From contig NZ_CP101824.1 of assembly GCF_024498195.1 (NCBI RefSeq), positions 2,108,001 to 2,172,000 of the forward strand: 64,000 nucleotides of DNA, given 5' to 3'. Positions 1 to 64,000 of this stretch are shown one piece after another. This stretch comes from Halovivax cerinus. GTDB taxonomy: Archaea; Halobacteriota; Halobacteria; Halobacteriales; Natrialbaceae. The notes beneath the pieces were generated by a model. It saw only the letters and a list, made by a program, of their open reading frames with translations. It did not search any database and was not told where the DNA came from. Each line of letters starts with the position of its first letter. Within the stretch, counting starts at the first letter, position 1. The position numbers were made by a program, and so were the translations under genes.

Positions 1-75
1 CGTCGCAACCGATATCGAATCGTATCGGGCGTCGTTCCGGTAGCCGAATGACGTGATGCTCGAGACGTCCCGCGG

Positions 76-648
76 TCACCACTCCTCGGCCAGCAACCCG
101 TACCGGATGACGTTCACGCGCTCCCCGTCGACGAACGCGTGATCGCGGAACGACCCCTCCTTCCGAAATCCGACCTTGTTCAGCACGCGTGCCGACGCCG
201 GATTGGTGGCGAACGTCTCGGCGTGGAGTTTGGCGATGCGGCGCTCTTCGAACGCATAGGTACAGACGAGTTTCAGCGCGTCAGTGCAGTAGCCGTTTCC
301 CCAGTGGTCGGGGGTGATCGCGTAGCCGACCTCCGCCGTCCCCCAGACGTCGTGTGTTGGGGTGAGGCCGATCGTTCCGACAGGGTCGGGCACGCCGCCG
401 TCGTCCAGGCCGAGCGGGTCGTCGCCGTCGGTCGGCGCGGGATCGCGACAGATCAGGAAGTCGAACCCGTCTCGCTCCCCCTGTGACTCGATCCAGTCGC
501 GCTCGTCCGCCGCCGTGATCGGATCGGTGCTCGCGATTCGCCGCCGGACCCGCGGTTCGTTCAGCAACTCCTGGCAGAATCGCCCGTCTTCTCGCTGGAT
601 CGGGTGCAAAGACACCTGCTCGCCCGAGAGAACGGCTGGTCCCGGCAT
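76..648 (-). CDS. GNAT-family N-acetyltransferase (RimJ/RimL-like)
   Basis: This 190-residue protein looks like a complete GNAT acetyltransferase of the RimJ/RimL type, which transfers acetyl from acetyl-CoA to an amine (protein N-terminus or small molecule). An N-terminal strand (LSGEQVSLHP) leads into the fold. The segment around residues 105-150 carries the usual hallmarks: GYAITPDHWGNGYCTDAL is the acetyl-CoA pyrophosphate-binding region, and NPASARVLNKVGF is the late motif typical of RimJ relatives. Residues 68-88 form an acidic, Gly/Asp-rich insert. The gene stands alone near the window edge, so substrate cannot be inferred from neighbours. Confidence 0.85.
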   Translation of the reverse strand: MPGPAVLSGEQVSLHPIQREDGRFCQELLNEPRVRRRIASTDPITAADERDWIESQGERDGFDFLICRDPAPTDGDDPLGLDDGGVPDPVGTIGLTPTHDVWGTAEVGYAITPDHWGNGYCTDALKLVCTYAFEERRIAKLHAETFATNPASARVLNKVGFRKEGSFRDHAFVDGERVNVIRYGLLAEEW

Positions 649-795
649 GCGAACCGGTTTCGGGTCGACCGTGATAGCTGTTGGCCCCGCGTCGTGTCGA
701 TCGGTTCCGTTCGGCCCGTATCGTCACAGAATCGGCACTCTACGGTGTGTACCGCGTCCGGATCCTCCTCCGGGACGATCGCCGGCTCCGGAACG

Positions 796-1026
796 TCACT
801 CGAGGACGAGGTACGTCCGTCCACCGCGGTGCTCGAGCGAGACGAGGTGCGTGCCGACGTTCTCCTCGACGAACGTCTCCAGGCTCGTCACGTCGAGTTC
901 GGTGACGTCGATGCGCCGGCGTTCCGTCCGGGCGATCCGGCGTTCGAGTTCGTCGGCGGGTTCGTCGTGCTGCAGGGCTGGTTGGCCGGCCGATTCGTCG
1001 TCGAGGACGACCGCGTTCGTGCTCAT
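796..1026 (-). CDS. Small acidic protein of unknown function
   Basis: I do not recognise this 76-residue protein. I chose the ATG at 1026 (MSTNAVVLDD) over one ten codons upstream because it gives a typical acidic haloarchaeal N-terminus. The middle is rich in Glu and Arg (ELERRIARTERRR) and probably helical; the end (THLVSLEHRGGRTYLVLE) could form a beta hairpin. There is no signal peptide, membrane segment or metal motif. It lies between the acetyltransferase and cbiZ on the same strand, but gaps of about 80-150 nt do not suggest an operon. Confidence 0.5.
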   Translation of the reverse strand: MSTNAVVLDDESAGQPALQHDEPADELERRIARTERRRIDVTELDVTSLETFVEENVGTHLVSLEHRGGRTYLVLE

Positions 1027-1102
1027 GTTCTGTCGGAGGCACGGACAGTACGTCAAAGCGACCCGAGCGGAGTGAAAGTGAAAGTGCGAGCCTCCAGGCG
1101 GT

Positions 1103-1864
1103 TCACGGATCGCTTTTCGGGACGGAGAAGACGTCCGCGCGGACGTCGGTCGTGGTGCCGTAGCGGGCCTCGTCGACGCTTGCGGGAACCGAACCCTGGT
1201 TCTCGTACCTGGCGTGTAGCGACGCCGTCACGGCTTCGCGAACGCACGCCCGCGTCGCCGCGCCGACGGGCGTCGCGCTACCGGAGTATTCGGCGAGGGT
1301 ACCGTTCGGATCGTGCCCGACGGTGATCGCGTCGCTCGTCGTTCCCGGGAAGCCGGATTCGGCGAGCAGCGTCACGGCTTTGGCCTCGGCGGCGACCGCG
1401 ACGAGGTTCGCCAGCGCGCCGTCGGCGAGCGCCCGATCGGTCACGACGTGGATGTTGACGGTTCCGGTGGTCTCCGAACGCTCGCCATCCGTCGGCAGGG
1501 AACCGCCCGTCGGCTCACGTGGGAGCGCTGCCGGGTTCGAGAGTCCGACGGTCGCGACGGCCATCACCGGCCCGCAGCGGGCGCCGCGGGCGTGATCCAT
1601 CGAGACGCCCGTCAGCAGGACCGGGCCGTCGTCTTCGAATCCCGCCGAGTCGAGGCGTGCTTCGACGTAGGTCGGGAGGTCCGACGTCTCCCAGTTTTCG
1701 GGGACGGCGACGTTGTACGCCGCGTCGGCGCCGACGCGGCCGCCGTTCCACCCCGTGTGGAGCCACGTCGTTCCCGGCCGGTACACCCGGAGTACGCCCG
1801 CGCGGCGGGTCGATTCCACGATCGAGCCGTCGGCAGCGACGTCGTCCACCGTCGATTCACCCAC
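1103..1864 (-). CDS. cbiZ: Adenosylcobinamide amidohydrolase CbiZ
   Basis: CbiZ hydrolyses the amide between the corrin ring and aminopropanol of adenosylcobinamide, giving adenosylcobyric acid for re-use. At 253 residues it has the length expected of stand-alone archaeal CbiZ. The family core is visible in the segments VLLTGVSMDHA and MAVATVGLSNPAALP, followed by NIHVVTDRALADGALANLV and the late EAKAVTLLAESGFPGTTSDA. It is the last gene of the cobamide operon; its ATG overlaps the end of cobD by 8 nt, which suggests translational coupling. With CobD and CbiB alongside, it completes the archaeal cobinamide salvage route. Confidence 0.93.
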   Translation of the reverse strand: MGESTVDDVAADGSIVESTRRAGVLRVYRPGTTWLHTGWNGGRVGADAAYNVAVPENWETSDLPTYVEARLDSAGFEDDGPVLLTGVSMDHARGARCGPVMAVATVGLSNPAALPREPTGGSLPTDGERSETTGTVNIHVVTDRALADGALANLVAVAAEAKAVTLLAESGFPGTTSDAITVGHDPNGTLAEYSGSATPVGAATRACVREAVTASLHARYENQGSVPASVDEARYGTTTDVRADVFSVPKSDP

Positions 1865-2876
1865 CGTCGAGCACCTCCAGCACCAGGTCCGTCGTCTCCC
1901 GGTCGCGAACGGCGATACGGACGTGCGAGTCGAGGTCGCGGAACGTCCGCGCGTCGCGGAGGACGATTCCCGCTTCTCGGGCGTGGGTCAGTACGGCGTC
2001 GACGTCCCGGTCACCGCAGTCGACGAGGACGAACGGCGCCTCGGACGGGTCGACGGCGAACCCCGTCGCTTCGAGCCCGTCACGAAGTCGCTTTCGCTCG
2101 CGGTCGACGCGCGTTCGCGTCTCGCGGACGAACCCTTCATCCCGCAGACAGTGCGCCCCGACGCGAGCCGCCGGCGTCCCGAGACTCCAGGCCGGTCGTG
2201 CCCGTTCCAGCGCGTCGCCGAGTGGACCCTGCGCGACGGCGAACCCGGCGCGCAGGCCCGGGAGACCGAACAGCTTCGTCAGCGACCGCGCGACGATCAC
2301 GGTCTCGATACCGAGGGACGCGGCGGAGGGGAGCGACGTGAACCCGAGGAACGCCTCGTCGACCAGGAGGGCCGTGGCGCACTCCTCGCAGCGACGGGCG
2401 AAGTCGGCCAGCGCGTCCGGATCGGCGGTCTCGCCGGTCGGGTTGTTCGGCGTACAGACGATCGCGAGCGCACAGTCGTCGGGATCGGCCGATAGCACCT
2501 CGTCGTGCGGGACGAATCGCGGCTCCCCGCCCTGGAGTCGCACTTCGCGGGCGTACTCGCCGAAACTGGGTGCGGGGACCAGTACCTCGTCGCCCGGTTC
2601 GACCGCGACGCCGATCGCGAGTCGGATCGCGGCCAGCCCACCGGCCGTCGGGACGACGCGGTCGGCCTCGCAGTCCACGTACTCGCCGGCCGCCGCCCGG
2701 AAATCGGGGTACGCGTCGTCCGGATAGCGACCCGCCGCCTCCAGCGCGTCGCGGTAGACCGATTCGACGCCCTCCGGCGTCTCCGGGTTGACGTTCGCGC
2801 TGCAGTCGCGGACGGTCGGATCCGTCGTGCCGCCGTGGGGAACCCGATCGGTCTCGCGTACGGAGTCGGGATCCAC
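1857..2876 (-). CDS. cobD: Threonine-phosphate decarboxylase-like aminotransferase CobD
   Basis: CobD is a PLP enzyme that makes (R)-1-amino-2-propanol phosphate, the linker that CbiB attaches to cobyric acid. The 339-residue protein has the class I/II aminotransferase fold: SANVNPETPEGV at the N-terminus, VCTPNNPTGE as the cofactor-binding Asn-Pro motif, DEAFLGF as the PLP-pyridine Asp segment, and ARSLTKLFGLPGLRAG with the Schiff-base lysine. The frame stays open far upstream, but the GTG at 2876 sits 2 nt after the cobT stop and starts the family-like N-terminus, so I place the start there. A family relative, histidinol-phosphate aminotransferase, is made less likely by the neighbours. Confidence 0.9.
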   Translation of the reverse strand: MDPDSVRETDRVPHGGTTDPTVRDCSANVNPETPEGVESVYRDALEAAGRYPDDAYPDFRAAAGEYVDCEADRVVPTAGGLAAIRLAIGVAVEPGDEVLVPAPSFGEYAREVRLQGGEPRFVPHDEVLSADPDDCALAIVCTPNNPTGETADPDALADFARRCEECATALLVDEAFLGFTSLPSAASLGIETVIVARSLTKLFGLPGLRAGFAVAQGPLGDALERARPAWSLGTPAARVGAHCLRDEGFVRETRTRVDRERKRLRDGLEATGFAVDPSEAPFVLVDCGDRDVDAVLTHAREAGIVLRDARTFRDLDSHVRIAVRDRETTDLVLEVLDGG

Positions 2877-2878
2877 GG

Positions 2879-3952
2879 TCAGCGACCCTCCGACGGGGGT
2901 GCGGTCACGTCCCGCGTCTCTTCGCCGTCGGTCCCGTCCGTCGCCGATTGCGGATCCGTGTCCACGACGTCGCCTACGCCGAGCCGACCGCAGGCGGCTA
3001 CGAAGCGATCGCGGACGGCGGGCAATTCGCGGTCGGGAACGAGCGAGAGGGCGCCACCCATCGCGACACCCTCCTTGACCTCGCCGGCGCAGTAGCGCTC
3101 CATCGCGACGTGGTCTCCCTCGTCGAAACCGGGATCTGAGACCCGGAGGTCGAGGTCCAGGCGGTCGGCAGCCGCGTCGAGATCGTCGCCTCGATCGGCG
3201 GCGACGAACGACGTCGTCGCGACCGAGACCGGCCCCCCGACGCCGGCGTGGCGCAGCGCGGCCGCGATGGCGAGTTGCTGGGTACCACCGGCCAGCGTGA
3301 CCGCCGTCCCGCCTGCGAGCGCTCCGGTGGCGAGCCCGGCTACGGTCGCCTGGACGGGATCGCCAACCGCTTCGATCGCGGTCAGTGGGTCCCCCGCGGC
3401 GTCTCCGGGATCCAGCCCGCTCGCCGCGAGTCCCTCGTCGACGACGGCCCGTTTCCGGTCGAGCGGGTTCGTCGGCAGCGACGAGGAGACGCCGATCTCC
3501 TCGCCGAGGGCGGTCAGGACGCCGAGGGCGGTCGTCGTCCCGCCGGGGACGGTCTCGCCGAGCAGGATTTCGTCGTCGGGGAGCGAGGTGCCGAGCGAGC
3601 GGGCGCGCTCGAAGATCCCCGACGCGTTGGGGACGGCTCGTTCTGCCCGCACGTCCGCCCCGGGCGCGGCGTCGACGTCGACCGTCGGCGCGGCCGTCGG
3701 CGCCGCCAGCCCGGCGTCGACGACCGTCACAGGGAACCCACACACCTCGCGAACGGCGCGCGTGACGGCCGCCGGCGTGACGCATCCGGTGGGCGACACC
3801 GGCGTGACCGGCGAGCGGACCGGCTCCCCGTAGACGAGTATCTCGGCGTCTCCCGGGGGCGTGTGGGCCATCAGCTCCGGCGTCTCGCCGGCGGCGCTGA
3901 TGCCGTCGACGAGCGCGGTCTCCGTCGTCCCCGCGGCGAGGATCAGGCGCAT
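2879..3952 (-). CDS. cobT: Nicotinate-nucleotide-dimethylbenzimidazole phosphoribosyltransferase-like CobT (archaeal type)
   Basis: This 357-residue protein matches the archaeal branch of CobT, which makes alpha-ribazole phosphate (or an analogue) from nicotinate mononucleotide and a base for the lower loop of cobamide. Visible features are the N-terminal LILAAGTTETALVDGISAAG, the glycine-rich LGETVPGGTTTALGVLTALG, and TAVTLAGGTQQLAIAAALRH in the middle, then VKEGVAMGGALSL. The last 40 residues are an acidic tail (DTDPQSATDGTDGEETRD) typical of halophilic proteins. It is followed 2 nt later by cobD. A gap of 100 nt separates it from cobY upstream, the widest gap in the operon. Confidence 0.88.
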   Translation of the reverse strand: MRLILAAGTTETALVDGISAAGETPELMAHTPPGDAEILVYGEPVRSPVTPVSPTGCVTPAAVTRAVREVCGFPVTVVDAGLAAPTAAPTVDVDAAPGADVRAERAVPNASGIFERARSLGTSLPDDEILLGETVPGGTTTALGVLTALGEEIGVSSSLPTNPLDRKRAVVDEGLAASGLDPGDAAGDPLTAIEAVGDPVQATVAGLATGALAGGTAVTLAGGTQQLAIAAALRHAGVGGPVSVATTSFVAADRGDDLDAAADRLDLDLRVSDPGFDEGDHVAMERYCAGEVKEGVAMGGALSLVPDRELPAVRDRFVAACGRLGVGDVVDTDPQSATDGTDGEETRDVTAPPSEGR

Positions 3953-4052
3953 CGACGCACCTCGGCGTCGCGTGGCCGCGTCTTGGACGCCGGCCTGTGT
4001 CCGGATTCTGTTCGTCTCGTCGATCGGGTCGTGGGATCACTGACTGGGTGCA

Positions 4053-4730
4053 TCATCGGTGTCGAGTGGCGAGTCGGTCCGCGATTGCCGCGTCTTCGAG
4101 TCGATTCACGTTGATAGCCGCGTCCGCCGTCCGGACGACGTGGACGAGCGGCGCTGGAGGATCTCCGTCGTCGGCGCCGCGCTGGTCGCCGTCACCGCCG
4201 GATCCGACCACGTTGAGGCCGGTCGGAACGAGGGTGTCCGCGCCGACCGACGTCTCCTCGACGCTCACCCCGAGGCGACGTTTCACCTCCCGGGGGACGC
4301 AGACCGTCATCGAGGGGGAGTCGTGGTTGCCGCTTCGCGTCTCGCCGGCTTCGGGTTCCGACCGCGCCCGGGCTCGCACCCGCTGGCGGTACGCGCGGCG
4401 GACGTCGTCGACGGTGTCGGCAGTGAGCAGCGCCAGGTCGGCGGCCACCGTCAGGACCGGCGGCTCTATCTGTGGGTCGTCGAGCGCGCGACCGAGGTCG
4501 GCGACGTACCCGTCTCCGGGCGTCTCGATGCACGGCGTTTCGCCGTCCAGGTGCGCGCGCGTCTCGGGTGCATTCGGCGAGACGACCGCGTAGGTCGACT
4601 CGATATCGGTCTTGTCGAGCGCCCGCCGGACGCGATCGATCATCGGTTCGCTGGCGACGGGGTACAGCGGTTTCTCGACGTCGGCGTCGAGTCGATCGCC
4701 CGTCCCGCCGCACATCACTAGAGCGTCCAC
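4053..4730 (-). CDS. cobY: Adenosylcobinamide-phosphate guanylyltransferase CobY
   Basis: CobY is the archaeal, non-orthologous replacement for CobU; it transfers GMP from GTP to adenosylcobinamide phosphate, giving adenosylcobinamide-GDP. The 225-residue protein begins with the nucleotidyltransferase signature DALVMCGGTGDRLD followed by EKPLYPV, and TVAADLALLTADTV carries the metal-binding Asp region. The GTG start at 4730 lies inside the end of cobS (overlap of 13 nt including the cobS stop); it fits the family N-terminus better than the in-frame ATG 5 codons later. The C-terminal part has an acidic insert (GSGGDGDQRGADDGD). It works directly upstream of CobS in the pathway. Confidence 0.92.
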   Translation of the reverse strand: MDALVMCGGTGDRLDADVEKPLYPVASEPMIDRVRRALDKTDIESTYAVVSPNAPETRAHLDGETPCIETPGDGYVADLGRALDDPQIEPPVLTVAADLALLTADTVDDVRRAYRQRVRARARSEPEAGETRSGNHDSPSMTVCVPREVKRRLGVSVEETSVGADTLVPTGLNVVGSGGDGDQRGADDGDPPAPLVHVVRTADAAINVNRLEDAAIADRLATRHR

Positions 4731-5560
4731 GCGATCACCCCCACGTGGAGCCCGACGACGCGGCTCACCTCGTTCGCCGCCCCGAACACGTCGCCGCCGA
4801 CGCCGCCCAGCTTGCGTCGCGCCCACAGCCAGAGGATCGCCGTACCCGCGAGCGCCCCGGCGAGCGTCGCGAACGCGACTCCTTGTAGCGGTCCGAGCGC
4901 GCCCACCTGCACGGGTCCGGTCGCGAACGGCGACGCGGCGTCGGCCATCGTCGTCGCGGCGACGGCACTCGCCAGGACAGCGACCAGCGCGATCGACAGC
5001 GCCGTGGGGGTGACGAGCGAGCGCGGTCGCGCGTTCCGGGTGAAGTGCGAGCCGAAGCCCTCGTGGCTCGCCGTTCCGAGGGCGGCCATCGACGCCATGC
5101 CGAGCTTGGCGCCGACCTCGGCCGCGACGACGATGGTGATAGCGACGCCGATCGGCAGCCCCGCGAGCGCGAGCCCGCCTAGTAAGAGGCCGGCCACGAC
5201 GAGGGCGACGGCCAGCACCGCTCCGACGCCCGTCGTCGTGTCTTTCAGCACCTCGCGACGGCGGTCGCGATCGCCGTGGACGACCGCCGCGTCGCCGAGA
5301 TCCGCGACGCCGTCGACGTGGTGGACCCCGGTCACCAGGTAGACCGCGAGGAGGTAGCCGACGGCGACGGTCGGCCCCGGCAGGTGCGCGCTCGCGAGGA
5401 AGGGGATCGAGGCGAGGGCGCCGACGACGAGGCCGATGACCGGAAACGCCGCGGGCGTTCGACTGAACGCCTCCCAGTCCGACTCGTCGCTCCCGCCCGT
5501 CGGCAGCCGCGTCAGGAAGGCGACGCCCGCGCGGAGCGCGCGCAGTGCATCAGGCGTCAC
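4718..5560 (-). CDS. cobS: Adenosylcobinamide-GDP ribazoletransferase (cobalamin synthase) CobS
   Basis: CobS is the membrane enzyme that joins adenosylcobinamide-GDP to alpha-ribazole phosphate. The 280-residue protein has about six hydrophobic segments and the family motifs GVAFLTRLP near the N-terminus, VTGVHHVDGVADLGDA (the Asp-rich active-site loop), RRREVLKDTTTGVGAVL and the later ASHEGFGSHF. I place the start at the GTG at 5560: it is preceded by a GGAGG ribosome-binding sequence (5566-5570 region) and overlaps the stop of a 24-codon ORF as GTGA. The other frames upstream are arginine-rich shadow sequence. Confidence 0.92.
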   Translation of the reverse strand: MTPDALRALRAGVAFLTRLPTGGSDESDWEAFSRTPAAFPVIGLVVGALASIPFLASAHLPGPTVAVGYLLAVYLVTGVHHVDGVADLGDAAVVHGDRDRRREVLKDTTTGVGAVLAVALVVAGLLLGGLALAGLPIGVAITIVVAAEVGAKLGMASMAALGTASHEGFGSHFTRNARPRSLVTPTALSIALVAVLASAVAATTMADAASPFATGPVQVGALGPLQGVAFATLAGALAGTAILWLWARRKLGGVGGDVFGAANEVSRVVGLHVGVIAWTL

Positions 5561-5631
5561 GGAGATCCCTCCAGAATCGTCTTGGCAACCCGTTCCAGAG
5601 CCTGCTCGACGACCCACTCCACGACCGTCAC
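5557..5631 (-). CDS. Possible 24-residue microprotein between cbiB and cobS
   Basis: A GTG-initiated reading frame of 24 codons exactly bridges cbiB and cobS. Its GTG overlaps the cbiB stop as GTGA, and its TGA overlaps the cobS start as GTGA. The predicted peptide (beginning VTVVEWVVEQALERV and ending LEGSP) would form an amphipathic helix with hydrophobic V/W/L/I and charged E/R/K faces. It may be a genuine small protein, perhaps membrane-associated, or simply a translational relay that keeps ribosomes moving from cbiB into cobS. The geometry is directly visible; expression and function are inference. Confidence 0.4.
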   Translation of the reverse strand: MTVVEWVVEQALERVAKTILEGSP

Positions 5632-6593
5632 GGTACCGCCCCCATCGTGAGTGCGTCCACACCCGCGTCGAGGCCGATCGTCGCGAGGAGGAGCCCGCAC
5701 ACGGCGACGACCGCGCCGACGCCGACCAGGCGAATCGCCCGGTCGCCGTCCGCCGGCGTCGGGTCGTCCCCGTCGGGATTTAGCACGTACGCGCCCGGCT
5801 TTTCGAGTCGGAGACCCAGGCCTACGGCCACCACTGCCATGGGCCACCCCGAGTTCGGCGACGGCGGGGCTCGGGCCCACTGTCCGGCTGCCGCGAGCGC
5901 CCGCGGCTCTCGCGCGGCGATCGCCAGTGCGACGGCCGTCAGCCGGGCGGGGAGCCACATGACGAGGTCGTCCAGTCGGGCGCTGGCGGTCCCGATCGGC
6001 CGGTCGGGGTAGCCGAGCATCGAGTCGAGCGTGTTCACGGCCTTGACCCAGGTCGCGCCGGCGGCCGCCACCGGCAGCGAGAACGGCGCCAGAAGGACGA
6101 ACGGGGCCAGCGTCGCGACGTAGCCGTCGGCCAGGTTCTCGGCCGCGCTCTCGATCGCGGCGCTGCGAAGCTGGGCCGGCGAGAGGTCGCTCGCGTCGCG
6201 ACCCGCGAGCCCGCGGAGCCGGCGTCGTGCCTCGTCGGGGTCGGTCTCCGTCAGCGTGACGACGTCCTCGGTCAGCTCTAGCAGGGAGCGAAGGCTCGTC
6301 GTGAGAAAGAGGACGGCGCCGGCGAGCAGGGCACCGACCGTCGGGTGGGCCCGACCGGCGAGGACGACCAGGCCGGCGACGACTCCGGCCGCGACCGCCG
6401 GGAGGACCAGCGCGACTGCCAGCCCGAGTGCCCGCTCGGCTCGCTCGTCGAGGTCCCAGTTCCGGTCGACCGCCGCCACGGCCCGTCCGAACCAGGCGAC
6501 CGGGTGCCAGCGCGTGGGCGGCTCGCCGACGAGCAGGTCGAGCCCGGTGGCGAACGCGACGAGTGCGAGGGTCGTGGCGCTCACCGCGCCCAC
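5628..6593 (-). CDS. cbiB: Adenosylcobinamide-phosphate synthase CbiB
   Basis: CbiB amidates adenosylcobyric acid with aminopropanol phosphate made by CobD. The 321-residue integral membrane protein has several hydrophobic segments and the family landmarks LDLLVGEPPTRWHPVAWFG at the N-terminus, SAAIESAAENLADGYVAT in the middle, WVKAVNTLDSMLGYP, and GWPMAVVAVGLGLRLEKPG near the end. It starts 25 nt after the HAD hydrolase gene and its stop codon overlaps the next ORF. With CbiZ it forms the salvage loop for incomplete corrinoids. Confidence 0.93.
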   Translation of the reverse strand: MGAVSATTLALVAFATGLDLLVGEPPTRWHPVAWFGRAVAAVDRNWDLDERAERALGLAVALVLPAVAAGVVAGLVVLAGRAHPTVGALLAGAVLFLTTSLRSLLELTEDVVTLTETDPDEARRRLRGLAGRDASDLSPAQLRSAAIESAAENLADGYVATLAPFVLLAPFSLPVAAAGATWVKAVNTLDSMLGYPDRPIGTASARLDDLVMWLPARLTAVALAIAAREPRALAAAGQWARAPPSPNSGWPMAVVAVGLGLRLEKPGAYVLNPDGDDPTPADGDRAIRLVGVGAVVAVCGLLLATIGLDAGVDALTMGAVP

Positions 6594-6618
6594 CCGATCG
6601 CGACCGACGGTCGATCAC

Positions 6619-7245
6619 TCACCCGATCACCTCGTCGAGTCGATCCGGAACCGCCGGGAGCGCGGTCTCCTCGAGCGAGATGGCCGTGCCGCCCGCGTTC
6701 GTGATGCCGCCGTCGGTCTCGGGATCGTCGCCGACGTGGACGAGTGACGACGGTGGGACGTCGAGGGCCTCGGCCGTCGCCTCGAAGATCTCGGAGGCTG
6801 GTTTGCGAAACCCGCAGGCGGCGCTCGTGACGATTGCGTCGAACGCCGACCGATCGACGGTCGATCGAAGGAGCGCCTTCGAGACGAGTTCCGGGACCCC
6901 ACAGTTCGAGCAGACGGCGACCGGTCCGCGCTCGCCGGCGGCCGCGACGGCCGCGACGGCCCCCGGTCGCGTCTCGACGACGGGGTCGAACGCCGCGACC
7001 ACGGCCCGGCGCACCGCGTTGTCCGCCCACTCGACGTCCCGACTGGCCAGCGCCCGGCCGACGTGAGCGGGAAGCGGGACTTCCGCGTGCTCGGGTGCCC
7101 GGACGTGGCGCTCGACGAAGGCCTCGTCCCAGTCCGCGGGGACCGCCACGTCCCTGGCCTCGAGCTCGCTCGCGATCGCGCTCGCCGGGTCCGGCGGCCG
7201 CTCTGCGGTCACGAGCGTGCCGAAGCAATCGAACGAGACTGCCAT
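6619..7245 (-). CDS. HAD-superfamily hydrolase at the head of the cobamide operon
   Basis: This 208-residue protein is a HAD-superfamily hydrolase: the nucleophile loop is SFDCFGTLV (Asp6), motif II is CSNCG, the motif III lysine is in CGFRKPASEIF, and motif IV is VHVGDDPETD. It opens the cobamide operon, 25 nt before cbiB. Cobamide assembly needs a phosphatase for alpha-ribazole phosphate or cobalamin phosphate, and no CobC or CobZ is seen here, so this is a candidate for that step. Against it, the residue two after the nucleophile is Phe rather than the second Asp usual in HAD phosphatases, a pattern found in haloacid-dehalogenase-like members. Confidence 0.8.
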   Translation of the reverse strand: MAVSFDCFGTLVTAERPPDPASAIASELEARDVAVPADWDEAFVERHVRAPEHAEVPLPAHVGRALASRDVEWADNAVRRAVVAAFDPVVETRPGAVAAVAAAGERGPVAVCSNCGVPELVSKALLRSTVDRSAFDAIVTSAACGFRKPASEIFEATAEALDVPPSSLVHVGDDPETDGGITNAGGTAISLEETALPAVPDRLDEVIG

Positions 7246-7264
7246 GTGGGTGAGTGTAGTCCAA

Positions 7265-7276
7265 CTTCACTTGAAG
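7265..7276. promoter_or_regulatory. Inverted repeat in the promoter region of the cobamide operon
   Basis: CTTCA-N2-TGAAG lies 20-31 nt before the first gene of the cobamide operon, where a TATA box would sit. No clear AT-rich box is present. It could be an operator, but that is inference from position alone. Confidence 0.25.
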
Positions 7277-7399
7277 CGATCGGTGCGGCGGGGTCGCGAG
7301 CCTGGAGTGAGCGAGAGGGTGGTTCGCCGCGTCGGACCGAGAGCGGACCGAATACGTACTGGGATGGTACAGACGGGAATACGATAATACGGGCGTACA

Positions 7400-7408
7400 T
7401 TTATAAAC
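7400..7408 (+). promoter_or_regulatory. TATA box of the toxin-antitoxin operon
   Basis: The sequence TTTATAAAC is centred about 28 nt before the GTG of the winged-helix gene, so the transcript is probably leaderless. A second AT-rich run (ATAATAC) lies just upstream at 7384-7390. Confidence 0.6.
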
Positions 7409-7430
7409 GAAGGTATCCGATATTACTTCC

Positions 7431-7781
7431 GTGCCGATCAGCATCGACGAGTTCGACACACACGATCCGACGCACCGCGAGACGAACGCACAGCGCGTCG
7501 TTCGTTTCCTCGTCGAAAACCGAGACAAGGCCTACAAGGCCGTCGAGATCGCCGAGGCCACGAACGTCGATCGGAACTCGATTCACCCGGTGCTGAATCG
7601 ACTCGAAGAGCGCGGGCTCGTTCGGCACCGGGAGCCCTACTGGGCGATCGGTGATCTCGAGGCCGTCCGGGATGCGATGGTGTTCAGTTCTGCGGCCGCA
7701 TTGTTAGACGAAACGGTCGGATCGGAGAGCAGAGCGGAGTGGCTTCGTGCGAGCGAGAGCGAGGATACGGAGCGACCGTGA
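7431..7781 (+). CDS. Winged-helix DNA-binding protein, probable antitoxin or regulator of the PemK-like toxin
   Basis: The 116-residue protein has a MarR-like winged helix: NAQRVVRFLVENRDKAYKAV, then AEATNVDRNSIHPVLNRLEE as the recognition helix, then GLVRHREPYWAIG as the wing. The C-terminal third (AAALLDETVGSESRAEWL) could neutralise a partner. The GTG at 7431 is set by a TATA box 28 nt upstream. Its stop overlaps the start of the toxin gene as GTGA, the usual antitoxin-first order. A winged helix in place of the ribbon-helix-helix or AbrB domain common for MazE/PemI makes this pair somewhat unusual. Antitoxin activity is inferred from position. Confidence 0.75.
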   Translation: MPISIDEFDTHDPTHRETNAQRVVRFLVENRDKAYKAVEIAEATNVDRNSIHPVLNRLEERGLVRHREPYWAIGDLEAVRDAMVFSSAAALLDETVGSESRAEWLRASESEDTERP

Positions 7782-8131
7782 CACCGTCGGATCCGACGTT
7801 CGACGATCTCGAACGGGGACACGTCGTCCTCGCTCCCGATCCGTTCACGCCCGACGACGACGCGACGAGACCGTGGGTCGTCGTCAACAACGATTCGCAC
7901 CCCTTCGACAAACAACAGTACGTGGTGATGGGTTTGACGACCCGGACGTGGTACGACGAACGGATTCCGCTCGTCGGGGACGATTTTCGCCACCAACGGG
8001 CGCCGCGGGACAGTTCCATCGTTCCACACTCTGTCGCCGCACTCAAACCGGATTTGATGACCGATTACGTCTGTCGGATTCGTGACGAACCGCTCGACCG
8101 GGCGGTCGAGACGCTCGTCGAGTACTTGTGA
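7778..8131 (+). CDS. PemK/MazF-family toxin-like protein
   Basis: The 117-residue product resembles PemK/MazF endoribonuclease toxins, small beta-barrel proteins that cleave mRNA. Supporting segments are the N-terminal LERGHVVLAPDPF, the RPWVVVNNDSHPF strand and loop, QYVVMGLTTRTWYDERIPL, and APRDSSIVPHSVAALKPD, which match in order the family core. I place the start at the GTG at 7778, which overlaps the upstream stop as GTGA; an ATG 13 codons earlier would extend into the neighbour with a Cys/Arg-rich tail. Toxicity is not shown by sequence; the wHTH partner is the presumed antitoxin. Confidence 0.75.
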   Translation: MTPSDPTFDDLERGHVVLAPDPFTPDDDATRPWVVVNNDSHPFDKQQYVVMGLTTRTWYDERIPLVGDDFRHQRAPRDSSIVPHSVAALKPDLMTDYVCRIRDEPLDRAVETLVEYL

Positions 8132-8266
8132 CAGACCATGGATAAACATCGGGCCGGACAGCCGTGGACGTTCGGGTTACGCTTCGCCAGACCAACCTGA
8201 GTACGCAGTACGTCCGAGGAGCGGCGACCGGGAGTTACTCGCTCGGCCCGTTCGATGTCGTCGCTC

Positions 8267-8521
8267 TCACCCGTTCGTGGACTCGTCACCCCGTCCCGTG
8301 GGCACTATCCACCGCCGGGAGAAGTCGGAGAGGTTCATCGCAGCGGCGCAGTGTTCACAGCAGTAGCGGACGCCGTCCGCGTATTTCTCCGACAGCGGCG
8401 CCGGCGACTCGACGGTGACGCGAAAGAGAAAGTGCGGCGCCACGTCGCGATTGCAGCGATAGCACTCGCGCCCGCGCGGCTTGTACTCGTGAGCGTCGCT
8501 CGACGCGTCGGCGGCCGTCAT
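8267..8521 (-). CDS. Small zinc-binding protein with two CxxC knuckles
   Basis: The 84-residue protein carries ECYRCNRDV near residue 20 and RYCCEHCAAAM near residue 54, two cysteine pairs that should bind one zinc as a zinc-ribbon or treble-clef knuckle. Between them is a strand-rich stretch (FLFRVTVESP) with EKYADGV. Small proteins of this layout are frequent in haloarchaea and have no assigned function that I know; DNA, RNA or protein binding are all possible. It is monocistronic, convergent with the toxin gene. Confidence 0.65.
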   Translation of the reverse strand: MTAADASSDAHEYKPRGRECYRCNRDVAPHFLFRVTVESPAPLSEKYADGVRYCCEHCAAAMNLSDFSRRWIVPTGRGDESTNG

Positions 8522-8668
8522 CCGCGATCACCACGGTGCGGTCCGGCGGACCATCGGATGGATTTCGGTCCCCGATCCCCGGAATCGAAAGTGAACGACG
8601 CACAGCGTTTCAACTCTCTAGACCGAGAGCGGGCGAGACCTTTTTGTCGTGGTGGTGTGTTTCGTAAC

Positions 8669-8716
8669 ATGGCAACCGAATCGCAAGCCGCGGTTTGGAA
8701 GCCACGTCTCGGGTGA
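8669..8716 (+). CDS. Possible 15-residue micro-ORF or leader peptide
   Basis: An ATG opens a 15-codon frame (MATESQAAVWKPRLG) ending in TGA. A T-rich stretch sits about 27 nt upstream (8639-8645). The last codons and stop form the left arm of a 6-bp hairpin, CGGGTG-N7-CACCCG (8710-8728), followed by a short T-containing stretch. This resembles a leader peptide over an attenuator, but no gene follows on this strand for more than 3 kb, so it may be chance or an independent small RNA. Confidence 0.2.
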   Translation: MATESQAAVWKPRLG

Positions 8717-8782
8717 CCCAACCACCCGGGGCATTTCGTACCCCAACGGACGCAGCTTCCGTGCGGGTGATTGACGTGATGG

Positions 8783-8839
8783 GTAATATAGTTACTGTTC
8801 AGTGAGTGAAATCAAGCACCTGTGGGGGTATAGTATACC
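8783..8839. repeat. Three AT-rich dyad symmetries
   Basis: GTAA-N5-TTAC (8783-8795), ACTG-N2-CAGT (8794-8803) and the exact palindrome GGTATAGTATACC (8827-8839) lie within 57 bases in a genome that is otherwise strongly GC-rich. They could be regulator sites or the end signals of the M24-family gene that finishes at 8991. Confidence 0.4.
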
Positions 8840-8990
8840 ACGCCATCTCTCTCTCTCTCGGGTTCAACCGGAACGGATCGTCGATTCGTCCGGATGGCGG
8901 CCCTGGAATTCTGTCGTATCGAGGGTTGCGGGGTGATTCGTCGCGGCGGTCGGGAATTTTCGGTGATGCGTCACCGCTACCGTTCTCGGT

Positions 8991-10196
8991 TCACTCGACG
9001 TCGATGATGTTCCCCTCTAGGTCGCGCGGGAAGTAGGTGAGCCACTCGATCCCGTCCTCGGTGATGGCGATGGTGTCGGAGTGGCGGTAGCCGTACTCGT
9101 CGGTGTAGAGGCCGGGCTCGATCGTCCAGACGTTGCCGGGTTGCATGACGGCGTCCTCGGCGTCGTAGCTGGTGTACTCGCTCTCGCAGTGGTCGCCCCA
9201 CCCCTGGTCGATGTACGGCGGTTCGTGTCCGTCCATGCCGATGTTGTGGCCGACGTGGTGCTGGTAGAGGTCCGCGACGCCCTGCTCTTCGACGTAGTCG
9301 CGGACGGCGTCGTCGACGTCGGCGATCGGGACGCCGGGGCCGAGCGCGTCGATCGCGATCTCCTGCATCTCGCACATGAGTTCGAAGTAGTGGACCTGCT
9401 CGTCGCTCGGCTCGCCGAGGAACATCGTCCGCTCCAGTTCGGAGTGGTAGCCGTCGACGTTGGCTGCGGCGCCGGTGACGAGCACGTCGCCCTCCTGCAG
9501 GCGGCGGTTGGCGGTGTGGCCGTGCGGGAGGCGCGTCTGTGGGCCGGTGATGTAGCCCGCGAAGGCGGGACCGGAGCCACGGGTGCGCGCGACGTACTCG
9601 TCGCCCAAGGTGTCGAGCATGGCGCGGGAGGCCTCCATGGAGGCGCGCTGGCTCACGGTCGCCGGGTGGGCGCCGACCTCGGTGTAGTCCGCGAGGTAGC
9701 GGTGGGCCAGGTTGCCCCAGCGGGCGGACTCGCGGATCAGGTCGATCTCGGCGTCCGTCTTCTCCCAGCGCATGCGGGTGACCCAGGACTGTTTGTCGAC
9801 GGCGACGAACTCGGAGAGGGACGGCCCCTCGTAGCCCATCGTGCCGGGCGCGCCGTCGGCGTCGGCGACGACGGACTCGACGCCGAGCCCGTCGAGCATC
9901 TCCGCGGCGAGGGCGATCGGCCGGCCGCCCGGGTAGTCGTGGTAGTGGTGGACCGCGTCGATCCGCGGGTTGGGCTCGACGCGCTCGACTTCGAGCCGGG
10001 GGACGACGATCTCGGCAGACTCCGGCGTGACGGCGAGACAGACCGGTCGTTCGGTCTGGATGTGATCGAAGCCGGTCAGGTACTCGATGCTCGTCGCGCC
10101 GAACCAGACGCCGGCGTCGGCCTCGGCGTCGACGATCCGCCCGCGAATTTGGTCGAGGCGGTCGTCGTACTCGCGTTCGGGGAGTTGCGTAGCCAT
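8991..10196 (-). CDS. Creatinase-like M24-family (pita-bread fold) protein
   Basis: The 401-residue protein has the two-domain layout of the M24 family: a creatinase-type N-terminal domain (about 1-145) and a C-terminal pita-bread domain. The five metal ligands of aminopeptidase P and prolidase are only partly kept. The two Asp of the first site appear as Gly and Glu (AAANVDGYHSELERTMF), His remains (VGHNIGMDGHEPPY), the Glu of TIEPGLY remains, and the last Glu is Ser (GYRHSDTIAI). The ELERT and GYRxxD patterns recall creatinase, which works without metal. It is therefore better called creatinase-like than Xaa-Pro peptidase; substrate is unknown. Confidence 0.85.
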   Translation of the reverse strand: MATQLPEREYDDRLDQIRGRIVDAEADAGVWFGATSIEYLTGFDHIQTERPVCLAVTPESAEIVVPRLEVERVEPNPRIDAVHHYHDYPGGRPIALAAEMLDGLGVESVVADADGAPGTMGYEGPSLSEFVAVDKQSWVTRMRWEKTDAEIDLIRESARWGNLAHRYLADYTEVGAHPATVSQRASMEASRAMLDTLGDEYVARTRGSGPAFAGYITGPQTRLPHGHTANRRLQEGDVLVTGAAANVDGYHSELERTMFLGEPSDEQVHYFELMCEMQEIAIDALGPGVPIADVDDAVRDYVEEQGVADLYQHHVGHNIGMDGHEPPYIDQGWGDHCESEYTSYDAEDAVMQPGNVWTIEPGLYTDEYGYRHSDTIAITEDGIEWLTYFPRDLEGNIIDVE

Positions 10197-10279
10197 GTGT
10201 CACCTGCTAGCGCAGAGGGGTAAAAGGATACAGATGCCGGAGAATTGGGGACCGCGAATCGGCCTCGCCCGCGTCGGGG

Positions 10280-11458
10280 TCAGCGCTCGTCGATCGACGT
10301 CCACGTCCGGCCGTACTCGCCGACGTACTTCGACCGGGGACGGACGATGCGGTTGTCGGCCAGCTGTTCGAGCGCGTGGGCGGTCCAGCCGCCGACGCGG
10401 GCGACGGCGAACGTCGCACTGAACAGCGGTTGCGGGATGCCGACGCCACGCAGGACGATCGCGGTGTAGAATTCGACGTTGGTCTCCAGGTCGAGGTCGG
10501 GCCGGCGATCCGAGAGGAGGTCGCGGGCGACGGTCTCGGTCTCGACGGCCGACTCGTAGAAGTCCTCGTCGCCGCCGTCGTCGGCGCGATAGAACGCCTC
10601 GGCTGCCTCCGAGAGGACCGCTGCCCTGGGATCGCGGACGGTGTAGACCCGGTGGCCGAAGCCCATCAGGCGCTCGCCGGCGTCTAACTTCGCTTCGAGG
10701 ATCGCACGGACGTCGTCCGCGGCGTGGGTCTCGTCCAGCATGTCGAGAACGGGTCCGGGCGCGCCGCCGTGGAGCGGTCCCTTCAGCGCGCCGACGGCGC
10801 CGGTCACGGCCGAGAGCACGTCCGACTCCGTCGAGGCGATGGCCCGGCCCGTGAACGTCGAGGCGTTGAACCCGTGGTCGACGACCGCGTTGAGGTACGT
10901 CTCCAGGCCCCTGACCTCGCTGTCGGTCGGCTCCTCGCCGGTCAACATGTAGAGGTAGTTCCCGGCGTGTGAGAGGTCGGATCGCGGCTCGATGGGCTCT
11001 GCGCCCTCGCGGGCCCGCCAGTAGGTAGCCACGATCGTCGGGAGCTGGGAGACCGCGACCAGGGCGTCGCGTTCGGGCTCCTCGGACGCGGTCTCGCCGT
11101 TCGCGCCCGATGCCCCGTCGTCGGCGGCCGGGCGGGCGAGCGACGCGCTCGCGATTCCCATGCGGGCGGCGTCCATCGCGGACTGGCCGCCCTCGGCCGC
11201 CGCCTCCACGACCGTCCGGGTCGCCGGCGCGAGTGACCGGTAGCCGGCGAGCTCGTCGCGAAAGTCGGCCAGCTCGTCCGCCGTCGGCAGCCGATCCTCG
11301 TACAGCACGAAGAGGGTCTCTTCGAACGTCGCGTTCCCGGCCAGCTCGTCGAGCGAGAAGCCGCCGATCGTGAGTTCGCCCAGGTCGCCGTCGATCGCGC
11401 TCAGTCGCGTTTCGTCGGCGACGACGCCGTCTAAGCCCGTGCGTACGGTCTCGTCCAT
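10280..11458 (-). CDS. citZ: Citrate synthase
   Basis: Citrate synthase condenses acetyl-CoA with oxaloacetate. The 392-residue protein has the short archaeal length. Active-site segments are GPLHGGAPGPV, MGFGHRVYTVRDPRA with the catalytic His, and VGGWTAHALEQLADNRIVRPRS at the C-terminus. The third catalytic residue, normally Asp in NVDFY, reads Glu329 here (NVEFYT). An acidic, low-complexity insert (DDGASGANGETASEEPERD) near residue 120 is typical halophilic surface sequence. A methylcitrate synthase role cannot be excluded. It is transcribed alone, downstream of aIF2-beta on the same strand. Confidence 0.92.
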   Translation of the reverse strand: MDETVRTGLDGVVADETRLSAIDGDLGELTIGGFSLDELAGNATFEETLFVLYEDRLPTADELADFRDELAGYRSLAPATRTVVEAAAEGGQSAMDAARMGIASASLARPAADDGASGANGETASEEPERDALVAVSQLPTIVATYWRAREGAEPIEPRSDLSHAGNYLYMLTGEEPTDSEVRGLETYLNAVVDHGFNASTFTGRAIASTESDVLSAVTGAVGALKGPLHGGAPGPVLDMLDETHAADDVRAILEAKLDAGERLMGFGHRVYTVRDPRAAVLSEAAEAFYRADDGGDEDFYESAVETETVARDLLSDRRPDLDLETNVEFYTAIVLRGVGIPQPLFSATFAVARVGGWTAHALEQLADNRIVRPRSKYVGEYGRTWTSIDER

Positions 11459-11574
11459 GGGCTAGCCAACGCGGGAGCTGCCCTTGATAGCACTGATTCA
11501 GGAAACCCGGACGGTCTGAAATAGTGACCGTTCGTCGAGAATTCGGGCGATCGGCCCGAGACGGGTGGACGCGT

Positions 11575-12186
11575 CTAGGCTTTGCGGGCGAACGCGAGGT
11601 TGCCGGAGATGTTCTCGATGTAGATCTCGGTGACGTCGCCCTCCTGGGCGCCGGGGACGAAGATGGTGTACTTGCCCTTCTCGGCGACGCCGTCACCCTT
11701 GCGGCCGGTGCCGGTGATCTCGACGGTGTAGGTCTGGCCTTCTTCTACCGCGTCGCGGTCTTGTTGCTGGGACTGGCTCTGGGAACGTTTGGTGACCGGC
11801 CGGAACGCTCCGCAGGCGTCACAGCGCAGCATCGGCGTGCGGTCCTCGCGAACGAGTCGGGTGTCGGGCAGTCCGCACTCCGAACAGAGGACGTACTCGT
11901 CGACGTAGGCGTCGATGACCGCGTCCAGGTCGGTCTGGGAGAAGTTGCCGTTGTAGCGGCCGCGGCCGTCTTCGAACTTGCCGCTGGTGCCAAGCTCGCG
12001 CTGGATGAACCGGTGGAGGTGTTCGGGTTCGCGACCGAGGGTGTCGGCGATCTCGTTCATGTTGGTAAACCGCGTGAACGCGCCGTCCTTCTGCGGTATC
12101 GGGTCCGGAATGTCGAGACGTTCGTCGTCGCCGCCGATGTCGGGGACGTTCTCCATCGCGCGGTCGAGACTCGATTCGTAATCCAT
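11575..12186 (-). CDS. tif2b: Translation initiation factor aIF2 beta subunit with C-terminal TRAM domain
   Basis: This 203-residue protein is aIF2-beta, part of the trimeric factor that brings initiator tRNA to the ribosome. Residues 1-95 contain the helical alpha-beta core (FTNMNEIADTLGREPEHLHRFIQRELGT begins at about 39). A C4 zinc ribbon follows (CSECG...RCDACG, about 101-127). A Gln/Ser linker leads to a TRAM domain (VEITGTGRKGDGVAEKG, then AFARK at the end), an RNA-binding beta barrel often fused to this factor in haloarchaea. A TTTACG box at 12208-12216, 26 nt before the ATG, implies a leaderless mRNA. Confidence 0.95.
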   Translation of the reverse strand: MDYESSLDRAMENVPDIGGDDERLDIPDPIPQKDGAFTRFTNMNEIADTLGREPEHLHRFIQRELGTSGKFEDGRGRYNGNFSQTDLDAVIDAYVDEYVLCSECGLPDTRLVREDRTPMLRCDACGAFRPVTKRSQSQSQQQDRDAVEEGQTYTVEITGTGRKGDGVAEKGKYTIFVPGAQEGDVTEIYIENISGNLAFARKA

Positions 12187-12207
12187 ACGTGAACGGAGCG
12201 GATCCCG

Positions 12208-12216
12208 ACGTAAAGC
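12208..12216 (-). promoter_or_regulatory. TATA-like box of the aIF2-beta gene
   Basis: On the minus strand GGCTTTACG is centred 26 nt before the start codon, the spacing of leaderless haloarchaeal transcripts. Confidence 0.45.
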
Positions 12217-12450
12217 CGTTCCCCTCTCGGTTCACGCCCGCCACGTCCCTGGATTTCGTACCGCATCGCGCCACCGCACGGGCCGGTACTGTCCGTCGTC
12301 CACCTCCGGAGCCGTCCGGCCGGTGTCGGCTTCGCCGGGTTCGGTCGACGGTGTTCGGTCGCTGTTTCGCGCTCCGGCCGACGACTCCCGATCGACGCGG
12401 GGGCCCGGTCGAGCGACGGTCGTCGGTTCGCGCCCGAGTCCGACGCCGAC

Positions 12451-12458
12451 ACTTAAGG
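12451..12458 (+). promoter_or_regulatory. TATA box of the penicillin-acylase-family gene
   Basis: ACTTAAGG lies 28 nt (centre) before the GTG at 12481, supporting that GTG as the start and a leaderless transcript. Confidence 0.55.
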
Positions 12459-12480
12459 CGATTCCCTTCGAGGATGTGGT

Positions 12481-14940
12481 GTGAGCGAAGACACCACGAG
12501 ACGGGCACTGCTGGCGACCGTTCTCGGGGCGGGAACCGTGGGACTCGCGGCGTCGGACGTCGGCCCGCTGCTGGATCAGTTCGCTCCGCTCTCGGGGACG
12601 GCCTGGGACGCCGCCGACCGGCGCCCGTCGGAGGAGCTCGCGAATCCGTACGGGCCGGCGACGGTCGCCCGCGACGACGTCGGTGTCCCGCACGTCGAGG
12701 CGGACGACGAGGAGGCGGCGTACTTCGCGGTCGGCTACGTGCAGGCGTTCGATCGGCTCTTCCAGCTCGACCTCCAGCGCCGACAGATGCGCGGCCAGCT
12801 CTCCGCGGTCGCTGGCGAGGCGACGCTCGAGAGCGACGAATTTCACGTCCGGATGGACTTCGCCGCCGCGGCGGAGGCCACCTGGGAGGCCATCGACGAG
12901 ACGAGTCACGCACCGCTGGTCCGGGCGTTTTCCGAGGGCGTGAACGCGGTCATCGAGACCGAGCAGTTGCCCTACGAGTTCGAACTACTCGAGTACGAGC
13001 CGGCTCCCTGGACGCCGGTCGACACCATCCTCCTGGAGAAACAGATCGCCTGGACGCTGACGGGGAACTTCACGGCGCTGCGGCGCGAACGGCTCGCCGA
13101 CGCGCTGGGCGCGGAGATCGCGGCCGAACTGTACCCGACGACGTACGATCACGACGATCCCATCCTCCGGGTCGACAGCGACGCGATCGGCGACGTCGGC
13201 GGCGTCGAGACCGCGTCAGGTGGCGAGGCGTCGGATGGCGAGGCCGTGACGAGCACCGTACACGGAGACGCCGGCGAGCCCGCCGAAACGCAGTCGGGAT
13301 CGGGAACGGCTGCCCTCCACGGCTGGCTCTCGCGGTTCGAGTCGCCGCCCGGCGTCGGATCGAACAGCTGGATCGTTTCGGGCGCGCACACCGACACCGG
13401 GGTCCCGATCGTGGCGAACGATCCGCACCTCACGCTGATGACGCCGCCGATCTGGTACGAACAGCACGTCACTACGCCGGAGACGAACGTCCGCGGTGTG
13501 ACGTTTCCTGGCGTCCCGTTCGTCATCATCGGGGCGAACGAGGCAGGTGCCTGGGGATTCACCAACGTCGGCGCCGACGTCCTCGACTGTTATCGGTACG
13601 AACTCGACGACGACGGCCGGCGGTATCGCTACCGGGGCGAGTGGCGCGAGTTCGACACCGAGGAGCGCGACATCGCCGTGGCTGGCGGCGAGGACCGCAC
13701 CGTCACTGTCCGCAAGACCGTCCACGGCCCGTTCCTCGAACGCGAAGGATCACACGTCGGCGTCGCCTGGACCGGCCTCGCGGCGACGCGGACGTCCCAG
13801 TCGATCTACGAGATCGGCCGAAGCGATGGGCTCGACGACGTCGTAGACGCGCTCGAACGGTTCGACGAACCGACGCAGAACTTCGTCTACGCCGACGTCG
13901 ATGGACGGACGTGTTACTACGTGACCGGCCAGCTCCCGATCCGGACGATCGACGGCGACGCGGTTCGGGGCGACCGCGTCTTCGACGGCTCGGCGGGCGA
14001 GGGCGAGTGGACGGGCTACGAGCCCTACGGCGAGGCGACCTGGGAGGGCTTCGTCCCGTTCGACGAGAAGCCCCACGCCATCGACCCGGACGTCCTGGCC
14101 ACCGCGAACCAGCGCGTCGCCGACGATCCGACCCACTACATCGGGACGGCCTACGCCGCTCCCTACCGCGGCGGTCGCATCTACGATCGCCTCGACGAAC
14201 TCATCGGTGCTGGCCCGACGACACTCGACGGACACGCGGCCGTCCAGACGGATCGCGTCGACCCGCGTGCCGCCCAGCTCGTTCCGGAACTCGTCGCGGC
14301 CGTCGATCGCGTGGCCGAGGCGGGCGACCGGCGCATCGTCGAGGCGAGCGACCTGCTCGCCGACTGGGAGTACGAGATGGTCCCCGACTCGGAGGGAGCG
14401 CTCGTGTTCGCCCGCTGGATCGATCACTTCGTGTCCGCGGTCTGTGAACCGCACTTCGCGGAGACCGGACTCGACGACGCGGACTATCCCGCCGACTGGG
14501 TGATCGCGACACTGCCGGCAGACAGCCCGGTCTTCGAGTCGGCCTCGCGTGACGCCGCGATGATCGAGGCGCTCGAAGCCGCACTCGCCGAGATCGAGGA
14601 GGCGGAGTGGGAGGTCTACGGCGACTACAACACGACGGCGCCGATCGAACACCCCTTCGGCGCGCAGGTGCCGGCACTCGATTACGAGGAGCACCCCATC
14701 GGGGGCTCACGCGCGACGATCAACAACTACCGCGTCGAGTCGGCCGTCGGATCGAGCACCCGTCTCCTCGCCTATCCCGGTGGCGAGGCGCGTACGATCC
14801 TCCCCGGCGGCAACTCCGGCGACTACTACTCCGAGCACTACGACGATCAGTTCGAAGCGTGGATCGACGGCGAGTATCGCCCGCTCGCGCTCGACGGCGA
14901 CTGGGAGACCGACATGACGTTCGAGGAGGGATCGCGATGA
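12481..14940 (+). CDS. Penicillin acylase (S45) family amidohydrolase
   Basis: The 819-residue protein belongs to the S45 Ntn-hydrolases, which self-cleave and hydrolyse amides such as acyl-homoserine lactones or beta-lactam side chains. The N-terminus has an RRALLATVLGAGTVGLAA stretch that looks like a Tat-type signal or membrane anchor, so the enzyme probably acts outside the cell. The alpha part includes DDVGVPHVEADDEEAAYFAVGY and QAFDRLFQLDL. The processing site is GVGSNSW with Ser294 as the expected new N-terminal nucleophile, followed by GVPIVANDPHL. The later NTTAPIEHPFGAQVP and PGGNSGDYYSEHY are conserved C-terminal features. It overlaps the next gene by 4 nt. Confidence 0.9.
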   Translation: MSEDTTRRALLATVLGAGTVGLAASDVGPLLDQFAPLSGTAWDAADRRPSEELANPYGPATVARDDVGVPHVEADDEEAAYFAVGYVQAFDRLFQLDLQRRQMRGQLSAVAGEATLESDEFHVRMDFAAAAEATWEAIDETSHAPLVRAFSEGVNAVIETEQLPYEFELLEYEPAPWTPVDTILLEKQIAWTLTGNFTALRRERLADALGAEIAAELYPTTYDHDDPILRVDSDAIGDVGGVETASGGEASDGEAVTSTVHGDAGEPAETQSGSGTAALHGWLSRFESPPGVGSNSWIVSGAHTDTGVPIVANDPHLTLMTPPIWYEQHVTTPETNVRGVTFPGVPFVIIGANEAGAWGFTNVGADVLDCYRYELDDDGRRYRYRGEWREFDTEERDIAVAGGEDRTVTVRKTVHGPFLEREGSHVGVAWTGLAATRTSQSIYEIGRSDGLDDVVDALERFDEPTQNFVYADVDGRTCYYVTGQLPIRTIDGDAVRGDRVFDGSAGEGEWTGYEPYGEATWEGFVPFDEKPHAIDPDVLATANQRVADDPTHYIGTAYAAPYRGGRIYDRLDELIGAGPTTLDGHAAVQTDRVDPRAAQLVPELVAAVDRVAEAGDRRIVEASDLLADWEYEMVPDSEGALVFARWIDHFVSAVCEPHFAETGLDDADYPADWVIATLPADSPVFESASRDAAMIEALEAALAEIEEAEWEVYGDYNTTAPIEHPFGAQVPALDYEEHPIGGSRATINNYRVESAVGSSTRLLAYPGGEARTILPGGNSGDYYSEHYDDQFEAWIDGEYRPLALDGDWETDMTFEEGSR

Positions 14941-15467
14941 CGGACGAGGTTTCCGAAGACGGACACGGAGCGACCGGCGACTCCGGTTCGTCAGGAAGCG
15001 ACCCCGAGACGGCCCGCGACGCCGGTTCGCCGACCGACGACCGCACGTCGGCCGATGTCGCCGATCCGCCGGGAACCGTCGACACGCCCCGAGGCCGGGC
15101 GAACGTGGCGCCGGACGGTGGCCCGTCTCGACTCGCCCGGGCGCGCGTCGCTCTCGCTCACCTGCGGACGCACCCGCGGGCCCATCCGATCGCGCTCGCC
15201 ATCGCGGTGTTCGTCGGCCTGATTCTCTCCTGGGTCCACTGGCTGGGACTCATCGTCGCCGGCGCACTGGTGGGGCTCCTGGCGCGGAACGTCAGACGCG
15301 CGCTCCTCGGCGCCGTCGGTTTCGGCGTACTCGTCCTCCTCGTGTTCGCCCTCACACTCGGTCCGTCGGTCGGGCGCGCGCTGGCGATGACGCCGCCGGT
15401 GTACGTGGCGATCGGGGCGGCGTTCGGCCTGCCCCTCTTCGGCTCTCTCGTCAGAGGGTTCGGGTGA
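14937..15467 (+). CDS. Small membrane protein coupled to the penicillin-acylase-family gene
   Basis: I do not recognise this 176-residue protein. Its first half is hydrophilic and acidic (SEDGHGATGDSGSSGSDPET); the second half has three hydrophobic segments (ALAIAVFVGLILSWVHWLG, LLGAVGFGVLVLLVFALTL and VYVAIGAAFGLPLFGSLV). The ATG overlaps the upstream stop as ATGA and is preceded by GAGGAGGG, so the two genes are very probably co-translated. A role in anchoring, export or housing of the acylase is a reasonable inference, nothing more. Confidence 0.75.
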   Translation: MTDEVSEDGHGATGDSGSSGSDPETARDAGSPTDDRTSADVADPPGTVDTPRGRANVAPDGGPSRLARARVALAHLRTHPRAHPIALAIAVFVGLILSWVHWLGLIVAGALVGLLARNVRRALLGAVGFGVLVLLVFALTLGPSVGRALAMTPPVYVAIGAAFGLPLFGSLVRGFG

Positions 15468-15530
15468 CGACGCCGCCCGTCCGGCCACGGCAGGGCCAAG
15501 GAGGACCGGACTGGAACCCGTGGTCCTGGT

Positions 15531-16292
15531 ATGGGTCCGATCGTCGCGATGCCGATGGACGCCGATCATTTTCTCGTCGCGCTGCTCGTGATGGTCGTGA
15601 CGTTGGCGCACGTGCTCCCCCACCGCCTCCCGGCCGCAATCGAACGCCGTCGCGACTCCCTCCTCTCGATGGCCGGTGGCGTCTCGCTCGTGTACGCGTT
15701 CGTCCATCTCTTTCCGGAAGCGGACCACCGTCGCGAGACGATCGAAGGGTTCGACCTGGCGGGAGTGACGCTCGTCGCCGAGCACATATACGTGGTCGCG
15801 TTCGTCGGCCTCGCGCTCTTTTACGGCCTCGAGCGTCTCGCGATCGCAGCCGGTTCGGTGGCGGCGGGCGGATCGGACGGTGGGCGGCCCGGGATATCGA
15901 TCTTCGCCGCCCACGTGGGTGGATTCGCCGTCTACAATGCCGTGATCGGGTACGCTATCGTTCGCGGCGAGACCGGTACGGAACGCGTCCTCCTCTTCGC
16001 GATCGCGATGGCGCTCCACCTCTTCGGCAACGACCAGGCCATGCACGAACATCATCCGACACTCTACGGGCGATACGGCCGTTTCGTCCTGGCGGCCGCG
16101 GTCGTGGTGGGCGCCCTCATCGGGGCGTGGAACGCACTGGAACCCGGCGTCTATACGCTCCTCCTCGCGCTGTTGACCGGCGGGATCGTCTTCAACGCGA
16201 TCAAAGGTGAACTACCGCGGGCGCGAGACGGCCGGTTCTGGGCGTTCGCGTCCGGCGCCGGAGCGTACGGCACCGTTCTATTGGCCCTCTAG
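15531..16292 (+). CDS. ZIP-like polytopic membrane protein
   Basis: The 253-residue protein has about seven hydrophobic segments. SLVYAFVHLFPEADH (about 48-62) looks like the His-containing HxxPE motif of ZIP metal transporters. A second His-rich stretch, AMALHLFGNDQAMHEHHP (about 160-177), lies in a later segment. This suggests divalent metal transport, but the pairs of His/Glu motifs usual in ZIP TM4 and TM5 are only partly matched, so the family call is tentative. Its stop is 7 nt from the stop of the convergent downstream gene. Confidence 0.55.
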   Translation: MGPIVAMPMDADHFLVALLVMVVTLAHVLPHRLPAAIERRRDSLLSMAGGVSLVYAFVHLFPEADHRRETIEGFDLAGVTLVAEHIYVVAFVGLALFYGLERLAIAAGSVAAGGSDGGRPGISIFAAHVGGFAVYNAVIGYAIVRGETGTERVLLFAIAMALHLFGNDQAMHEHHPTLYGRYGRFVLAAAVVVGALIGAWNALEPGVYTLLLALLTGGIVFNAIKGELPRARDGRFWAFASGAGAYGTVLLAL

Positions 16293-16299
16293 GTGTCGA

Positions 16300-16686
16300 T
16301 CACGTCCGGTCGCCGCCGGCATCGGAGGGTGCGTCCTCGTTCCCCTCGTCCGAGGGTTCGAGGGACCGATCAGGGCTCGCTTCGGTGACGTCGGCCGCTT
16401 CGCCCGACACCTCGCCGTAGATCGCCTTCCGAGCTTCGTCGGCAGACGCGAACTCTTCGTTCACCAGCCGGTCGAACGCGCTCCCGAGTGACTCCGTCTC
16501 GTTCGGGAGGTCCATCGCGCCGGTGGCGTACTCGCGCGAGAGCTCTTCGCCAGTGACGGGATACTCGAGTTCGCCGAGGTGACGCTCGACGTCCGCGAGC
16601 ACTGACTCCGTCCGGGCCGCCCGCTCGTGCTTTCGCGCGTCGATCCGGTCCTCGGCCCGGTCGACGTCGGGTTCGTCGGGTGCCAT
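16300..16686 (-). CDS. Small acidic haloarchaeal protein (DUF5789-like)
   Basis: This 128-residue, very acidic protein has a folded core LGELEYPVTGEELSREY followed by SLGSAFDRLVNEEFASADEA, which recalls the haloarchaeal DUF5789 group (from memory). The C-terminus (VTEASPDRSLEPSDEGNEDA) is disordered and acidic. I start it at the ATG at 16686 (MAPDEPDVDRAE), because the upstream extension is Pro/Arg-rich and overlaps the gdhB promoter. The function is unknown. It is divergent from gdhB. Confidence 0.65.
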   Translation of the reverse strand: MAPDEPDVDRAEDRIDARKHERAARTESVLADVERHLGELEYPVTGEELSREYATGAMDLPNETESLGSAFDRLVNEEFASADEARKAIYGEVSGEAADVTEASPDRSLEPSDEGNEDAPSDAGGDRT

Positions 16687-16749
16687 ACCCGCCCTGTGCG
16701 CTTCCGGCGGGAAGGCTGTCGGCTTGCGACGGCCGGGCGCCTCTCCCAT

Positions 16750-16757
16750 GCTTATAG
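16750..16757 (+). promoter_or_regulatory. Probable TATA box of the glutamate dehydrogenase gene
   Basis: GCTTATAG gives a predicted start of transcription near 16781 and a 5' leader of about 43 nt before the gdhB ATG. Confidence 0.45.
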
Positions 16758-16823
16758 GTATCATCCATCATTCGGGCAGTCGGATCGGAACTACGAAACC
16801 CTCTGAGTCCCATCGATCACTCA

Positions 16824-18119
16824 ATGTCCGCAAATGTTGCCGAGGAGGCGGGAGACGCGTCCGAGGAGACGGAGCCGGAGACGGCCCTAGAGACCGCGAA
16901 ACGGCAGCTCGCCCGCGCGACGGCCCACGTCGATATCGATCCGAACGTCGTCGAGCGCCTAGAGCGGCCCCGAAAGATCCACGAGGTGTCCCTGCCGCTC
17001 CGGCGCGACGACGGCAGCGTCGAGGTTCTGACCGGCTTTCGCGCCCAGCACGACAGCGTTCGCGGCCCGTACAAGGGCGGCCTGCGCTATCATCCCGAGG
17101 TTACGCGCGACGAGTGCGCCGGCCTCGCGATGTGGATGACCTGGAAGTGCGCCGTCATGGACCTCCCCTTCGGCGGCGCCAAGGGTGGCATCGTCGTCGA
17201 TCCCAAGGACCTGAGCAGCACGGAGAAGGAGCGACTCACCCGCCGGTTCACCCAGGAGATCCGCTCGGCGATCGGTCCGACGAAGGACATCCCGGCGCCC
17301 GACATGGGCACCGACCCGCAGACGATGGCCTGGCTCATGGACGCCTACAGCATGCAGCAGGACGAGACGATCCCCGGCGTCGTCACGGGGAAACCGCCGG
17401 AGATCGGCGGCAGCGAGGGCCGCGAAGAGGCCCCCGGCCGCAGCGTCGCGATCATCACCCGCGAGGCCTGCGACTACTACGACTACGACCTCTCGGAGAC
17501 CACGGTCGCCGTCCAGGGCTTCGGCAGCGTGGGCGCCAACGCCGCGCGCCTGCTCTACGAGTGGGACGCCAACATCGTCGCCGTCAGCGACGTCAACGGT
17601 GCCCGCTACGACGCCGACGGCATCGACGTCGACAAGATCCCCTCTCACGACGAAGAGCCCGAGGCCGTCACCGCCGCGACCGGCGTCGGCGAGAAGATCA
17701 CCAACGAGGAACTGCTCGAACTCGACGTCGACGTCCTCATCCCCGCCGCCATCGGTAACGTCCTCACCGAGGACAACGCGACCGACGTCAGCGCCGACAT
17801 GATCGTCGAAGGGGCGAACGGCCCCACGACCTTCGCCGCCGGCGCGATCTTCGCCGAGCGCGACATCCCGGTCATCCCCGACATCCTCGCCAACGCCGGC
17901 GGCGTCACCGTGAGCTACTTCGAGTGGCTCCAGGACATCAACCGCCGTGCCTGGTCGCTCGAACGCGTCAACGAGGAACTCGAGACCGAGATGCTCTCCG
18001 CCTGGGACGACGTCAGAGACGAAGTCGAAGCACAGGACCTCACCTGGCGCGACGCCGCCTACGTCGTCGCGCTCAAGCGCATCGCCGCCGCGCACGAGTT
18101 CCGCGGCGTCTGGCCATAG
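16824..18119 (+). CDS. gdhB: Glutamate dehydrogenase
   Basis: Glutamate dehydrogenase interconverts glutamate with 2-oxoglutarate and ammonia, using NAD(P). The 431-residue protein shows [14 protein letters not shown] for substrate binding, the catalytic-lysine motif [29 protein letters not shown], the Rossmann glycine motif [14 protein letters not shown], and the C-terminal [14 protein letters not shown]. The first 25 residues are an acidic extension. The presence of Asp (SDVNG) after the second Rossmann strand suggests NAD preference, which is an inference. A hairpin terminator follows the stop directly. Confidence 0.95.
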
Positions 18120-18121
18120 GA

Positions 18122-18144
18122 CCGACGAACTTTTTCTTCGTCGG
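18122..18144 (+). terminator. Hairpin just after gdhB
   Basis: CCGACGAA (18122-18129) pairs with TTCGTCGG (18137-18144) around a T-rich loop. The stem begins 3 nt past the gdhB stop codon, which fits a transcription end or mRNA-stabilising hairpin. Confidence 0.55.
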
Positions 18145-18173
18145 GGTCACCTAAGGCGACCCGCTCTCTGCTC

Positions 18174-18398
18174 ACGGGCGCTTAGCGCCCGTTCGCATGG
18201 TCAGCGGGACCGGAGGTCCCGCTCGACTCGAGAAACGTCGATGAAACAGGCCGGCGGCGACGCCGCCGGTGTGGTTCGAAAGAGCCCAAGCGCGCTTACG
18301 TCATCCTGCGTTCTTTCGTCATCTCGAAGTGCCGTCGCACTTCGACGAGTCATCAGAAGACCGTCGGTCTTCCGAGATGCCGAGAGCGCTCCGCTCTC
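18174..18398. repeat. Array of seven short hairpins or palindromes in the gdhB downstream region
   Basis: Within 225 bases I find: ACGGGCGC/GCGCCCGT with loop TTA (18174-18192); AGCGGGACC/GGTCCCGCT with loop GGA (18203-18223); CCGGCGGC/GCCGCCGG with loop GAC (18251-18269); palindrome AAGCGCGCTT (18288-18297); TCGAAGTGC/GCACTTCGA with loop CGTC (18324-18345); GAAGACC/GGTCTTC with loop GTC (18356-18372); and GAGAGCG/CGCTCTC with loop CTC (18382-18398). The arms differ from one another, so this is not a copied repeat. All stems are perfect and most loops are three nt. The 409-base stretch 18120-18528 holds no convincing gene; the short ORFs across it are side effects of the stems. Confidence 0.8.
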
Positions 18399-18528
18399 TC
18401 GTAGCAACCCTCGCCTTCTCCGTTCGCGCGGATGCTAGTCCGACCGGTCCCGCCTTCGCAGGTACCGCACGCAGCTCCGCCAATGCCGGGGGTATGGAGC
18501 TGCCGTCGTCTCGACCCGTCCCCATCCA

Positions 18529-19152
18529 CTATCGATCCAGATACGCTATCGCCTCCTCGTCGCTCACCTGGCCGAACTGTCGGTAGAACTGGCCGACGGC
18601 GCGGAACGTGGGAGGTGTCTGCAGGGCGATCACCTCGTCGGCTTCCGCGTGAAGGTCGTCGGCGGAGTCGGGTGAGGAGACGGGAACGGCGAGCGTGACG
18701 GAGGCGGGGTTCTTTTCGCGGACCTGTCTGAGGCAGGCGCGGGCCGTCGCGCCGGTGGCGACGCCGTCGTCGACGACCACGACGCGGTTGCCCTCGATAT
18801 CGGGGAGGTCGCTCGTGCCACGGTAGCGTTCGAGTTTGGCGCGAGCCGCCTCGATCTCCCGGTCGCGCTCGCGCTCGACGTGGTCCTGGGGGACACCGAT
18901 GCGGTCGATGAGTGGCTCGTTTCGCCAGACTGCCCCGTCGCTCGCCGCGGCGCCGATGGCCAGTTCGGGGTTGTGCGGCGCGCCGATCTTCGACGCCACG
19001 ACGACGTCCAGGTCGGCGTCCAGCGCGTCGGCCACGGGACGGGCGACCGGGAGCGCTCCGCGTGGAATTCCTAGGACGAGGTCGGCCACGACGCCGCGAC
19101 GGTCGAGCTCGGCCGCGAGGCGCTCGCCGGCCTCCGTTCGATCGTCGAACAT
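18529..19152 (-). CDS. Predicted phosphoribosyltransferase
   Basis: The 207-residue protein has the type I phosphoribosyltransferase fold. The PRPP-binding loop is NRVVVVDDGVATGATARA (about 125-142); an early strand-loop VADLVLGIPRGALPVA fits the family hood. Proteins of this subgroup (COG1926-like) are stand-alone, often with no known substrate, and are not the standard purine or pyrimidine salvage enzymes. It is oriented away from the next gene and has no operon partner, so a specific reaction cannot be given. Confidence 0.8.
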   Translation of the reverse strand: MFDDRTEAGERLAAELDRRGVVADLVLGIPRGALPVARPVADALDADLDVVVASKIGAPHNPELAIGAAASDGAVWRNEPLIDRIGVPQDHVERERDREIEAARAKLERYRGTSDLPDIEGNRVVVVDDGVATGATARACLRQVREKNPASVTLAVPVSSPDSADDLHAEADEVIALQTPPTFRAVGQFYRQFGQVSDEEAIAYLDR

Positions 19153-19274
19153 GCGTGCCTCGATCTAGGACGTCTTTCGTCTTGGCTATTGGCCCGTCGA
19201 CCGACGAGCGACGGGGGCTTTCGGTCGCTCCGCCACCCCAACTGACTCACCGTCGGAGCGCGAACCCACGGTCG

Positions 19275-19967
19275 ATGACTGCCGATCGTACCGACACGGA
19301 CGACCTGGATCACCCGCTCTTCGCGAGACTCTACCGGGCGTTCGATCCGATCGATCGCCGGACGTTCGGGCCGCACCGCCGCGACCTCGCGAGCGATCTC
19401 GCGGGTCGCGTCGTCGACCTGGGCGCGGGCGACGGCGCGATGTTCCCGTACGTGGTCGCGGGTCCGCGCGGGACGGCGCGGACCGTCGACGACTCGACGG
19501 GGGCGGAGTCGTCGCTCGAGTACCACGCGGTCGAGCCGGATCGGACGATGCGACGGCGGGCTCGGTCGCGCGCCGCGGACGTGGGGCTGACAGTTTCGTT
19601 CCACGACGCGCGCGCCGAGGCGCTCCCCTTCGAGGACGACAGCGTCGACGTCGTCGTCTCGTCGCTCGTGTTCTGTTCGGTGGACGACCCCGATGCGGCG
19701 CGCTCGGAACTCGCGCGCGTGCTCCGGCCGGGCGGCGAGGTCAGATTCTTAGAGCACGTCGGTGGATCTGGTCGGTACCGGACGCTGCAGAACGCCGTGA
19801 CACCTGTCTGGAAACGCGTGGCAGGCGGCTGTCACCTGAACCGGGACACCGCGGCGCAGTTCGACGCCGACGCTCGCTTCGAGACCGTCGAGTGCGTCGA
19901 CACCGGCGTACGGACGTACCCTGCGGCGCCGGTGGTTCGGGGACAACTTCGCCTCGCCGACGCGTGA
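19275..19967 (+). CDS. Class I SAM-dependent methyltransferase
   Basis: The 230-residue protein has the SAM-binding motif VVDLGAGDGAMFPYV (about 44-58), the acidic motif II replaced by YHAVEPDRTMRRRA, motif III region HDARAEALPFEDDSVDVVVS and the post-motif ARVLRPGGEVRFLEHV, an arrangement close to UbiE/MenG-like and phospholipid or quinone methyltransferases. The ATG at 19275 starts an acidic N-terminus (TADRTDTDDLD). The frame is open further upstream but with shadow-like Arg/Ser composition. Substrate unknown. Confidence 0.82.
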   Translation: MTADRTDTDDLDHPLFARLYRAFDPIDRRTFGPHRRDLASDLAGRVVDLGAGDGAMFPYVVAGPRGTARTVDDSTGAESSLEYHAVEPDRTMRRRARSRAADVGLTVSFHDARAEALPFEDDSVDVVVSSLVFCSVDDPDAARSELARVLRPGGEVRFLEHVGGSGRYRTLQNAVTPVWKRVAGGCHLNRDTAAQFDADARFETVECVDTGVRTYPAAPVVRGQLRLADA

Positions 19968-20024
19968 TATCCTCTTCCCCGCCCTCTCTCACCTCCGCTT
20001 CACACACTCTCCCCTCACCCACCC

Positions 20025-20152
20025 ACACTCTCACCCACCCACATTCTCACCCACTCACATTCTCACCCACTCACATTCTCACCCACTCACATTCTCACCC
20101 ACTCACATTCTCACCCACCCACATTCTCACCCACCCACATTCTCACCTCACC
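20025..20152. repeat. 16-bp minisatellite, eight units, pyrimidine-rich on the plus strand
   Basis: Eight consecutive 16-base units of the type ACATTCTCACCCACTC run without interruption. The first and last units carry changes, and the rest differ only at T/C in the fifteenth base. The flanks (19975-20024 and 20153-20175) are also C/T-rich. Since 16 is not a multiple of three and the MFS gene begins at 20234, the array is noncoding. The long strand bias toward C, T and A on the plus strand could allow unusual DNA structure. Confidence 0.9.
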
Positions 20153-20233
20153 CCCCTCTCACCACTCTCACTTTTTCGGGCCCACTCTTCCGCATCCAGT
20201 ACCCTTTTCTCCGGGCCCTTTCCCAGCATAGTC

Positions 20234-21505
20234 ATGGTCCGTTCCGCTGCCGTCGTGAAGTACTACTTCTACAAGGCGACCGAGGCGGTCGAGTTCTACC
20301 GCCCGATCATGTACCTCTACTTCCTCTCGCTGGGTCTCTCCTTTACCCACATCGTGATCTTCGAGGCGCTGTACAACGTGGCCACCGTCGTCGGCGAGAT
20401 TCCGACGGGCTGGGTCGGCGACCGTATCGGTCGACGAAACAGCTTGCTGGTGGGGAGCGCGACGATTACCGCGTCGCTGGTCGCCATCGCTCTCGCGGAG
20501 TCGGCGATCGTATTCGCGTTCCTCTTCGTCGTCTGGTCGACGGGCTACAACTTCAGGTCCGGAACGGAGGACGCGTGGGTGTACGAAACGCTCGCCGACA
20601 GCGACGATACGGACGCGTTCACGAACGTCCGCGGCCGTGGCCAGTCCATCGCGCTGGCGGCCGGCGTGTTCGCGTCCCTGGTCGGCGGGTACCTCGGCGG
20701 CATCGACCTGTCCTACCCGTTCCTCGCGGCGGCGGCGTTCACCGGTGTCGGCACGGTCGTCATCCTCACGCTCGACGAACCGGAGACGTACCAGGAGAGC
20801 GGGTCGAGCGATCTCGGGATGCGCGAGGCCTGGGACGTCGTGCGCGAAGCGCTCGGTCAGCGTCGCCTGCGCTCGTTCATCCTCTACTACTACGTCCTCT
20901 TCTCGGCCGTCACGTACCTCGTGTTCATCTTCCTCCAACCGGCGTTCGAGGCGACGCTCGTCGACCTCGGGATCGACGCTACCGTCACGATTCCGCTTCC
21001 GGGCGAGTGGTCTCCCGAGCTGGCCGTCGCCCCTGACAACGTCGAGACGCTCCTTGGCGGGTTCTACGCCGCGATGAACCTCGCCTCGGCGGCCGTGAGC
21101 TACCGAATCGGCTTTCTCCGCGAGCGCATCGGGTTGCACCGCTGGTTCGTCGGCGCTCCGCTCGTCGTGGGAACGCTCCTCGTCGCCATGGCGTTCGTCC
21201 CGGCGCTCGCGTTCGTTGCCCTCTTCGTCGGCTGGGGTATCGTCCAGCCGACGCGCGTCCTCGCCGGGCAGTACGTTAACGACCGCGTCGAGACGCTCGG
21301 CCGAGCGACCGTCCTCAGCGCGATGGCCATGGTGAGCGGACTGACCGTCATCCCCTTCCAGCTCGGGAGCGGCGTCCTCTCTGACGCCGTCTCGCCGGTG
21401 CCCGCTCTCGCACTGGCTGGCGGCGTGCTCGTCGTCGGGTCCGTCGCGATCCTGCTCTGGGAGCCGCCCGTCGACGTGCCGACGGCCGACCCCGTCGCCG
21501 ACTGA
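20234..21505 (+). CDS. MFS transporter
   Basis: The 423-residue protein has around twelve hydrophobic segments and the MFS loop motif GWVGDRIGRRNSLLVG between the second and third (about 56-71). The early segment FYKATEAVEFYRPIMYLYFLS and the acidic GTEDAWVYETLADSDDTDAF loop resemble a group of haloarchaeal MFS proteins of unknown substrate. I set the start at the ATG at 20234, because upstream in the same frame lies the 16-bp minisatellite. It may export drugs or metabolites; the sequence does not say which. Confidence 0.85.
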   Translation: MVRSAAVVKYYFYKATEAVEFYRPIMYLYFLSLGLSFTHIVIFEALYNVATVVGEIPTGWVGDRIGRRNSLLVGSATITASLVAIALAESAIVFAFLFVVWSTGYNFRSGTEDAWVYETLADSDDTDAFTNVRGRGQSIALAAGVFASLVGGYLGGIDLSYPFLAAAAFTGVGTVVILTLDEPETYQESGSSDLGMREAWDVVREALGQRRLRSFILYYYVLFSAVTYLVFIFLQPAFEATLVDLGIDATVTIPLPGEWSPELAVAPDNVETLLGGFYAAMNLASAAVSYRIGFLRERIGLHRWFVGAPLVVGTLLVAMAFVPALAFVALFVGWGIVQPTRVLAGQYVNDRVETLGRATVLSAMAMVSGLTVIPFQLGSGVLSDAVSPVPALALAGGVLVVGSVAILLWEPPVDVPTADPVAD

Positions 21506-21567
21506 TCGACGGGGGAGTCTCTCGCTGGGGGCGACAGTACGTGACCGTCTCGCGGCTTGGACCCGCA

Positions 21568-21576
21568 GGTTTACGG
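21568..21576 (+). promoter_or_regulatory. TATA-like box of the NikR-like gene
   Basis: GGTTTACGG is centred about 28 nt before the GTG at 21600. This favours that GTG over the one at 21576, which lies within the box. Confidence 0.4.
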
Positions 21577-21599
21577 TGATTCGCTCCCTCGAAACTGGC

Positions 21600-22019
21600 G
21601 TGCGAACGAGTTTCAACATCCCCGACGAGACCGTCGAGACGTTCGATCGCATCTGGCAATCGGAGGGATTCAGCTCCCGATCGCGCGCCGTGCGGGAGGC
21701 CATGCAGGAGTACATCGAGTCCCACCGGACGCTCGACGACCGTTCCGGGACCGTCGCCGCAGTCGTCGTCTTCGATTACGTCTACGACGACGTGGTGGCC
21801 GACATCCACGAGATCCAGCACGACCACGAACGTGTCGTCAACGCCTCGAGCCACGTTCACCACGGCGACTGGTGTCTGGAGACGGTCCACTGCTCCGGGG
21901 ACGTCGAGGACGTGAAAGCGCTGGTCTATCGCCTGCGCAACTTCGACGCGGTGAGACGGGTGAAACTGATGCTCGTCGAGGGAAACGCAGCGTTCGACCA
22001 CCACGCGAACGAGGGCTGA
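21600..22019 (+). CDS. nikR: NikR-like nickel-responsive transcriptional regulator
   Basis: NikR proteins sense nickel and repress transport genes. The 139-residue product has an N-terminal ribbon-helix-helix domain (RTSFNIPDETVETFDRIW, then SRSRAVREAMQEYI) and a C-terminal ACT-like metal domain. Candidate nickel ligands are all present: His in EIQHDHERVV, the two His of NASSHVHHGDW and Cys in DWCLETVH, matching the His-His-His-Cys set of the family. A start at 21576 would add eight residues; the GTG at 21600 fits the TATA spacing and usual length. The next gene is a nickel/cobalt transporter, a likely target. Confidence 0.85.
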   Translation: MRTSFNIPDETVETFDRIWQSEGFSSRSRAVREAMQEYIESHRTLDDRSGTVAAVVVFDYVYDDVVADIHEIQHDHERVVNASSHVHHGDWCLETVHCSGDVEDVKALVYRLRNFDAVRRVKLMLVEGNAAFDHHANEG

Positions 22020-22150
22020 CGCGCCCAACACGGTACTGGACCGTCGGCGCGTTGGGACACGACGGTTCGGTGGATCCCAGACGGTCGCCCGGTTCGATCG
22101 GGGAAAATGCTGCCGCCGTATTACGAAGGCCTGTGTCACGTCTTAACAAG

Positions 22151-22157
22151 GTATAAC
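22151..22157 (+). promoter_or_regulatory. TATA box of the NicO/RcnA-like gene
   Basis: GTATAAC is centred 29 nt before the ATG at 22182. Upstream are a CGTATTACG palindrome (about 22117-22125) and further related GT(A/C)TTA/GTATAA elements, which are candidate NikR contacts by position only. Confidence 0.5.
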
Positions 22158-22181
22158 CCGGTCGGTCGGCTGGATCGGAGT

Positions 22182-23144
22182 ATGCTCGCAGATGGAACGC
22201 TGGGCCTGTACATGGGAGCGATCGTGCTCGGTGCGGTCCACGGAATCCTTCCCGATCACGGCTGGCCGATCGCCGCGATGCACTCGTTGAACAAGAAGCG
22301 AACCTGGTTTCACGGCGTCGCGTCGGGATTCATCCTCGGGATGGGCCACCTCATCAGCAGTATCGCCGTCGTCGCCGTGTACTTCTGGGCGTTGCAGTAC
22401 TTCGACCTGACCGAGATACACGGACTCAAGTACGTCGCCGGCGCCGTCCTGATCGTACTCGGCGTCCGCGAGTACGTCCGAGGTGGCCACTCCCACGACC
22501 ACGCCACCAGTGAGGGCGACGAATCTGACCACGCCCACCACGACGATCACGCCCACCACGACGATCACGGTCACGACGATCACGGGCACGACGATCACGG
22601 GCACGACGATCACGGTCACGACGATCACGGGCACGACGATCACGGGCACGACGATCACGCCCACCACGACGATCACGGGCACGACGACCACGCCCACCAC
22701 GACGATCACGGGCACGACGACCACGCCCATCACGACGATCACGGGCACGATCACGGCTCCGCCGACCAGGGCTGGGTGGCGCGCCTTCGCAGCGTGATAC
22801 CATTCGTCGGGGGCGACGATGCCCACGCGCAGGCCCACTCGCTCGAAGAACAGGCCGATCAGCGCGGTCTCTACGGGATCGCCGCCTTCGCGTTCCTCCT
22901 CGGGTTCGCCCACAACGAGGAGATCGAGATCATCGCCATCTGTACGGGCTCGGCGCAGTGTCTGGAACTGATGCTCTCGTACGCGATCGCGGTTCTCATC
23001 GCCGTCATGACGATGACGCTGTTGCTCATCGCCGGATTCGAGTACCACAAAGATCGGATCGAAAAGTACGAGGAGTACCTTCCGACGGTCACCGCCGCCG
23101 TGTTGATCCTGATGGGGCTGGCGTTCATCGTCGGCATCTTCTGA
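22182..23144 (+). CDS. NicO/RcnA-like nickel-cobalt transporter with a His/Asp repeat loop
   Basis: The 320-residue membrane protein has three hydrophobic segments before and three after a long hydrophilic loop. The first segment has VHGILPDHGWPIAAMHS, matching the HxxxPDH signature of NicO/RcnA metal transporters. The loop (about residues 102-191) is built of GHDDH and AHHDDH units with about 37 His, far longer than the usual RcnA loop as I recall it. The second half has FAHNEEIEIIAICTG. RcnA relatives are often exporters, others importers; direction is not settled by sequence. A NikR-like gene precedes it, which points to nickel. I start at the ATG 29 nt after a TATA box. Confidence 0.82.
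   Translation: MLADGTLGLYMGAIVLGAVHGILPDHGWPIAAMHSLNKKRTWFHGVASGFILGMGHLISSIAVVAVYFWALQYFDLTEIHGLKYVAGAVLIVLGVREYVRGGHSHDHATSEGDESDHAHHDDHAHHDDHGHDDHGHDDHGHDDHGHDDHGHDDHGHDDHAHHDDHGHDDHAHHDDHGHDDHAHHDDHGHDHGSADQGWVARLRSVIPFVGGDDAHAQAHSLEEQADQRGLYGIAAFAFLLGFAHNEEIEIIAICTGSAQCLELMLSYAIAVLIAVMTMTLLLIAGFEYHKDRIEKYEEYLPTVTAAVLILMGLAFIVGIF
22529..22757 (+). repeat. Coding minisatellite for the His/Asp loop
   Basis: Units of 15 bp (for example GGGCACGACGATCAC, encoding GHDDH) and 18 bp (encoding AHHDDH) follow one another in frame. Third positions vary little between units, which suggests expansion by recombination or slippage, and copy number is likely to vary between strains. Confidence 0.85.
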
Positions 23145-23292
23145 GTGGTGGGTCCCGCCCCGTCGAGACCGCCCGCCGCCTCGAAGACGGCAGGGCGGTT
23201 CGACCGCCGTGAGGTCGCTTCGGCGGTCCACCCGTTTCGGCCGTCTCCGCCGAGTCGATCCCGCGGTTGCTGGCGCGATCTCGTCACACGTC

Positions 23293-23313
23293 CCCTTTCG
23301 TCCCCCGAAAGGG
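23293..23313. terminator. Hairpin between convergent transporter and cupin genes
   Basis: CCCTTTCG pairs with CGAAAGGG around TCCCC. It lies between two genes that end toward each other (23144 and 23400) and may serve as a terminator on both strands. A second hairpin, GGCGGT-TCG-ACCGCC, is at 23194-23208. Confidence 0.45.
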
Positions 23314-23399
23314 AAACGACTGCCGAGCCGACGAAACCTGGTAACCGCTTCGAGAACGAAACCGCATCGAGAACGAGTGCTACTGCCTGTCCGATCCGC

Positions 23400-23960
23400 T
23401 CAGCGAGCGCCGATCGATTCGGCGAACTCGATCGCCGGGTGGTCGTCCGGGAGGTCGTCGAAGGTGAACGGTGTGCCCTCCGCCGCTTCTTCGGCGAGTC
23501 GCTCGTCGGTCGCTCTGAGGGAGTCGACGAAGGCCTCGGCGGAGTCGGACATCACCTCGCCCTTGAAGATGAGGATGTAGGCGTCTTCGTCGAACGGAAC
23601 CTCGTACCCCGTCGGCACGCCGGGTCCGAACCAGAACAGGTCGCCTTCCGTCATGTGTCGGCGTTCGCCGCGGGCCGACAGGACCCACTCGCCGCTGAGC
23701 GTCATGATCATCGACTCCGTCTCGTGGGCGTGTTCGTCGAGGTAGAGGCCGGGCGGCATCTCGATGAAGTGCGTCTGGATCGATTCTCCCTGGAGGAGCA
23801 TCCCGATCCGCCCCTCGTAGGTGGAAAGACCCGGCTGGTCTTCGATCGACGGGGCGACCTCGACGCCCTCGACGTGCGTTTCGACGCTTGGGAGCGGATC
23901 GTCACGCTGATCCGAATCGTGTGCGGTATCTTCCCCGGACGCTGGATCTGTATCCGTCAT
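23400..23960 (-). CDS. Cupin-domain protein
   Basis: The 186-residue protein has a single cupin barrel. Motif 1 is seen in GLYLDEHAHETESMIMTLSGEW (about 70-92), with His and Glu in metal-ligand positions, and motif 2 in the GDLFWFGPGVPTGYEV region, which lacks the usual final His. The first 25 residues are acidic and disordered; the last 40 (SAEAFVDSLRATDERLAEEA) are helical. Such proteins are often sugar or small-molecule binders or dioxygenases. It is divergent from the M28 peptidase gene and convergent with the metal transporter; function is not known. Confidence 0.75.
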   Translation of the reverse strand: MTDTDPASGEDTAHDSDQRDDPLPSVETHVEGVEVAPSIEDQPGLSTYEGRIGMLLQGESIQTHFIEMPPGLYLDEHAHETESMIMTLSGEWVLSARGERRHMTEGDLFWFGPGVPTGYEVPFDEDAYILIFKGEVMSDSAEAFVDSLRATDERLAEEAAEGTPFTFDDLPDDHPAIEFAESIGAR

Positions 23961-24082
23961 CTAGCGTGTCCACCGATGCTGGCACCTTGAAGATTGTTAG
24001 GACGATTTCGCGACGGCGTAATACGTCGGCACGCGTCTCCGGGGACCCTAGACTGAAGGTGGATTCGAGCCTGTTTCTATCG

Positions 24083-25396
24083 ATGACCGACTGGATAGGC
24101 GAAACATTCTGTAGCACCGTCGGGTGGGATCACCTGGAGACGCTGGCCGACATCGACCACCGCATGGCCGGCAGCGAGGGCGAACGTCTCGGGGCCGAAG
24201 CCACGCGGGACGTCCTGGCCGACGTCGGCGCTCGTGATGCTCGTCTCGAGACGTTCGACCTGCAGGGCTGGACCCGCGGCGACAGCGGCGTTCACCACCC
24301 CGAATCGGGCGCCTCGTACGACTCGATCGCGTTACCTCGCAGCCCAGGCGGCACGGTCGAGGCCGAGTTCGTCGACCTGGGGTACGGCCTCCCGGAAGAC
24401 TTCGACGCCGCCGACGTCGAGGGGAAGCTCGTCATGGTCGCGTCGAACGTGCCCAGTTACCACGATCGATTGATCCACCGGCGCGAGAAGTACTACTACG
24501 CCGTCGAGGCCGGCGCGGCCGGGTTCGTCTTTCGAAACCACGTCGAGGGTCAACTTCCGCCGACGGGCTCGGTCGGTCGACCGGACCATCCTATCGGTGA
24601 GATCCCGACCGTCGGCGTGAGCAAAGAGGTGGGGGCGGCGCTCGGCCGACGGTTCGACGGTGAGCCCCTTCGCGTACGTGTCGACGCCGACGTTCACGAC
24701 GCGACGATCCAGAACGTCCACGCGGAACTCGGGCCCGAAACCGACGAGCGCGTTCTCGTCTCGGCCCACCTCGACGGTCACGACATCGGCGAGGGAGCGA
24801 TGGACGACGGGGCCGGCACGGCGACGATGGTCGAGATCGCGCGGGCGCTCGCGACCCGCGAGGGTGAGCTCGACACCCGGGTCGAGTTCGTCGGCTTCGG
24901 CTCGGAGGAGGTCGGCCTTTGCGGCTCGCAGTACCACGCCGAGGTCTGCGATCCGTCGTCGGTGAAAGCGATCGTCAACCTCGATGGCGTCGTCCGTGGG
25001 CGGACGTTGCAGTTCTTCACGCACACGTTCGACGAACTCGAAGCCGCCGCTTCCCGGATGGCCAACCGGTACGATCACCCCGTTCGCATCATCCCGCGCG
25101 AAGGATTCCGGGGCGACCAGTGGCCGCTCGTCCGCGAAGGCGTCCCCGGCTACTTCGTCTCGGGCGTCCGGGATTCCGAGGGCCGCGGCTACGGCCACAC
25201 GTCGGCCGATACGCTGGACAAGCTGGACGTGCGCAACCTGCGAGAACAGTCGATCCTCCTCACCGATCTCGTGGTCGACCTGGCGGACGCCGAGACCGTG
25301 ATCCCGCACCGCGACCGCGCCGACGTTGCGGCCTCGTTCGAAGCGGAGGGTCGTTCCGAGGGGATGAAGATCGTCGGCGAGTGGCCCTACGCCTGA
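24083..25396 (+). CDS. M28-family zinc aminopeptidase with PA domain
   Basis: The 437-residue protein is an M28 metallopeptidase. All five zinc ligands are visible: His and Asp in AHLDGHDIGEGAMDDGAGT, the catalytic Glu and ligand Glu in FGSEEVGLCGSQYH, Asp in AIVNLDGVV and His in GYGHTSADT. A PA (protease-associated) insert occupies about residues 90-200 (GKLVMVASNVP ... AGAAGFVF). There is no signal peptide, so it is probably cytoplasmic and trims imported peptides; the Dpp-type importer next door supports this. I start at the ATG MTDWIGE, since the upstream extension has shadow composition. Confidence 0.88.
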   Translation: MTDWIGETFCSTVGWDHLETLADIDHRMAGSEGERLGAEATRDVLADVGARDARLETFDLQGWTRGDSGVHHPESGASYDSIALPRSPGGTVEAEFVDLGYGLPEDFDAADVEGKLVMVASNVPSYHDRLIHRREKYYYAVEAGAAGFVFRNHVEGQLPPTGSVGRPDHPIGEIPTVGVSKEVGAALGRRFDGEPLRVRVDADVHDATIQNVHAELGPETDERVLVSAHLDGHDIGEGAMDDGAGTATMVEIARALATREGELDTRVEFVGFGSEEVGLCGSQYHAEVCDPSSVKAIVNLDGVVRGRTLQFFTHTFDELEAAASRMANRYDHPVRIIPREGFRGDQWPLVREGVPGYFVSGVRDSEGRGYGHTSADTLDKLDVRNLREQSILLTDLVVDLADAETVIPHRDRADVAASFEAEGRSEGMKIVGEWPYA

Positions 25397-25468
25397 GTCG
25401 GGACGGCGCCGGCACGTCGTCCGGCGTCTGAACCGGGACGACGCCGGCGCGACTTTCGGCGCCGAGTA

Positions 25469-26200
25469 CTAGTCGCGGTCGATCGGATCGTCGATCCAGT
25501 TGTAACAGCGGTACGCCTTCGCTGGCCGATCTGCGGTGAGCATCTCGACCGGGATGAACCCCTCCCCGCCGCGGGCGCCGGCGACGCGTTCGTCCGGATC
25601 GTCGGAGTACGTCATGAGCTTCGCGTCGATCGAGAACGTGAACTCGAGGCGACCTCGGTGTGCGTCGTCGGGATCGAACGAGACCGACACGTCGCCGCCG
25701 CCCACTCCGAAGATCGCCGTTCCGTCCGGACCGGAGACCCCCACGTCGTGACTCGCGAGGCCGCCGCGCAGGTCGGCCAGCCACTCGCGCAGTCCCTCGC
25801 GGTCGAGGGACCGATCGAGGTCGAAGCTACCGTCTGCCTCCATCGACCCGCCGTCGAGTTCGAAGTCCGGATAGCGGAGTTTCTCGTCGGGCAGGACGTG
25901 GGACGCCGTCTCCGGGTCCGGTGGGGCGTCCGGGACGTCGAGTTCGTCGCTCACGGCGGACCGATCGGTGTCGGCCGACGATGTCGGTGCGACCGGTGTC
26001 CGCTCGCCGTCGCCGCCGTCGCTCGCCGCCGGCTCTGCTACGGGTGTCTCTTCGTCGTCGACGTCGGAGGTCGGGACGCCATCGTCGGTCCTCGGGACGT
26101 CGTCGTCGGTCGTCGGCGCGTCGCCGTCAGTCGTCGGTGCGTCGCCGCCGTCATTCGCCGCCGGGGGCGCCGTACCGGACGCCGGTTCGTCCTCGCTCAT
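25469..26200 (-). CDS. Acidic protein with a low-complexity N-terminus and a possible amphi-Trp-like C-terminal domain
   Basis: The first 100 of 243 residues are Asp/Thr/Ala/Pro repeats (APTTDGDAPTTDDDVPRTDD), disordered. The remaining part looks folded: YPDFELDGGSMEADGSFDLD, then LREWLADLRGGLASHDVGV and DVSVSFDPDDAHRGRLEFTF, which faintly recalls the amphi-Trp domain found in haloarchaea. The end (RCYNWIDDPIDRD) is also conserved-looking. It follows the dppF-like gene by 59 nt on the same strand and could be its last operon member. Function unknown. Confidence 0.6.
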   Translation of the reverse strand: MSEDEPASGTAPPAANDGGDAPTTDGDAPTTDDDVPRTDDGVPTSDVDDEETPVAEPAASDGGDGERTPVAPTSSADTDRSAVSDELDVPDAPPDPETASHVLPDEKLRYPDFELDGGSMEADGSFDLDRSLDREGLREWLADLRGGLASHDVGVSGPDGTAIFGVGGGDVSVSFDPDDAHRGRLEFTFSIDAKLMTYSDDPDERVAGARGGEGFIPVEMLTADRPAKAYRCYNWIDDPIDRD

Positions 26201-26259
26201 GTGTTCATGCTCGGTCTGTGGGGTACCATCGTCAGTACGTTTCGGGTTCGGTCGTCGTC

Positions 26260-27387
26260 TCAGTGCGACTCGTGTGCGACCGACTCGGCGTCGGCGACCT
26301 CCTCGGCGAAGTGACAGCGCGACCAGCCCCGGCCCACGTCGATACGATCGGGTACCTCGGAGCGACAGCGTTCCTCAGCCATCGGACAGCGGGTGTGAAA
26401 GACGCAGCCAGACGGCGGGTCGACGGGACTCGGGACATCCCCTTCGAGGACGAACGTGTCCTCGATCGACGTGCTCGGATCCACGTCCGGGATGGCTGCG
26501 AGCAGCGCCTGCGTGTAGGGGTGGGCGGGCCGCTCGAAGAGGTCCGCTGCGGGCCCGACCTCCATCAGCTCGCCGAGGTACATCACGGCGATGCGATCGG
26601 CGACGTGCTTGACTGCGCTCAGGTCGTGGCTGATGAAGAGGTATGTGAGGTCGAGTTCCGCCTGAATTCGCATCAACAGGTTGAGGATGCTCCCCTTGAC
26701 GGAGACGTCGAGCGCGGAGACCGGCTCGTCGAGGACGAGCACCCGCGGTTCGGTGGCGATCGCTCGCGCGATGGAGACGCGCTGGGCCTGTCCCCCCGAG
26801 AGTTCGTGCGCGTAGCGATCGAGGTGCTGGTCCGAGAGCTCGACGAGATCGAGCAACTCCGCGATCCGTTCCTCGCGCTCGTCGGCCGACCAGCCCTGCG
26901 TGATGAGCGGCTCCGCGATGGCGTCGCCGACGGTCATCCGGGGATTGATACTCGAACTCGCGTTCTGGAAGACGACGCCGACGTCCGCGAGCAGGTCGGC
27001 GGGACGGTCCGTCGCCGCGCCGACCGGGGAGCCGTCGATCGTGACCGTTCCGTCGGTCGGCGTGTGCAAACCGGTCACGAGGTTCGCGAGCGTCGACTTG
27101 CCGCTCCCACTCTCGCCGACGACGCCCAGCGTCTCGCCGCGGTCGACGGTGAGCGAGACGTCGGAGACGGCCTCGAGCCGGGTGACGTTCCCGAACAGCC
27201 GATCGAGGAGCGAGTCGTCCATCGCGAACGACTTCGAGACACCCTCGAGTTCGATGACCGGCTCTCTGCGTCGCGCGGACGTCTCCTCGGCCTCCGCTGC
27301 AGCCGAGGTCTCCAGTCCGTCCGGCTCGTTCGTCCCGGCCGATCCGTCGTCCGTCTCCGCGGGCGTACGGGCGCGCTCCGCGGTCAT
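26260..27387 (-). CDS. dppF: Dpp/Opp-type ABC transporter ATP-binding protein (DppF-like)
   Basis: One of the two ATPases of a peptide/nickel-type importer. The 375-residue protein has Walker A GESGSGKSTL, Q-loop VVFQNASSSINPRMTV, signature LSGGQAQRVSIARAI, Walker B RVLVLDEPVSALD and the H-loop FISHDLSAVKH. Its C-terminal oligopeptide-transport extension includes GCVFHTRCPMAEERCRSEVP with the family's Cys residues (possible iron-sulfur site). I start at the ATG at 27387, which overlaps the dppD-like stop as ATGA. The first 50 residues are an acidic haloarchaeal extension. Confidence 0.92.
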   Translation of the reverse strand: MTAERARTPAETDDGSAGTNEPDGLETSAAAEAEETSARRREPVIELEGVSKSFAMDDSLLDRLFGNVTRLEAVSDVSLTVDRGETLGVVGESGSGKSTLANLVTGLHTPTDGTVTIDGSPVGAATDRPADLLADVGVVFQNASSSINPRMTVGDAIAEPLITQGWSADEREERIAELLDLVELSDQHLDRYAHELSGGQAQRVSIARAIATEPRVLVLDEPVSALDVSVKGSILNLLMRIQAELDLTYLFISHDLSAVKHVADRIAVMYLGELMEVGPAADLFERPAHPYTQALLAAIPDVDPSTSIEDTFVLEGDVPSPVDPPSGCVFHTRCPMAEERCRSEVPDRIDVGRGWSRCHFAEEVADAESVAHESH

Positions 27388-28448
27388 CGCGATCCCTCCA
27401 CGCCGACGGCCTCTCGCGTCGGGTCCGGGACCCGATCGAGTGCGCAGCACTTCGCCCGCTGACCGTCGCCGCAGTCACTGACAGGCATCGGCCCGTCCCT
27501 GCACCGCTCCTGGGCGTACCCACAGCGGGACGCAAACGGGCAGCCGTCCACCTCTCCGAGGCGGTCCGGAACCTGTCCCTCGATCGTTTCGAGGGGTTCT
27601 TTTCGCTTCGTCCGCTGGGGCATGCACTCGAGGAGTGCCTGCGTGTAGGGGTGGCGTGGTTCGGTCAGGATCTGCTCGGTCGTTCCGGTCTCCATCACCT
27701 CGCCACCGTACATCACGATGACGCGGTCGCAGACGGCCGAGACCACGCCGATGTCGTGAGTGATCAGGACGACCGACATGTCGCGTTCCTCGCGCAGGTC
27801 GGCCAGGATCTGCAGGATCTGAGCCTGGATCGTCACGTCGAGCGCCGTCGTCGGTTCGTCTGCGATCAGGAGATCCGGTTCGCTCGCCAGCGCGATGGCC
27901 AGCATCGCCCGCTGGCGCATCCCGCCTGAGAACTCGTGGGGATACGCGTCCAGTCGTTCGCCGGGATTCGGGATTCCCACCTCGGACATGAGTTCGACGA
28001 CGCGATCGCGTTTTTCGGCCCAGTCGGTGCGGTCGTGCAGGAGGGGGATCCGAAGGTACTCGCGCAACGGTTGCCGGTCCGGGTTCTCGTGGACCTTCAA
28101 CGACTCCACGATCTGCTCGCTGACCGTGAAGACCGGATTGAGCGTCGTCATCGGGTCCTGAAAGACCATAGACGTGTCCTGGCCCCGAAGCCGCCGGATC
28201 TCCTCGTCGGTCGCGGTCGTCAGTTCCTCCCCGCGGTAGCGGATCGAGCCGTCGACGATCTCACCCGGCGATTCGAGGCGCATGATCGACCGGGCGGTGA
28301 CCGACTTGCCGCTGCCGCTCTCGCCGACGATCCCGACGACCTCGCCCGGTTCGACGTCGAAGGAGACGCCGTTGACTGCGTGGACGGTGCGATCGCGGGT
28401 TTCGAAGTGGGTGTGCAGATTGTCGACTGCGAGTAGTGGTTCGGTCAT
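27384..28448 (-). CDS. dppD: Dpp/Opp-type ABC transporter ATP-binding protein (DppD-like)
   Basis: The 354-residue ATPase pairs with the DppF-like protein. It shows Walker A GESGSGKSVTARSIM, Q-loop MVFQDPMTTLNPVF, signature EFSGGMRQRAMLAIAL, Walker B DLLIADEPTTALD and the H-loop LITHDIGVVSAVCD. The C-terminal CPFASRCGYAQERCRDGPMP has the conserved cysteines. An insert of about 25 residues after the Q-loop (SLKVHENPDRQPLREYLRIP) is longer than in bacterial DppD. It begins 2 nt after the dppC-like stop, so the operon is tightly packed. Confidence 0.93.
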   Translation of the reverse strand: MTEPLLAVDNLHTHFETRDRTVHAVNGVSFDVEPGEVVGIVGESGSGKSVTARSIMRLESPGEIVDGSIRYRGEELTTATDEEIRRLRGQDTSMVFQDPMTTLNPVFTVSEQIVESLKVHENPDRQPLREYLRIPLLHDRTDWAEKRDRVVELMSEVGIPNPGERLDAYPHEFSGGMRQRAMLAIALASEPDLLIADEPTTALDVTIQAQILQILADLREERDMSVVLITHDIGVVSAVCDRVIVMYGGEVMETGTTEQILTEPRHPYTQALLECMPQRTKRKEPLETIEGQVPDRLGEVDGCPFASRCGYAQERCRDGPMPVSDCGDGQRAKCCALDRVPDPTREAVGVEGSR

Positions 28449-28450
28449 GG

Positions 28451-29380
28451 TTAGAGCCCCTTGTTCTGGACAGATTCTTCCTCACGCGGGTCGAGCACGT
28501 CTCGCAGCCCGTCGCCGAGCAGGTTGAAGCCGAGGACGGCGAGCATGATCGCGAGCCCGGGGAAGTTGACGACCCACGGGGCCGACTGGAGGTACTCGCG
28601 CCCGGTCGAGATCATCGTCCCCCACTCGGGTGTCGGCGGCTGGGCGCCGAGTCCCAGGAACGACAGACCCGCAGTCGAGAGGATGACGGTCGCCATGTCG
28701 AGCGTCGCGAGGACGACGACTGGTCCCATCACGTTCGGCAGGATGTGTCGGCCGACGATCCGTAGCCGTCCGGTTCCCATCAACTGGCTCGACTTGACGT
28801 ATTCCTGCTCTTTGACCGATAGGACGCTTCCACGGACGACGCGCGCGTAACTGGTCCAGCCCACGATCGCGAGTGCGATCATGATGTTCGTCAGGCTCGG
28901 TCCCAGGATTCCCGCGATGACGAGCGCGAGGAGCAGCCCCGGGAAGGCGAGCAGCACGTCCACGAGTCGCATGAGTCCCTCGTCGACGTAGCCGCCCGCG
29001 TAGCCCGCCGTCACGCCGACCGCCGTTCCGATCGCCAGGGAGATGCCGACAACGGCGAGACCGATCTTCAGCGAGACGCGCGCGCCGAAGACGAGTCGCG
29101 ACAGCACGTCCTGGCCGAGTTGATCGGTACCGAGCGGGTGTTCGGCCGACGGGCCTTCCAGGCGATCGCGCAGGTGCTGTTCTTCCGGATCGTGGGGCGC
29201 GATGTACGGCGCGAAGACCGCCGTCAGGACGAGTCCCAGGACGATCGCCAGCCCGATCAGGTTGAGGGTGTTCGACCGGAACTGTCTCGCAGTCCGGGAG
29301 TGATAGGCCTCGACGAGCCGGGACCGCGTGTCACCGGCCGTCGTTCGCATCCGCTCGACCACCGTCGTCTCTTCGCTCAC
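28451..29380 (-). CDS. dppC: Dpp/Opp-type ABC transporter permease (DppC-like)
   Basis: The 309-residue permease has a family OppC N-terminal segment (TLNLIGLAIVLGLVLTAVFAP) followed by HPLGTDQLGQDVLSRLVFGA, the characteristic DppC start of the transport domain. Five to six membrane segments follow with the EAA-like loop YVKSSQLMGTGRLRIVGRHI and PEWGTMISTGREYL near the end. The GTG start overlaps the dppB-like stop as GTGA. Together with DppB it forms the membrane channel. Confidence 0.93.
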   Translation of the reverse strand: MSEETTVVERMRTTAGDTRSRLVEAYHSRTARQFRSNTLNLIGLAIVLGLVLTAVFAPYIAPHDPEEQHLRDRLEGPSAEHPLGTDQLGQDVLSRLVFGARVSLKIGLAVVGISLAIGTAVGVTAGYAGGYVDEGLMRLVDVLLAFPGLLLALVIAGILGPSLTNIMIALAIVGWTSYARVVRGSVLSVKEQEYVKSSQLMGTGRLRIVGRHILPNVMGPVVVLATLDMATVILSTAGLSFLGLGAQPPTPEWGTMISTGREYLQSAPWVVNFPGLAIMLAVLGFNLLGDGLRDVLDPREEESVQNKGL

Positions 29381-30324
29381 GCGTTCTCACCTCCCAGGGA
29401 GATGCGTGGATCGACGTACCGGTACGTGATGTCGACGAGCAGGTTCGTCACCACGAACACTACCGCGACGATCAGGACCAGTCCCTGGACGACCGGGTAG
29501 TTGCGCGCGAAGATTGCGTCGATGAGCAGGCTGCCGAGCCCGGGCCGCTGGAACACCATCTCGATGATCACGGCCCCGTTCAGCAGGTAGCCGAACTGCA
29601 GGCCGACGATCGTGATGACCGGGATCAGCGCGTTTCGAAGCGCGTGCTTGTACACCACGATTCGCTCCTGGAGACCCTTCGACCGCGCGGTCTGAATGTA
29701 CTCCTCGTCGAGCACCTCGAGCATCGACGAGCGCAGGAGTCTCGTGATGACGGCCGCCATCCCTGTTCCGAGGGTAATGGCGGGCAGTGCCAGGTGTCCG
29801 AAGGTGCCGAACCCGTGGGTCGGAAGGAGGTTCAACTGGACGGCGAAGACCAGGATGAGCAGGTAGCCGAGCCAGAAGTTCGGCATCGACAGCCCAAGGA
29901 GGGCGACGACCTGACTGCCGTAGTCGAGGCGACCGCCCTTGTGGACGGCGCTGATCACGCCGGTCGGGATCGCCACGACGAGCGCGACGAGCAAGCCGGC
30001 GACGGCGAGTTCGACCGTCGGCATCACGTTCTGTCCGATCAACGTCGTCACGGCCGTCTCCGAGTGGTACGAGACGCCGAGATCACCGCGGACGACGTCG
30101 GTGATCCAGTTTACGAACTGCACCGGGATCGGTTCGTTCAGCCCGTTTGCTTCCCTGAACCGCTCGATCGCCTCCTGTGAGGGTGACCGACCGCCCATCT
30201 GCTGGCGCAGGATCGTCCGGGCCGGATCGCCCGGGGTGAAGAACGTCAGCGAGAACGTCAGCACCGACACGCCCAGGAGGACGGCCAGGCCCGAGAGCGT
30301 CCGTTGAACGATGTATTTCCACAT
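29377..30324 (-). CDS. dppB: Dpp/Opp-type ABC transporter permease (DppB-like)
   Basis: The 315-residue permease begins MWKYIVQRTLSGLAVLLGVS and carries the family segment FFTPGDPARTILRQQMGG, then GDLGVSYHSETAVTTLIGQN. The transport domain follows with the EAA loop YIQTARSKGLQERIVVYKHA and six membrane segments ending LLVDITYRYVDPRI. It follows the substrate-binding protein gene by 22 nt. Peptide, nickel and other solutes use this family, so substrate rests on the binding protein. Confidence 0.93.
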   Translation of the reverse strand: MWKYIVQRTLSGLAVLLGVSVLTFSLTFFTPGDPARTILRQQMGGRSPSQEAIERFREANGLNEPIPVQFVNWITDVVRGDLGVSYHSETAVTTLIGQNVMPTVELAVAGLLVALVVAIPTGVISAVHKGGRLDYGSQVVALLGLSMPNFWLGYLLILVFAVQLNLLPTHGFGTFGHLALPAITLGTGMAAVITRLLRSSMLEVLDEEYIQTARSKGLQERIVVYKHALRNALIPVITIVGLQFGYLLNGAVIIEMVFQRPGLGSLLIDAIFARNYPVVQGLVLIVAVVFVVTNLLVDITYRYVDPRISLGGENA

Positions 30325-30346
30325 TGGTTGTCTGTGTCTCGGGGGA

Positions 30347-31885
30347 TTACTTCTCGAGTGACGTCCAGCTCGTGAACTCCGGGATCGGCGAGAACGAGAC
30401 CCCTTCGAGATCGGACTGGTAGGCGGCGACGAACTCGTCGTAGTAGACCGGCACGGTGACGGCCTGGTCCTTCATGATCCGCTGGGCTTCGCCGTACTTC
30501 TCTTCTTTCACCGAACTCTCGGTCGCCTCCATTCCCTCCTCGATCAGCGTGTCGACCTCGCCGCCCGGGTTCTGGACGCCGGTGTCCTCGTTACGATAGA
30601 GTCGCTGGTTGACGTCGCCGTCGGAGTGGAACGAGTCGTAGATGACGTAATCGGCGGCGCCGGAGTTCGATCCGCTCGTGTCGAGGAAGAGGTGGCCCTC
30701 GCCGTCGCGAACGAGCTCCGAGTATTGCGCCCGTTCGGCCATCTGGATCTCGGCGGAGATCCCGACTGAGGTGAAGTTGTCGAGCAGGACCTGTGCGATG
30801 TCGCGACCGTTGACGAGGTCGTTCGGGACGACGATCGTGAGCATCTCGCCATCGTAGTCGGACTCCTCGACGAGCGAACTCGCCTGGTCCTCGTCGTACG
30901 CGTACGGGTCGACGTCGTCGTGAGCGGACCAGTAGATCGTCGGCGAGATCGGCACCCGCGCCGCCGACCCGACGTTCGCGAGGATCGTCTCGACGATCAG
31001 TTCCTGGTCGACGGCGTGGTTGAGCGCACGTCGGAGCACGGGATCGTCCGTCGGCGCGGCGTAGAGGTTGAGACCGCCGTAACACGATCCTGCCGTCTCC
31101 TGTCTGGCGACCGTCGTGCCGTCGCCGCTCTCGAGGGAGCTGATCTGGCTGCGCGGTGGGGCCATCCCGATATCGATCTCCCCGTTCTCGAGCGAGAGCG
31201 ATCTCGTGTTCGGATCCTCGATCACTTCGAACACGAGTTCGTCCACCTGTCCCCCGTCGCCCCAGTAGTCCTCGAACGGCGCGGTGACGACTTCCTGTTG
31301 TGGCTCGACGGTGTCGACCTGGAACGGGCCGGTTCCGATGGCCTCGTACTCGTCGACGTTTCGATCGGGGTGCTGGACGCACACCATGTTGTGCGCGATG
31401 TTCCCCGGGAACACGGAGAACGGTTCCGGGGTCGTGAACTCGACGGTGTAGTCGTCGAGCGCGACGATACTATCCGGCCCCTCGAGTCGCAGCCACCCGG
31501 GTGCGTACGCGAGTTCGTCTAACAGCGTCTCGAAGGAGTAGACCACGTGCTCGGCCGTCATCTCGTCGCCGTTGTGGAACGAGACACCCTCGCGGAGGGT
31601 AAACTCCCAGGTCGTATCGCTCGTTCGCTCCCAGTCCGTGGCCAGCCACGGCTGGAGCGCCATCTCCTGATCGACCCAGATCAGCGGTTCCATGACGTTG
31701 GTCCAGTACGGGGTGATACCGCCGTGGGAGGTCCAGGTCTCGGCGGTCGGGTCCGTCTGGAGCGCGATCGTGACCGATCCGGAGTCGCTTCCGCTCGTGT
31801 TTTCCGCACAACCGGCCAGGGACACCACGCCGGCCGCAGCGGTTCCCTTCAGCACCGTTCGACGGGTGAGTTTGTCAGTCGTCAT
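30347..31885 (-). CDS. dppA: ABC transporter family 5 substrate-binding lipoprotein (DppA-like)
   Basis: This 512-residue protein binds solute outside the cell for the importer. The N-terminus has a Tat-type twin-arginine signal (LTRRTVLKGTAAAGVVS) and lipobox LAGC, so it is probably a lipid-anchored Tat substrate. The body matches family 5: WTFTLR-like motif WEFTLREGVSFHNGDEMTAE, GTGPFQVDTVEPQQE and RRALNHAVDQELIVETI. It leads the operon, as usual. Peptides are the default guess; family 5 proteins also bind nickel chelates or sugars. Confidence 0.9.
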   Translation of the reverse strand: MTTDKLTRRTVLKGTAAAGVVSLAGCAENTSGSDSGSVTIALQTDPTAETWTSHGGITPYWTNVMEPLIWVDQEMALQPWLATDWERTSDTTWEFTLREGVSFHNGDEMTAEHVVYSFETLLDELAYAPGWLRLEGPDSIVALDDYTVEFTTPEPFSVFPGNIAHNMVCVQHPDRNVDEYEAIGTGPFQVDTVEPQQEVVTAPFEDYWGDGGQVDELVFEVIEDPNTRSLSLENGEIDIGMAPPRSQISSLESGDGTTVARQETAGSCYGGLNLYAAPTDDPVLRRALNHAVDQELIVETILANVGSAARVPISPTIYWSAHDDVDPYAYDEDQASSLVEESDYDGEMLTIVVPNDLVNGRDIAQVLLDNFTSVGISAEIQMAERAQYSELVRDGEGHLFLDTSGSNSGAADYVIYDSFHSDGDVNQRLYRNEDTGVQNPGGEVDTLIEEGMEATESSVKEEKYGEAQRIMKDQAVTVPVYYDEFVAAYQSDLEGVSFSPIPEFTSWTSLEK

Positions 31886-31928
31886 CAGTGATCATCCCGG
31901 TGATGAAGGCAGGTTGCGGTCAACCCCC

Positions 31929-31956
31929 ATAAAAATTATCCTACTTTTATAATATG
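31929..31956 (-). promoter_or_regulatory. AT-rich promoter region of the dpp-type operon
   Basis: On the minus strand ATATTATAAAA (31945-31955) and GATAATTTTTAT (about 31929-31940) are two candidate TATA boxes; the first would give a 5' leader of about 38 nt before the dppA-like ATG. Both stand out in GC-rich surroundings. Confidence 0.55.
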
Positions 31957-32369
31957 TGGTTAGGATTCTAAAGTGGTTTTTCCTTCTCGATTTGGTTGTC
32001 GTGGGTGTGGCTGTGCCCGAATGTCCCTGCTCGCAACGCATTCGCCTGTCAGAGACGATACTTTCCAAACGTCGTCCGGGTCGTGCGATTCGATTACAAG
32101 GTCGATCCGGGACGCGGGTGGTGCTCGATCGAGCATCAAGGGGGGAATCATCCACATCGGGCGGGCCGTCGGCGCTGGGCCTTTTACCTATAGCCGCTCG
32201 AATCGCTATCTCACTTCTTCGTTCACCCGGCTCGGGGTTTATTTATGCACTCTATCCATTCGTTCCGCGAACGAACGGCGGGTATCTCTACTTCGTCCCC
32301 TCGCCCGTCAGTCCTGCGGTCTCCTCTCGACGGGGAAACACGCTTCCGTTCGAACGGTCACGGGAAACA
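31957..32369. other. Noncoding stretch between the dpp-type operon and egsA
   Basis: No gene with haloarchaeal codon pattern is visible. A TTTATTTATG box at about 32237-32246 and a hairpin CGTTC-CGC-GAACG at about 32259-32271 could mark a small RNA or an extra upstream promoter for egsA, but nothing firm can be said. Confidence 0.35.
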
Positions 32370-32377
32370 CGTATACT
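32370..32377 (+). promoter_or_regulatory. TATA box of egsA
   Basis: CGTATACT is centred 27 nt before the ATG at 32400, consistent with a leaderless mRNA and with that ATG as the start. Confidence 0.5.
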
Positions 32378-32399
32378 CCGTCAGTCACTCTGTGGCGGT

Positions 32400-33461
32400 A
32401 TGTTCGAGAAGTCGTCGTGGATCCGCTTGCCGCGCAACGTCGTGGTGGGTCACGGAGTGCTCGACGAGGTCGTTCCGGTCGTCTCCGATCTCCACCTCGA
32501 CGGTCGCCCGTTGCTGGTGACGAGTCCGACGCCTCGCACGGTGGCGGCCGATCCGATCGCCGCCGACTTCCGGGAGTCGGGCGTCGACCCCGCGATGGTC
32601 ACCGTCGAGACGGCCTCGTTCGACGCGGTCGAGCGGGTGATCGACGCCGTCGAGGCCGAGGACGCGGACTACCTGATCGGCGTCGGCGGCGGGAAAGCGA
32701 TCGACATCGCGAAGATGGCGAGCCACCACTGTGACATCGGCTTTCTGTCGGTCCCGACGGCGGCGAGTCACGACGGGATCGTCTCCAATCGCGGATCCGT
32801 TCCCGACGGCGACACCCGCCACAGCGTCGCCGCGGAGCCGCCGCTGGCCGTCGTCGCCGACACGGCGATCCTGGCGGAGGCGCCGTGGCGACTCACGACC
32901 GCCGGCTGTGCCGACATCATCTCGAACTACACGGCGGTGATGGACTGGCGCCTGGCCCACCGGTTGAAGAACGTCGAGTACTCCGGCTTCGCCGGCGCCC
33001 TCTCGGAGATGACGGCCGAGATCCTCGTCGAGAACGCCGACTCCGTGCGACCTGGTCTCGAGGAGGCCGCCTGGATCGTCACCAAGGCGCTCGTCTCTTC
33101 CGGCGTCGCCATGTCCATCGCCGACTCTTCGCGTCCCGCCAGCGGCGCCGAGCACCTCTTCTCGCACCAACTCGACCGACTGGCACCCGAGGCGGCCCTC
33201 CACGGCCACCAGGTCGGCGTCGGCTCGATCATGACCGCGTACCTTCACGGCGGCGAGAAGGGGGTCTGGCTGGACATCCGAAACGCGCTCGAAAGTATCG
33301 ACGCGCCCACGACGGCGGCCGAACTGGACATCGACGACGAGACCGTCATCGAGGCGCTTACGACCTGCCACGAGATTCGCGATCGCTACACGATCCTCGG
33401 CGACGGCATGGACGAGGGCGCAGCCCGGGAGGTCGCAAGGGAGACCGGCGTGATTGGGTAG
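32400..33461 (+). CDS. egsA: sn-Glycerol-1-phosphate dehydrogenase
   Basis: This enzyme reduces dihydroxyacetone phosphate to sn-glycerol-1-phosphate, the stereospecific backbone of archaeal lipids. The 353-residue protein has the iron/zinc-dependent alcohol-dehydrogenase-like fold: ADYLIGVGGGKAIDIAKMAS for NAD(P) binding, VPTAASHDGIVSNRGS (the DHAP region), and metal-ligand segments with Asp in CADIISNYTAVMDW, His in GAEHLFSHQLDRL and His in LHGHQVGVGSIMTAYLH. The ATG at 32400 follows a TATA box at leaderless spacing; the longer open frame upstream is not gene-like. Confidence 0.95.
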   Translation: MFEKSSWIRLPRNVVVGHGVLDEVVPVVSDLHLDGRPLLVTSPTPRTVAADPIAADFRESGVDPAMVTVETASFDAVERVIDAVEAEDADYLIGVGGGKAIDIAKMASHHCDIGFLSVPTAASHDGIVSNRGSVPDGDTRHSVAAEPPLAVVADTAILAEAPWRLTTAGCADIISNYTAVMDWRLAHRLKNVEYSGFAGALSEMTAEILVENADSVRPGLEEAAWIVTKALVSSGVAMSIADSSRPASGAEHLFSHQLDRLAPEAALHGHQVGVGSIMTAYLHGGEKGVWLDIRNALESIDAPTTAAELDIDDETVIEALTTCHEIRDRYTILGDGMDEGAAREVARETGVIG

Positions 33462-33515
33462 CGGTGAGAATCGATCCGGGTACCGGGACCGCTTGTCCGA
33501 TTGACCGGCGGGTGG

Positions 33516-34337
33516 TCAGCCGAGGTCCGCCCGTTCGAACCGCCAGAGACCGAGTGCGAGCGGAACGACCAACCAGGCCACGAGGATCACGAGCATGGTC
33601 TCTCCCTGCAAGAACCACGGCAACTCCATCGGAATAGTGTTGAAGCCGTCGGGGAACACGAGTCCCGTCGAGTTGACGTACGCCGTCGTCGGACTGATCA
33701 GCGACTGGAGGAACACGATCTGGTTGACCGAGATTTCGAGCCCCAGCAGGTCGTTGGCCAGGTAGTCGATGGCGAGTTGCAGCGGTCCGAACAGGCTCAA
33801 CACGTTGGTGACGAAGAAGAACGCGATCGAGGCCCCCATCGCCCGTGATCGGGAGGCAGTCGAGGCGGAGATACCGATCGCGACGGCCACGTACGTGAGG
33901 GCGTACAGTATCGTCAGTGCCGCCATCTGACCGAAGATGTCGAGTTGCGGGTCCGGATACCACAGGATGGCGAGGAGGATACCGACCACGAAGGCGACGA
34001 CGATCGAGGCGCTGACGACCGCCGTCCGGGTTACGAACTTCCCGAGGACGACGTCCCGTCGCGAGTTGGGGATCGAGAGCACGTACTTGATCGATCCGGA
34101 CTCCCGTTCGCCGGCGATGGCGAGGTAGGCCGTCACGAGCGCGATCAGCGGGATGATCATCGCCCCGGCGGCGGTGAGATTCCAGAGCGCGTCGAGGACA
34201 CTCGGGGCAGAATCGGTACTCTGTTCGACGAACACCAGAAGTGTCATGAAGAGGGCGTACAGCACGCCGACGAACCAGACGATCTTCGCGCGCCGGACGT
34301 CGAGGAAGTCCTTGCGAGCGACGGCGACGGTGCTCAT
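33516..34337 (-). CDS. ABC-2 type transporter permease
   Basis: The 273-residue protein has six hydrophobic segments in the ABC-2 arrangement. It begins VAVARKDFLDVRRAKIVWFV, has a first large loop, and the typical cytoplasmic motif AIAGERESGSIKYVLSIPNSRRDVVLGKF between segments two and three. It is the membrane partner of the ATPase encoded just upstream (overlap of 4 nt). Such pairs export small molecules, peptides or drugs or support envelope processes; no substrate clue is visible. Confidence 0.88.
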   Translation of the reverse strand: MSTVAVARKDFLDVRRAKIVWFVGVLYALFMTLLVFVEQSTDSAPSVLDALWNLTAAGAMIIPLIALVTAYLAIAGERESGSIKYVLSIPNSRRDVVLGKFVTRTAVVSASIVVAFVVGILLAILWYPDPQLDIFGQMAALTILYALTYVAVAIGISASTASRSRAMGASIAFFFVTNVLSLFGPLQLAIDYLANDLLGLEISVNQIVFLQSLISPTTAYVNSTGLVFPDGFNTIPMELPWFLQGETMLVILVAWLVVPLALGLWRFERADLG

Positions 34338-35302
34338 GCCGTCACCTCCGTACGAGACACGTCACGCTCGTCGTCGTCTCCCGTGCCCGGTCCGTCGGCA
34401 CCAGTGTAGGTGTTGAACAGTTGTTCGAGCGAGGTGTTCGTCGAACGGATGTCGAGGACGGTCGCCCGCTCGTCGACGTGGCGTATGGCGTCGATCTTTC
34501 GCGTCGGATCGGCGACCGAGACCGTCAGCGTCGTCCCGTCGAGTTCGACGGCGTGGATGCCGTCGATCGACTCGAGGCCGAGGTCCGTCGGTACCTCGTC
34601 GACCTCGATCGACACCGAGGCGTCGAGTTCCAGTTCCGCCCTGAGGGCGTCGATCGTTCCCGTCGCGACGAGTCGCCCCTCGTTCATGATTCCCAGCCGA
34701 TCGCAGACGGACTCGACCTCGCCGAGGATGTGACTCGAGAAGAAGACGGTCGCACCGCGGTCGGCCTCCTCGCGGATGATCTCGCGCATCTCCTGCATAC
34801 CCGTCGGGTCGAGCCCGGAGGAGGGTTCGTCGAGGAGCAACAGGTCCGGTTCGCCGAGGATGGCCATCCCGAACGCGAGTCGCTGGGCCATCCCCTTCGA
34901 GTAGCCGCCGACCGGCCGGGATCCCTCCTCCGGGGTGAGCCCGACTCGGTCGAGCGTCGCGTCGTAGTCGACCGACTCACGAACGCCGTTCGTCCGCGCG
35001 ACCCACTCCAGGTGCTCGCGCCCGGTTAGCCGGTCGTATAGCTCGGCCCCTTCGGGGAGGACGCCGATCCGCTCGCGGATCACGGCGGCGTCTGCCTGCG
35101 CATCCAGTCCGAGTACTCGCGCGCTGCCCGCCGTCGGGCGGACGAAGTCCAGAAGGACGTTGATGGTCGTCGACTTCCCGGCCCCGTTCGGCCCGAGGAA
35201 GCCGAAGACCTCGCCCTCCTCGACGGTGAGATCGAGGTCGTCGACGGCGAGGACGTCCTCTCCGAAGCGCTTCGTGAGTCCGTCCGTTTCGATCGCTGGC
35301 AT
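34334..35302 (-). CDS. ABC-2 type transporter ATP-binding protein
   Basis: The 322-residue ATPase has Walker A GPNGAGKSTTINVL, Q-loop GVLPEGAELYD, signature YSKGMAQRLAFGMAI, Walker B DLLLLDEPSSGLDP and switch histidine VFFSSHILGEVES. A C-terminal domain of about 90 residues (LELDASVSIEVDEVPTDLGL) is the usual regulatory extension, then an acidic tail (GPGTGDDDERD). I start at the ATG 29 nt after a TTATAA box; the upstream open frame of 19 codons precedes the promoter. The permease gene overlaps its stop. Confidence 0.9.
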   Translation of the reverse strand: MPAIETDGLTKRFGEDVLAVDDLDLTVEEGEVFGFLGPNGAGKSTTINVLLDFVRPTAGSARVLGLDAQADAAVIRERIGVLPEGAELYDRLTGREHLEWVARTNGVRESVDYDATLDRVGLTPEEGSRPVGGYSKGMAQRLAFGMAILGEPDLLLLDEPSSGLDPTGMQEMREIIREEADRGATVFFSSHILGEVESVCDRLGIMNEGRLVATGTIDALRAELELDASVSIEVDEVPTDLGLESIDGIHAVELDGTTLTVSVADPTRKIDAIRHVDERATVLDIRSTNTSLEQLFNTYTGADGPGTGDDDERDVSRTEVTA

Positions 35303-35326
35303 GGTCGTTAGTACGACAGAGACGGT

Positions 35327-35336
35327 TCTTATAACC
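35327..35336 (-). promoter_or_regulatory. TATA box of the ABC-2 operon
   Basis: GGTTATAAGA on the minus strand is centred about 29 nt before the ATG at 35302, which implies a leaderless transcript for the ATPase-permease pair. Confidence 0.6.
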
Positions 35337-35413
35337 TGGACATCTACGCCGAAATACACGTTCTGTAATCACCGCCCGCTGAGCTCGGCCTCCAACTTTG
35401 AGTGGTCGGTGGA

Positions 35414-37348
35414 CTACACGTGCTCGTCGAGGAAGTCCGCGATCTCGGTGTAGGCCTCGATGCGGTTGTCGAGTTTGCTGAAGCCGTGGCCCTCGTCGGG
35501 AAAGATCAGTTTGCGCGTGGGCACGCCGTGGTCGCGGGCCTCCTCGACGATCTGTTCGGCTTCGCTGACGGGAACGCGGGGGTCGTTCTCGCCGTGGAGG
35601 ACGAACAGCGGCGCCCCGATCTCGTCGACGTGATTGAGCGGCGAGATGGATTCGAGGAACTCTCGATCGTCCGCTAACGAGCCGTATTCCGCCTCGCGCA
35701 GGGATCGGCGCCAGTCGCCGGTATTCTCCAAGAATGTGACGAAGTTGGCGATACCGACGATGTCCACGCCGGCGGCCCACAGGTCGGGATACTCGGTGAG
35801 CGACGCGAGGACCATGAATCCGCCGTAGGAGCCGCCCATGCACGCGATTCGATCCTCGTCGATCGCGGGCTGGTCGGCCAGCCAGTCGACGCACGCCGCG
35901 ACGTCGTCGACCGAATCCATGCGCTTCTCGACGTCGTCGAGACTGGCGTACTCGGTGCCGTAGCCCGACGACCCGCGAACGTTCGGCTCGAAGTAGGCGT
36001 AGCCCCGATCCAGGAAGTACTGCTTGACGCTGGAGAACGAGGGCCGACGCTGCCCTTCGGGTCCGCCGTGGATGTCGACGATGACCGGGGCGCCGTTCGC
36101 CGTTTCGGTCCCGCGCTGCTCGGTCGCGGTCCCGTCCGCGTCACGAGTCGTCTCACCGTCGTGAGCCGTCTCATCGTCCGGCAGGGTGAGAAAGCCAGGA
36201 ACCTCCAACCCGTCGAAGCTCTCGACGCGGACCAGGTCGGACTCGTCGAACGTCTCGCGTGGAATCCCGGCAGTCGGGGCGTCGGTCCAGCGCTCGGCCT
36301 CGCCGCTCTCGACGTCGACGACCCAGACGTTCGCGTTGGTGGTGTCGCCGGTCGCCGTGATGGCGAAGCGATCGGCGTCGGGATCGAACGAGACGCCGCC
36401 GGAAATGCCGCCTGGCAGGTCGGGGTCCGGGAACGTCTCGAACGCGGTCGGGTCCGCGCCGTCGGACTCGTCGCCGGTCAGTTCGCCGACGGTGAGCTCG
36501 GTGTAGCCGTCGACGTTGCGTGAGTACACGAATCGACCGGTCTCGTCGTCGAGTGCGATCCCGTCGACGTTCCAGCCGCCGCCGTCGTCGACGACGGTGA
36601 GCGGGGTCGTCCGTTCGTCGGTCGTGCCGTCGTCTTCGGCCGCTTGGATCCCCTCGTCGAGGTCCAGGTACGCGAGCGAGAGCGTGTCGGTCTCCTGGTC
36701 GGTGACGAGGTAGATTCCGTCGCCGTCTGGCGCCCAGCTGGGTGACTGATAGCGGACGTCGCCCTCGTGGGGCGTGAGGTGGTCGAGCTCACCCGTCTCG
36801 AGGTCGAGCACGAACAGGTCCTGATCGTAGCTGGACTGGGCCTCCGAGACGAGCAGTCGCGAGTCGTCGGGGCTCCAACCGGCCAGCGAGAGCCACCCGT
36901 CGCCCTCGTGAACCATCGTCGCCTCGTCGCCCGTCTCGTCGCGACCCTGGACGTAGAGATCGAAGACGGCCTCGTCTCGACGGTTGGAGGCGAAGGCGAA
37001 CCGCTCGCCGTCGTGACTCCAGCCACCCCAGCGGTGTTTCGCAGTCGGTGTGGCGGTCACATTCTCGATGTGGCCGGTTTCCACGCCGAGGCGGTATAGT
37101 TGTGCGCGCTCGTTGCCGCCCTCGTCCATCCCGAAGACGAGTTCGGGGCGCTCGGACGACCACGAGGCGAACGTGACCCGCTCGTCGTAGAACGTCCGCT
37201 GCTCGGGCCAGCGGCCAGGTCCGTCGAGCGTCCAGACCTGGTTCGTCCCCGTCGTGTCCATCAGGAAGGAGAGCCGTTCGCCGTCGGGACCGAACGACAC
37301 GCCGCCGGCAGAGCGAATGTTGAGATATCGTTCGATATCGTAGGCCAT
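35414..37348 (-). CDS. S9-family (prolyl oligopeptidase/acylaminoacyl peptidase-like) serine peptidase
   Basis: The 644-residue protein has an N-terminal beta-propeller (about 1-370, with repeated strands such as SWAPDGDGIYLVTDQETDT) and a C-terminal alpha/beta-hydrolase domain. Catalytic residues are Ser in GGSYGGFMVLAS, Asp in LHGENDPRVPVSEAE and His in DEGHGFSKLDNRIEA. IVDIHGGPEGQ forms the oxyanion region. There is no signal peptide, so it should act in the cytoplasm on short peptides. An acidic insert (DDETAHDGETTRDADGTAT) sits between the domains. Confidence 0.93.
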   Translation of the reverse strand: MAYDIERYLNIRSAGGVSFGPDGERLSFLMDTTGTNQVWTLDGPGRWPEQRTFYDERVTFASWSSERPELVFGMDEGGNERAQLYRLGVETGHIENVTATPTAKHRWGGWSHDGERFAFASNRRDEAVFDLYVQGRDETGDEATMVHEGDGWLSLAGWSPDDSRLLVSEAQSSYDQDLFVLDLETGELDHLTPHEGDVRYQSPSWAPDGDGIYLVTDQETDTLSLAYLDLDEGIQAAEDDGTTDERTTPLTVVDDGGGWNVDGIALDDETGRFVYSRNVDGYTELTVGELTGDESDGADPTAFETFPDPDLPGGISGGVSFDPDADRFAITATGDTTNANVWVVDVESGEAERWTDAPTAGIPRETFDESDLVRVESFDGLEVPGFLTLPDDETAHDGETTRDADGTATEQRGTETANGAPVIVDIHGGPEGQRRPSFSSVKQYFLDRGYAYFEPNVRGSSGYGTEYASLDDVEKRMDSVDDVAACVDWLADQPAIDEDRIACMGGSYGGFMVLASLTEYPDLWAAGVDIVGIANFVTFLENTGDWRRSLREAEYGSLADDREFLESISPLNHVDEIGAPLFVLHGENDPRVPVSEAEQIVEEARDHGVPTRKLIFPDEGHGFSKLDNRIEAYTEIADFLDEHV

Positions 37349-37451
37349 GACGTGGCGTCGGCGTGACGGGTTCTATGCTTTCGGGTTGCGGCGGATCGGC
37401 TGTCCTCGGGATGCGGTGGCTCCATTCGACGAACTCGATCGACCCAGTCGG

Positions 37452-38276
37452 CTACTCGCGACTCGTCTCTGTCGCGTCGCAAACGGTCGCCCGTCCGTCG
37501 ACGCTGGCTGGGTCCCCGTCGAGTCCGACCGAGAACGTGTAGGATGCCGTCCCACCGGAGGCGTGGACGACGGTAATTCGTGCGGTTCGCTCGGATCCGT
37601 CCCCACAGCTGACCGTCGCTTCGGTATCGGTGAACGCGAAGGGTGCGTCGGTCGTCTCGAACGTGGCCGTCTCTCCGCCCGTGACGACGAGGTCGGATCG
37701 ATCGGTGGTCAGCGGTCGATCCGTCCCGACACCCACGACGCCCGGATCGTACGGGAGGGACGACTGGTCGACCGAATCGGCCAGTGGATCGATCGAGGGA
37801 TTCGGGACGTCGCCCGTAATTCCGACGAACCGGACGAGGAGCGGAGCGTCGGCCTGATTCTCCAGGTCGATACGCGCACGGCCGTCCGAAAGCGGTTCGA
37901 CGGCTGTCGCGTACGCGTGAACGCGTCCTCGGACGTGCTGATCGGCTCGTCCCTCGGACGTCTTCGCAGCGATCTGTAACGAATCACCGATGTACGTCTC
38001 CAGTCGTTCCGGGAAGACGACCGTGAATCTGGCCGTTTCGCCCGGCTGGTCGATCGTCTCGTACGTTTCGTCGGTGCGCCAGTTACGGAGGGACACCGTT
38101 TCCACGTCGGCCGGATCTCGGAACTCGACGACGAGATCGGTGTCGTCGAACCACCGTCCCGCGAAGACGTCGTTCGCTTCGATGCTGGATTCGGTCTTGA
38201 GCACCTGCTCTGTACAGCCGGCCAGCAGGCCGGCCCCGCCGGCGGGGATCGCGTGGAGGAACGGACGGCGTTTCAT
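37452..38276 (-). CDS. Secreted lipoprotein of unknown function
   Basis: The 274-residue protein starts MKRRPFLHAIPAGGAGLLAGC: a short basic N-terminus, a hydrophobic stretch and a lipobox at Cys21, a likely Tat or Sec lipoprotein. The rest is beta-rich and acidic, with WFDDTDLVVEFRDPADVETV and a late immunoglobulin-like part (TVSCGDGSERTARITVVHAS). I do not recognise a family. The start at 38276 is chosen because the upstream extension lacks a signal and crosses the promoter; a TATTTGTA box lies about 27 nt upstream. It is divergent from the glycosyltransferase gene. Confidence 0.65.
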   Translation of the reverse strand: MKRRPFLHAIPAGGAGLLAGCTEQVLKTESSIEANDVFAGRWFDDTDLVVEFRDPADVETVSLRNWRTDETYETIDQPGETARFTVVFPERLETYIGDSLQIAAKTSEGRADQHVRGRVHAYATAVEPLSDGRARIDLENQADAPLLVRFVGITGDVPNPSIDPLADSVDQSSLPYDPGVVGVGTDRPLTTDRSDLVVTGGETATFETTDAPFAFTDTEATVSCGDGSERTARITVVHASGGTASYTFSVGLDGDPASVDGRATVCDATETSRE

Positions 38277-38383
38277 ACACGCACGTTCACAACGGATTAC
38301 AAATACCTGTTGAAGCGGTTCCATCTTTCGGTCGGCGTTCGGGCCGAGCGGATCGACCGCCGACCCGAACGGATGCCGTGTCA

Positions 38384-38389
38384 TTTATA
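38384..38389 (+). promoter_or_regulatory. TATA box of the glycosyltransferase gene
   Basis: TTTATA is centred 29 nt before the ATG at 38415; this fixes the start and suggests a leaderless transcript. Confidence 0.55.
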
Positions 38390-38414
38390 CCTCATCTCTG
38401 CGTGGCCGGCGATA

Positions 38415-39479
38415 ATGCGCGTCGGCGTCGTCTCGTTTCGGACCGTCCACCACCGCCGTAGCGAGACGACCGAACGGATCCAGACGCTGGCCGAACTTCT
38501 GTGCGACGACGGCCACGACGTCCACGTCTTCTGTGCGCGCTGGTGGCCCGACGACCGGGACGTCGCCGCCGAGGAGGGTATCACCTACCACGGGCTCGCA
38601 CCCGACCGCGACTCCGGCCGCTCGTTCCTGCTGCGCCTGCCGGTCGCGATTCGAAAACTCGGTCCCGACGTCGTCCACGTTGGCGCGAACCCGCCGAAAC
38701 AGGTTGGGGCGGCGAGTCTGGGGACGAAACTGTCGCGAACCCCGCTCGTCCTGGAGTGGGACGGCTCCATCGGCGATGGCGCCGAGACGGACTACAAACG
38801 CGCCCTCCGGGCCGCCGACGCCGTGATCACGCCCTCGCAACTGGTTCGCACCTGGGCGCGCGAACGCGGCGCCGACGGCGACGACGTCACTGTAATTCCG
38901 GACCCCATCGACGTCGACCGAATTCGCGCGGTTGACCCCGGTGAGCCCGCGGAGGTCGTCTACGCTCGCCAGCTCGACGACGGGGCCAATCTGGAGAGCG
39001 TCATGCTCGCGCTCGCGGAACTGCGCGATCGGGACTGGACGGCGACGGTGATCGGCGACGGCCCGCGACGCGAGGACTACGAGTCGATGGCCGGCGACCT
39101 CCGGATCGCCGACCGGGTGGACTTCGTCGGTGAGGCCGACCGCGACGAGCGCATCGCCAGCTACCGCGCGGCCCACGTCTTCGCCCAGACCGCCGAGTAC
39201 TGTCCCTTCCCGACCGAACTCGCCTGGGCGCTCGCCTGTGGCTGTGTCGGCGTCGTCGAGTACCACGTCGACTCGGCCGGCCACGAACTCGTCGAGGGTC
39301 GTGAACGTGGTTTTCGCACCACGAGCGAGTCGGAACTCGCCGACGCTATTATCGAGGCCGGTGAGCTGGAATCGCTCGACTTCGACGACTCGTTCGCCGA
39401 GTTCGACCGGGAGAACGTCCGTCGGCAGTACATCGAGTGCTACGAACGGGTGCAGGACCAACGTGGGTTGTTCGGGTAA
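38415..39479 (+). CDS. GT4-type glycosyltransferase
   Basis: The 354-residue protein has the GT-B fold of family 4 glycosyltransferases. The N-terminal domain begins MRVGVVSFRTVHHRRSETTER with the usual LLCDDGHDVHVFCAR; the sugar-nucleotide domain has VTVIPDPIDVDRIR, ATVIGDGPRREDYE, ADRVDFVGEADRDERIASYR, and the acceptor-side CPFPTELAWALACGCVGVV that takes the place of the EGxxxPxLEAMA motif. It may act in glycolipid or N-glycan synthesis. It stands alone, with no other sugar genes beside it. Confidence 0.85.
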   Translation: MRVGVVSFRTVHHRRSETTERIQTLAELLCDDGHDVHVFCARWWPDDRDVAAEEGITYHGLAPDRDSGRSFLLRLPVAIRKLGPDVVHVGANPPKQVGAASLGTKLSRTPLVLEWDGSIGDGAETDYKRALRAADAVITPSQLVRTWARERGADGDDVTVIPDPIDVDRIRAVDPGEPAEVVYARQLDDGANLESVMLALAELRDRDWTATVIGDGPRREDYESMAGDLRIADRVDFVGEADRDERIASYRAAHVFAQTAEYCPFPTELAWALACGCVGVVEYHVDSAGHELVEGRERGFRTTSESELADAIIEAGELESLDFDDSFAEFDRENVRRQYIECYERVQDQRGLFG

Positions 39480-39673
39480 CGCCGCGGCTTCTTCGCGTAT
39501 TTGAACGGGGTCACTCGACCGGGTAATTCGTCTGCTCGCTCGATCCGACGCGACACGAACGGTCGACGGACCGGACGGTGGTGTCGGCCACCACTGAACG
39601 AGTCCCCGAGCGGACCGTCGGATGTTCTGACGTCTCCTAACGGCTACGGTTCTGGGGGTCCTGAAGACACTCG

Positions 39674-40333
39674 ATGAGCGTCTTTCTCGAGTTCACCGTC
39701 GCCAAAACGGCGTTCACGCTCGGTAGCGTGCTGGCGGGGCCACCACCGATGTCCGTCGAACTCGAACGGATCGTCCCGACGGGGGACTCGGCGATGCCCT
39801 TCCTGTGGGTGACCGGTGACGATTTCGACGCGTTCGAGCGGAAGGTGCGCGGCCACGAGTACGTCGAGGACGTCATCGCGCTCGATCGGGTCGCCGACAG
39901 CACGCTCTATCGCGTGATCTGGTACGAGACCCACAACGACCTCATTCGCGGCATCACCGAAGCCGACGGCACTATCCTCGAGGGTCGTGCGCAGGGCCGC
40001 TGGCACTTTCGCGTTCGGTTCCCTGATCACGACTCGCTCTCGCACTTTAGCGACTTCTGTACGGATCGCGACTTGCCGATCGAGATCGTTCGCACCTACA
40101 CCGAACTCGAAGACGCCGAGGGCCTCGTCCAGTACGGACTCTCGGACGAACAGCGAGACGCGCTCCTCCTCGGGTTGCGCCGGGGCTACTTCGATACTCC
40201 CAGTCGGACGAGCCTGGACGACCTCGCCGACGAACTGGGGATCTCCCAGCAGGCCACCTCGGATCGAATCCGTCGAGGAACGGAGCAGGTCCTGACCGAT
40301 GCGCTTCTGCTGACCGAAGAACACGAGGAGTGA
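39674..40333 (+). CDS. HTH-10 (Bat-like) family transcriptional regulator
   Basis: The 219-residue protein has the haloarchaeal bacterio-opsin-activator layout: an N-terminal sensor-like beta domain (MSVFLEFTVAKTAFTLGSVL, then RIVPTGDSAMPFLWVTG) and a C-terminal HTH-10 domain (LSDEQRDALLLGLRRGYFDT, then SLDDLADELGISQQATSDRI and the closing RRGTEQVLTDAL). Haloarchaea have dozens of these; targets are unknown. It has no PAS or GAF domain. The next gene on the same strand is also a regulator, 159 nt away. Confidence 0.87.
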   Translation: MSVFLEFTVAKTAFTLGSVLAGPPPMSVELERIVPTGDSAMPFLWVTGDDFDAFERKVRGHEYVEDVIALDRVADSTLYRVIWYETHNDLIRGITEADGTILEGRAQGRWHFRVRFPDHDSLSHFSDFCTDRDLPIEIVRTYTELEDAEGLVQYGLSDEQRDALLLGLRRGYFDTPSRTSLDDLADELGISQQATSDRIRRGTEQVLTDALLLTEEHEE

Positions 40334-40363
40334 CGATCGAGGCCACGGGTGACCGACGGGGTG

Positions 40364-40386
40364 TCTTAAACGGATAGTAGCTACTA
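40364..40386 (+). promoter_or_regulatory. TATA box with an adjacent 12-bp palindrome
   Basis: TCTTAAAC (40364-40371) is followed by the perfect palindrome TAGTAGCTACTA (40375-40386), which falls between the TATA box and the predicted transcription start near 40394. This is a typical place for a repressor operator. The gene downstream starts about 100 nt later. Confidence 0.5.
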
Positions 40387-40492
40387 CGGACACCCTCTCG
40401 GCCGACGATCCGGTGTGTTCGAGCACGATCATGCCCACAGTCACCTGCGACGCACGACGCGGCGACCAGTATCGCACGTCGGGTGAGACACG

Positions 40493-40882
40493 ATGACCGC
40501 TTCACGTGAGCGACCGTCGGCCGAGTACGACGCTATTCTCGAGGCGTGTCGCCACCCTGTCCGTCGCGTCGTGCTCGCGACGCTGCTGGCACACTGCGGG
40601 TCGATCACGCTCACCGAGTTGGCAGCGTCGATCGAGACGAACGCCGCGGGTGTCACTGGCGACCATCCGAGGAGGCTATCGGACGCCGACGATCGCACTC
40701 CGTCGACGCTTCTTCTCACGCTCCATCACACGCACCTCCCGAAACTGGCGGAGGCGGGCCTCGTCGAGTACGATGCGGAGCGACGTGTGGCCGAACCGAC
40801 GGCCGAATTCGACCGCGTCCGGCCCCTGATGTCGACGATCGTCGCCGCGGATCCCACCCTCGAAGCACCGATCGTCGGCTAA
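40493..40882 (+). CDS. Winged-helix regulator of the haloarchaeal DUF7344 type
   Basis: The 129-residue protein has the winged-helix pattern ILEACRHPVRRVVLATLLAH, then SITLTELAASIETNAAGVTG, then TLHHTHLPKLAEAGLVEYDA, which I recognise from haloarchaeal DUF7344 proteins, presumed DNA-binding. An in-frame TGA twelve bases upstream fixes the ATG start. The 100-nt leader with a palindrome in the promoter suggests autoregulation. Signal and targets are unknown. Confidence 0.72.
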   Translation: MTASRERPSAEYDAILEACRHPVRRVVLATLLAHCGSITLTELAASIETNAAGVTGDHPRRLSDADDRTPSTLLLTLHHTHLPKLAEAGLVEYDAERRVAEPTAEFDRVRPLMSTIVAADPTLEAPIVG

Positions 40883-40925
40883 CCGCAGCCGTCTCCGGTC
40901 GCCCGTTTTGCGGTGCAGCGACGAC

Positions 40926-41588
40926 TCACGCCCGCTGAGCGAGCAGATAGCGCCACTCCTCGCTGCCGAGTTCGTCACCGATGGTCCAGGCGTCTGCGAC
41001 GGTGAATCCGACATCGTCGAGCGTCTCGCGGGTCCACGCGGCGTCGTGGAAGCTCCAGCGCATCGCGGCGCCACCGTCGAGCCAGTCGGGGTTCTCGCCC
41101 TCCCAGGCGCCAGTGCCGACGGTGAGCAGTAGCCACCCGCCGGCGGCTGTTACCCGGGCGAACTCTTCGAGGACGGTCTCGTGTTCGGCCTTGGGAACGT
41201 GGATGATCGAGTGCAGTGCACAGATCCCGTCGAAAACGTCTGCCTCGAACGGCAGGCTCGTCAGGTCGCCCTGGACGAGCGGGATGGCGTTTCCCTCGAC
41301 GGTCCGTCCGACCGTCTCGCTCGCGAGTTCGAGCTGCGACCGAGAGACGTCGAGCCCGACGACAGCCGCTCCCAAATCTAACAGCGGTTGCGACGCCGCC
41401 CCTCCGTCGCCGCAGCCGGCGTCTACGACTCGCGGACGTGTGCCGTCGATGCGGGCGTACAGCTCCTCGACCAGTGCCAGTTCCTCGGAATCTTGCTCGC
41501 GCTCGGCCGCGTACGTTCGGGCGAGTTCGTCGTACCCCTCGCGAACCCGTCGGCGCTGGGCTGTCGCGTCGTCCGGTGTCGAATCCAT
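40926..41588 (-). CDS. Class I SAM-dependent methyltransferase
   Basis: The 220-residue protein has the SAM-binding motif RVVDAGCGDGGAASQPLL (about 53-70), motif II VGLDVSRSQLELA, the acidic GDLTSLPFEADVFDGI and the later AAGGWLLLTVGTGAWEGE, a pattern of UbiE/YcgJ-like small-molecule methyltransferases. WSFHDAAWTRETLDDVGF is a frequent C-terminal element in this group. It begins 2 nt before the end of the folate fusion gene and may be co-transcribed with it, but a link to folate is not evident. Confidence 0.82.
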   Translation of the reverse strand: MDSTPDDATAQRRRVREGYDELARTYAAEREQDSEELALVEELYARIDGTRPRVVDAGCGDGGAASQPLLDLGAAVVGLDVSRSQLELASETVGRTVEGNAIPLVQGDLTSLPFEADVFDGICALHSIIHVPKAEHETVLEEFARVTAAGGWLLLTVGTGAWEGENPDWLDGGAAMRWSFHDAAWTRETLDDVGFTVADAWTIGDELGSEEWRYLLAQRA

Positions 41589-41590
41589 CG

Positions 41591-44188
41591 CTACGTCGAA
41601 TCGCCCCGGTTCTGTCGTCGCGTCGCGTAGCCGGCTGGATCTCTCGTCGCCAGGGCCGTCTCCACCGCGGCGACGTTCTCGGGGACGTCGTGGACGCGGA
41701 CGATGTCGGCGCCGCGGTCGACGGCCAGCACCGTCGCCGCGACGGTCGACTCCAGTCGCTCGCCGGCGTCCTGGCCAACCCAGTCGTACATCGATTTCTG
41801 GGAGTGACCGATCAGGATCGGACAGCCGAGCGTACGGAACTCGCCGATGCGATCGAGGAGTTCGAACTCTTCCGGTTTCGACTTGCCGAAGCCGAGGCCG
41901 GGGTCGACGACGATTCGCTCCCGGTCGAGTCCCGCCCGTTCGGCGAGCAGGACGGTCTCCGAGAGATCCGCGAGGACGTCACCGACGACGTCGTCGTAGG
42001 TCGCTTCGCGGTCGGAGTCGACCGGCGCGTCGAGACTGTGCATCACGATCAACGTGGCGTCGTGTTCGGCCGCGACGAAGCGCATCTCGGGGTCGGAGAG
42101 TCCGGAGACGTCGTTGACGATGTCCGCACCGGCGTCGAGCGCCGCCTCGGCGACGGCGGCCTTTCGCGTGTCGATCGAGATGGCCGCGTCGAGCTCGCGG
42201 ATGCGCTCGATGACGGGGACGACGCGGTCGATCTCGTCGGCGACGGGGATCGGTTCCGCACCGGGGCGGGTGGATTCGCCGCCCACGTCGATAAGCGAGG
42301 CGCCGGCGTCGACCATCGATTCCGCGCGGGCGACCGCGGCGTCGACGTCGTCGTACTCGCCGCCGTCGTGGAAGCTGTCGGGCGTGACGTTTACGATCCC
42401 CATCACCGCCGGCGCCTCGCCCCAGGGGTACTCTGTCCCCGTGACGTCGGGGCCGCGGGGGTTCGGACCGCGCGGACCGGCACCGCTGTCGCCCTCGTCT
42501 CTCGCGGCCCCGGTGTCGCCGTCCGTCGGGTCGGCGATGCCGAGCGTTCCTCGTAGGTCCTCGCCCACAGCGGCGAGGCCGTACGGCTGGGCGTCGAGCT
42601 TCTCGATCAGACGCCGGTACTGCGCGAGCGTGCCCATGCAGACCGCCTCGACGAGTTGCTCCTCGCGCTGGAGGCCAGAGAGCGCGCACTCGCCGCCGAG
42701 GCTCAGCAGCTCTTGCTTGAGGTAGGCCGCCTGGCGCTCCTGCAGCCGGAGGTGTACTGTCCGGTGGACGGCTTTCCCTCGCATCCGCCAGACGCCCTTG
42801 TCCGTCACGTTGGCCCGCTCCAACGTCTCGCGGGCGTCGGTGAGGTCTCTGACCCGCGTCTGCACGCCCGACAGGGTGTAGTGCGTCCGGGCCTCGGCGA
42901 TGGCGTACAGCGAGCCCGCGACGACGACCGCGTCACCCGGCTCGGCCTGCGCGAGTGCGTGTTCGAACCCGTCCCGGACCGCGGAGATCGTCCGCACGTC
43001 GTCGACGCCTTCGCGCTCGAAGAGTCGGGCGAGAACGGCGGGATCGACGGATCGATCGGTCGTGGGGCGGCAGGCGACGACGGCGTCGGGGGTCGGCAGC
43101 GCCGCGACCATCTCGCCGTAGTCCTTGTCGTGCATGACGCCGACGACGAGGTGGAGGTCGTCGTACGCGAACGTCGAGAGCGCGTCGGCGAATCGTTCGC
43201 ACCCGGCGGGGTTGTGCGCACCGTCCAGGACGACCAGCGGCGCGTCGTCCATCACCTCGAACCGACCCGGCCAGTGGGCACGGCGCAGGCCCGTTCGGAG
43301 CTCCTCGACCGATACGTCGGCCAGCTGTCGGGCCAAAGCGACGGCCACGCCAGCGTTCTCGGCCTGGTGGGCGCCGATCGCGGCCATTCGGCTCTCGACG
43401 GCGTCCGCGTGCGGTCGCGTCGGGTGCCCAGACAGGTCGATCGTCACCGCGGATTCGGCGTGGGAGACGCGCCCCTCGTAGGTGACGTGGACGTCCGGGC
43501 GGTCGTCTGGATCCGTGGACGGGTCGACGCCGTCACCGACCGTCACCACGTCGGTCGCCACCTCGCGGATCGCGTCCAGCGCCTCGCCGTCCGTTGCGGT
43601 CACGAGTCGATTCTCCTCGGCGGGCGGCGCGACGTGGGCCATGTCGCGGGCGATCTCCGGAACCGAGTCGCCGAGGACGGTGGTGTGTTCTAACGCGACA
43701 CTCGTCACCGCGCTCGCGACGGGGTCGACGACGCTCGTCGCATCCTCCTTGCCGCCGATCCCGACTTCCATCACGGCGTAATCGACGTCTTCGCGGGCGA
43801 AGTGCCACAGGGCCATCGCAGTCGTCGTCTCGAAGAAGGTGGGCGAGGCGCCGTCGGCTCCCCGTTCGGTGAGGTACTCGTCGCAGGCCGCGACGAACTC
43901 GCTCACCGCCGCTTTCGGGATCGGCCGCCCGTCGACCCGGATCCGTTCGCGCATGTCCTCCAGGTGCGGCGAGGTGTAGAGTCCGACGGTGTAGCCCGCC
44001 GCTCGCAGAATCGATTCCAGCATCCGGGCCGTCGACCCCTTTCCGTTCGAGCCCGCGAGCTGGATCGCGTCGACCGACTCGTGGGGACCGTCGAGGTGGG
44101 CGAGTACGTCCGCCGTCGACGCCGTCCCCGGGCGAATGCCGAACCGGCCGAGATCGTAGAGCCGATCGGCCGCCTCGTGATACTTCAT
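41591..44188 (-). CDS. folCP: Bifunctional folylpolyglutamate/dihydrofolate synthase-dihydropteroate synthase (FolC-FolP fusion)
   Basis: This 865-residue fusion joins two steps of folate synthesis. The N-terminal half (about 1-420) is FolC-like Mur ligase: QLAGSNGKGSTARMLESIL as P-loop, YTSPHLEDMRERIRV, and LDGAHNPAGC. A spacer of about 120 residues (LQERQAAYLKQELLSLGGEC) follows. The C-terminal half is DHPS: GIVNVTPDSFHDGG, DVGGESTRPGAEPI, SIDTRKAAVAEAAL, NDVSG and the phosphate-site RVHDV. A FolC-FolP fusion has been described for haloarchaea such as Haloferax, so this is expected. Acidic inserts link the domains. Confidence 0.93.
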   Translation of the reverse strand: MKYHEAADRLYDLGRFGIRPGTASTADVLAHLDGPHESVDAIQLAGSNGKGSTARMLESILRAAGYTVGLYTSPHLEDMRERIRVDGRPIPKAAVSEFVAACDEYLTERGADGASPTFFETTTAMALWHFAREDVDYAVMEVGIGGKEDATSVVDPVASAVTSVALEHTTVLGDSVPEIARDMAHVAPPAEENRLVTATDGEALDAIREVATDVVTVGDGVDPSTDPDDRPDVHVTYEGRVSHAESAVTIDLSGHPTRPHADAVESRMAAIGAHQAENAGVAVALARQLADVSVEELRTGLRRAHWPGRFEVMDDAPLVVLDGAHNPAGCERFADALSTFAYDDLHLVVGVMHDKDYGEMVAALPTPDAVVACRPTTDRSVDPAVLARLFEREGVDDVRTISAVRDGFEHALAQAEPGDAVVVAGSLYAIAEARTHYTLSGVQTRVRDLTDARETLERANVTDKGVWRMRGKAVHRTVHLRLQERQAAYLKQELLSLGGECALSGLQREEQLVEAVCMGTLAQYRRLIEKLDAQPYGLAAVGEDLRGTLGIADPTDGDTGAARDEGDSGAGPRGPNPRGPDVTGTEYPWGEAPAVMGIVNVTPDSFHDGGEYDDVDAAVARAESMVDAGASLIDVGGESTRPGAEPIPVADEIDRVVPVIERIRELDAAISIDTRKAAVAEAALDAGADIVNDVSGLSDPEMRFVAAEHDATLIVMHSLDAPVDSDREATYDDVVGDVLADLSETVLLAERAGLDRERIVVDPGLGFGKSKPEEFELLDRIGEFRTLGCPILIGHSQKSMYDWVGQDAGERLESTVAATVLAVDRGADIVRVHDVPENVAAVETALATRDPAGYATRRQNRGDST

Positions 44189-44291
44189 ACGAGAGTATCA
44201 GTACAGGGTCGCTTTAGCGTGTTGGAGTCGGACCGCGTACAGTCCCGAGTGACGGCCCATCGCTCGCGCCGTTCCGATATGTCTGGTGTGT

Positions 44292-44548
44292 TATAGAAAG
44301 TCCACGTCGAGGCGGTCGGGTATTCACGAACCGTCGAAATCGTCGTCGGCGACGACGAGTCGGTCGTCGGTGATCAGAGCGCAACCGACGACGAGCGCAA
44401 CACGTCTGCGAACGGCTCTCCCCGTTTCGCGAGCGCCGTCTGCAATTCCGCGGTCGCCCGAGCAAGCTCCGACGACGTCTCCACGATGGGTACCCACTCC
44501 AGTGCACGATCGACCGCGTCGAAGGCCGGCGGTCCCGAAGAGCGTCAT
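44292..44548 (-). pseudogene. Decayed VapC-like PIN toxin gene
   Basis: Directly after the vapB-like gene (ATGA overlap) lie fragments of a VapC PIN-domain protein in two frames. MTLFGTAG is a PIN start with Gly in place of the expected Asp (family form MxLxDTA). In another frame AFDAVDRALEWVPIVETSSE runs to TAELQTALAKRGEPFADVL and then a stop. Back in the first frame come ITDDRLVVADDDF, a TGA, and IPDRLDVDFL. About 60 central residues and catalytic acids are missing, so the toxin is inactive. The order of fragments matches VapC; frameshifts and an internal deletion are inference from that order. Confidence 0.6.
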
Positions 44549-44757
44549 CGATTCCCGACGCCTCGCTTCATCTCGGTGCGCGCCTCGCGCGCCTTCTCGG
44601 CCGCGCCGGTGCCGTCCCAGAGTCCGGCTCCGTCTCGAACCCGTTCGCGCCGTTCTTCGAGCAGTCTCGTGAGCAGCGCGTCGAACGTCTCGTCGTCACC
44701 TTTCAGCGCCGAAAGCGCGGCGTGGGTGTCTTCCTCGACCCGGATGCGCTTGCTCAT
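44545..44757 (-). CDS. VapB-like antitoxin
   Basis: The 70-residue protein is a haloarchaeal VapB-like antitoxin: MSKRIRVEEDTHAALSALKG is a strand-helix DNA-binding start, DDETFDALLTRLLEERRERV a dimer helix, and the tail (GLWDGTGAAEKAREARTEMK) is the type that wraps the toxin. Its stop overlaps the start of the decayed vapC. It is intact even though its toxin partner is not, so it may have been kept for regulation, or the decay may be recent. Confidence 0.78.
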   Translation of the reverse strand: MSKRIRVEEDTHAALSALKGDDETFDALLTRLLEERRERVRDGAGLWDGTGAAEKAREARTEMKRGVGNR

Positions 44758-44864
44758 ACGCGTTGTATACGGGACTGAATACGAGTGTGTTGTGCCGGTC
44801 GGTTGCGGGTTCGGTTCGCCCGTCGCCGACGCCGGTTTCGGTCGATCCCACGACGAACCGAGAT

Positions 44865-44920
44865 GACATCCTCCCCGCGCTGAAGCGCGAGGCTTTCGCT
44901 TCGGATTTCCGTGAGGGTAC
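44865..44920. mobile_element. Possible IS200/IS605-type element end (solo remnant)
   Basis: GACATCCTCCCCGCGCTGAA opens the element, with a hairpin CGCGC-TGAA-GCGCG (44876-44889), then GAGGCTTTCGCTTCGGATTT. Stretches like this, CATCCTCCCC plus a GC hairpin plus GAGGCTT, are familiar to me from the right ends of haloarchaeal IS200/IS605 (TnpB-carrying) elements, where the end also encodes the guide-RNA scaffold. No tnpA or tnpB is near, so this would be a solo end or scar. Confidence 0.4.
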
Positions 44921-44973
44921 GGCCGTATTGGCGAACGGATCCCGGTGAGGAACGTTTCACTCCCTGGGGAAAG

Positions 44974-44982
44974 TATTTATCT
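44974..44982 (+). promoter_or_regulatory. TATA box of a broken small gene
   Basis: GTATTTATC is centred 28 nt before the ATG at 45006, the leaderless spacing. It shows that a real gene once began at 45006. Confidence 0.55.
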
Positions 44983-45005
44983 TTTTGTATGACAGCAGTA
45001 ACTAC

Positions 45006-45202
45006 ATGATATTGGACCAGGGTACGAATAGGCAGGAGCCCCGAACGACGAGCCGGACGAGCTGATTTGCTCCGGCGGTAGTATTCCGGGTACGAACTGG
45101 AAGACTGCGAGATTCGGTGCAGCCGAATCTCGCGCCAACCACTGGCTCGATACCGAGTACGATCGGGGATTCGGTGTCCCTGAAGCACTAACAGAGCAAT
45201 AG
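45006..45202 (+). pseudogene. Frameshifted small gene of unknown family
   Basis: From the ATG at 45006 the frame reads MILDQGTN and then degenerates to RQEPRTTSRTS and a stop. In another frame, from about 45032 to the TAG ending at 45202, a protein-like stretch runs AGAPNDEPDELICSGGSIPG, then TNWKTARFGAAESRANHWLD and TEYDRGFGVPEALTEQ. One frameshift near 45029 would join both into about 64 residues, starting at a proper promoter. I do not recognise the family. Whether the shift is real or a sequencing error cannot be decided here. Confidence 0.45.
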
Positions 45203-45220
45203 ATCAAACGCAATCACCAT

Positions 45221-45646
45221 ATGCCATCGAGTGGATTTGAGCGTCGTACCTTTCTCGTCGCTGGCAGCGTCACCATTACCTCGGTGGCGGGCTGCATCGG
45301 TGCCCTCGGCGTACAGGAGGCCTCGACGTACGAAACCTATCTGTCGGTGCGCAATAGCGATGACGTCGACGTCGACATCCTCGTGAGCGTGTACAACGCG
45401 ACGCTCGAGGAGGAACTGATTACCGAGACCGTGACGGTGCCAGCGGACGAACGACACGAATTCGAGTTCACGGTCGCGTACGACGAACCGGGCGGTTCGG
45501 CGACGGTCAGTGTCTCTCTGGAGAACGTCGAGACGGGTGCGGAAGCCAGCGCTGATCCTGTATTTGGAGCCGGGTCCGGCTCCCTCGGGTTCAGCGGGAG
45601 AATCGACGAAGATGGAACGCTCTCGTTGACCACCGACGTGGAGTAG
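45221..45646 (+). CDS. Small Tat lipoprotein, copy 1 of a tandem pair
   Basis: The 141-residue protein begins MPSSGFERRTFLVAGSVTIT, a twin-arginine signal, with lipobox VAGC at about residue 25. After it comes a beta-rich domain (YLSVRNSDDVDVDILVSVYN, then TVTVPADERHEFEFTVAYDE and GGSATVSVSLENVETG) like an immunoglobulin-type fold for cell-surface proteins. It is paralogous to the next gene. No TATA box is seen at leaderless distance, so it may be read from the promoter at 44974. Function unknown. Confidence 0.72.
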   Translation: MPSSGFERRTFLVAGSVTITSVAGCIGALGVQEASTYETYLSVRNSDDVDVDILVSVYNATLEEELITETVTVPADERHEFEFTVAYDEPGGSATVSVSLENVETGAEASADPVFGAGSGSLGFSGRIDEDGTLSLTTDVE

Positions 45647-45711
45647 CGATCCATCGAAGTCGGATTAGCGTCACGCCCATCCGCTTCTGCGCCATATTTA
45701 TCTATCATTAA

Positions 45712-45720
45712 GTTATATAA
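45712..45720 (+). promoter_or_regulatory. TATA box of the second lipoprotein gene
   Basis: GTTATATAA is centred 28 nt before the ATG at 45744 inside an AT-rich run (45694-45725), so this copy has its own promoter and a leaderless mRNA. Confidence 0.6.
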
Positions 45721-45743
45721 TTACTAAGGGATAGGCGTTCAGT

Positions 45744-46169
45744 ATGCCCTCGAACGATCGTACTCGACGAACCGTCCTCGCCAGCGGTAGCGTCGCTATC
45801 GCTTCGGTAGCCGGCTGCTTGCGTTCGCTCAGCAGATCGAGTTTGTCGACCCACTATGAAACGAGTCTGTCGGTGAGGAATCGGACCGACGACGTGGACA
45901 TCGCCGTAACCGTGTACAACGAAACTACCGACGAGGTGGTGATCGACGAGACCGAAACGGTGCCAGCGAACGAACGACTCCACTTCGAGTTCACGGTCGC
46001 GTACGACGAGCCGGGTGGCTCGGCGACGGTCAGCGTGACGCTCGAAAACACCGAGACTGGTGAGAAAGCCGGTCAGGAAACCTCCCTCGGTCCCGGATCG
46101 GGATTGCTCGGGTTCGGCGGAACGATCGACGGAGAGGATGGTCCGTCCCTATCCGCGTACGTAGAGTAG
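45744..46169 (+). CDS. Small Tat lipoprotein, copy 2 of a tandem pair
   Basis: Also 141 residues, with signal RTRRTVLASGSVAIASVAGC. The mature part repeats the plan of copy 1: ETSLSVRNRTDDVDIAVTVY, then VPANERLHFEFTVAYDEPGG and SATVSVTLENTETGEKA, ending LLGFGGTIDG. At DNA level a stretch of about 50 bases around the AYDEPGGSATV codons is almost identical between copies, while signals and linkers differ. This points to duplication, maybe with gene conversion. A role at the cell surface is inferred from the signal only. Confidence 0.72.
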   Translation: MPSNDRTRRTVLASGSVAIASVAGCLRSLSRSSLSTHYETSLSVRNRTDDVDIAVTVYNETTDEVVIDETETVPANERLHFEFTVAYDEPGGSATVSVTLENTETGEKAGQETSLGPGSGLLGFGGTIDGEDGPSLSAYVE

Positions 46170-46222
46170 GAAGGGGAACCACGACAGGGCTGCCGGACCT
46201 CGAAAATCTGCGAGAGCGGACC

Positions 46223-46474
46223 TCACGCACCCTGCAGCCCGTTCGGCGGGCGCAGGAACAGGGCATCGACGAGGGCGAGGGAACCGACGACGCTCGCGAG
46301 GGTCATCCCCGCTTCCGGGGGGATGCCGAGCGCCGTACTGGCCGTCGCCGCGCCGGCGAACGCCATCGGGATGATCGCCAGCAGCAGGTCCCACCGGGTG
46401 GTCGTCTCGACGATCCGTCGGAGTCGCGCGAAGCCAGGACGGGTACGGATGACTCTCTGCACGTCGATGCTCAC
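46223..46474 (-). CDS. Small membrane protein with two predicted segments
   Basis: The 83-residue protein has a basic N-terminus (MSIDVQRVIRTRPGFARLRR) and two hydrophobic stretches, LLLAIIPMAFAGAATASTAL and GMTLASVVGSLALVDALFL. It starts with a GTG that lies 29 nt after a CCACTTTTTT box. I do not know the family; such small haloarchaeal membrane proteins are common and uncharacterised. It is convergent with the second lipoprotein gene. Confidence 0.6.
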   Translation of the reverse strand: MSIDVQRVIRTRPGFARLRRIVETTTRWDLLLAIIPMAFAGAATASTALGIPPEAGMTLASVVGSLALVDALFLRPPNGLQGA

Positions 46475-46718
46475 CTCCGGACACCAGTACGACCGACGAG
46501 ACCAAAAAAGTGGCGGAAACCGGCAGAGAACGGACGCGAGTGGCTACGAAGCGCGCAGAACGTGTAAATTGTCCTCGGGCCCGCTTCGGCTCCCGGTCCC
46601 GTTGCCCCGGTCGACGACCGCAGGAGACGTCGAGCTGTGAGCGAGGGTTCCCCCGACCCAGACGCAGACTCAGATTCGCGACGACGATCCAGATCGCGTC
46701 GGTCGACGCACAATACGC

Positions 46719-47117
46719 TCACTGTCGGACAGCGCCCGAAACGGTGGACGATGTCCAGCCCCCGGCTCTCGCACAGATCGCCGTCACGAAGGCGGTAACT
46801 AGGAGGGCGAAGGTGAACCATATCGCACCCACCAGGATTGCGAGAGCCGGAAGGTAGGATGGCGCCGACAGTTCCGAGACGACGAAATCGATGGACGACC
46901 AGACGATTGGGACGCCACCGACGAGTCCGGTCCGAAACCCGGCGTGACGTACCGACTCGGATCGACGCTCGTAGTAGAGGCCGGACACGAACCCGGCCAC
47001 GAGCACCGGAGAGATGTCGATCGACGACGGCTCGGGCGTCACGATCAGTGTGATCGGGATCGACGCGGCGCCCAGGAGGAGGTCTATAGCAGGAAACCTG
47101 TGTACTTTCTCACGCAT
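46719..47117 (-). CDS. DUF5518-like membrane protein
   Basis: The 132-residue protein has about four hydrophobic segments: AIDLLLGAASIPITLIV, ISPVLVAGFVSGLYYE, GFRTGLVGGVPIVWSSI and ALAILVGAIWFTFALLVTAF. The pattern (a Gly-rich segment, a short charged loop, RTGLVGG) recalls haloarchaeal DUF5518 proteins from memory. Cysteine occurs only near the end (AICARAGGW). Two AT-rich boxes (47138-47158) precede the ATG; the nearer gives leaderless spacing. No function is known. Confidence 0.58.
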   Translation of the reverse strand: MREKVHRFPAIDLLLGAASIPITLIVTPEPSSIDISPVLVAGFVSGLYYERRSESVRHAGFRTGLVGGVPIVWSSIDFVVSELSAPSYLPALAILVGAIWFTFALLVTAFVTAICARAGGWTSSTVSGAVRQ

Positions 47118-47137
47118 ACTCTTTTATTCGATCCTCT

Positions 47138-47158
47138 ATGTAAAAACCTTATAATTCC
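47138..47158 (-). promoter_or_regulatory. Promoter boxes of the DUF5518-like gene
   Basis: On the minus strand GAATTATAAGG (47148-47158) and GGTTTTTACAT (47138-47149 region) are both TATA-like. The second is 27 nt from the ATG. Confidence 0.45.
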
Positions 47159-47348
47159 TCCCCACTCACGAACGAGCACCCTTCGACTCTGGTGGCTCGG
47201 CAGGTGCGTCGACGAACCTGAAGCGGAGACCGAAGCGTCGTAGCCACCCACGAGATGAGGTGGTTCGGTGGGCCGAGTAGGAGGAAATCGGTGCGTGCGA
47301 TCAATTGACGGTACGAACCGCTATCGCCGTCGTGCGCGGAGAATTACC

Positions 47349-50300
47349 TCACTCGCCCTTCGGCTGGCCCCAGTACTCGTCGCGCTGGGGACGGTCGCCG
47401 ATCGCTTCTACGTCGATGGGCTCGTCGCGCGATTCGCGCGCCTCGAGCGCCGCCGACGCCGCCTCGTGCGTCGAGAAGTACGGAATCTCTTCCTCGACGG
47501 CGACGGTGAGCAGGTCGCGCTTGCCGGAGACGATCATGTCGATCTCGCCGCGTCTGGCCGCCTCGACGAGATCGACGGCGTCGGAGAGGTCGTAGTACTC
47601 GGTGAAGCCGTCGACGAGCGCTTCGCCGGCCTCGCTGTCGGGGTCGGGGAAGGCGTCGTCCGCGAGATCGAGGACGATCGTCCCCGACTCGGGGATCTCG
47701 TTTCCGGCCGCCGACTGGGCCTTCTCGTAGGCCTTGCCGAAGGAGTCGGCGGTGCCCATGACCTCGCCCGTCGACTTCATCTCGGGGCCCAGCCGCGGGT
47801 CGGAGTCGGGCAGACGGTCGAACGGCAGGACGACCTCCTTGATCGAGGTCTGTTCGGGAACCTGCTCGGTGACGTCGAGTGCTTCGAGCGAGTTGCCGGC
47901 CATCACCTGCGCGGCGATCTTCGCGATCGGGACGCCGGTGGCCTTCGAGATGAACGGCACCGTGCGCGAGGAGCGCGGGTTCGCCTCCAGCACGTACACC
48001 TCGCCGTCTTTGACCGCGAGTTGGACGTTCAACAGGCCGACCGTGTCCAGTTCGCGGGCGATCTCCTCTGCGACCTCGCGAACGCGGCGGTTAACGTCGC
48101 GGCCGAGCGAGCGCGGCGGGATCATACACGCCGAGTCGCCGGAGTGGACACCGGCCGATTCGACGTGTTCCATGACGCCGCCGATGAGGACGCTCTCGCC
48201 GTCGGCGACGGCATCGACGTCCAGCTCGACCGCGTCTTCTAAGAACTCGTCGACGAGGATCGGCTTGTCCGGACTCACGCGGACGGCCTCCTCGATGTAC
48301 TCCTCTAACTCGGCGTCGTCGTAGACGATCTCCATCGCGCGGCCGCCGAGCACGTAGGACGGTCGCACGAGGACGGGGTAGCCGATCTCGTGGGCGAGCT
48401 CGAGGGCCTCTTCCTCGGAGGTCGCGGAGCCACCTTCCGGCTGGGCGATACCCAGTTCGTCCATCAGGGCGTTGAAGCGGTCGCGGTCCTCCGCTAAGTC
48501 CATCGCCTCGACGCCGGTCCCCATAATCTCGCAGTTCAGCCCGCGGCGTGCGAGTTCGTCCTCCAGCGGCTCGCCGATGTTGACTGAGGTCTGGCCACCG
48601 AACTGGACCATCACGCCGTCGGCGTCGGTCGCCTCGGCGACGTCGGCGACCTCCTCGGCCGTGATCGGCTCGAAGAACAGGCCGTCGGAGGTGTCGTAGT
48701 CCGTCGAGACCGTCTCTGGGTTGTTGTTCACGACGTGGGCGTCGATGCCGAGTTCGCGCAACGCCTGGACGGCGTGGACCGCACAGTAGTCGAACTCCAC
48801 GCCCTGGCCGATGCGGATCGGGCCGCCGCCGACGACGACCACGCTCTCGACGTCCGGGTCGATCTCGAGCTCGCTCGCCATCCTGGAGACACGCTCGGCG
48901 CCGTCCGGCGCCCCGCTACCGGCACTCCCCGTACTGCCGGCCCCCGGCACGGCGGCACCGGCGAGCGCCGACTGGCGCGCGGAGTAGTAGTACGGCGTCT
49001 CGGCCTCGAACTCGCCCGCACAGGTATCGACCTGCTTGTACGAGCGGCCGGGGACTGCGGCCTCGACCGATTCGACGTCGGCGTCCGCGAGCGCGGCGAT
49101 CTCGTCGTTCGTCCGGCCGGCGACGGCGGCGTCGGTGAACTCGCCGTCGCGGGCGAGGGCGTCGGCTTCGGCGATCCGGGCGAAGCGTTCGACGTACCAC
49201 TCGTAGATGCCGGTCAGCTCGCAGACGTCCTCGATCGAGAAACCACGATCGAACGCCTCCAGCATCGCGTAGGGACGGTCGGGGGAGGGTCGTTCGAGGT
49301 ACTCGGCCGAGAGCGTCGCGTCGTCCAGCTCGTCCCAGTCGACGCTCGGGTCGTACTCGGACGAGCGAAGGGCTTTCAGCAGGCTCTCCTCGAAGGTCCG
49401 GCCGATGGCCATCGCCTCGCCGGTGGACTTCATCGCGGTCGTCAGCTCGAAGTCGACGTCGTCGAACTTGTCGATCGGCCAGCGCGGCACCTTGGTGACG
49501 ACGTAGTCGATGGCTGGCTCGAATGCGGCGGTCGTCTGGCCGGTGATCTCGTTTTCGATCTCGTGGAGACGCTTGCCCAGCGCGACCTTCGCGGTGACGC
49601 GGGCGATCGGATAGCCGGTCGCTTTCGAGGCCAGCGCGGAGGAGCGTGAGACGCGCGGGTTGACTTCCACGACGCGGTACTCGCCGCCCGGCGTGCCGTC
49701 GTCTCGCCAGGCGAACTGGATGTTACAGCCGCCCTGAATGCCGAGTTCGCGGATGACGTCGAGCGCCGCGGTACGCATCTCCTGGTGGCCGTCGTCGGGG
49801 ATGACCTGCGACGGCGTGACGACGGTGGACTCGCCGGTGTGGATCCCCATCGGGTCGAGGTTCTCCATGTTGCAGATGATGATACAGGAGTCGTCGGCGT
49901 CGCGCATCACCTCGTACTCGAGTTCGACCCAGCCCGCGATCGATTCGGTGACGAGAACTTCGCTGTTGCGCGAGAGTCGCAGCCCCGTGCGGACGCGCTC
50001 GATCAACTCGTCCATCTCGGAGACGACGCCGGAACCCGAGCCGCCGAGCGTGTAGGTCGTCCGTGCGATGACGGGGAGGCCGCCGACCTCGTCGACGGCG
50101 TCTTCGACGCGTTCTTCGAGGTCGGCTTCGGTGAGTTCGGCGACGGACTCGTCCGCGTCGAGCGTGATCGTCGTCGAGGCAGGCACTGGCTGTCCGATCG
50201 ACTCCATCCGCTGGCGGAAGAGGTCGCGGTCTTCCGTCGCGTAGATGGTGTCGAGCGGCGTGCCCATGATCTCGACGTCGTGTTCTTCGAGGACGCCCTC

Positions 50301-50633
50301 CTCGGCGAGTTCGGCGGTGACGTTCAGGCCGGTCTGGCCGCCGAGGCCGGCGATGACGCCGTCGGGATCCTCTTCGCGAATTATCTCGGCGATCGCTTCG
50401 GTCGTGATCGGTTCGATGTAGACCCGGTCTGCCATCTCCGGATCCGTCATGATCGTCGCCGGATTCGAGTTGACGAGGACGACACGGGCGCCTTCCTCCT
50501 GTAACGCTCGGCAGGCCTGTGCGCCGGAGTAGTCGAACTCCGCCGCCTGGCCGATCTGGATCGGTCCGCTGCCGATGAGCAGGATCGTGCGCCCGTCCGG
50601 CTCGTCCCCGGCTCGGTGGTGCGCGGAAGCCAT
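47349..50633 (-). CDS. carB: Carbamoyl-phosphate synthase large subunit
   Basis: CarB makes carbamoyl phosphate for arginine and pyrimidines with the glutaminase subunit CarA. The 1094-residue protein has two homologous ATP-grasp halves. Each begins with a glycine motif: [20 protein letters not shown] and [20 protein letters not shown]. Both show GGQTxxN (GLGGQTGLN and QFGGQTSVN). The C-terminal allosteric MGS-like domain carries [20 protein letters not shown]. A linker of about 30 residues is Gly/Ala-rich. I start at the ATG at 50633, because a TTATTACG box about 31 nt upstream excludes the GTG eight codons before. carA is not adjacent. Confidence 0.95.
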   Translation of the reverse strand: [1094 protein letters not shown]

Positions 50634-50659
50634 TGGTCGTCCGTTCGAAGTTCGCACAT

Positions 50660-50669
50660 CGTAATAAGC
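50660..50669 (-). promoter_or_regulatory. TATA box of carB
   Basis: GCTTATTACG on the minus strand, centred about 31 nt before the ATG at 50633. Confidence 0.45.
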
Positions 50670-50835
50670 CCCACGATACGTTACGAAAGCCGTAGCATGT
50701 TTTCGAAATTCGAATAGACGAACCGATCGTCGAGCGAGGGAGGACGCGTCTCCGCTCGCCGCTCACCACAGGAAAATCGCGATCGGCTAGTCCCGTTTCC
50801 GGTGTCTGAACACTATCTCTGGACCTATCTCGTAT

Positions 50836-50858
50836 AATTGGCCAATTTTCTTAATAAC
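50836..50858 (+). promoter_or_regulatory. Palindrome and TATA box before the histidine kinase gene
   Basis: The perfect palindrome AATTGGCCAATT (50836-50847) abuts a TATA box CTTAATAAC (50850-50858) that is 29 nt before the ATG at 50883. The palindrome is in the place of the BRE and could bind a regulator. Confidence 0.5.
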
Positions 50859-50882
50859 CTGGGCGTCGGTGTGTTGATATCT

Positions 50883-53666
50883 ATGTCGACGGTGGACCCC
50901 CAGGACGACTCCTCGACGTGGACGGTCGTCTACCTCCACCCGGATCCGGCCGTCGGTGGCGCCGTCGCGGACGGGCTCCGGACCGACGCCATCGACGTCG
51001 TACCCGCGAATCGGGTCGGGGACGCGCGGTCGCTCATCGAGAACAGAGCGGTCGACTGTCTCGTCACGGCCTACGACCTGCCGACGACCGACGGTATCTC
51101 TCTCCTGCGGTCGCTCCGAGCGGACGGATTCGTGACTCCGGTGATCTTCCACGCAGAACGCGGGGACGAGTCGATCGCGGCCGAGGCGATCGAGGTCGGG
51201 ATCTCCGGATACGTTCCGATCGACGATGTCGCCACCGAGAGTCTGGACTCGCTGTCGAAGACGCTGTCGAACGCACTCACTGAGACCCAGTCGACGGCGG
51301 CGCTCAAACGGCGCTGGCAAACGGTCGAGTCCCTCCACGAGGTTGCACTCGAGTTCGAAACCTGCGCCACGCCGGCGGAGACGTACGAGTTCGCCGTCGA
51401 GGCGCTGACGAAGGTCCTCGACGTGTACGCCGCCGCACTCTACGTGAAAGACGGAACTGCACTCGTCCCGGAGGCGACCGTCGGCTCCCTGCCCGGGGGC
51501 TGGGGTCCGTACGGACTCGACGAAGGGGTCGCCGGGCAGACGTTCCAGCGCGGCGAATCGAGCCGAACCGATCACATTCCGTCGGACGACGCCGCGGCAC
51601 CGGCAGACGCGACCCTCCGTTCCGGGATCAGTGTTCCCGTCGGCGACTTCGGCGTGTTGCAGGCGGTGTCGACGTCGCCGGGCGCGTACTCGGAGCACGA
51701 TCAGAAACTAGCCGAATTGCTCGCCGCACACGTCTCCGCGGCGATCTCTCGAATCCGATCGAAACGGGCGATGCGGGCGGAACGCGACCGGTTCGCCACC
51801 CTCTTCGAGAACGTCCCCGACGCCGTCGCCATCACCCGTGGCGAGGAGCGATACGTCGCGGACGTCAACCCGGCGTTCGAAGAGACCTTCGGGTTCGACC
51901 GGGACGAGATCGTCGACGAACCGATCGACGGCTTCCTGGTCCCCGAAGCCAGCGAAGCGATCAGAGTCGCCGACACGGTGGGGACCGACGAGGTCGTCAG
52001 GGATCACCTGACCAGGCGGGGACGGACCGGCACGCGAGAGTTCAGTTTCACCGGTTTCGCGATCGAGGACGCAGAGACCTACCGCGAGTACGGTATCTAC
52101 ACCGACGTCACCGACCGCAATCGACGCGAGCGTGAACTCAGGCGATACAAACGCCTCGTCGAGGCCGTCGGCGATCCCATGTACGTTCTCGATCCGGACG
52201 GTCGTGTCGAGATGGTCAACCAGGCGATGGCGGCTGTACTGGGAACGACGCCCGAAGACGTCGAGGGCTGTCGACCGGAGTCGTTCATGCCCGCAGAGCA
52301 CGTCGACCGCGGTGCCGAGTTGCTCCGCGAACTCCTCTCAGATCCCGACCGTCAGTGGGACACCTTCGAGATGGACGTCGATCCGGACGACGGGGACGCG
52401 TTCGTCGCCGAGACCATGGTCTCTCCGCTGTTCGACGACGGTGCATTCTCCGGCAGTGTCGGCGTTATTCGGGACATCACCCGTCGACGGGAGCGCGAAC
52501 GGCGGATCCGTGACCTCCACGAGGGGACGCGTGAACTCATGTCGGCCGAGGGCGTCACGGCGGTCGCCGAGGTCGCGACGGAGGTGGCGACCGATGCGCT
52601 CGACTTCTCGCTCAACGGCGTCTTCCTCTACGACGAACCGGCCGACGCGCTCGTCCCTGTCGCGAACACCGATCGCGCCCAGCGAGTTCTGGGGGATCCA
52701 CCCGTCGTCGAGCCCGGTGACGGCCTCATGTGGGAGGCCTACGAGACCGGGGAGCCGGCGAGTTACGGGGACGTACGCGCGGCCTCCGACGTGATGAACC
52801 CGGAAACCATCGTCCGGAGCGAGGCGTACGTTCCGCTCGGGGATCACGGCGTGATCATCCTCTCGTCGCCTGCCGTCGACGACTTCGACGACGAGGCGCT
52901 CGCGCTCGCGAAGATCCTGGGATCGAACGTCGAAGCGGCACTCGATCGGGCCGAACGGGAGGCGACGCTCGCACGTCGGACGAGTGAACTGGAACGCCAG
53001 AACGAACGTCTCGACGAGTTCGCCGGAGTGGTCAGTCACGACCTGCGAAATCCCCTCACGCTGGCGGAGGGTCACCTCGAACTCGCGAGCGAGGGCGCCC
53101 CAGCCGAGATCGAACCACACGTAGACGAGGTCGACTGGGCGCTCGGCCGCATGGGTGAACTCATCGAGGACATGCTCTCGCTTGCGAGAAACGGACGACC
53201 CCTCGAGGAGACGGCTGACGTCGACCTCGTCTCCGTCGTCGATGCGGCCCACCGGACCGTCGATCCCGACCTGGCGGTCGCCGTCGACGACACCCTCGGG
53301 ACGATCGAGGCCAGCGAACGACGCCTCCGCGCACTCTTCGAGAACTGCCTCCGAAACGCCATCGAGCACGTCGGCCCGGACGTCTCGCTCTCGATTCGAC
53401 GGACCGACGACGGCTTCGCGATCGACGACGACGGACCAGGTATCCCCCCGGCGGACCGCGACGCCGTCCTCGAAACGGGTTACACAACGTCGACAGACGG
53501 AACCGGCTACGGGCTCGCGATCGTCGCCGACGTGGCCGAGACGCACGGCTGGACCGTCGAGATCGAGGAGAGTCCGGACGGCGGCGCGCGCATTCACGTG
53601 GTGACGGATGGCACGCGGGCCGGCCCGGAATCGGATGGGAGACGGATGGCGGAGGATGATCACTGA
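50883..53666 (+). CDS. Multi-sensor histidine kinase (pseudo-receiver, GAF, PAS, PAS, GAF, HisKA, HATPase)
   Basis: This 927-residue soluble kinase has, in order: a receiver-like domain (about 8-115), GAF (about 140-285), PAS (about 300-415, FENVPDAVAITRGEERYVAD), PAS (about 420-545), GAF (about 550-690), HisKA with FAGVVSHDLRNPLTLAEGHL (His719), and HATPase with LRALFENCLRNAIEHVG, DDDGPGIPPADRDAV and GTGYGLAIV. The receiver has Ala63 where the phospho-Asp should be (CLVTAYDLP) and Ile for the conserved Lys (GYVPID). It has no membrane segments. No response regulator gene is adjacent. Confidence 0.9.
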   Translation: MSTVDPQDDSSTWTVVYLHPDPAVGGAVADGLRTDAIDVVPANRVGDARSLIENRAVDCLVTAYDLPTTDGISLLRSLRADGFVTPVIFHAERGDESIAAEAIEVGISGYVPIDDVATESLDSLSKTLSNALTETQSTAALKRRWQTVESLHEVALEFETCATPAETYEFAVEALTKVLDVYAAALYVKDGTALVPEATVGSLPGGWGPYGLDEGVAGQTFQRGESSRTDHIPSDDAAAPADATLRSGISVPVGDFGVLQAVSTSPGAYSEHDQKLAELLAAHVSAAISRIRSKRAMRAERDRFATLFENVPDAVAITRGEERYVADVNPAFEETFGFDRDEIVDEPIDGFLVPEASEAIRVADTVGTDEVVRDHLTRRGRTGTREFSFTGFAIEDAETYREYGIYTDVTDRNRRERELRRYKRLVEAVGDPMYVLDPDGRVEMVNQAMAAVLGTTPEDVEGCRPESFMPAEHVDRGAELLRELLSDPDRQWDTFEMDVDPDDGDAFVAETMVSPLFDDGAFSGSVGVIRDITRRRERERRIRDLHEGTRELMSAEGVTAVAEVATEVATDALDFSLNGVFLYDEPADALVPVANTDRAQRVLGDPPVVEPGDGLMWEAYETGEPASYGDVRAASDVMNPETIVRSEAYVPLGDHGVIILSSPAVDDFDDEALALAKILGSNVEAALDRAEREATLARRTSELERQNERLDEFAGVVSHDLRNPLTLAEGHLELASEGAPAEIEPHVDEVDWALGRMGELIEDMLSLARNGRPLEETADVDLVSVVDAAHRTVDPDLAVAVDDTLGTIEASERRLRALFENCLRNAIEHVGPDVSLSIRRTDDGFAIDDDGPGIPPADRDAVLETGYTTSTDGTGYGLAIVADVAETHGWTVEIEESPDGGARIHVVTDGTRAGPESDGRRMAEDDH

Positions 53667-53790
53667 CAGCACCGAGCGATCGTGCGAGACGGGTACCCTC
53701 GGCGCTGTCAGACACTAACTGACCACCGAACCGGGGAACACGTCTCGGACGATCGTACCTTTTTCGACCGAGTTCGCACCACTCATACGG

Positions 53791-53845
53791 GTGCCGGTCG
53801 CTCAGACGAGTACGATCTCCGCAGATGTGCCGGTCGCTCAGACGA
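53791..53845. repeat. 19-bp direct repeat after the DUF5815-like gene
   Basis: GTGCCGGTCGCTCAGACGA occurs at 53791-53809 and again at 53827-53845, and a partial third copy overlaps the end of the neighbouring gene (GACGGGCCGGTCGC). The pattern suggests small tandem duplication of the gene's 3' end. Confidence 0.7.
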
Positions 53846-53856
53846 CCGCGAGCCCC

Positions 53857-54393
53857 TCAGACGGGCCGGTCGCCGCGCGAGTCGACGTTTCTGACCGCGC
53901 GATACTCCTCGACGAACGCCGCGACGTCGAACCCGTCGAGCTGTGACTCGAACTCCCGTACGATCGCGTCGTCGTCGGCGTGACTGACCGCGTGGTCCAT
54001 CAACTCGACGACGAGTTCGACGACGATCTCGTGTAACCGGCGGGCGTCGAACGTCGTCACCCACAGCATGGCGTAGCCGACCGATCCGTCGTCTTCGGCG
54101 TCGTGGACTGCGATCGACTCGGGGAACTCCTCCATGACGATGCCGAGCAGGTGCGGCGTTCCGAAGGCGTCGAACTCGTCGGCGGGTTCGATCGTCTCGC
54201 GTAGCACGTCGACGAACGATTCCGGGAAAAAGCGCGAGGGCGGGTGTACGTCGAGGACCACCGCGTGCCGATCGCCGCACGGGCAGGCGTGCTCGCGCAT
54301 TCCGAGGTCGACCGCTCGCGGATCGAGCGGTTCTCCGCACGGCAACTCGAGCTGTCCCCGGCCGCCGTCACCGGGCACTCGGGGGGTTGTCAT
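53857..54393 (-). CDS. Haloarchaeal DUF5815-like protein
   Basis: The 178-residue protein has a short N-terminal part with LPCGEPLDPRAVDLGMREHA followed by CPCGDRHAVVLDVHPPSRFF. The Cys at ELPCG and CPCG could form a zinc site. The main part is helical: FVDVLRETIEPADEFDAFGT, then HLLGIVMEEFPESIAVHDAE and a long C-terminal helix pair. I recall this as haloarchaeal DUF5815, of unknown function. It is monocistronic. Confidence 0.68.
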   Translation of the reverse strand: MTTPRVPGDGGRGQLELPCGEPLDPRAVDLGMREHACPCGDRHAVVLDVHPPSRFFPESFVDVLRETIEPADEFDAFGTPHLLGIVMEEFPESIAVHDAEDDGSVGYAMLWVTTFDARRLHEIVVELVVELMDHAVSHADDDAIVREFESQLDGFDVAAFVEEYRAVRNVDSRGDRPV

Positions 54394-54528
54394 GAACAGA
54401 CCTTGGGACGGTGGTCCAATAAGGGCGACGCATCGGGATCGTGTTCGAGCGCGACCGTCTTCCGTCGCGACGGTGATAGCGGTTCAGGCCCCGGATTTCG
54501 GACACCCCTCTCGACGGTGAGTTCGACC

Positions 54529-54948
54529 TCACGGCCAGTCGTCGCGCTTCTCACCGGCCTCGGTCTCGTCGACCTCGTCGTCCTCGACGGTGGCAGCGAT
54601 GGTCCAGTCGGCCGCCTCCGCAGCCTCCTCCACGGAGAGGTACTCCCAGTCGAGGTCGTCGGCCATCTCCTCGTCCTCGTCGGACGTTCCGATGAAGACC
54701 TGGCGATCGGTGTCGAACTGGTCTTTGACGCTCTCGAGACTCTCTGCCTTCCCGCGCGGGCCGGAGAAGAAGTCCTGGCGGATGCGATTCTTACGAGTGA
54801 AGTTGGTGACGACGTACGTGGGTTTCTCGGAGACGACGCCTACGTACGTGCTCCAGGAGCGGGCGTCCTCGAAGACGCGCTCCGGGTAGGCGAGTTCTTC
54901 GAGCGCGGCCAGCTCGAACGCGAGGGTCATGTCGGTGCCGCCGTTCAT
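54529..54948 (-). CDS. Haloarchaeal DUF7124-like protein
   Basis: The 139-residue, acidic protein starts MNGGTDMTLAFELAALEELA; I favour this ATG over one nine codons upstream. The core reads YVGVVSEKPTYVVTNFTRKN, then RQDFFSGPRGKAESLESVKD and VFIGTSDEDEEMADDLDWEY, which seems conserved among haloarchaea (DUF7124 in my memory). The tail (ATVEDDEVDETEAGEKRDDW) is acidic. No catalytic motif can be named. Confidence 0.62.
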   Translation of the reverse strand: MNGGTDMTLAFELAALEELAYPERVFEDARSWSTYVGVVSEKPTYVVTNFTRKNRIRQDFFSGPRGKAESLESVKDQFDTDRQVFIGTSDEDEEMADDLDWEYLSVEEAAEAADWTIAATVEDDEVDETEAGEKRDDWP

Positions 54949-55164
54949 GTCCGAACCCTGGCGTGGCCGACGCAAAACCGTGTCGATACGCGAGACGGCG
55001 GTCTAGCCGAGGTGATGTCTGGTCCCGACGTACCTCCGCGGTCCGTCGTCCGTGTCGGTCGGACCCGTGACTCGCCGTTCCGTACTCTCGTCCGTGCCGG
55101 TCCCGACTGGCCGGCCATGACTCCGCGGCCTGTACTCCCCCGCCCGGCTCGTGACCGCGCGTAC

Positions 55165-56400
55165 TCAGTCCTGTGTGGGTGCCAGTTCGTCGAGGTCGAT
55201 CTGCTCGTCGAGCAGTCGCTCCGTCTGTCCGCTCAGGTCCCGTTGATCGCGCATGAGCTGTTTCAGTGGGCGCTGCTGTGAGAGGTCGCCGATGAGGACG
55301 CCCCCGACGACGCGGCCGTCTTGCAGGGCGACGCGGCGCCACTCGGTGTCGCCGTAGCGCTTCTCGACGTGGTCGTCGCCGATCGTCGGATGGCCGAACG
55401 AGAGGAAGGGAAAGTCGAAGTGCGTGATCGAGTACGACGAGACCCACTCGAAGCCCTCGGCTTCCTCGTCGGCGGCCATATTGACCGCGGCGACGCGTCC
55501 CTGCTCTTTCGCCGAGCCCCAGGAGCCGTTCTGGGCCTCCTGGCCGATGAGCGTGTCGTAGAATCGGGTGAGGTCGCCGGCCGCGTAGACGTCGTCGACG
55601 CCGGTTCGCATGAACTCGTCGACGGCGATACCGCCGTCGCGGTCGATGCCCGTCCCGCGGAGGAACTCGGTGTTGAAGGTCAGGCCGATCGCCACGCCGG
55701 CGAACTCGCAGGGGTAGCGTTCGTCGTTCGGATCGACGGCGGCCGTGACGTGCCCGGCGTCGTTCACCTCGAAGTGGTCGACGCCACTGTCGAAGACGGG
55801 CTCGACGCCCATCTCGCGCAGGCCGTCGTGGATGATCTCGGCGCCGTCGCCCGAGAGCGCGTAGCGCCACCACCGGTCGCCGCGCATCAGGTACTTGCCG
55901 TCGACGTCCTGCGAGCCCATGACGGCCGCGAAGTCGATGCCGAGCAGGCCGGCCCCGACGGCGACGCCCCGGTCGGCCGCCTCCGCGGCCTCCTTGATCC
56001 CCCGGGCGTCCTGGAACGTCCAGAAGTGGTAGACGCCGTCGGCGTCGGAGTTCGGGACTGGCAGCTGCGTCGGTGTGCCGCCGGTCGCGACGAGCAGTTT
56101 GTCGTACGAAATATCCTCGCCCTCGTGCGTGTGGATCGTCTTCGCGTCGACGTCGACCGCCGTCACGTGGGTGTTGAGCGACAGGTCGACGTCCCGTTCG
56201 TCGTACCAGGACTCGTCGTGGATCGAGATCGGTGCCTCGGGGAGTTTCCCCTTGGCGTGTTCTTTGATCAGGATCCGGTTGTACAGGGGTTCCCCTTCGT
56301 CGGTGATGACCGTGATCGAGGAGTCCGGATCCTCCTCGCGAAGGGTTTCGGCGGCGGAACTGCCCGCGATTCCGTCGCCGATAATGACGTACTCGCTCAT
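55165..56400 (-). CDS. FAD-dependent NAD(P)H oxidoreductase
   Basis: The 411-residue flavoprotein has the two-dinucleotide fold. FAD binds at YVIIGDGIAGSSAAETLREE and, near the end, VYAAGDLTRFYDTLIG. NAD(P) binds around RGVAVGAGLLGIDFAAVMG, where the glycine motif is VGAGLLG. It resembles the nitrite reductase/rubredoxin reductase family (LYNRILIKEHAKGKLPE). No active-site disulfide is visible, so it is not a thioredoxin reductase. The partner (ferredoxin, rubredoxin or quinone) is unknown. It lies opposite to the DUF6149-like gene. Confidence 0.85.
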   Translation of the reverse strand: MSEYVIIGDGIAGSSAAETLREEDPDSSITVITDEGEPLYNRILIKEHAKGKLPEAPISIHDESWYDERDVDLSLNTHVTAVDVDAKTIHTHEGEDISYDKLLVATGGTPTQLPVPNSDADGVYHFWTFQDARGIKEAAEAADRGVAVGAGLLGIDFAAVMGSQDVDGKYLMRGDRWWRYALSGDGAEIIHDGLREMGVEPVFDSGVDHFEVNDAGHVTAAVDPNDERYPCEFAGVAIGLTFNTEFLRGTGIDRDGGIAVDEFMRTGVDDVYAAGDLTRFYDTLIGQEAQNGSWGSAKEQGRVAAVNMAADEEAEGFEWVSSYSITHFDFPFLSFGHPTIGDDHVEKRYGDTEWRRVALQDGRVVGGVLIGDLSQQRPLKQLMRDQRDLSGQTERLLDEQIDLDELAPTQD

Positions 56401-56559
56401 GCACGCAGGTTCGAAAGCCGGGTTAAAGTGGGTTGCTATCTCGGTATGGGACCGACACGCCCGCGGGCTGGCGGAATCGTGTGTAAAGCAGCATCGGTGC
56501 GAACGGAACGGGGAACCGTACTATCAGTACCGTACTTGTCGGTTCTCCGACGTCACGAG

Positions 56560-57288
56560 ATGGTCGAACGTGATCGTCGTCGGCCGTCCCCGGTCGAACC
56601 GCTGATGGGCTTGGCGGTCGAACGGCCCACCGTGAAACTTCGTCAGACCGCCCGTCACGTCGCCTCACGGAAGGCGCTCGAAACGCCAGTCGTCCGCGAC
56701 GTCGCCCGCCGTGGCCTCGTTCGGCTACACACCCGCGTATTCCTCGGCACGGCAGACCCGAATCACGCCGAGGAGCGCCACGCACACCTCGACGCGCTGT
56801 TCGACGTCACTGTCGACACCTATCTGGAGGCTCTCCGTGCCGGTTACGACGAGGCCGCAGCGCGCGAGATCACCCATCTGCAGGCGAACTTCGACTTCTA
56901 CAATCACGGCTGGACGGAGATGATGGAGATACCCGTCGACGAACTGGACGCGCACTTCGACCGGTACGCGGACTTCTTCGACGCCTGGGGAATCACGATC
57001 GCCGATCCGCTGGGTGAGTTCGCGACGGGTCCACTCCCGGACGCGCCGTCGACGCCTGGGCGACTCGACGATCCCGACCACCCACACGCCGAGGCGGGCT
57101 TCGCGGACGACGTCTACGTCGAAGATCCAGACGGTGAGCTGCTCGTCGGGGGTCGGACACTGGACGAGTCGGTGCCAGTGACGGACGCCGTCGGCGTCGG
57201 CGACGAAGCACTGAGGAGTGTCGAATCCGTGGACGAGGATCGGTCTGCGGACGAACGGAATCAGTCTGTGGACGAACAGGGGGAGTAA
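56560..57288 (+). CDS. Haloarchaeal DUF6149-like protein
   Basis: The 242-residue protein has a basic N-terminal region (PTVKLRQTARHVASRKALET), then a helical core FLGTADPNHAEERHAHLDAL, YLEALRAGYDEAAAREITHL and FYNHGWTEMMEIPVDELDAH, and finally an acidic, partly disordered tail (VESVDEDRSADERNQSVDEQ). It resembles haloarchaeal DUF6149, function unknown. The ATG at 56560 is chosen, but one 15 codons later (MGLAVERP) is possible. It is convergent with the small winged-helix gene. Confidence 0.65.
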   Translation: MVERDRRRPSPVEPLMGLAVERPTVKLRQTARHVASRKALETPVVRDVARRGLVRLHTRVFLGTADPNHAEERHAHLDALFDVTVDTYLEALRAGYDEAAAREITHLQANFDFYNHGWTEMMEIPVDELDAHFDRYADFFDAWGITIADPLGEFATGPLPDAPSTPGRLDDPDHPHAEAGFADDVYVEDPDGELLVGGRTLDESVPVTDAVGVGDEALRSVESVDEDRSADERNQSVDEQGE

Positions 57289-57403
57289 CGCCCGCGCCGA
57301 CACGATCGACGCGGCGTCCGGTATCCCCTCGATCGAAGTCGTACCGATTCGTTCGAACCCATCACGCTGGGTCGGACGACCGGGACCTCGCCGTCACACC
57401 GTT

Positions 57404-57640
57404 TCAGTCCAGGTCTACCTTCCAGGTCGTGCTGGACGAGTAGCCCCACTTCTCGATCTCGACGTCGTAATCGCCGTTCTGGAGGCTCGTGATGTTCGAA
57501 CCGACCTCTTTCGCCGTCATCCCGAGCTCCTTGCCGATTAGCCGCGACTTGAAGTACGTCTTCGTGCCGGCGTGCTCGCGGAGGTACTCGAGGATCTGGT
57601 ACTGCTTCGTCGAGAGGTCGGGTGCCATCGCTGTGCTCAT
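57404..57640 (-). CDS. Small haloarchaeal winged-helix protein (DUF7123-like)
   Basis: The 78-residue protein has a compact winged helix: LSTKQYQILEYLREHAGTKT, then SRLIGKELGMTAKEVGSNIT as the recognition part and VEIEKWGYSSSTTWKVDL as the wing. It probably binds DNA; it recalls haloarchaeal DUF7123. The ATG at 57640 (MSTAMAPD) is preferred to one seven codons upstream. A short inverted repeat CCCT-CA-AGGG (about 57662-57671) lies just before it. Confidence 0.68.
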   Translation of the reverse strand: MSTAMAPDLSTKQYQILEYLREHAGTKTYFKSRLIGKELGMTAKEVGSNITSLQNGDYDVEIEKWGYSSSTTWKVDLD

Positions 57641-57661
57641 ACTACGACCACCGACGACCAC

Positions 57662-57948
57662 ACCCTTGAGGGGTTTGGTACGGACGGTTAATCCGTCGCA
57701 GTCTTGCGGTTTTCGGCTATCGGTAGCGAGTTATTACCGACCGGGAAGGCCCCCTTGGTACGGCGAGGTAATCGATCAGTACTCGTGACCGTCTCGTCGG
57801 GTGTCACCGAACGGGTTCCGATCCAGTTCGCCGGCGCGCCGTTGTGGACGCCGGACGGCCGCAACCGGGCCTCTCGACGACGGGACGGAGCGACCGACCC
57901 TGGCTTTTGATTCACCGTTGTCCCGACCGAACGCTTCGGACAGTTGAA
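57662..57948. other. Gene-free stretch upstream of the TFB promoters
   Basis: No convincing gene is seen. A 68-codon frame (57704-57910) has no promoter or ribosome site and lacks acidic composition, so I do not annotate it. Confidence 0.4.
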
Positions 57949-57963
57949 CTTATATAAATATTT
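57949..57963 (+). promoter_or_regulatory. Distal TATA box upstream of tfb
   Basis: CTTATATAAATATTT is a strong TATA box, about 160 nt before the tfb ATG. It would give a leader of about 135 nt. Confidence 0.5.
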
Positions 57964-58022
57964 TGGTTCGAGTTCGTCGTTCGGGCGAAAATATGCGTAT
58001 CCGGGCCGTTCGTATCCTGATA

Positions 58023-58036
58023 CCGAAATACTTAAG
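58023..58036 (+). promoter_or_regulatory. Proximal BRE/TATA promoter of tfb
   Basis: CCGAAATACTTAAG combines a purine-rich BRE with a TACTTAAG box, close to the haloarchaeal strong-promoter consensus. It predicts a start near 58058 and a leader of nearly 60 nt. Another AT stretch (GCGTATTTGA, 58041-58050) follows. Confidence 0.6.
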
Positions 58037-58116
58037 CGTCGCGTATTTGAACAGGGATAGCAACGACTCTGGCCGCGCGCACCACTGTTCACCCGGTCAG
58101 CGCACACACATCTCGC

Positions 58117-59097
58117 ATGACGAACGCCTCCCAGACCACCCGAGTACGACGTAACGAGGAACGAACGACCGAACGAGAGGACGAATCGAGTCACGACCGT
58201 GTCACCTGCCCCGAGTGCAGCGGCCAGCTCGTCGCGGACGACGAGCACGGAGAGACCGTCTGTGCCGACTGCGGTCTGGTCGTCGCCGAGGACTCCGTCG
58301 ACCGCGGCCCGGAGTGGCGCGCATTCGACGCCAGTGAGAAGAACGAGAAATCCCGCGTCGGTGCCCCGACCACCAACACGATGCACGACAAGGGGCTTTC
58401 GACCAACATCGACTGGCGCAACAAGGACGCGTACGGAAACTCGCTGGGTTCGCGCCAGCGAGAGAAGATGCAGCGTCTGCGCAAGTGGAACGAGCGCTTC
58501 CGGACGCGCGACTCGAAGGAACGGAATCTCAAACAGGCCCTCGGCGAGATCGACCGTATGGCGAGTGCGGTCGGTCTGCCGACGAACGTCCGCGAGACGG
58601 CGTCTGTCATCTACCGTCGTGCCCTGGAGGAGGACCTCCTGCCGGGGCGTTCGATCGAGGGCGTCTCGACGGCCTGCGTCTACGCCGCCGCGCGCCAGGC
58701 CGGCGTTCCCCGCTCGCTCGACGAGATCGCCGACGTCAGCCGCGTCGAGAAGAACGAGATCGCCCGCACCTACCGCTACGTGGTCCGTGAACTCGGTCTC
58801 GAAGTACAGCCGGCCGACCCCGAGAGCTACGTCCCGCGCTTTGCCTCCGGGCTCGACCTCTCCGACGAGTCGGAACACCGCGCGCGCTCGCTCCTGAAGA
58901 ACGCGAAGGAGAAGGGCGTCCACTCCGGAAAGTCGCCGGTCGGGCTCGCCGCGGCCGCCGTCTACGCCGCCGCCCTACTCACCAACGAGAAGACCACCCA
59001 GGCGGCCGTCAGCGAAGTCGCCGACATCTCCGAGGTCACGATCCGCAATCGCTACCACGAACTCCTCGAAGCCGAGGACTCGATCGGCCTCGCGTAA
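58117..59097 (+). CDS. tfb: Transcription initiation factor TFB
   Basis: TFB binds BRE and TBP and recruits RNA polymerase; haloarchaea carry several copies. The 326-residue protein has a zinc ribbon (CPECSGQLVADDEHGETVCADCG, about 30-53, four Cys), the B-finger/linker ending GPEWRAFDASEKNEKSRVG with GAPTTNTMHDKG, and two cyclin repeats: about 125-215 (LKQALGEIDRMASAVGLP) and 220-320 (PADPESYVPRFASGLDL). The first 25 residues are an extra charged tail. Two promoters lie upstream, so expression is probably adjusted. Confidence 0.95.
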   Translation: MTNASQTTRVRRNEERTTEREDESSHDRVTCPECSGQLVADDEHGETVCADCGLVVAEDSVDRGPEWRAFDASEKNEKSRVGAPTTNTMHDKGLSTNIDWRNKDAYGNSLGSRQREKMQRLRKWNERFRTRDSKERNLKQALGEIDRMASAVGLPTNVRETASVIYRRALEEDLLPGRSIEGVSTACVYAAARQAGVPRSLDEIADVSRVEKNEIARTYRYVVRELGLEVQPADPESYVPRFASGLDLSDESEHRARSLLKNAKEKGVHSGKSPVGLAAAAVYAAALLTNEKTTQAAVSEVADISEVTIRNRYHELLEAEDSIGLA

Positions 59098-59172
59098 GGG
59101 TCGGATTCCGAATTCTCACACACGGCCGTCAGAACCGAACGATCGCTCCCACCCAGCTCGTATCCGTCCGAC

Positions 59173-59865
59173 ATGAACTTCGAGTCGCTCGTCCTCGCGG
59201 TCTCGACGGCGTCGCTCGACGACGAGCCGGCGGCTCGGGCACACGCGGACGCGATCGAGTTTCGGCTCGACCGGGCCGACGAGCCACTCGCCGAGCTCGA
59301 CGCGTACGATGGCTCGCTCCCGATTCTGGCGACGAATCGGGCGGCCTGGGAAGGCGGCGCGGCGACGTCGAACGAGACCGCACGAATCGAGACGCTCGCG
59401 GCCGCGACGGCTCGCGAGGCGGTCCACGCGGTGGACGTCGAACTGGCCGCGATCAGGGCCGGTGACGCGGACCGCGTCCTCGACGCCGCCCGCGACCGCG
59501 ACGTCGCGGTCGTCGTATCGATCCACGACTTTCGGGGAACGCCACGGAGACGGACGCTCGAAGCGCTCCTGGCCGAGGCGAGTCGACACGGCGACGTCGC
59601 CAAACTCGCCGTGACGGCGACCGATCGCACGGACACGCTCACACTCCTCGAGGCGACCCACGACGCGACGACCGCGGGCCGTACGGTCGCCACGATGGCC
59701 ATGGGATCGATCGGCTCGCATACCCGCGTCGTGGCGCCAATCTACGGCTCGCACATTGCGTACGCACCGCTCGATCCGGACGCCCGGACGGCGCCGGGCC
59801 AGCTCGATCTGGCGACCCTTTCGAACGCGCTCGACGCCGTCGGGCTCGACCGGTCCCGCCGGTAA
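59173..59865 (+). CDS. aroD: 3-Dehydroquinate dehydratase, type I
   Basis: AroD removes water from 3-dehydroquinate in the shikimate pathway via a Schiff base. The 230-residue protein has the type I TIM barrel: substrate Glu/Arg in AIEFRLDRADE, His in VVVSIHDFRGTP and the Schiff-base lysine in GDVAKLAVTATD. The late GSHTRVVAPIYGSHIAY and PGQLDL fit the lid and C-terminal strands. The DHQ synthase II gene, the previous step, lies 0.6 kb downstream on the other strand. Confidence 0.93.
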   Translation: MNFESLVLAVSTASLDDEPAARAHADAIEFRLDRADEPLAELDAYDGSLPILATNRAAWEGGAATSNETARIETLAAATAREAVHAVDVELAAIRAGDADRVLDAARDRDVAVVVSIHDFRGTPRRRTLEALLAEASRHGDVAKLAVTATDRTDTLTLLEATHDATTAGRTVATMAMGSIGSHTRVVAPIYGSHIAYAPLDPDARTAPGQLDLATLSNALDAVGLDRSRR

Positions 59866-59912
59866 AAACGAGGGAATTAACCGCGCCGAGATTCAAGCTG
59901 TGGTACCTGTCG

Positions 59913-60359
59913 ATGTCCTGGATACGTGCCGTGGTCGCTGCGGGCCTCTCGCTGTTCGTTCCCGGAGCCGGGCACGTCCTCGTCCGTGACTGGGGCCGCG
60001 CGCTGCTATTCGGGACGCTGTTCGTCACCTCAATCGTTCTCCTCTTCCCGGTCGAGGAACTGTGGGCCATCGCCTCCGCGGACGCGGCGACCGCGACCTC
60101 GATGAGTGAGACGACGGCCGAGATGATGGAGACCATGGAGGACGGCACGGACGCCATCGATCGATTCACTCTGACGTTTCTCTCGCTGTTCGCGGCGGTC
60201 CACGCCGGTACGCAGGCGCTCGGGATGACCGACGCCCCAGGCGACGGCGACGACGTCGCCGCCTGTCCGCACTGCGGCAAACCGCTCGACGAAGACCTGA
60301 CGTTCTGTCACTGGTGTACGACGCGACTGGAGGAGGCGGGCGAGGCGACGTCGAACTGA
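59913..60359 (+). CDS. Membrane protein with a C-terminal zinc ribbon
   Basis: The 148-residue protein begins with hydrophobic segments (AVVAAGLSLFVPGAGHVLV, then ALLFGTLFVTSIVLLFPVEE). A Met/Thr-rich middle (TAEMMETMEDGTDAIDRF) leads to another hydrophobic stretch (LTFLSLFAAVHAGTQAL) and a zinc ribbon CPHCGKPLDEDLTFCHWC. This arrangement occurs in many haloarchaeal proteins of unknown role. GTG/ATG choices are not ambiguous here. It sits between two shikimate genes by position only. Confidence 0.72.
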   Translation: MSWIRAVVAAGLSLFVPGAGHVLVRDWGRALLFGTLFVTSIVLLFPVEELWAIASADAATATSMSETTAEMMETMEDGTDAIDRFTLTFLSLFAAVHAGTQALGMTDAPGDGDDVAACPHCGKPLDEDLTFCHWCTTRLEEAGEATSN

Positions 60360-60433
60360 CGCTCTCCGTCCCGACCCGCAGGGACGCCGGCGATGGGTGG
60401 TGAGAACGGACTGATGGACCGAGCCTGCGACGA

Positions 60434-61609
60434 TTACTTTTCGATGATCTGTTCGTCCACGGCCTCGCCGAAGTGACGTGCGGTGTCCTCGTAGTAGAGT
60501 CCGATCTCGTCGCCCGCTTCCAGCTCGGTGACCGGCGTCCGCCCGTCGGGCGTCGCGACGGCCACCGTCTCCGCGTTCTGCAGGAGCGTTTCCACGGAGT
60601 CGTCCTCGACGTCGACGGCGAGTCGGAACATCGGTCGCTGTTCGATCTTTACCCGGCCGACGACGGCTTCACGGGTGTGACCGTCGCGGTCGACGACCTG
60701 TACCTCGTCGCCGCTCCGGAGTTCGGAGAGGTACTTCGTTCCGCCATCCGTCGTCCTGACGTAGGCGTGGACGGCGCCGGCGTTCACCCGGAACGGACGG
60801 GCGGCGACGTAGGGCGAGTCGGCGGTCTCGGCGTGGACGAACACCAGACCGCGGGCCATCGAGCCGACGAGCATTCCCTCGTCGTCGTCGAGCAGGCGAC
60901 CGGTGTCGACGCAGACGCGGTCCGCCGAGCCGGTCTGCTCTATCGAGGTGACCGTCCCCCACGTGAGGTCGAGTTGTTCCCGCTCGCCGGCGTCGCGAAC
61001 CTCGACCGCCTTCCTGATCTCGTCGGGGTCGTCGGTGTCGACGAGCACCGCGTCGGCGCCGAGCTCCAGCGTCTCGAACGCGGTTCGGGCCTCCTCCGCA
61101 CTCGTCACGCCGGCGACGAGCTCGGTCTCCTCGCCGATACGAGCGATCAGATTCTCGAGCGGGATGATGGTCCAGTCCTCCCCGATCACGATCGTGTACG
61201 CCGCGTCGGTTGCCGCCGCTTCGGCGAACTCCTCGTACTCCTCGCCTGCGATGGTGACGTATGCACCACCCGGTACCTCGCCGTCGCGTCGGAGCGTCGA
61301 GAGGTCCGCCGACCCTGCGTAGTCGGTCGGCAGCGAGATGGTTCCGTCGCCCTCGCCGTCTTTGCCGACGACGGAGACGTCGGGCCGTGCGTCCGTCTCC
61401 TCGGCTTCCGCGTCGTCGATCAGCGAGACGTCGCCGTCGGTTCGGAAGGCGGCGACGCGGATGTCGCCGAGTTCGCGGACGCGCTCGACGTCGGATTCGT
61501 CGACTAAGACCCAGTCAGCACCGGCTTCGAGGGCGGCCGTGATCCGATCGCGACGGGCCTCCCACTCGCCGACGCTGTCGTCGGCTTTCACCCAGACTTC
61601 GCGTGTCAT
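60434..61609 (-). CDS. 3-Dehydroquinate synthase II (archaeal type)
   Basis: This 391-residue enzyme makes 3-dehydroquinate from 2-amino-3,7-dideoxy-D-threo-hept-6-ulosonate in the archaeal shikimate variant (the MJ1249 family). It starts MTREVWVKADDSVGEWEARR; family segments are GADWVLVDESDVERVRELG, YTIVIGEDWTIIPLENLIA, MLVGSMARGLVFVHAE and PFRVNAGAVHAYV, with YLSELRSGDEVQVVD and the final GEAVDEQIIEK. The ATG at 61609 is the family start; the frame is open further but lacks sense. It and aroD supply two consecutive steps. Confidence 0.92.
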   Translation of the reverse strand: MTREVWVKADDSVGEWEARRDRITAALEAGADWVLVDESDVERVRELGDIRVAAFRTDGDVSLIDDAEAEETDARPDVSVVGKDGEGDGTISLPTDYAGSADLSTLRRDGEVPGGAYVTIAGEEYEEFAEAAATDAAYTIVIGEDWTIIPLENLIARIGEETELVAGVTSAEEARTAFETLELGADAVLVDTDDPDEIRKAVEVRDAGEREQLDLTWGTVTSIEQTGSADRVCVDTGRLLDDDEGMLVGSMARGLVFVHAETADSPYVAARPFRVNAGAVHAYVRTTDGGTKYLSELRSGDEVQVVDRDGHTREAVVGRVKIEQRPMFRLAVDVEDDSVETLLQNAETVAVATPDGRTPVTELEAGDEIGLYYEDTARHFGEAVDEQIIEK

Positions 61610-61726
61610 GTCTCGACGCTCGGGCGGGACCGGCTTGAACGTGGCGGATAGCGTGATCGTCTCCGAATGGCCTCCGGGACCGGCCCCACGCCTGACGCGG
61701 TCTTCGTCACCAGTTCTCACGCAACC

Positions 61727-61736
61727 GTTAGATATC
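61727..61736 (+). promoter_or_regulatory. TATA box of the HAD hydrolase gene
   Basis: GTTAGATATC is centred 28 nt before the ATG at 61759; leaderless spacing. Confidence 0.45.
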
Positions 61737-61758
61737 GGGCAGCCGTTCGTTCTCGCAG

Positions 61759-62454
61759 ATGTCGGCCTACGACGCCGTGTGCTTCGACCTCGATCGGACG
61801 CTGTGCGTCTCGACGCAGGACCCCACCGCCCTCCTCGAGACCGCGTTCGACCGGACCGGCCGCGAACCGTTCTGCTCACACGCCGACCTGCAGGCACTCC
61901 TCCCGCGCGTACAGCCAGCGTTCACCGATCGAACGTTCCACGAGAACCTCTTCTCGCTCGCCGCGTCCGAAGCAGGCCACGACGACGCCGTCGCCGCCGC
62001 GCTGACCGACGCCTATCTCGATGCGTACGACCCGAGCGCGGTTCGCTTTCGCGACGGGGCCGCTCGAATACTCGACCGGGCGCGCGCCGCGACCGACGCT
62101 GTGGGATTGATCACGAACGGCAGCCGACCGACGCAGGTTCCGAAACTCGAAACTCTCGGGATCGAGGACGCGTTCGACGTCTCCGTCTTCGTCGACCCTG
62201 ACGACGGCGTCCCGCCGAAACCCGATCCCGTCCCGTTCGAGCGCGCGCTCACCTCGCTCGGCGCGACGCCGGAGCGCACGATCCACGTCGGCGACGCGCC
62301 CTACGCGGACGTCGCCGGCGCGAACGCGGTCGGGATGGATTCGGCCTGGCTGGCCGCGGGCCACGACGTCGGTGCCGGTGATCCCACCGCTGATTCACAG
62401 CACGAACCGACCTACGAACTCTCCTCGCTTTCTGCCCTCTCGGCGCTGCTCTGA
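61759..62454 (+). CDS. HAD-family hydrolase
   Basis: The 231-residue protein has the complete HAD motif set: nucleophile CFDLDRTLC with both Asp, motif II Thr/Ser in GLITNGSRPTQV, Lys in PPKPDPVPFE and the acidic motif IV VHVGDAPYADVAGA. A helical cap (about 18-95) makes it a C1-type phosphatase like phosphoglycolate phosphatase or similar. Substrate unknown. Its last 43 nt overlap the end of the convergent downstream gene. Confidence 0.85.
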   Translation: MSAYDAVCFDLDRTLCVSTQDPTALLETAFDRTGREPFCSHADLQALLPRVQPAFTDRTFHENLFSLAASEAGHDDAVAAALTDAYLDAYDPSAVRFRDGAARILDRARAATDAVGLITNGSRPTQVPKLETLGIEDAFDVSVFVDPDDGVPPKPDPVPFERALTSLGATPERTIHVGDAPYADVAGANAVGMDSAWLAAGHDVGAGDPTADSQHEPTYELSSLSALSALL

Positions 62455-63020
62455 GACGGCTCGTCCACACCGGACCGCACCGTCGGTTCGACCGCGGGCA
62501 CCCGATCGCGGTGGACGACGATTCGGTTGTCCGGTCGCTCCGTCGCCCCCTTGATCCGAACCACCAGTGACGCGACCCGCTCGAAGGTATCCGGGAGGGT
62601 GAACGAATCGTCTGCGTTCGCGTCGCGTTCGCGACACGTGGCCACGAACGCAGCCAGTTCGCCCGCCATTCCGACCGGCAGGTAGACTACGTCCGGATCG
62701 TCCGTCAGCAACTCCTCCCACGTCTCAGCGACGGCTGCGGCGACGCGGCGCGGTCGTCGGATCCGGTCGACGACGGCGTCGGGGTCGGCCACCTCGTCGT
62801 CGAGGGCCGCCGAGACCGCCGTGGTTAGCGTCTCTTCGTGGCCTGTGGCCGTCTCGTCCGCGCGCACGAGGTCGGCCAGCGCGTCGCGCTCGGCGGCCGA
62901 CACGGCGATCGCGAAGGCGATCGTGTGGCTCGCCGGCGAGACTGTGTAGGTGACGTCGGCCTCGACGTCGTCGAACCGCGCCGTGTTCCCCTCTCCGCGC
63001 AATCGCTCCAGCAGTCCCAT
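62412..63020 (-). CDS. Haloarchaeal protein of unknown function
   Basis: I do not recognise this 202-residue protein. It starts MGLLERLRGEGNTARFDDVE, and has the segments ADVTYTVSPASHTIAFAIAV, then EETLTTAVSAALDDEVADPD, then WEELLTDDPDVVYLPVGMAG and FERVASLVVRIKGATERPDN. The alternation of strand and helix indicates a folded alpha/beta domain; the last 30 residues are acidic and Ser-rich. Codon use is normal for the genome, so it is a real gene. Its 3' end overlaps the HAD gene tail-to-tail. Confidence 0.65.
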   Translation of the reverse strand: MGLLERLRGEGNTARFDDVEADVTYTVSPASHTIAFAIAVSAAERDALADLVRADETATGHEETLTTAVSAALDDEVADPDAVVDRIRRPRRVAAAVAETWEELLTDDPDVVYLPVGMAGELAAFVATCRERDANADDSFTLPDTFERVASLVVRIKGATERPDNRIVVHRDRVPAVEPTVRSGVDEPSQSSAERAESEESS

Positions 63021-63175
63021 ACACCTCGTTCTCCCGGCACCGAATAAAGTCCCCCGTCTCGACTCGACGCGCTCGGGTTCGTCGTGTGGTCACGCTCGCC
63101 CGTTCGCGTTCGAACGTGCCCGTCCGTCGCGATCGGTCGTGACGGCTCCGCCGTCCGATCGCGCTCGGACCGCGG

Positions 63176-63736
63176 CTACCAGTCGTCGCCCAGGGCCGCC
63201 CGCGCATCGTCGTACTCGTTCGTGGTCGTCCAGGTGCGGCCGCTCTCGACGTGTTCGACGACGAGCGAGCCCCCGCAGTCGCCGCAGTGGTAGCGATCCG
63301 GCGACGTGACTGGTTTCGACGCCCGATGCCGTCGCAGGGTCCAGTCACAGTCTGACTGCCGGCAACGGAGTCGATACCGCGGTTTCGTGAAGGATTCGCA
63401 GTGGACGGAGACGTCGAACTCGTCCGCGCGCTCGCGAAACCGCGGGCCGTGGTCCGACTCGCCGAAGCGCTGAAACTCCCAGGCGTGGATCAGTTCGTGG
63501 CGGACGACCGCCTCGAACGCGTCGCGCTCGAACGTCTCGTAGGCCCGCCGCGAGATGACGATCGTCGCCGTCTCCTCGTCTGCGTTCCACCGGCACGCGC
63601 CGGCGCGACGCTTGGCACGCGGCGAGACCGCCCAGTCGACCGCGTCTATGTCGACGCCGATCTCGTCGGCGACCGACCGGGCGTGGACGCGAGCGTGGGC
63701 GAGGATCTCCTCGTTCGTCGGGGCGATCCGCGACAC
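63176..63736 (-). CDS. SprT-like zinc metalloprotease domain protein
   Basis: The 186-residue protein has the SprT/Spartan-type zincin motif VVRHELIHAWEFQRFGESDH (HExIH at about 79-83 and a later His). The C-terminal zinc ribbon is seen as CRQSDC and CGDCGG. SprT relatives cut proteins crosslinked to DNA, as in Spartan; a few are inactive. Here the His-Glu-His set is intact. The N-terminal part (APTNEEILAHARVHARSVAD) is helical. Single gene, likely cytoplasmic. Confidence 0.85.
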   Translation of the reverse strand: MSRIAPTNEEILAHARVHARSVADEIGVDIDAVDWAVSPRAKRRAGACRWNADEETATIVISRRAYETFERDAFEAVVRHELIHAWEFQRFGESDHGPRFRERADEFDVSVHCESFTKPRYRLRCRQSDCDWTLRRHRASKPVTSPDRYHCGDCGGSLVVEHVESGRTWTTTNEYDDARAALGDDW

Positions 63737-63871
63737 GTGTTTCGGTCCGAAGCGTCCGACCGTGATCGTTTCGATCTCGGGGCACGTTGTGTATCCTAGG
63801 TAACAAGACTGTCCGATGTCGTGCGCTCGACCGGCACTCTTTCGGGTATCGGTGGCATCGTCACGGGCACT

Positions 63872-64000
63872 GATGACGCCCGATGGTCCGACGGTCGGCC
63901 GGTCGTCGCTCGATCTCCCGACGCCAGAACCGCTCGACCCGAACGCGTCGATCCGACCAGCGGTCGTCGTCCTCCCGGCTGTCGCGTTCGACCCGCCCTT
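63872..64000 (+). CDS. Probable start of a gene cut by the window edge
   Basis: From the ATG at 63872 a frame runs open to the window end (43 codons) with the genome's G/C third-position pattern. It begins MTPDGPTVGRSSLDLPTPEP and continues into a hydrophobic AVVVLPAVAF. No clear promoter box was found. The family cannot be told from this piece. Confidence 0.35.

Follow-up and report, generated by a model that had tools for sequence, protein, structure and literature searches.

The hairpin array behind gdhB in the window, that is, the whole stretch of 64,000 nucleotides of Halovivax cerinus DNA that was analysed, is recognised by sequence comparison as one copy of a dispersed, hairpin-packed repeat element of haloarchaea. 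Members of the family have a common frame, are placed behind stop codons and exchange whole hairpins as cassettes, and the window copy also carries an inserted 60-bp unit. The element is probably a mosaic intergenic repeat, a haloarchaeal counterpart of REP/BIME, which is kept as a 3'-end module consisting of a T-stretch terminator and hairpins. We infer that it acts in termination, that a Y1/HUH-type protein reads its fold and that cassettes are exchanged by recombination on linkers. More tentatively, the family may represent an undescribed class of 3'-end elements made of a frame and interchangeable cassettes, in which a dedicated protein or RNA machine would recognise the fold of one strand and not its sequence; as part of the same tentative reading, such a class would evolve by swapping structure-equivalent cassettes.

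Hairpins with a perfect stem of at least 7 bp and a loop of 3–5 bases were counted and compared to 500 dinucleotide shuffles. The 409-base intergenic stretch between gdhB and the phosphoribosyltransferase gene contains 6 such hairpins versus 0.17 expected, with a maximum of 3 among the 500 shuffles. For hairpins with 3-base loops, the same stretch contains 5 versus 0.08 in shuffles. The array is thus confirmed as real. The initial annotation had counted seven perfect hairpins; the array at 18174-18398 holds six, with stems of 7–9 bp and loops of 3–4 bases (five with 3-base loops), and the seventh may be a 5-bp chance stem. The window minus the array has 37 such hairpins, which is at chance level given 36 expected for the whole window. 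Because hairpins elsewhere in the window stay at chance level, their geometry is not a property of the genome at large. Across 800 kb sampled from the same genome, only 3 clusters reached at least 5 such hairpins per 260 bp, the gdhB array being one of them, and shuffled sequence had none. A CRISPR or direct repeat array, already doubted in the initial annotation, was rejected, since the array has no convincing repeats with spacers and its direct repeats amount to a single, chance-like, two-copy pair of 16 nt. Two other repeat stretches occur in the window. Tandem repeats of 15/33 bp at 22530-22750 encode a His/Asp-rich stretch (GHDDHGHDDHAHH) of a predicted membrane protein of 345 amino acids. 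Nearly nine 16-bp tandem repeats (CTCACCCACCCACATT) lie at 20014-20153; translated, they would form a Ser/His/Pro-rich leader of a transporter-like ORF, and the stretch is probably not coding.

The window copy is approximately 310 bp long (18126-18436; Table 1) and starts 6 nt after the gdhB stop codon, in agreement with the earlier proposal that placed the array at the 3' end of gdhB. The T5C stretch inside the 5' strand of P1 (18131-18136) lies 12 nt past the stop. From 18270 onward, the window aligns to two longer copies in genome G004 with the same four hairpins. Because P1 is decayed, the window copy may no longer be fully intact.

Table 1. Features of the gdhB copy of the element and its flanking genes (positions in the window)
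Feature	Position	Strand	Basis or remark
gdhB, glutamate dehydrogenase	16824..18119	+	Pfam ELFV_dehydrog 3.5e-72; ORF; TAG stop
P1 helix, 5' strand CGAAcTTTTTC	18126..18136	+	Conserved in family members of A1-A3; within R1 match
P2 hairpin GGGTCACC taa GGCGACCC	18144..18162	+	Near-perfect 8 bp, one A.C mismatch; perfect in G003 ortholog
60-bp two-hairpin mobile unit	18167..18226	+	Alignment to empty site; filled and empty tnpB sites; other copies
Hairpin in 60-bp unit	18174-18192	+	Perfect 8 bp, loop TTA
Hairpin in 60-bp unit	18203-18223	+	Perfect 9 bp, loop GGA
P1 helix, 3' strand AGAAAcGTCG	18231..18240	+	Family consensus AAAAAcTTCG; decayed in window copy
Conserved linker ATGAAACAGG	18241..18250	+	Consensus ATGAAAAAGG
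P3 hairpin CCGGCGGC gac GCCGCCGG	18251..18269	+	Perfect 8 bp; other perfect hairpins fill slot in relatives
Distal hairpin 1, CGAAAGA...TCTTTCG	18277..18318	+	Perfect GAAAGAGCGC/GCGCTCTTTC in two G004 copies; here opened by 18-nt insertion
Distal hairpin 2, TCGAAGTGC cgtc GCACTTCGA	18324..18345	+	Perfect 9 bp, loop of 4 (CGTC)
Distal hairpin 3, GAAGACC gtc GGTCTTC	18356..18372	+	7 bp; loop GTT / AAC (reverse complement) in the two G004 copies
Distal hairpin 4, GAGAGCG ctc CGCTCTC	18382..18398	+	Perfect 7 bp
Probable element end CCCTCGC...GCGCGGATGC	18404..18436	+	Decayed form of type B end CCGCTCGCttcGCTCGCGGATGC; inferred boundary
Convergent phosphoribosyltransferase-domain gene	18529..19152	-	Pfam Pribosyltran 2.6e-19

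The array had been described as not being a repeat family, which proved wrong, as each of the 12 genomes searched has dispersed copies to which the 311 bases match. In three of the four other genomes of the genus (L002, L003, L004), CGAACTTTT, a hairpin, AAAACTTCGATGAAAA and another hairpin come directly after the gdhB ortholog, and the 14-mer AACTTCGATGAAAA is present in 6–18 exact copies per genome of the genus and in none of the reversed control. The common frame consists of the P1 5' strand CGAAcTTTTT, an internal loop, the perfect P2 hairpin, the P1 3' strand AAAAAcTTCG, ATGAAAA and further hairpins. Type A continues with GCACTCCTCC, a hairpin, GTCGTCGGCCCGCTCG, a hairpin and often CCAGCCTTTCCCCG plus a final hairpin; type B continues with a hairpin followed by CCGCTCGC-TTC-GCTCGCGGATGC. 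Covariance models were built from 13 type B copies (R1) and 12 type A copies (R2). The R1 model gave a single convincing match in the window (18124-18249, E=4.2e-6, these E-values being rough). Among 41 relatives, other families included, R1 matched 32 genomes and R2 25, with 13–30 matches for each model per genome of the genus. R1 matches were obtained in Haloterrigena salina (29), Halosimplex carlsbadense (23), Halococcus thailandensis (22), Natronococcus pandeyae (21) and Haloarcula argentinensis (7), and the same search gave none in Halobacterium salinarum and Halorubrum salsamenti.

Rfam 15 gave no match in the window at curated scores, and none near threshold in seven copies even at lax E-values. 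No description of the family was found in open papers, although an account in a subscription journal could exist, and literature searches with the hairpin sequences returned only unrelated primers. A viral origin was considered and rejected. Viral contigs scanned by 16-mers yielded 49 hits, the best of which, a weak R1 match (28.7 bits, a rough E of 9e-4, 36% GC), was treated as chance, and the element had no phage match. The reading of CGATGAAA as hammerhead-like or as box C/D was dropped because the consensus lacks fitting core residues. A small TC/TC hairpin unit with the pattern GCTCACTTCGTTCGC is dispersed in 33 of the 41 genomes (0 in the reversed control) and is sometimes regularly spaced, as at G004:C1:2922242, 2922418 and 2922593.

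Pairing in the element was examined with a structure written by hand, and shuffles and slid versions of this structure served as controls. Paired cells accounted for 91.0% in type B and 92.6% in type A, versus 33–55% in the slid versions. Two-sided changes numbered 16 in type B (6.4 shuffled) and 23 in type A (9.4 shuffled), and one-sided G-U changes were almost absent (0 of 277 cells in type B; 1 of 244 in type A). The P1 base is altered on both sides in other copies, for example CAACCTTTT/AAAAGGTTG behind pstB and CGACcTTTT/AAAAcGTCG. These compensating changes argue that the helices are real. The internal loops of the hairpins also show a strand bias. Of 135 symmetric 2x2 internal loops in the element hairpins, 65 are TC/TC (1.6 expected) and 6 are GA/GA. 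Read on the complementary strand, TC/TC becomes tandem G.A, in most cases preceded by a pyrimidine and followed by a purine; in this context, tandem G.A forms highly stable sheared pairs, in DNA as well as in RNA. The right-end hairpin of tnpB in the same genomes has the same GA motif (GC-GA-ACGGC..GCCGT-GA-GC). Single mismatches on the plus strand are A.C in 23 cases versus G.U in 8 for stems of at least 8 bp, and 13 versus 2 for stems of at least 9, where chance stems predict about six of each; A.C corresponds to G.U/G.T on the minus strand. The strand bias points to a fold of the minus strand, either as single-stranded DNA or as RNA.

A structured RNA would account for part of this evidence. 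Its transcript, likeliest running against the upstream gene, would act as antisense or 3'UTR RNA, and the covariation would then reflect a selected fold. Helix covariation, the tandem G.A and G.U reading of the minus strand and the conservation of the single-stranded linkers across loci and genera are consistent with such an RNA. The minus strand also has the better folding energy in 75 of 80 copies, but this energy is a weak guide to the strand since shuffles favour the minus strand as well (67 of 80). We nevertheless consider a structured RNA doubtful, as one-sided G-U steps are nearly absent, whole hairpins are replaced at 1–4% gene divergence, no conserved promoter was recognised by eye and the family is not in Rfam. 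Furthermore, the terminal loops, mostly GNA or its reverse complement TNC, are about equal in both orientations (TTC 26 and GAA 21; TCC 11 and GGA 11).

The placement of the copies relates the family to gene ends. According to a heuristic gene finder, the element starts at most 12 nt from the stop codon of an open frame in 107 of 161 copies, many at 0–4 nt, versus 7.8% of random sites; about one third of the copies have no detectable stop codon in front. The upstream genes, with names read from their sequences, include those for EF-2, RadA, GyrB, the PolD large subunit, thermosome, PAN, an IF2-like factor, TFS and IlvE. A type B copy follows radA in all five genomes of the genus and therefore looks vertically inherited rather than mobile at this locus. 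No copy was found in other Natrialbaceae genera with a readable radA end, and in G029, a genome of another family, the copy is diverged and differs at the base of P1. Several side observations were made at these sites. In L150, L151, L172, L173, L175, L300 and L304, which have no stop codon ahead, TACA/TAGA often lies 6–12 nt before the element start; it may be a promoter, mark a junction with another element or be due to chance. Right after the stop codon, L034 (minus strand), L056 and L354 have two tandem CCGAACTTTT-like starts, which look like the result of one element inserting into, or being duplicated over, an older one. At a convergent pair (G000:C1:2224954-2225640, partly L143), the type A copy behind ilvE, expanded to eight hairpins, faces a type A copy on the opposite strand. 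Immediately behind the end of a NusG/Spt5-like gene (G000:C1:2187681-2187862), six more perfect hairpins, among them TGATGAGCGC tgac GCGCTCATCA, form a further array; in reverse, it has the linkers TCTGCTCACGGCGC and TTCGCATGGTC like the 60-bp unit, and it is absent from the listed R1/R2 matches.

This placement would suit a pure terminator or insulator zone, in which the T-stretch and the pile of hairpins halt transcription from both sides at gene ends. Besides the position behind stop codons, T5C is a known terminator (PMC7237163), convergent gene pairs can each own an element (L034, L059), and hairpin clusters are proposed terminators in bacteria (PMC8355165). Such a zone leaves unexplained the conserved linkers, the fixed TC/TC motif, the mobility of the 60-bp unit and the type A copy situated between the same-strand genes gyrB and gyrA (L031 in G003; L171 in G011), and on its own it appears an unlikely account. 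A strong terminator would be costly between gyrB and gyrA unless gyrA has its own promoter, so this copy counts against termination, as does the order of the parts, since the T-stretch precedes the hairpin, unlike in bacterial terminators where it follows. Stand-alone ACCGAACTTTTT as a general terminator was rejected, being rare (2 in G000, 10 in G004) and mostly within known element copies.

The hairpins themselves are exchanged. Between G002 and G003, whole hairpins are replaced behind upstream genes that are 96–99% identical, and the flanking linkers are identical or nearly so. At nine loci, spread over five species, the type A P3 slot is occupied by the stem AGCCGCGC, which is closed by seven different loops (gaa, gta, ttc, acg, aca, tac and gtc), and gdhB is followed by type A in G004 and by type B in G000, G002 and G003. 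From these three observations, the hairpins behave as cassettes of a shared pool. The geometry is thus kept with differing arms, as had been noted for the array, and in relatives the array is kept or its hairpins are swapped for other perfect ones; the arms, previously called unrelated, do differ between copies, but identical stems recur at many loci across the family. Also in line with the earlier suggestion of a process generating short inverted repeats, the window copy and the gdhB element of G003 align apart from a clean 60-bp insertion with 2 of the 6 hairpins. The same unit is inserted, with the reading frame kept, where tnpB encodes its C-terminus, and adds about 20 residues there (L377, G000:C1:2487014-2487400; L375, G002), and is missing from the tnpB copies L371 and L376. 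The empty tnpB site reads GAAGCCC-TG-CCCTCAAGG (or ACCC-TA) versus GAAGCCC-TA-[unit]-TA-CCCTCAAGG when filled; the TA on both sides is a possible duplication, at one site only. The unit also occurs in other contexts and on plasmids, and outside the gdhB copy it is known without the element frame. No terminal inverted repeats were seen in it (TCTGCTC...GCGCTA or ...GCTCGA). Empty sites were found for the unit only and none for the frame itself, to which no transposase was linked. The tnpB ends were rejected as the source of the frame, as R1 and R2 have no match at tnpB loci.

Alternatively, the array could be a by-product of mutation, with template switching during replication perfecting imperfect palindromes without any function. 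The nearly perfect arms, the two-sided changes and the loop flips between two G004 copies (GTT/AAC and TC/GA) are in keeping with it, and template switching may contribute to the flips. As the whole explanation it is improbable, as the window is otherwise at chance, and a strand-biased TC/TC, conserved linkers, a place at stop codons and cassettes recurring at many loci would not be expected. A chance cluster in GC-rich sequence, for which nothing was found, is refuted by the excess over shuffles and the homologous copies elsewhere and has practically no likelihood.

For the mosaic 3'-end module, a mechanism of three steps can be proposed. The T-stretch at the front would end the transcript of the upstream gene, by analogy with Haloferax, where T5C ended 95% of transcripts in an assay and a hairpin 59% (PMC7237163). 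The hairpins would be kept because one strand folds through tandem G.A pairs (TC/TC opposite) and GNA-type loops, and this fold might be read by a single-strand DNA transposase of the HUH/Y1 type (IS200/IS605 kind) that spreads cassettes, or as RNA. Cassettes would be carried from copy to copy by ectopic recombination at the linkers that the copies have in common. Reading of the fold together with linker recombination would explain equal geometry with different arms.

An odd local pattern is thus tied to an element family across a large part of the haloarchaea, behind genes such as those for EF-2, RadA, GyrB, PolD, thermosome and PAN. Two questions become testable, namely, what marks and protects the 3' ends of haloarchaeal mRNA, and how palindromic repeats spread with their geometry kept and their sequence changed. 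For a repeat family, evolution through slots and cassettes, with strand-biased tandem G.A hairpins, would be a novel mode.

The family resembles several known systems. REP/BIME are high-copy extragenic palindromes arranged in mosaics and often abutting stop codons (PMC3733652, PMC12306157, PMC2817692), and the gdhB element family is likewise extragenic, mosaic, present in many copies per genome and placed behind stops. In contrast to REP, whose arm sequence is conserved, the arms here are exchanged, and geometry, linkers and the TC/TC loop are conserved; recurring stems occur only within slots, and no GTAG or CGTC tag was noticed by eye in the copies. With the T5C terminator of Haloferax volcanii (PMC7237163), the gdhB copy shares T5C behind the stop, but in the element the T-stretch forms one strand of a conserved helix and is followed by hairpins. 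PATE and the IS200/IS605-type ends of haloarchaea have near-terminal palindromes in non-coding elements (PMC3119063). The tandem GA architecture of the tnpB right-end hairpin is shared with the element hairpins; the element differs in having many hairpins and not terminal ones, in sitting behind housekeeping genes, in the lack of R1/R2 matches at tnpB loci and in that no terminal oligonucleotide was identified. The SMR of Haloquadratum are very short repeats that lack a transposase and insert into IS605-type elements (PMC3119063), as the 60-bp unit inserts in tnpB. SMRs are 80–110 bp long with inverted terminal repeats, whereas the 60-bp unit has two hairpins and no clear terminal repeat. Overall, the element is most likely REP/BIME-like mosaic DNA with a build related to that of the PATE and SMR of Haloquadratum (PMC3119063).
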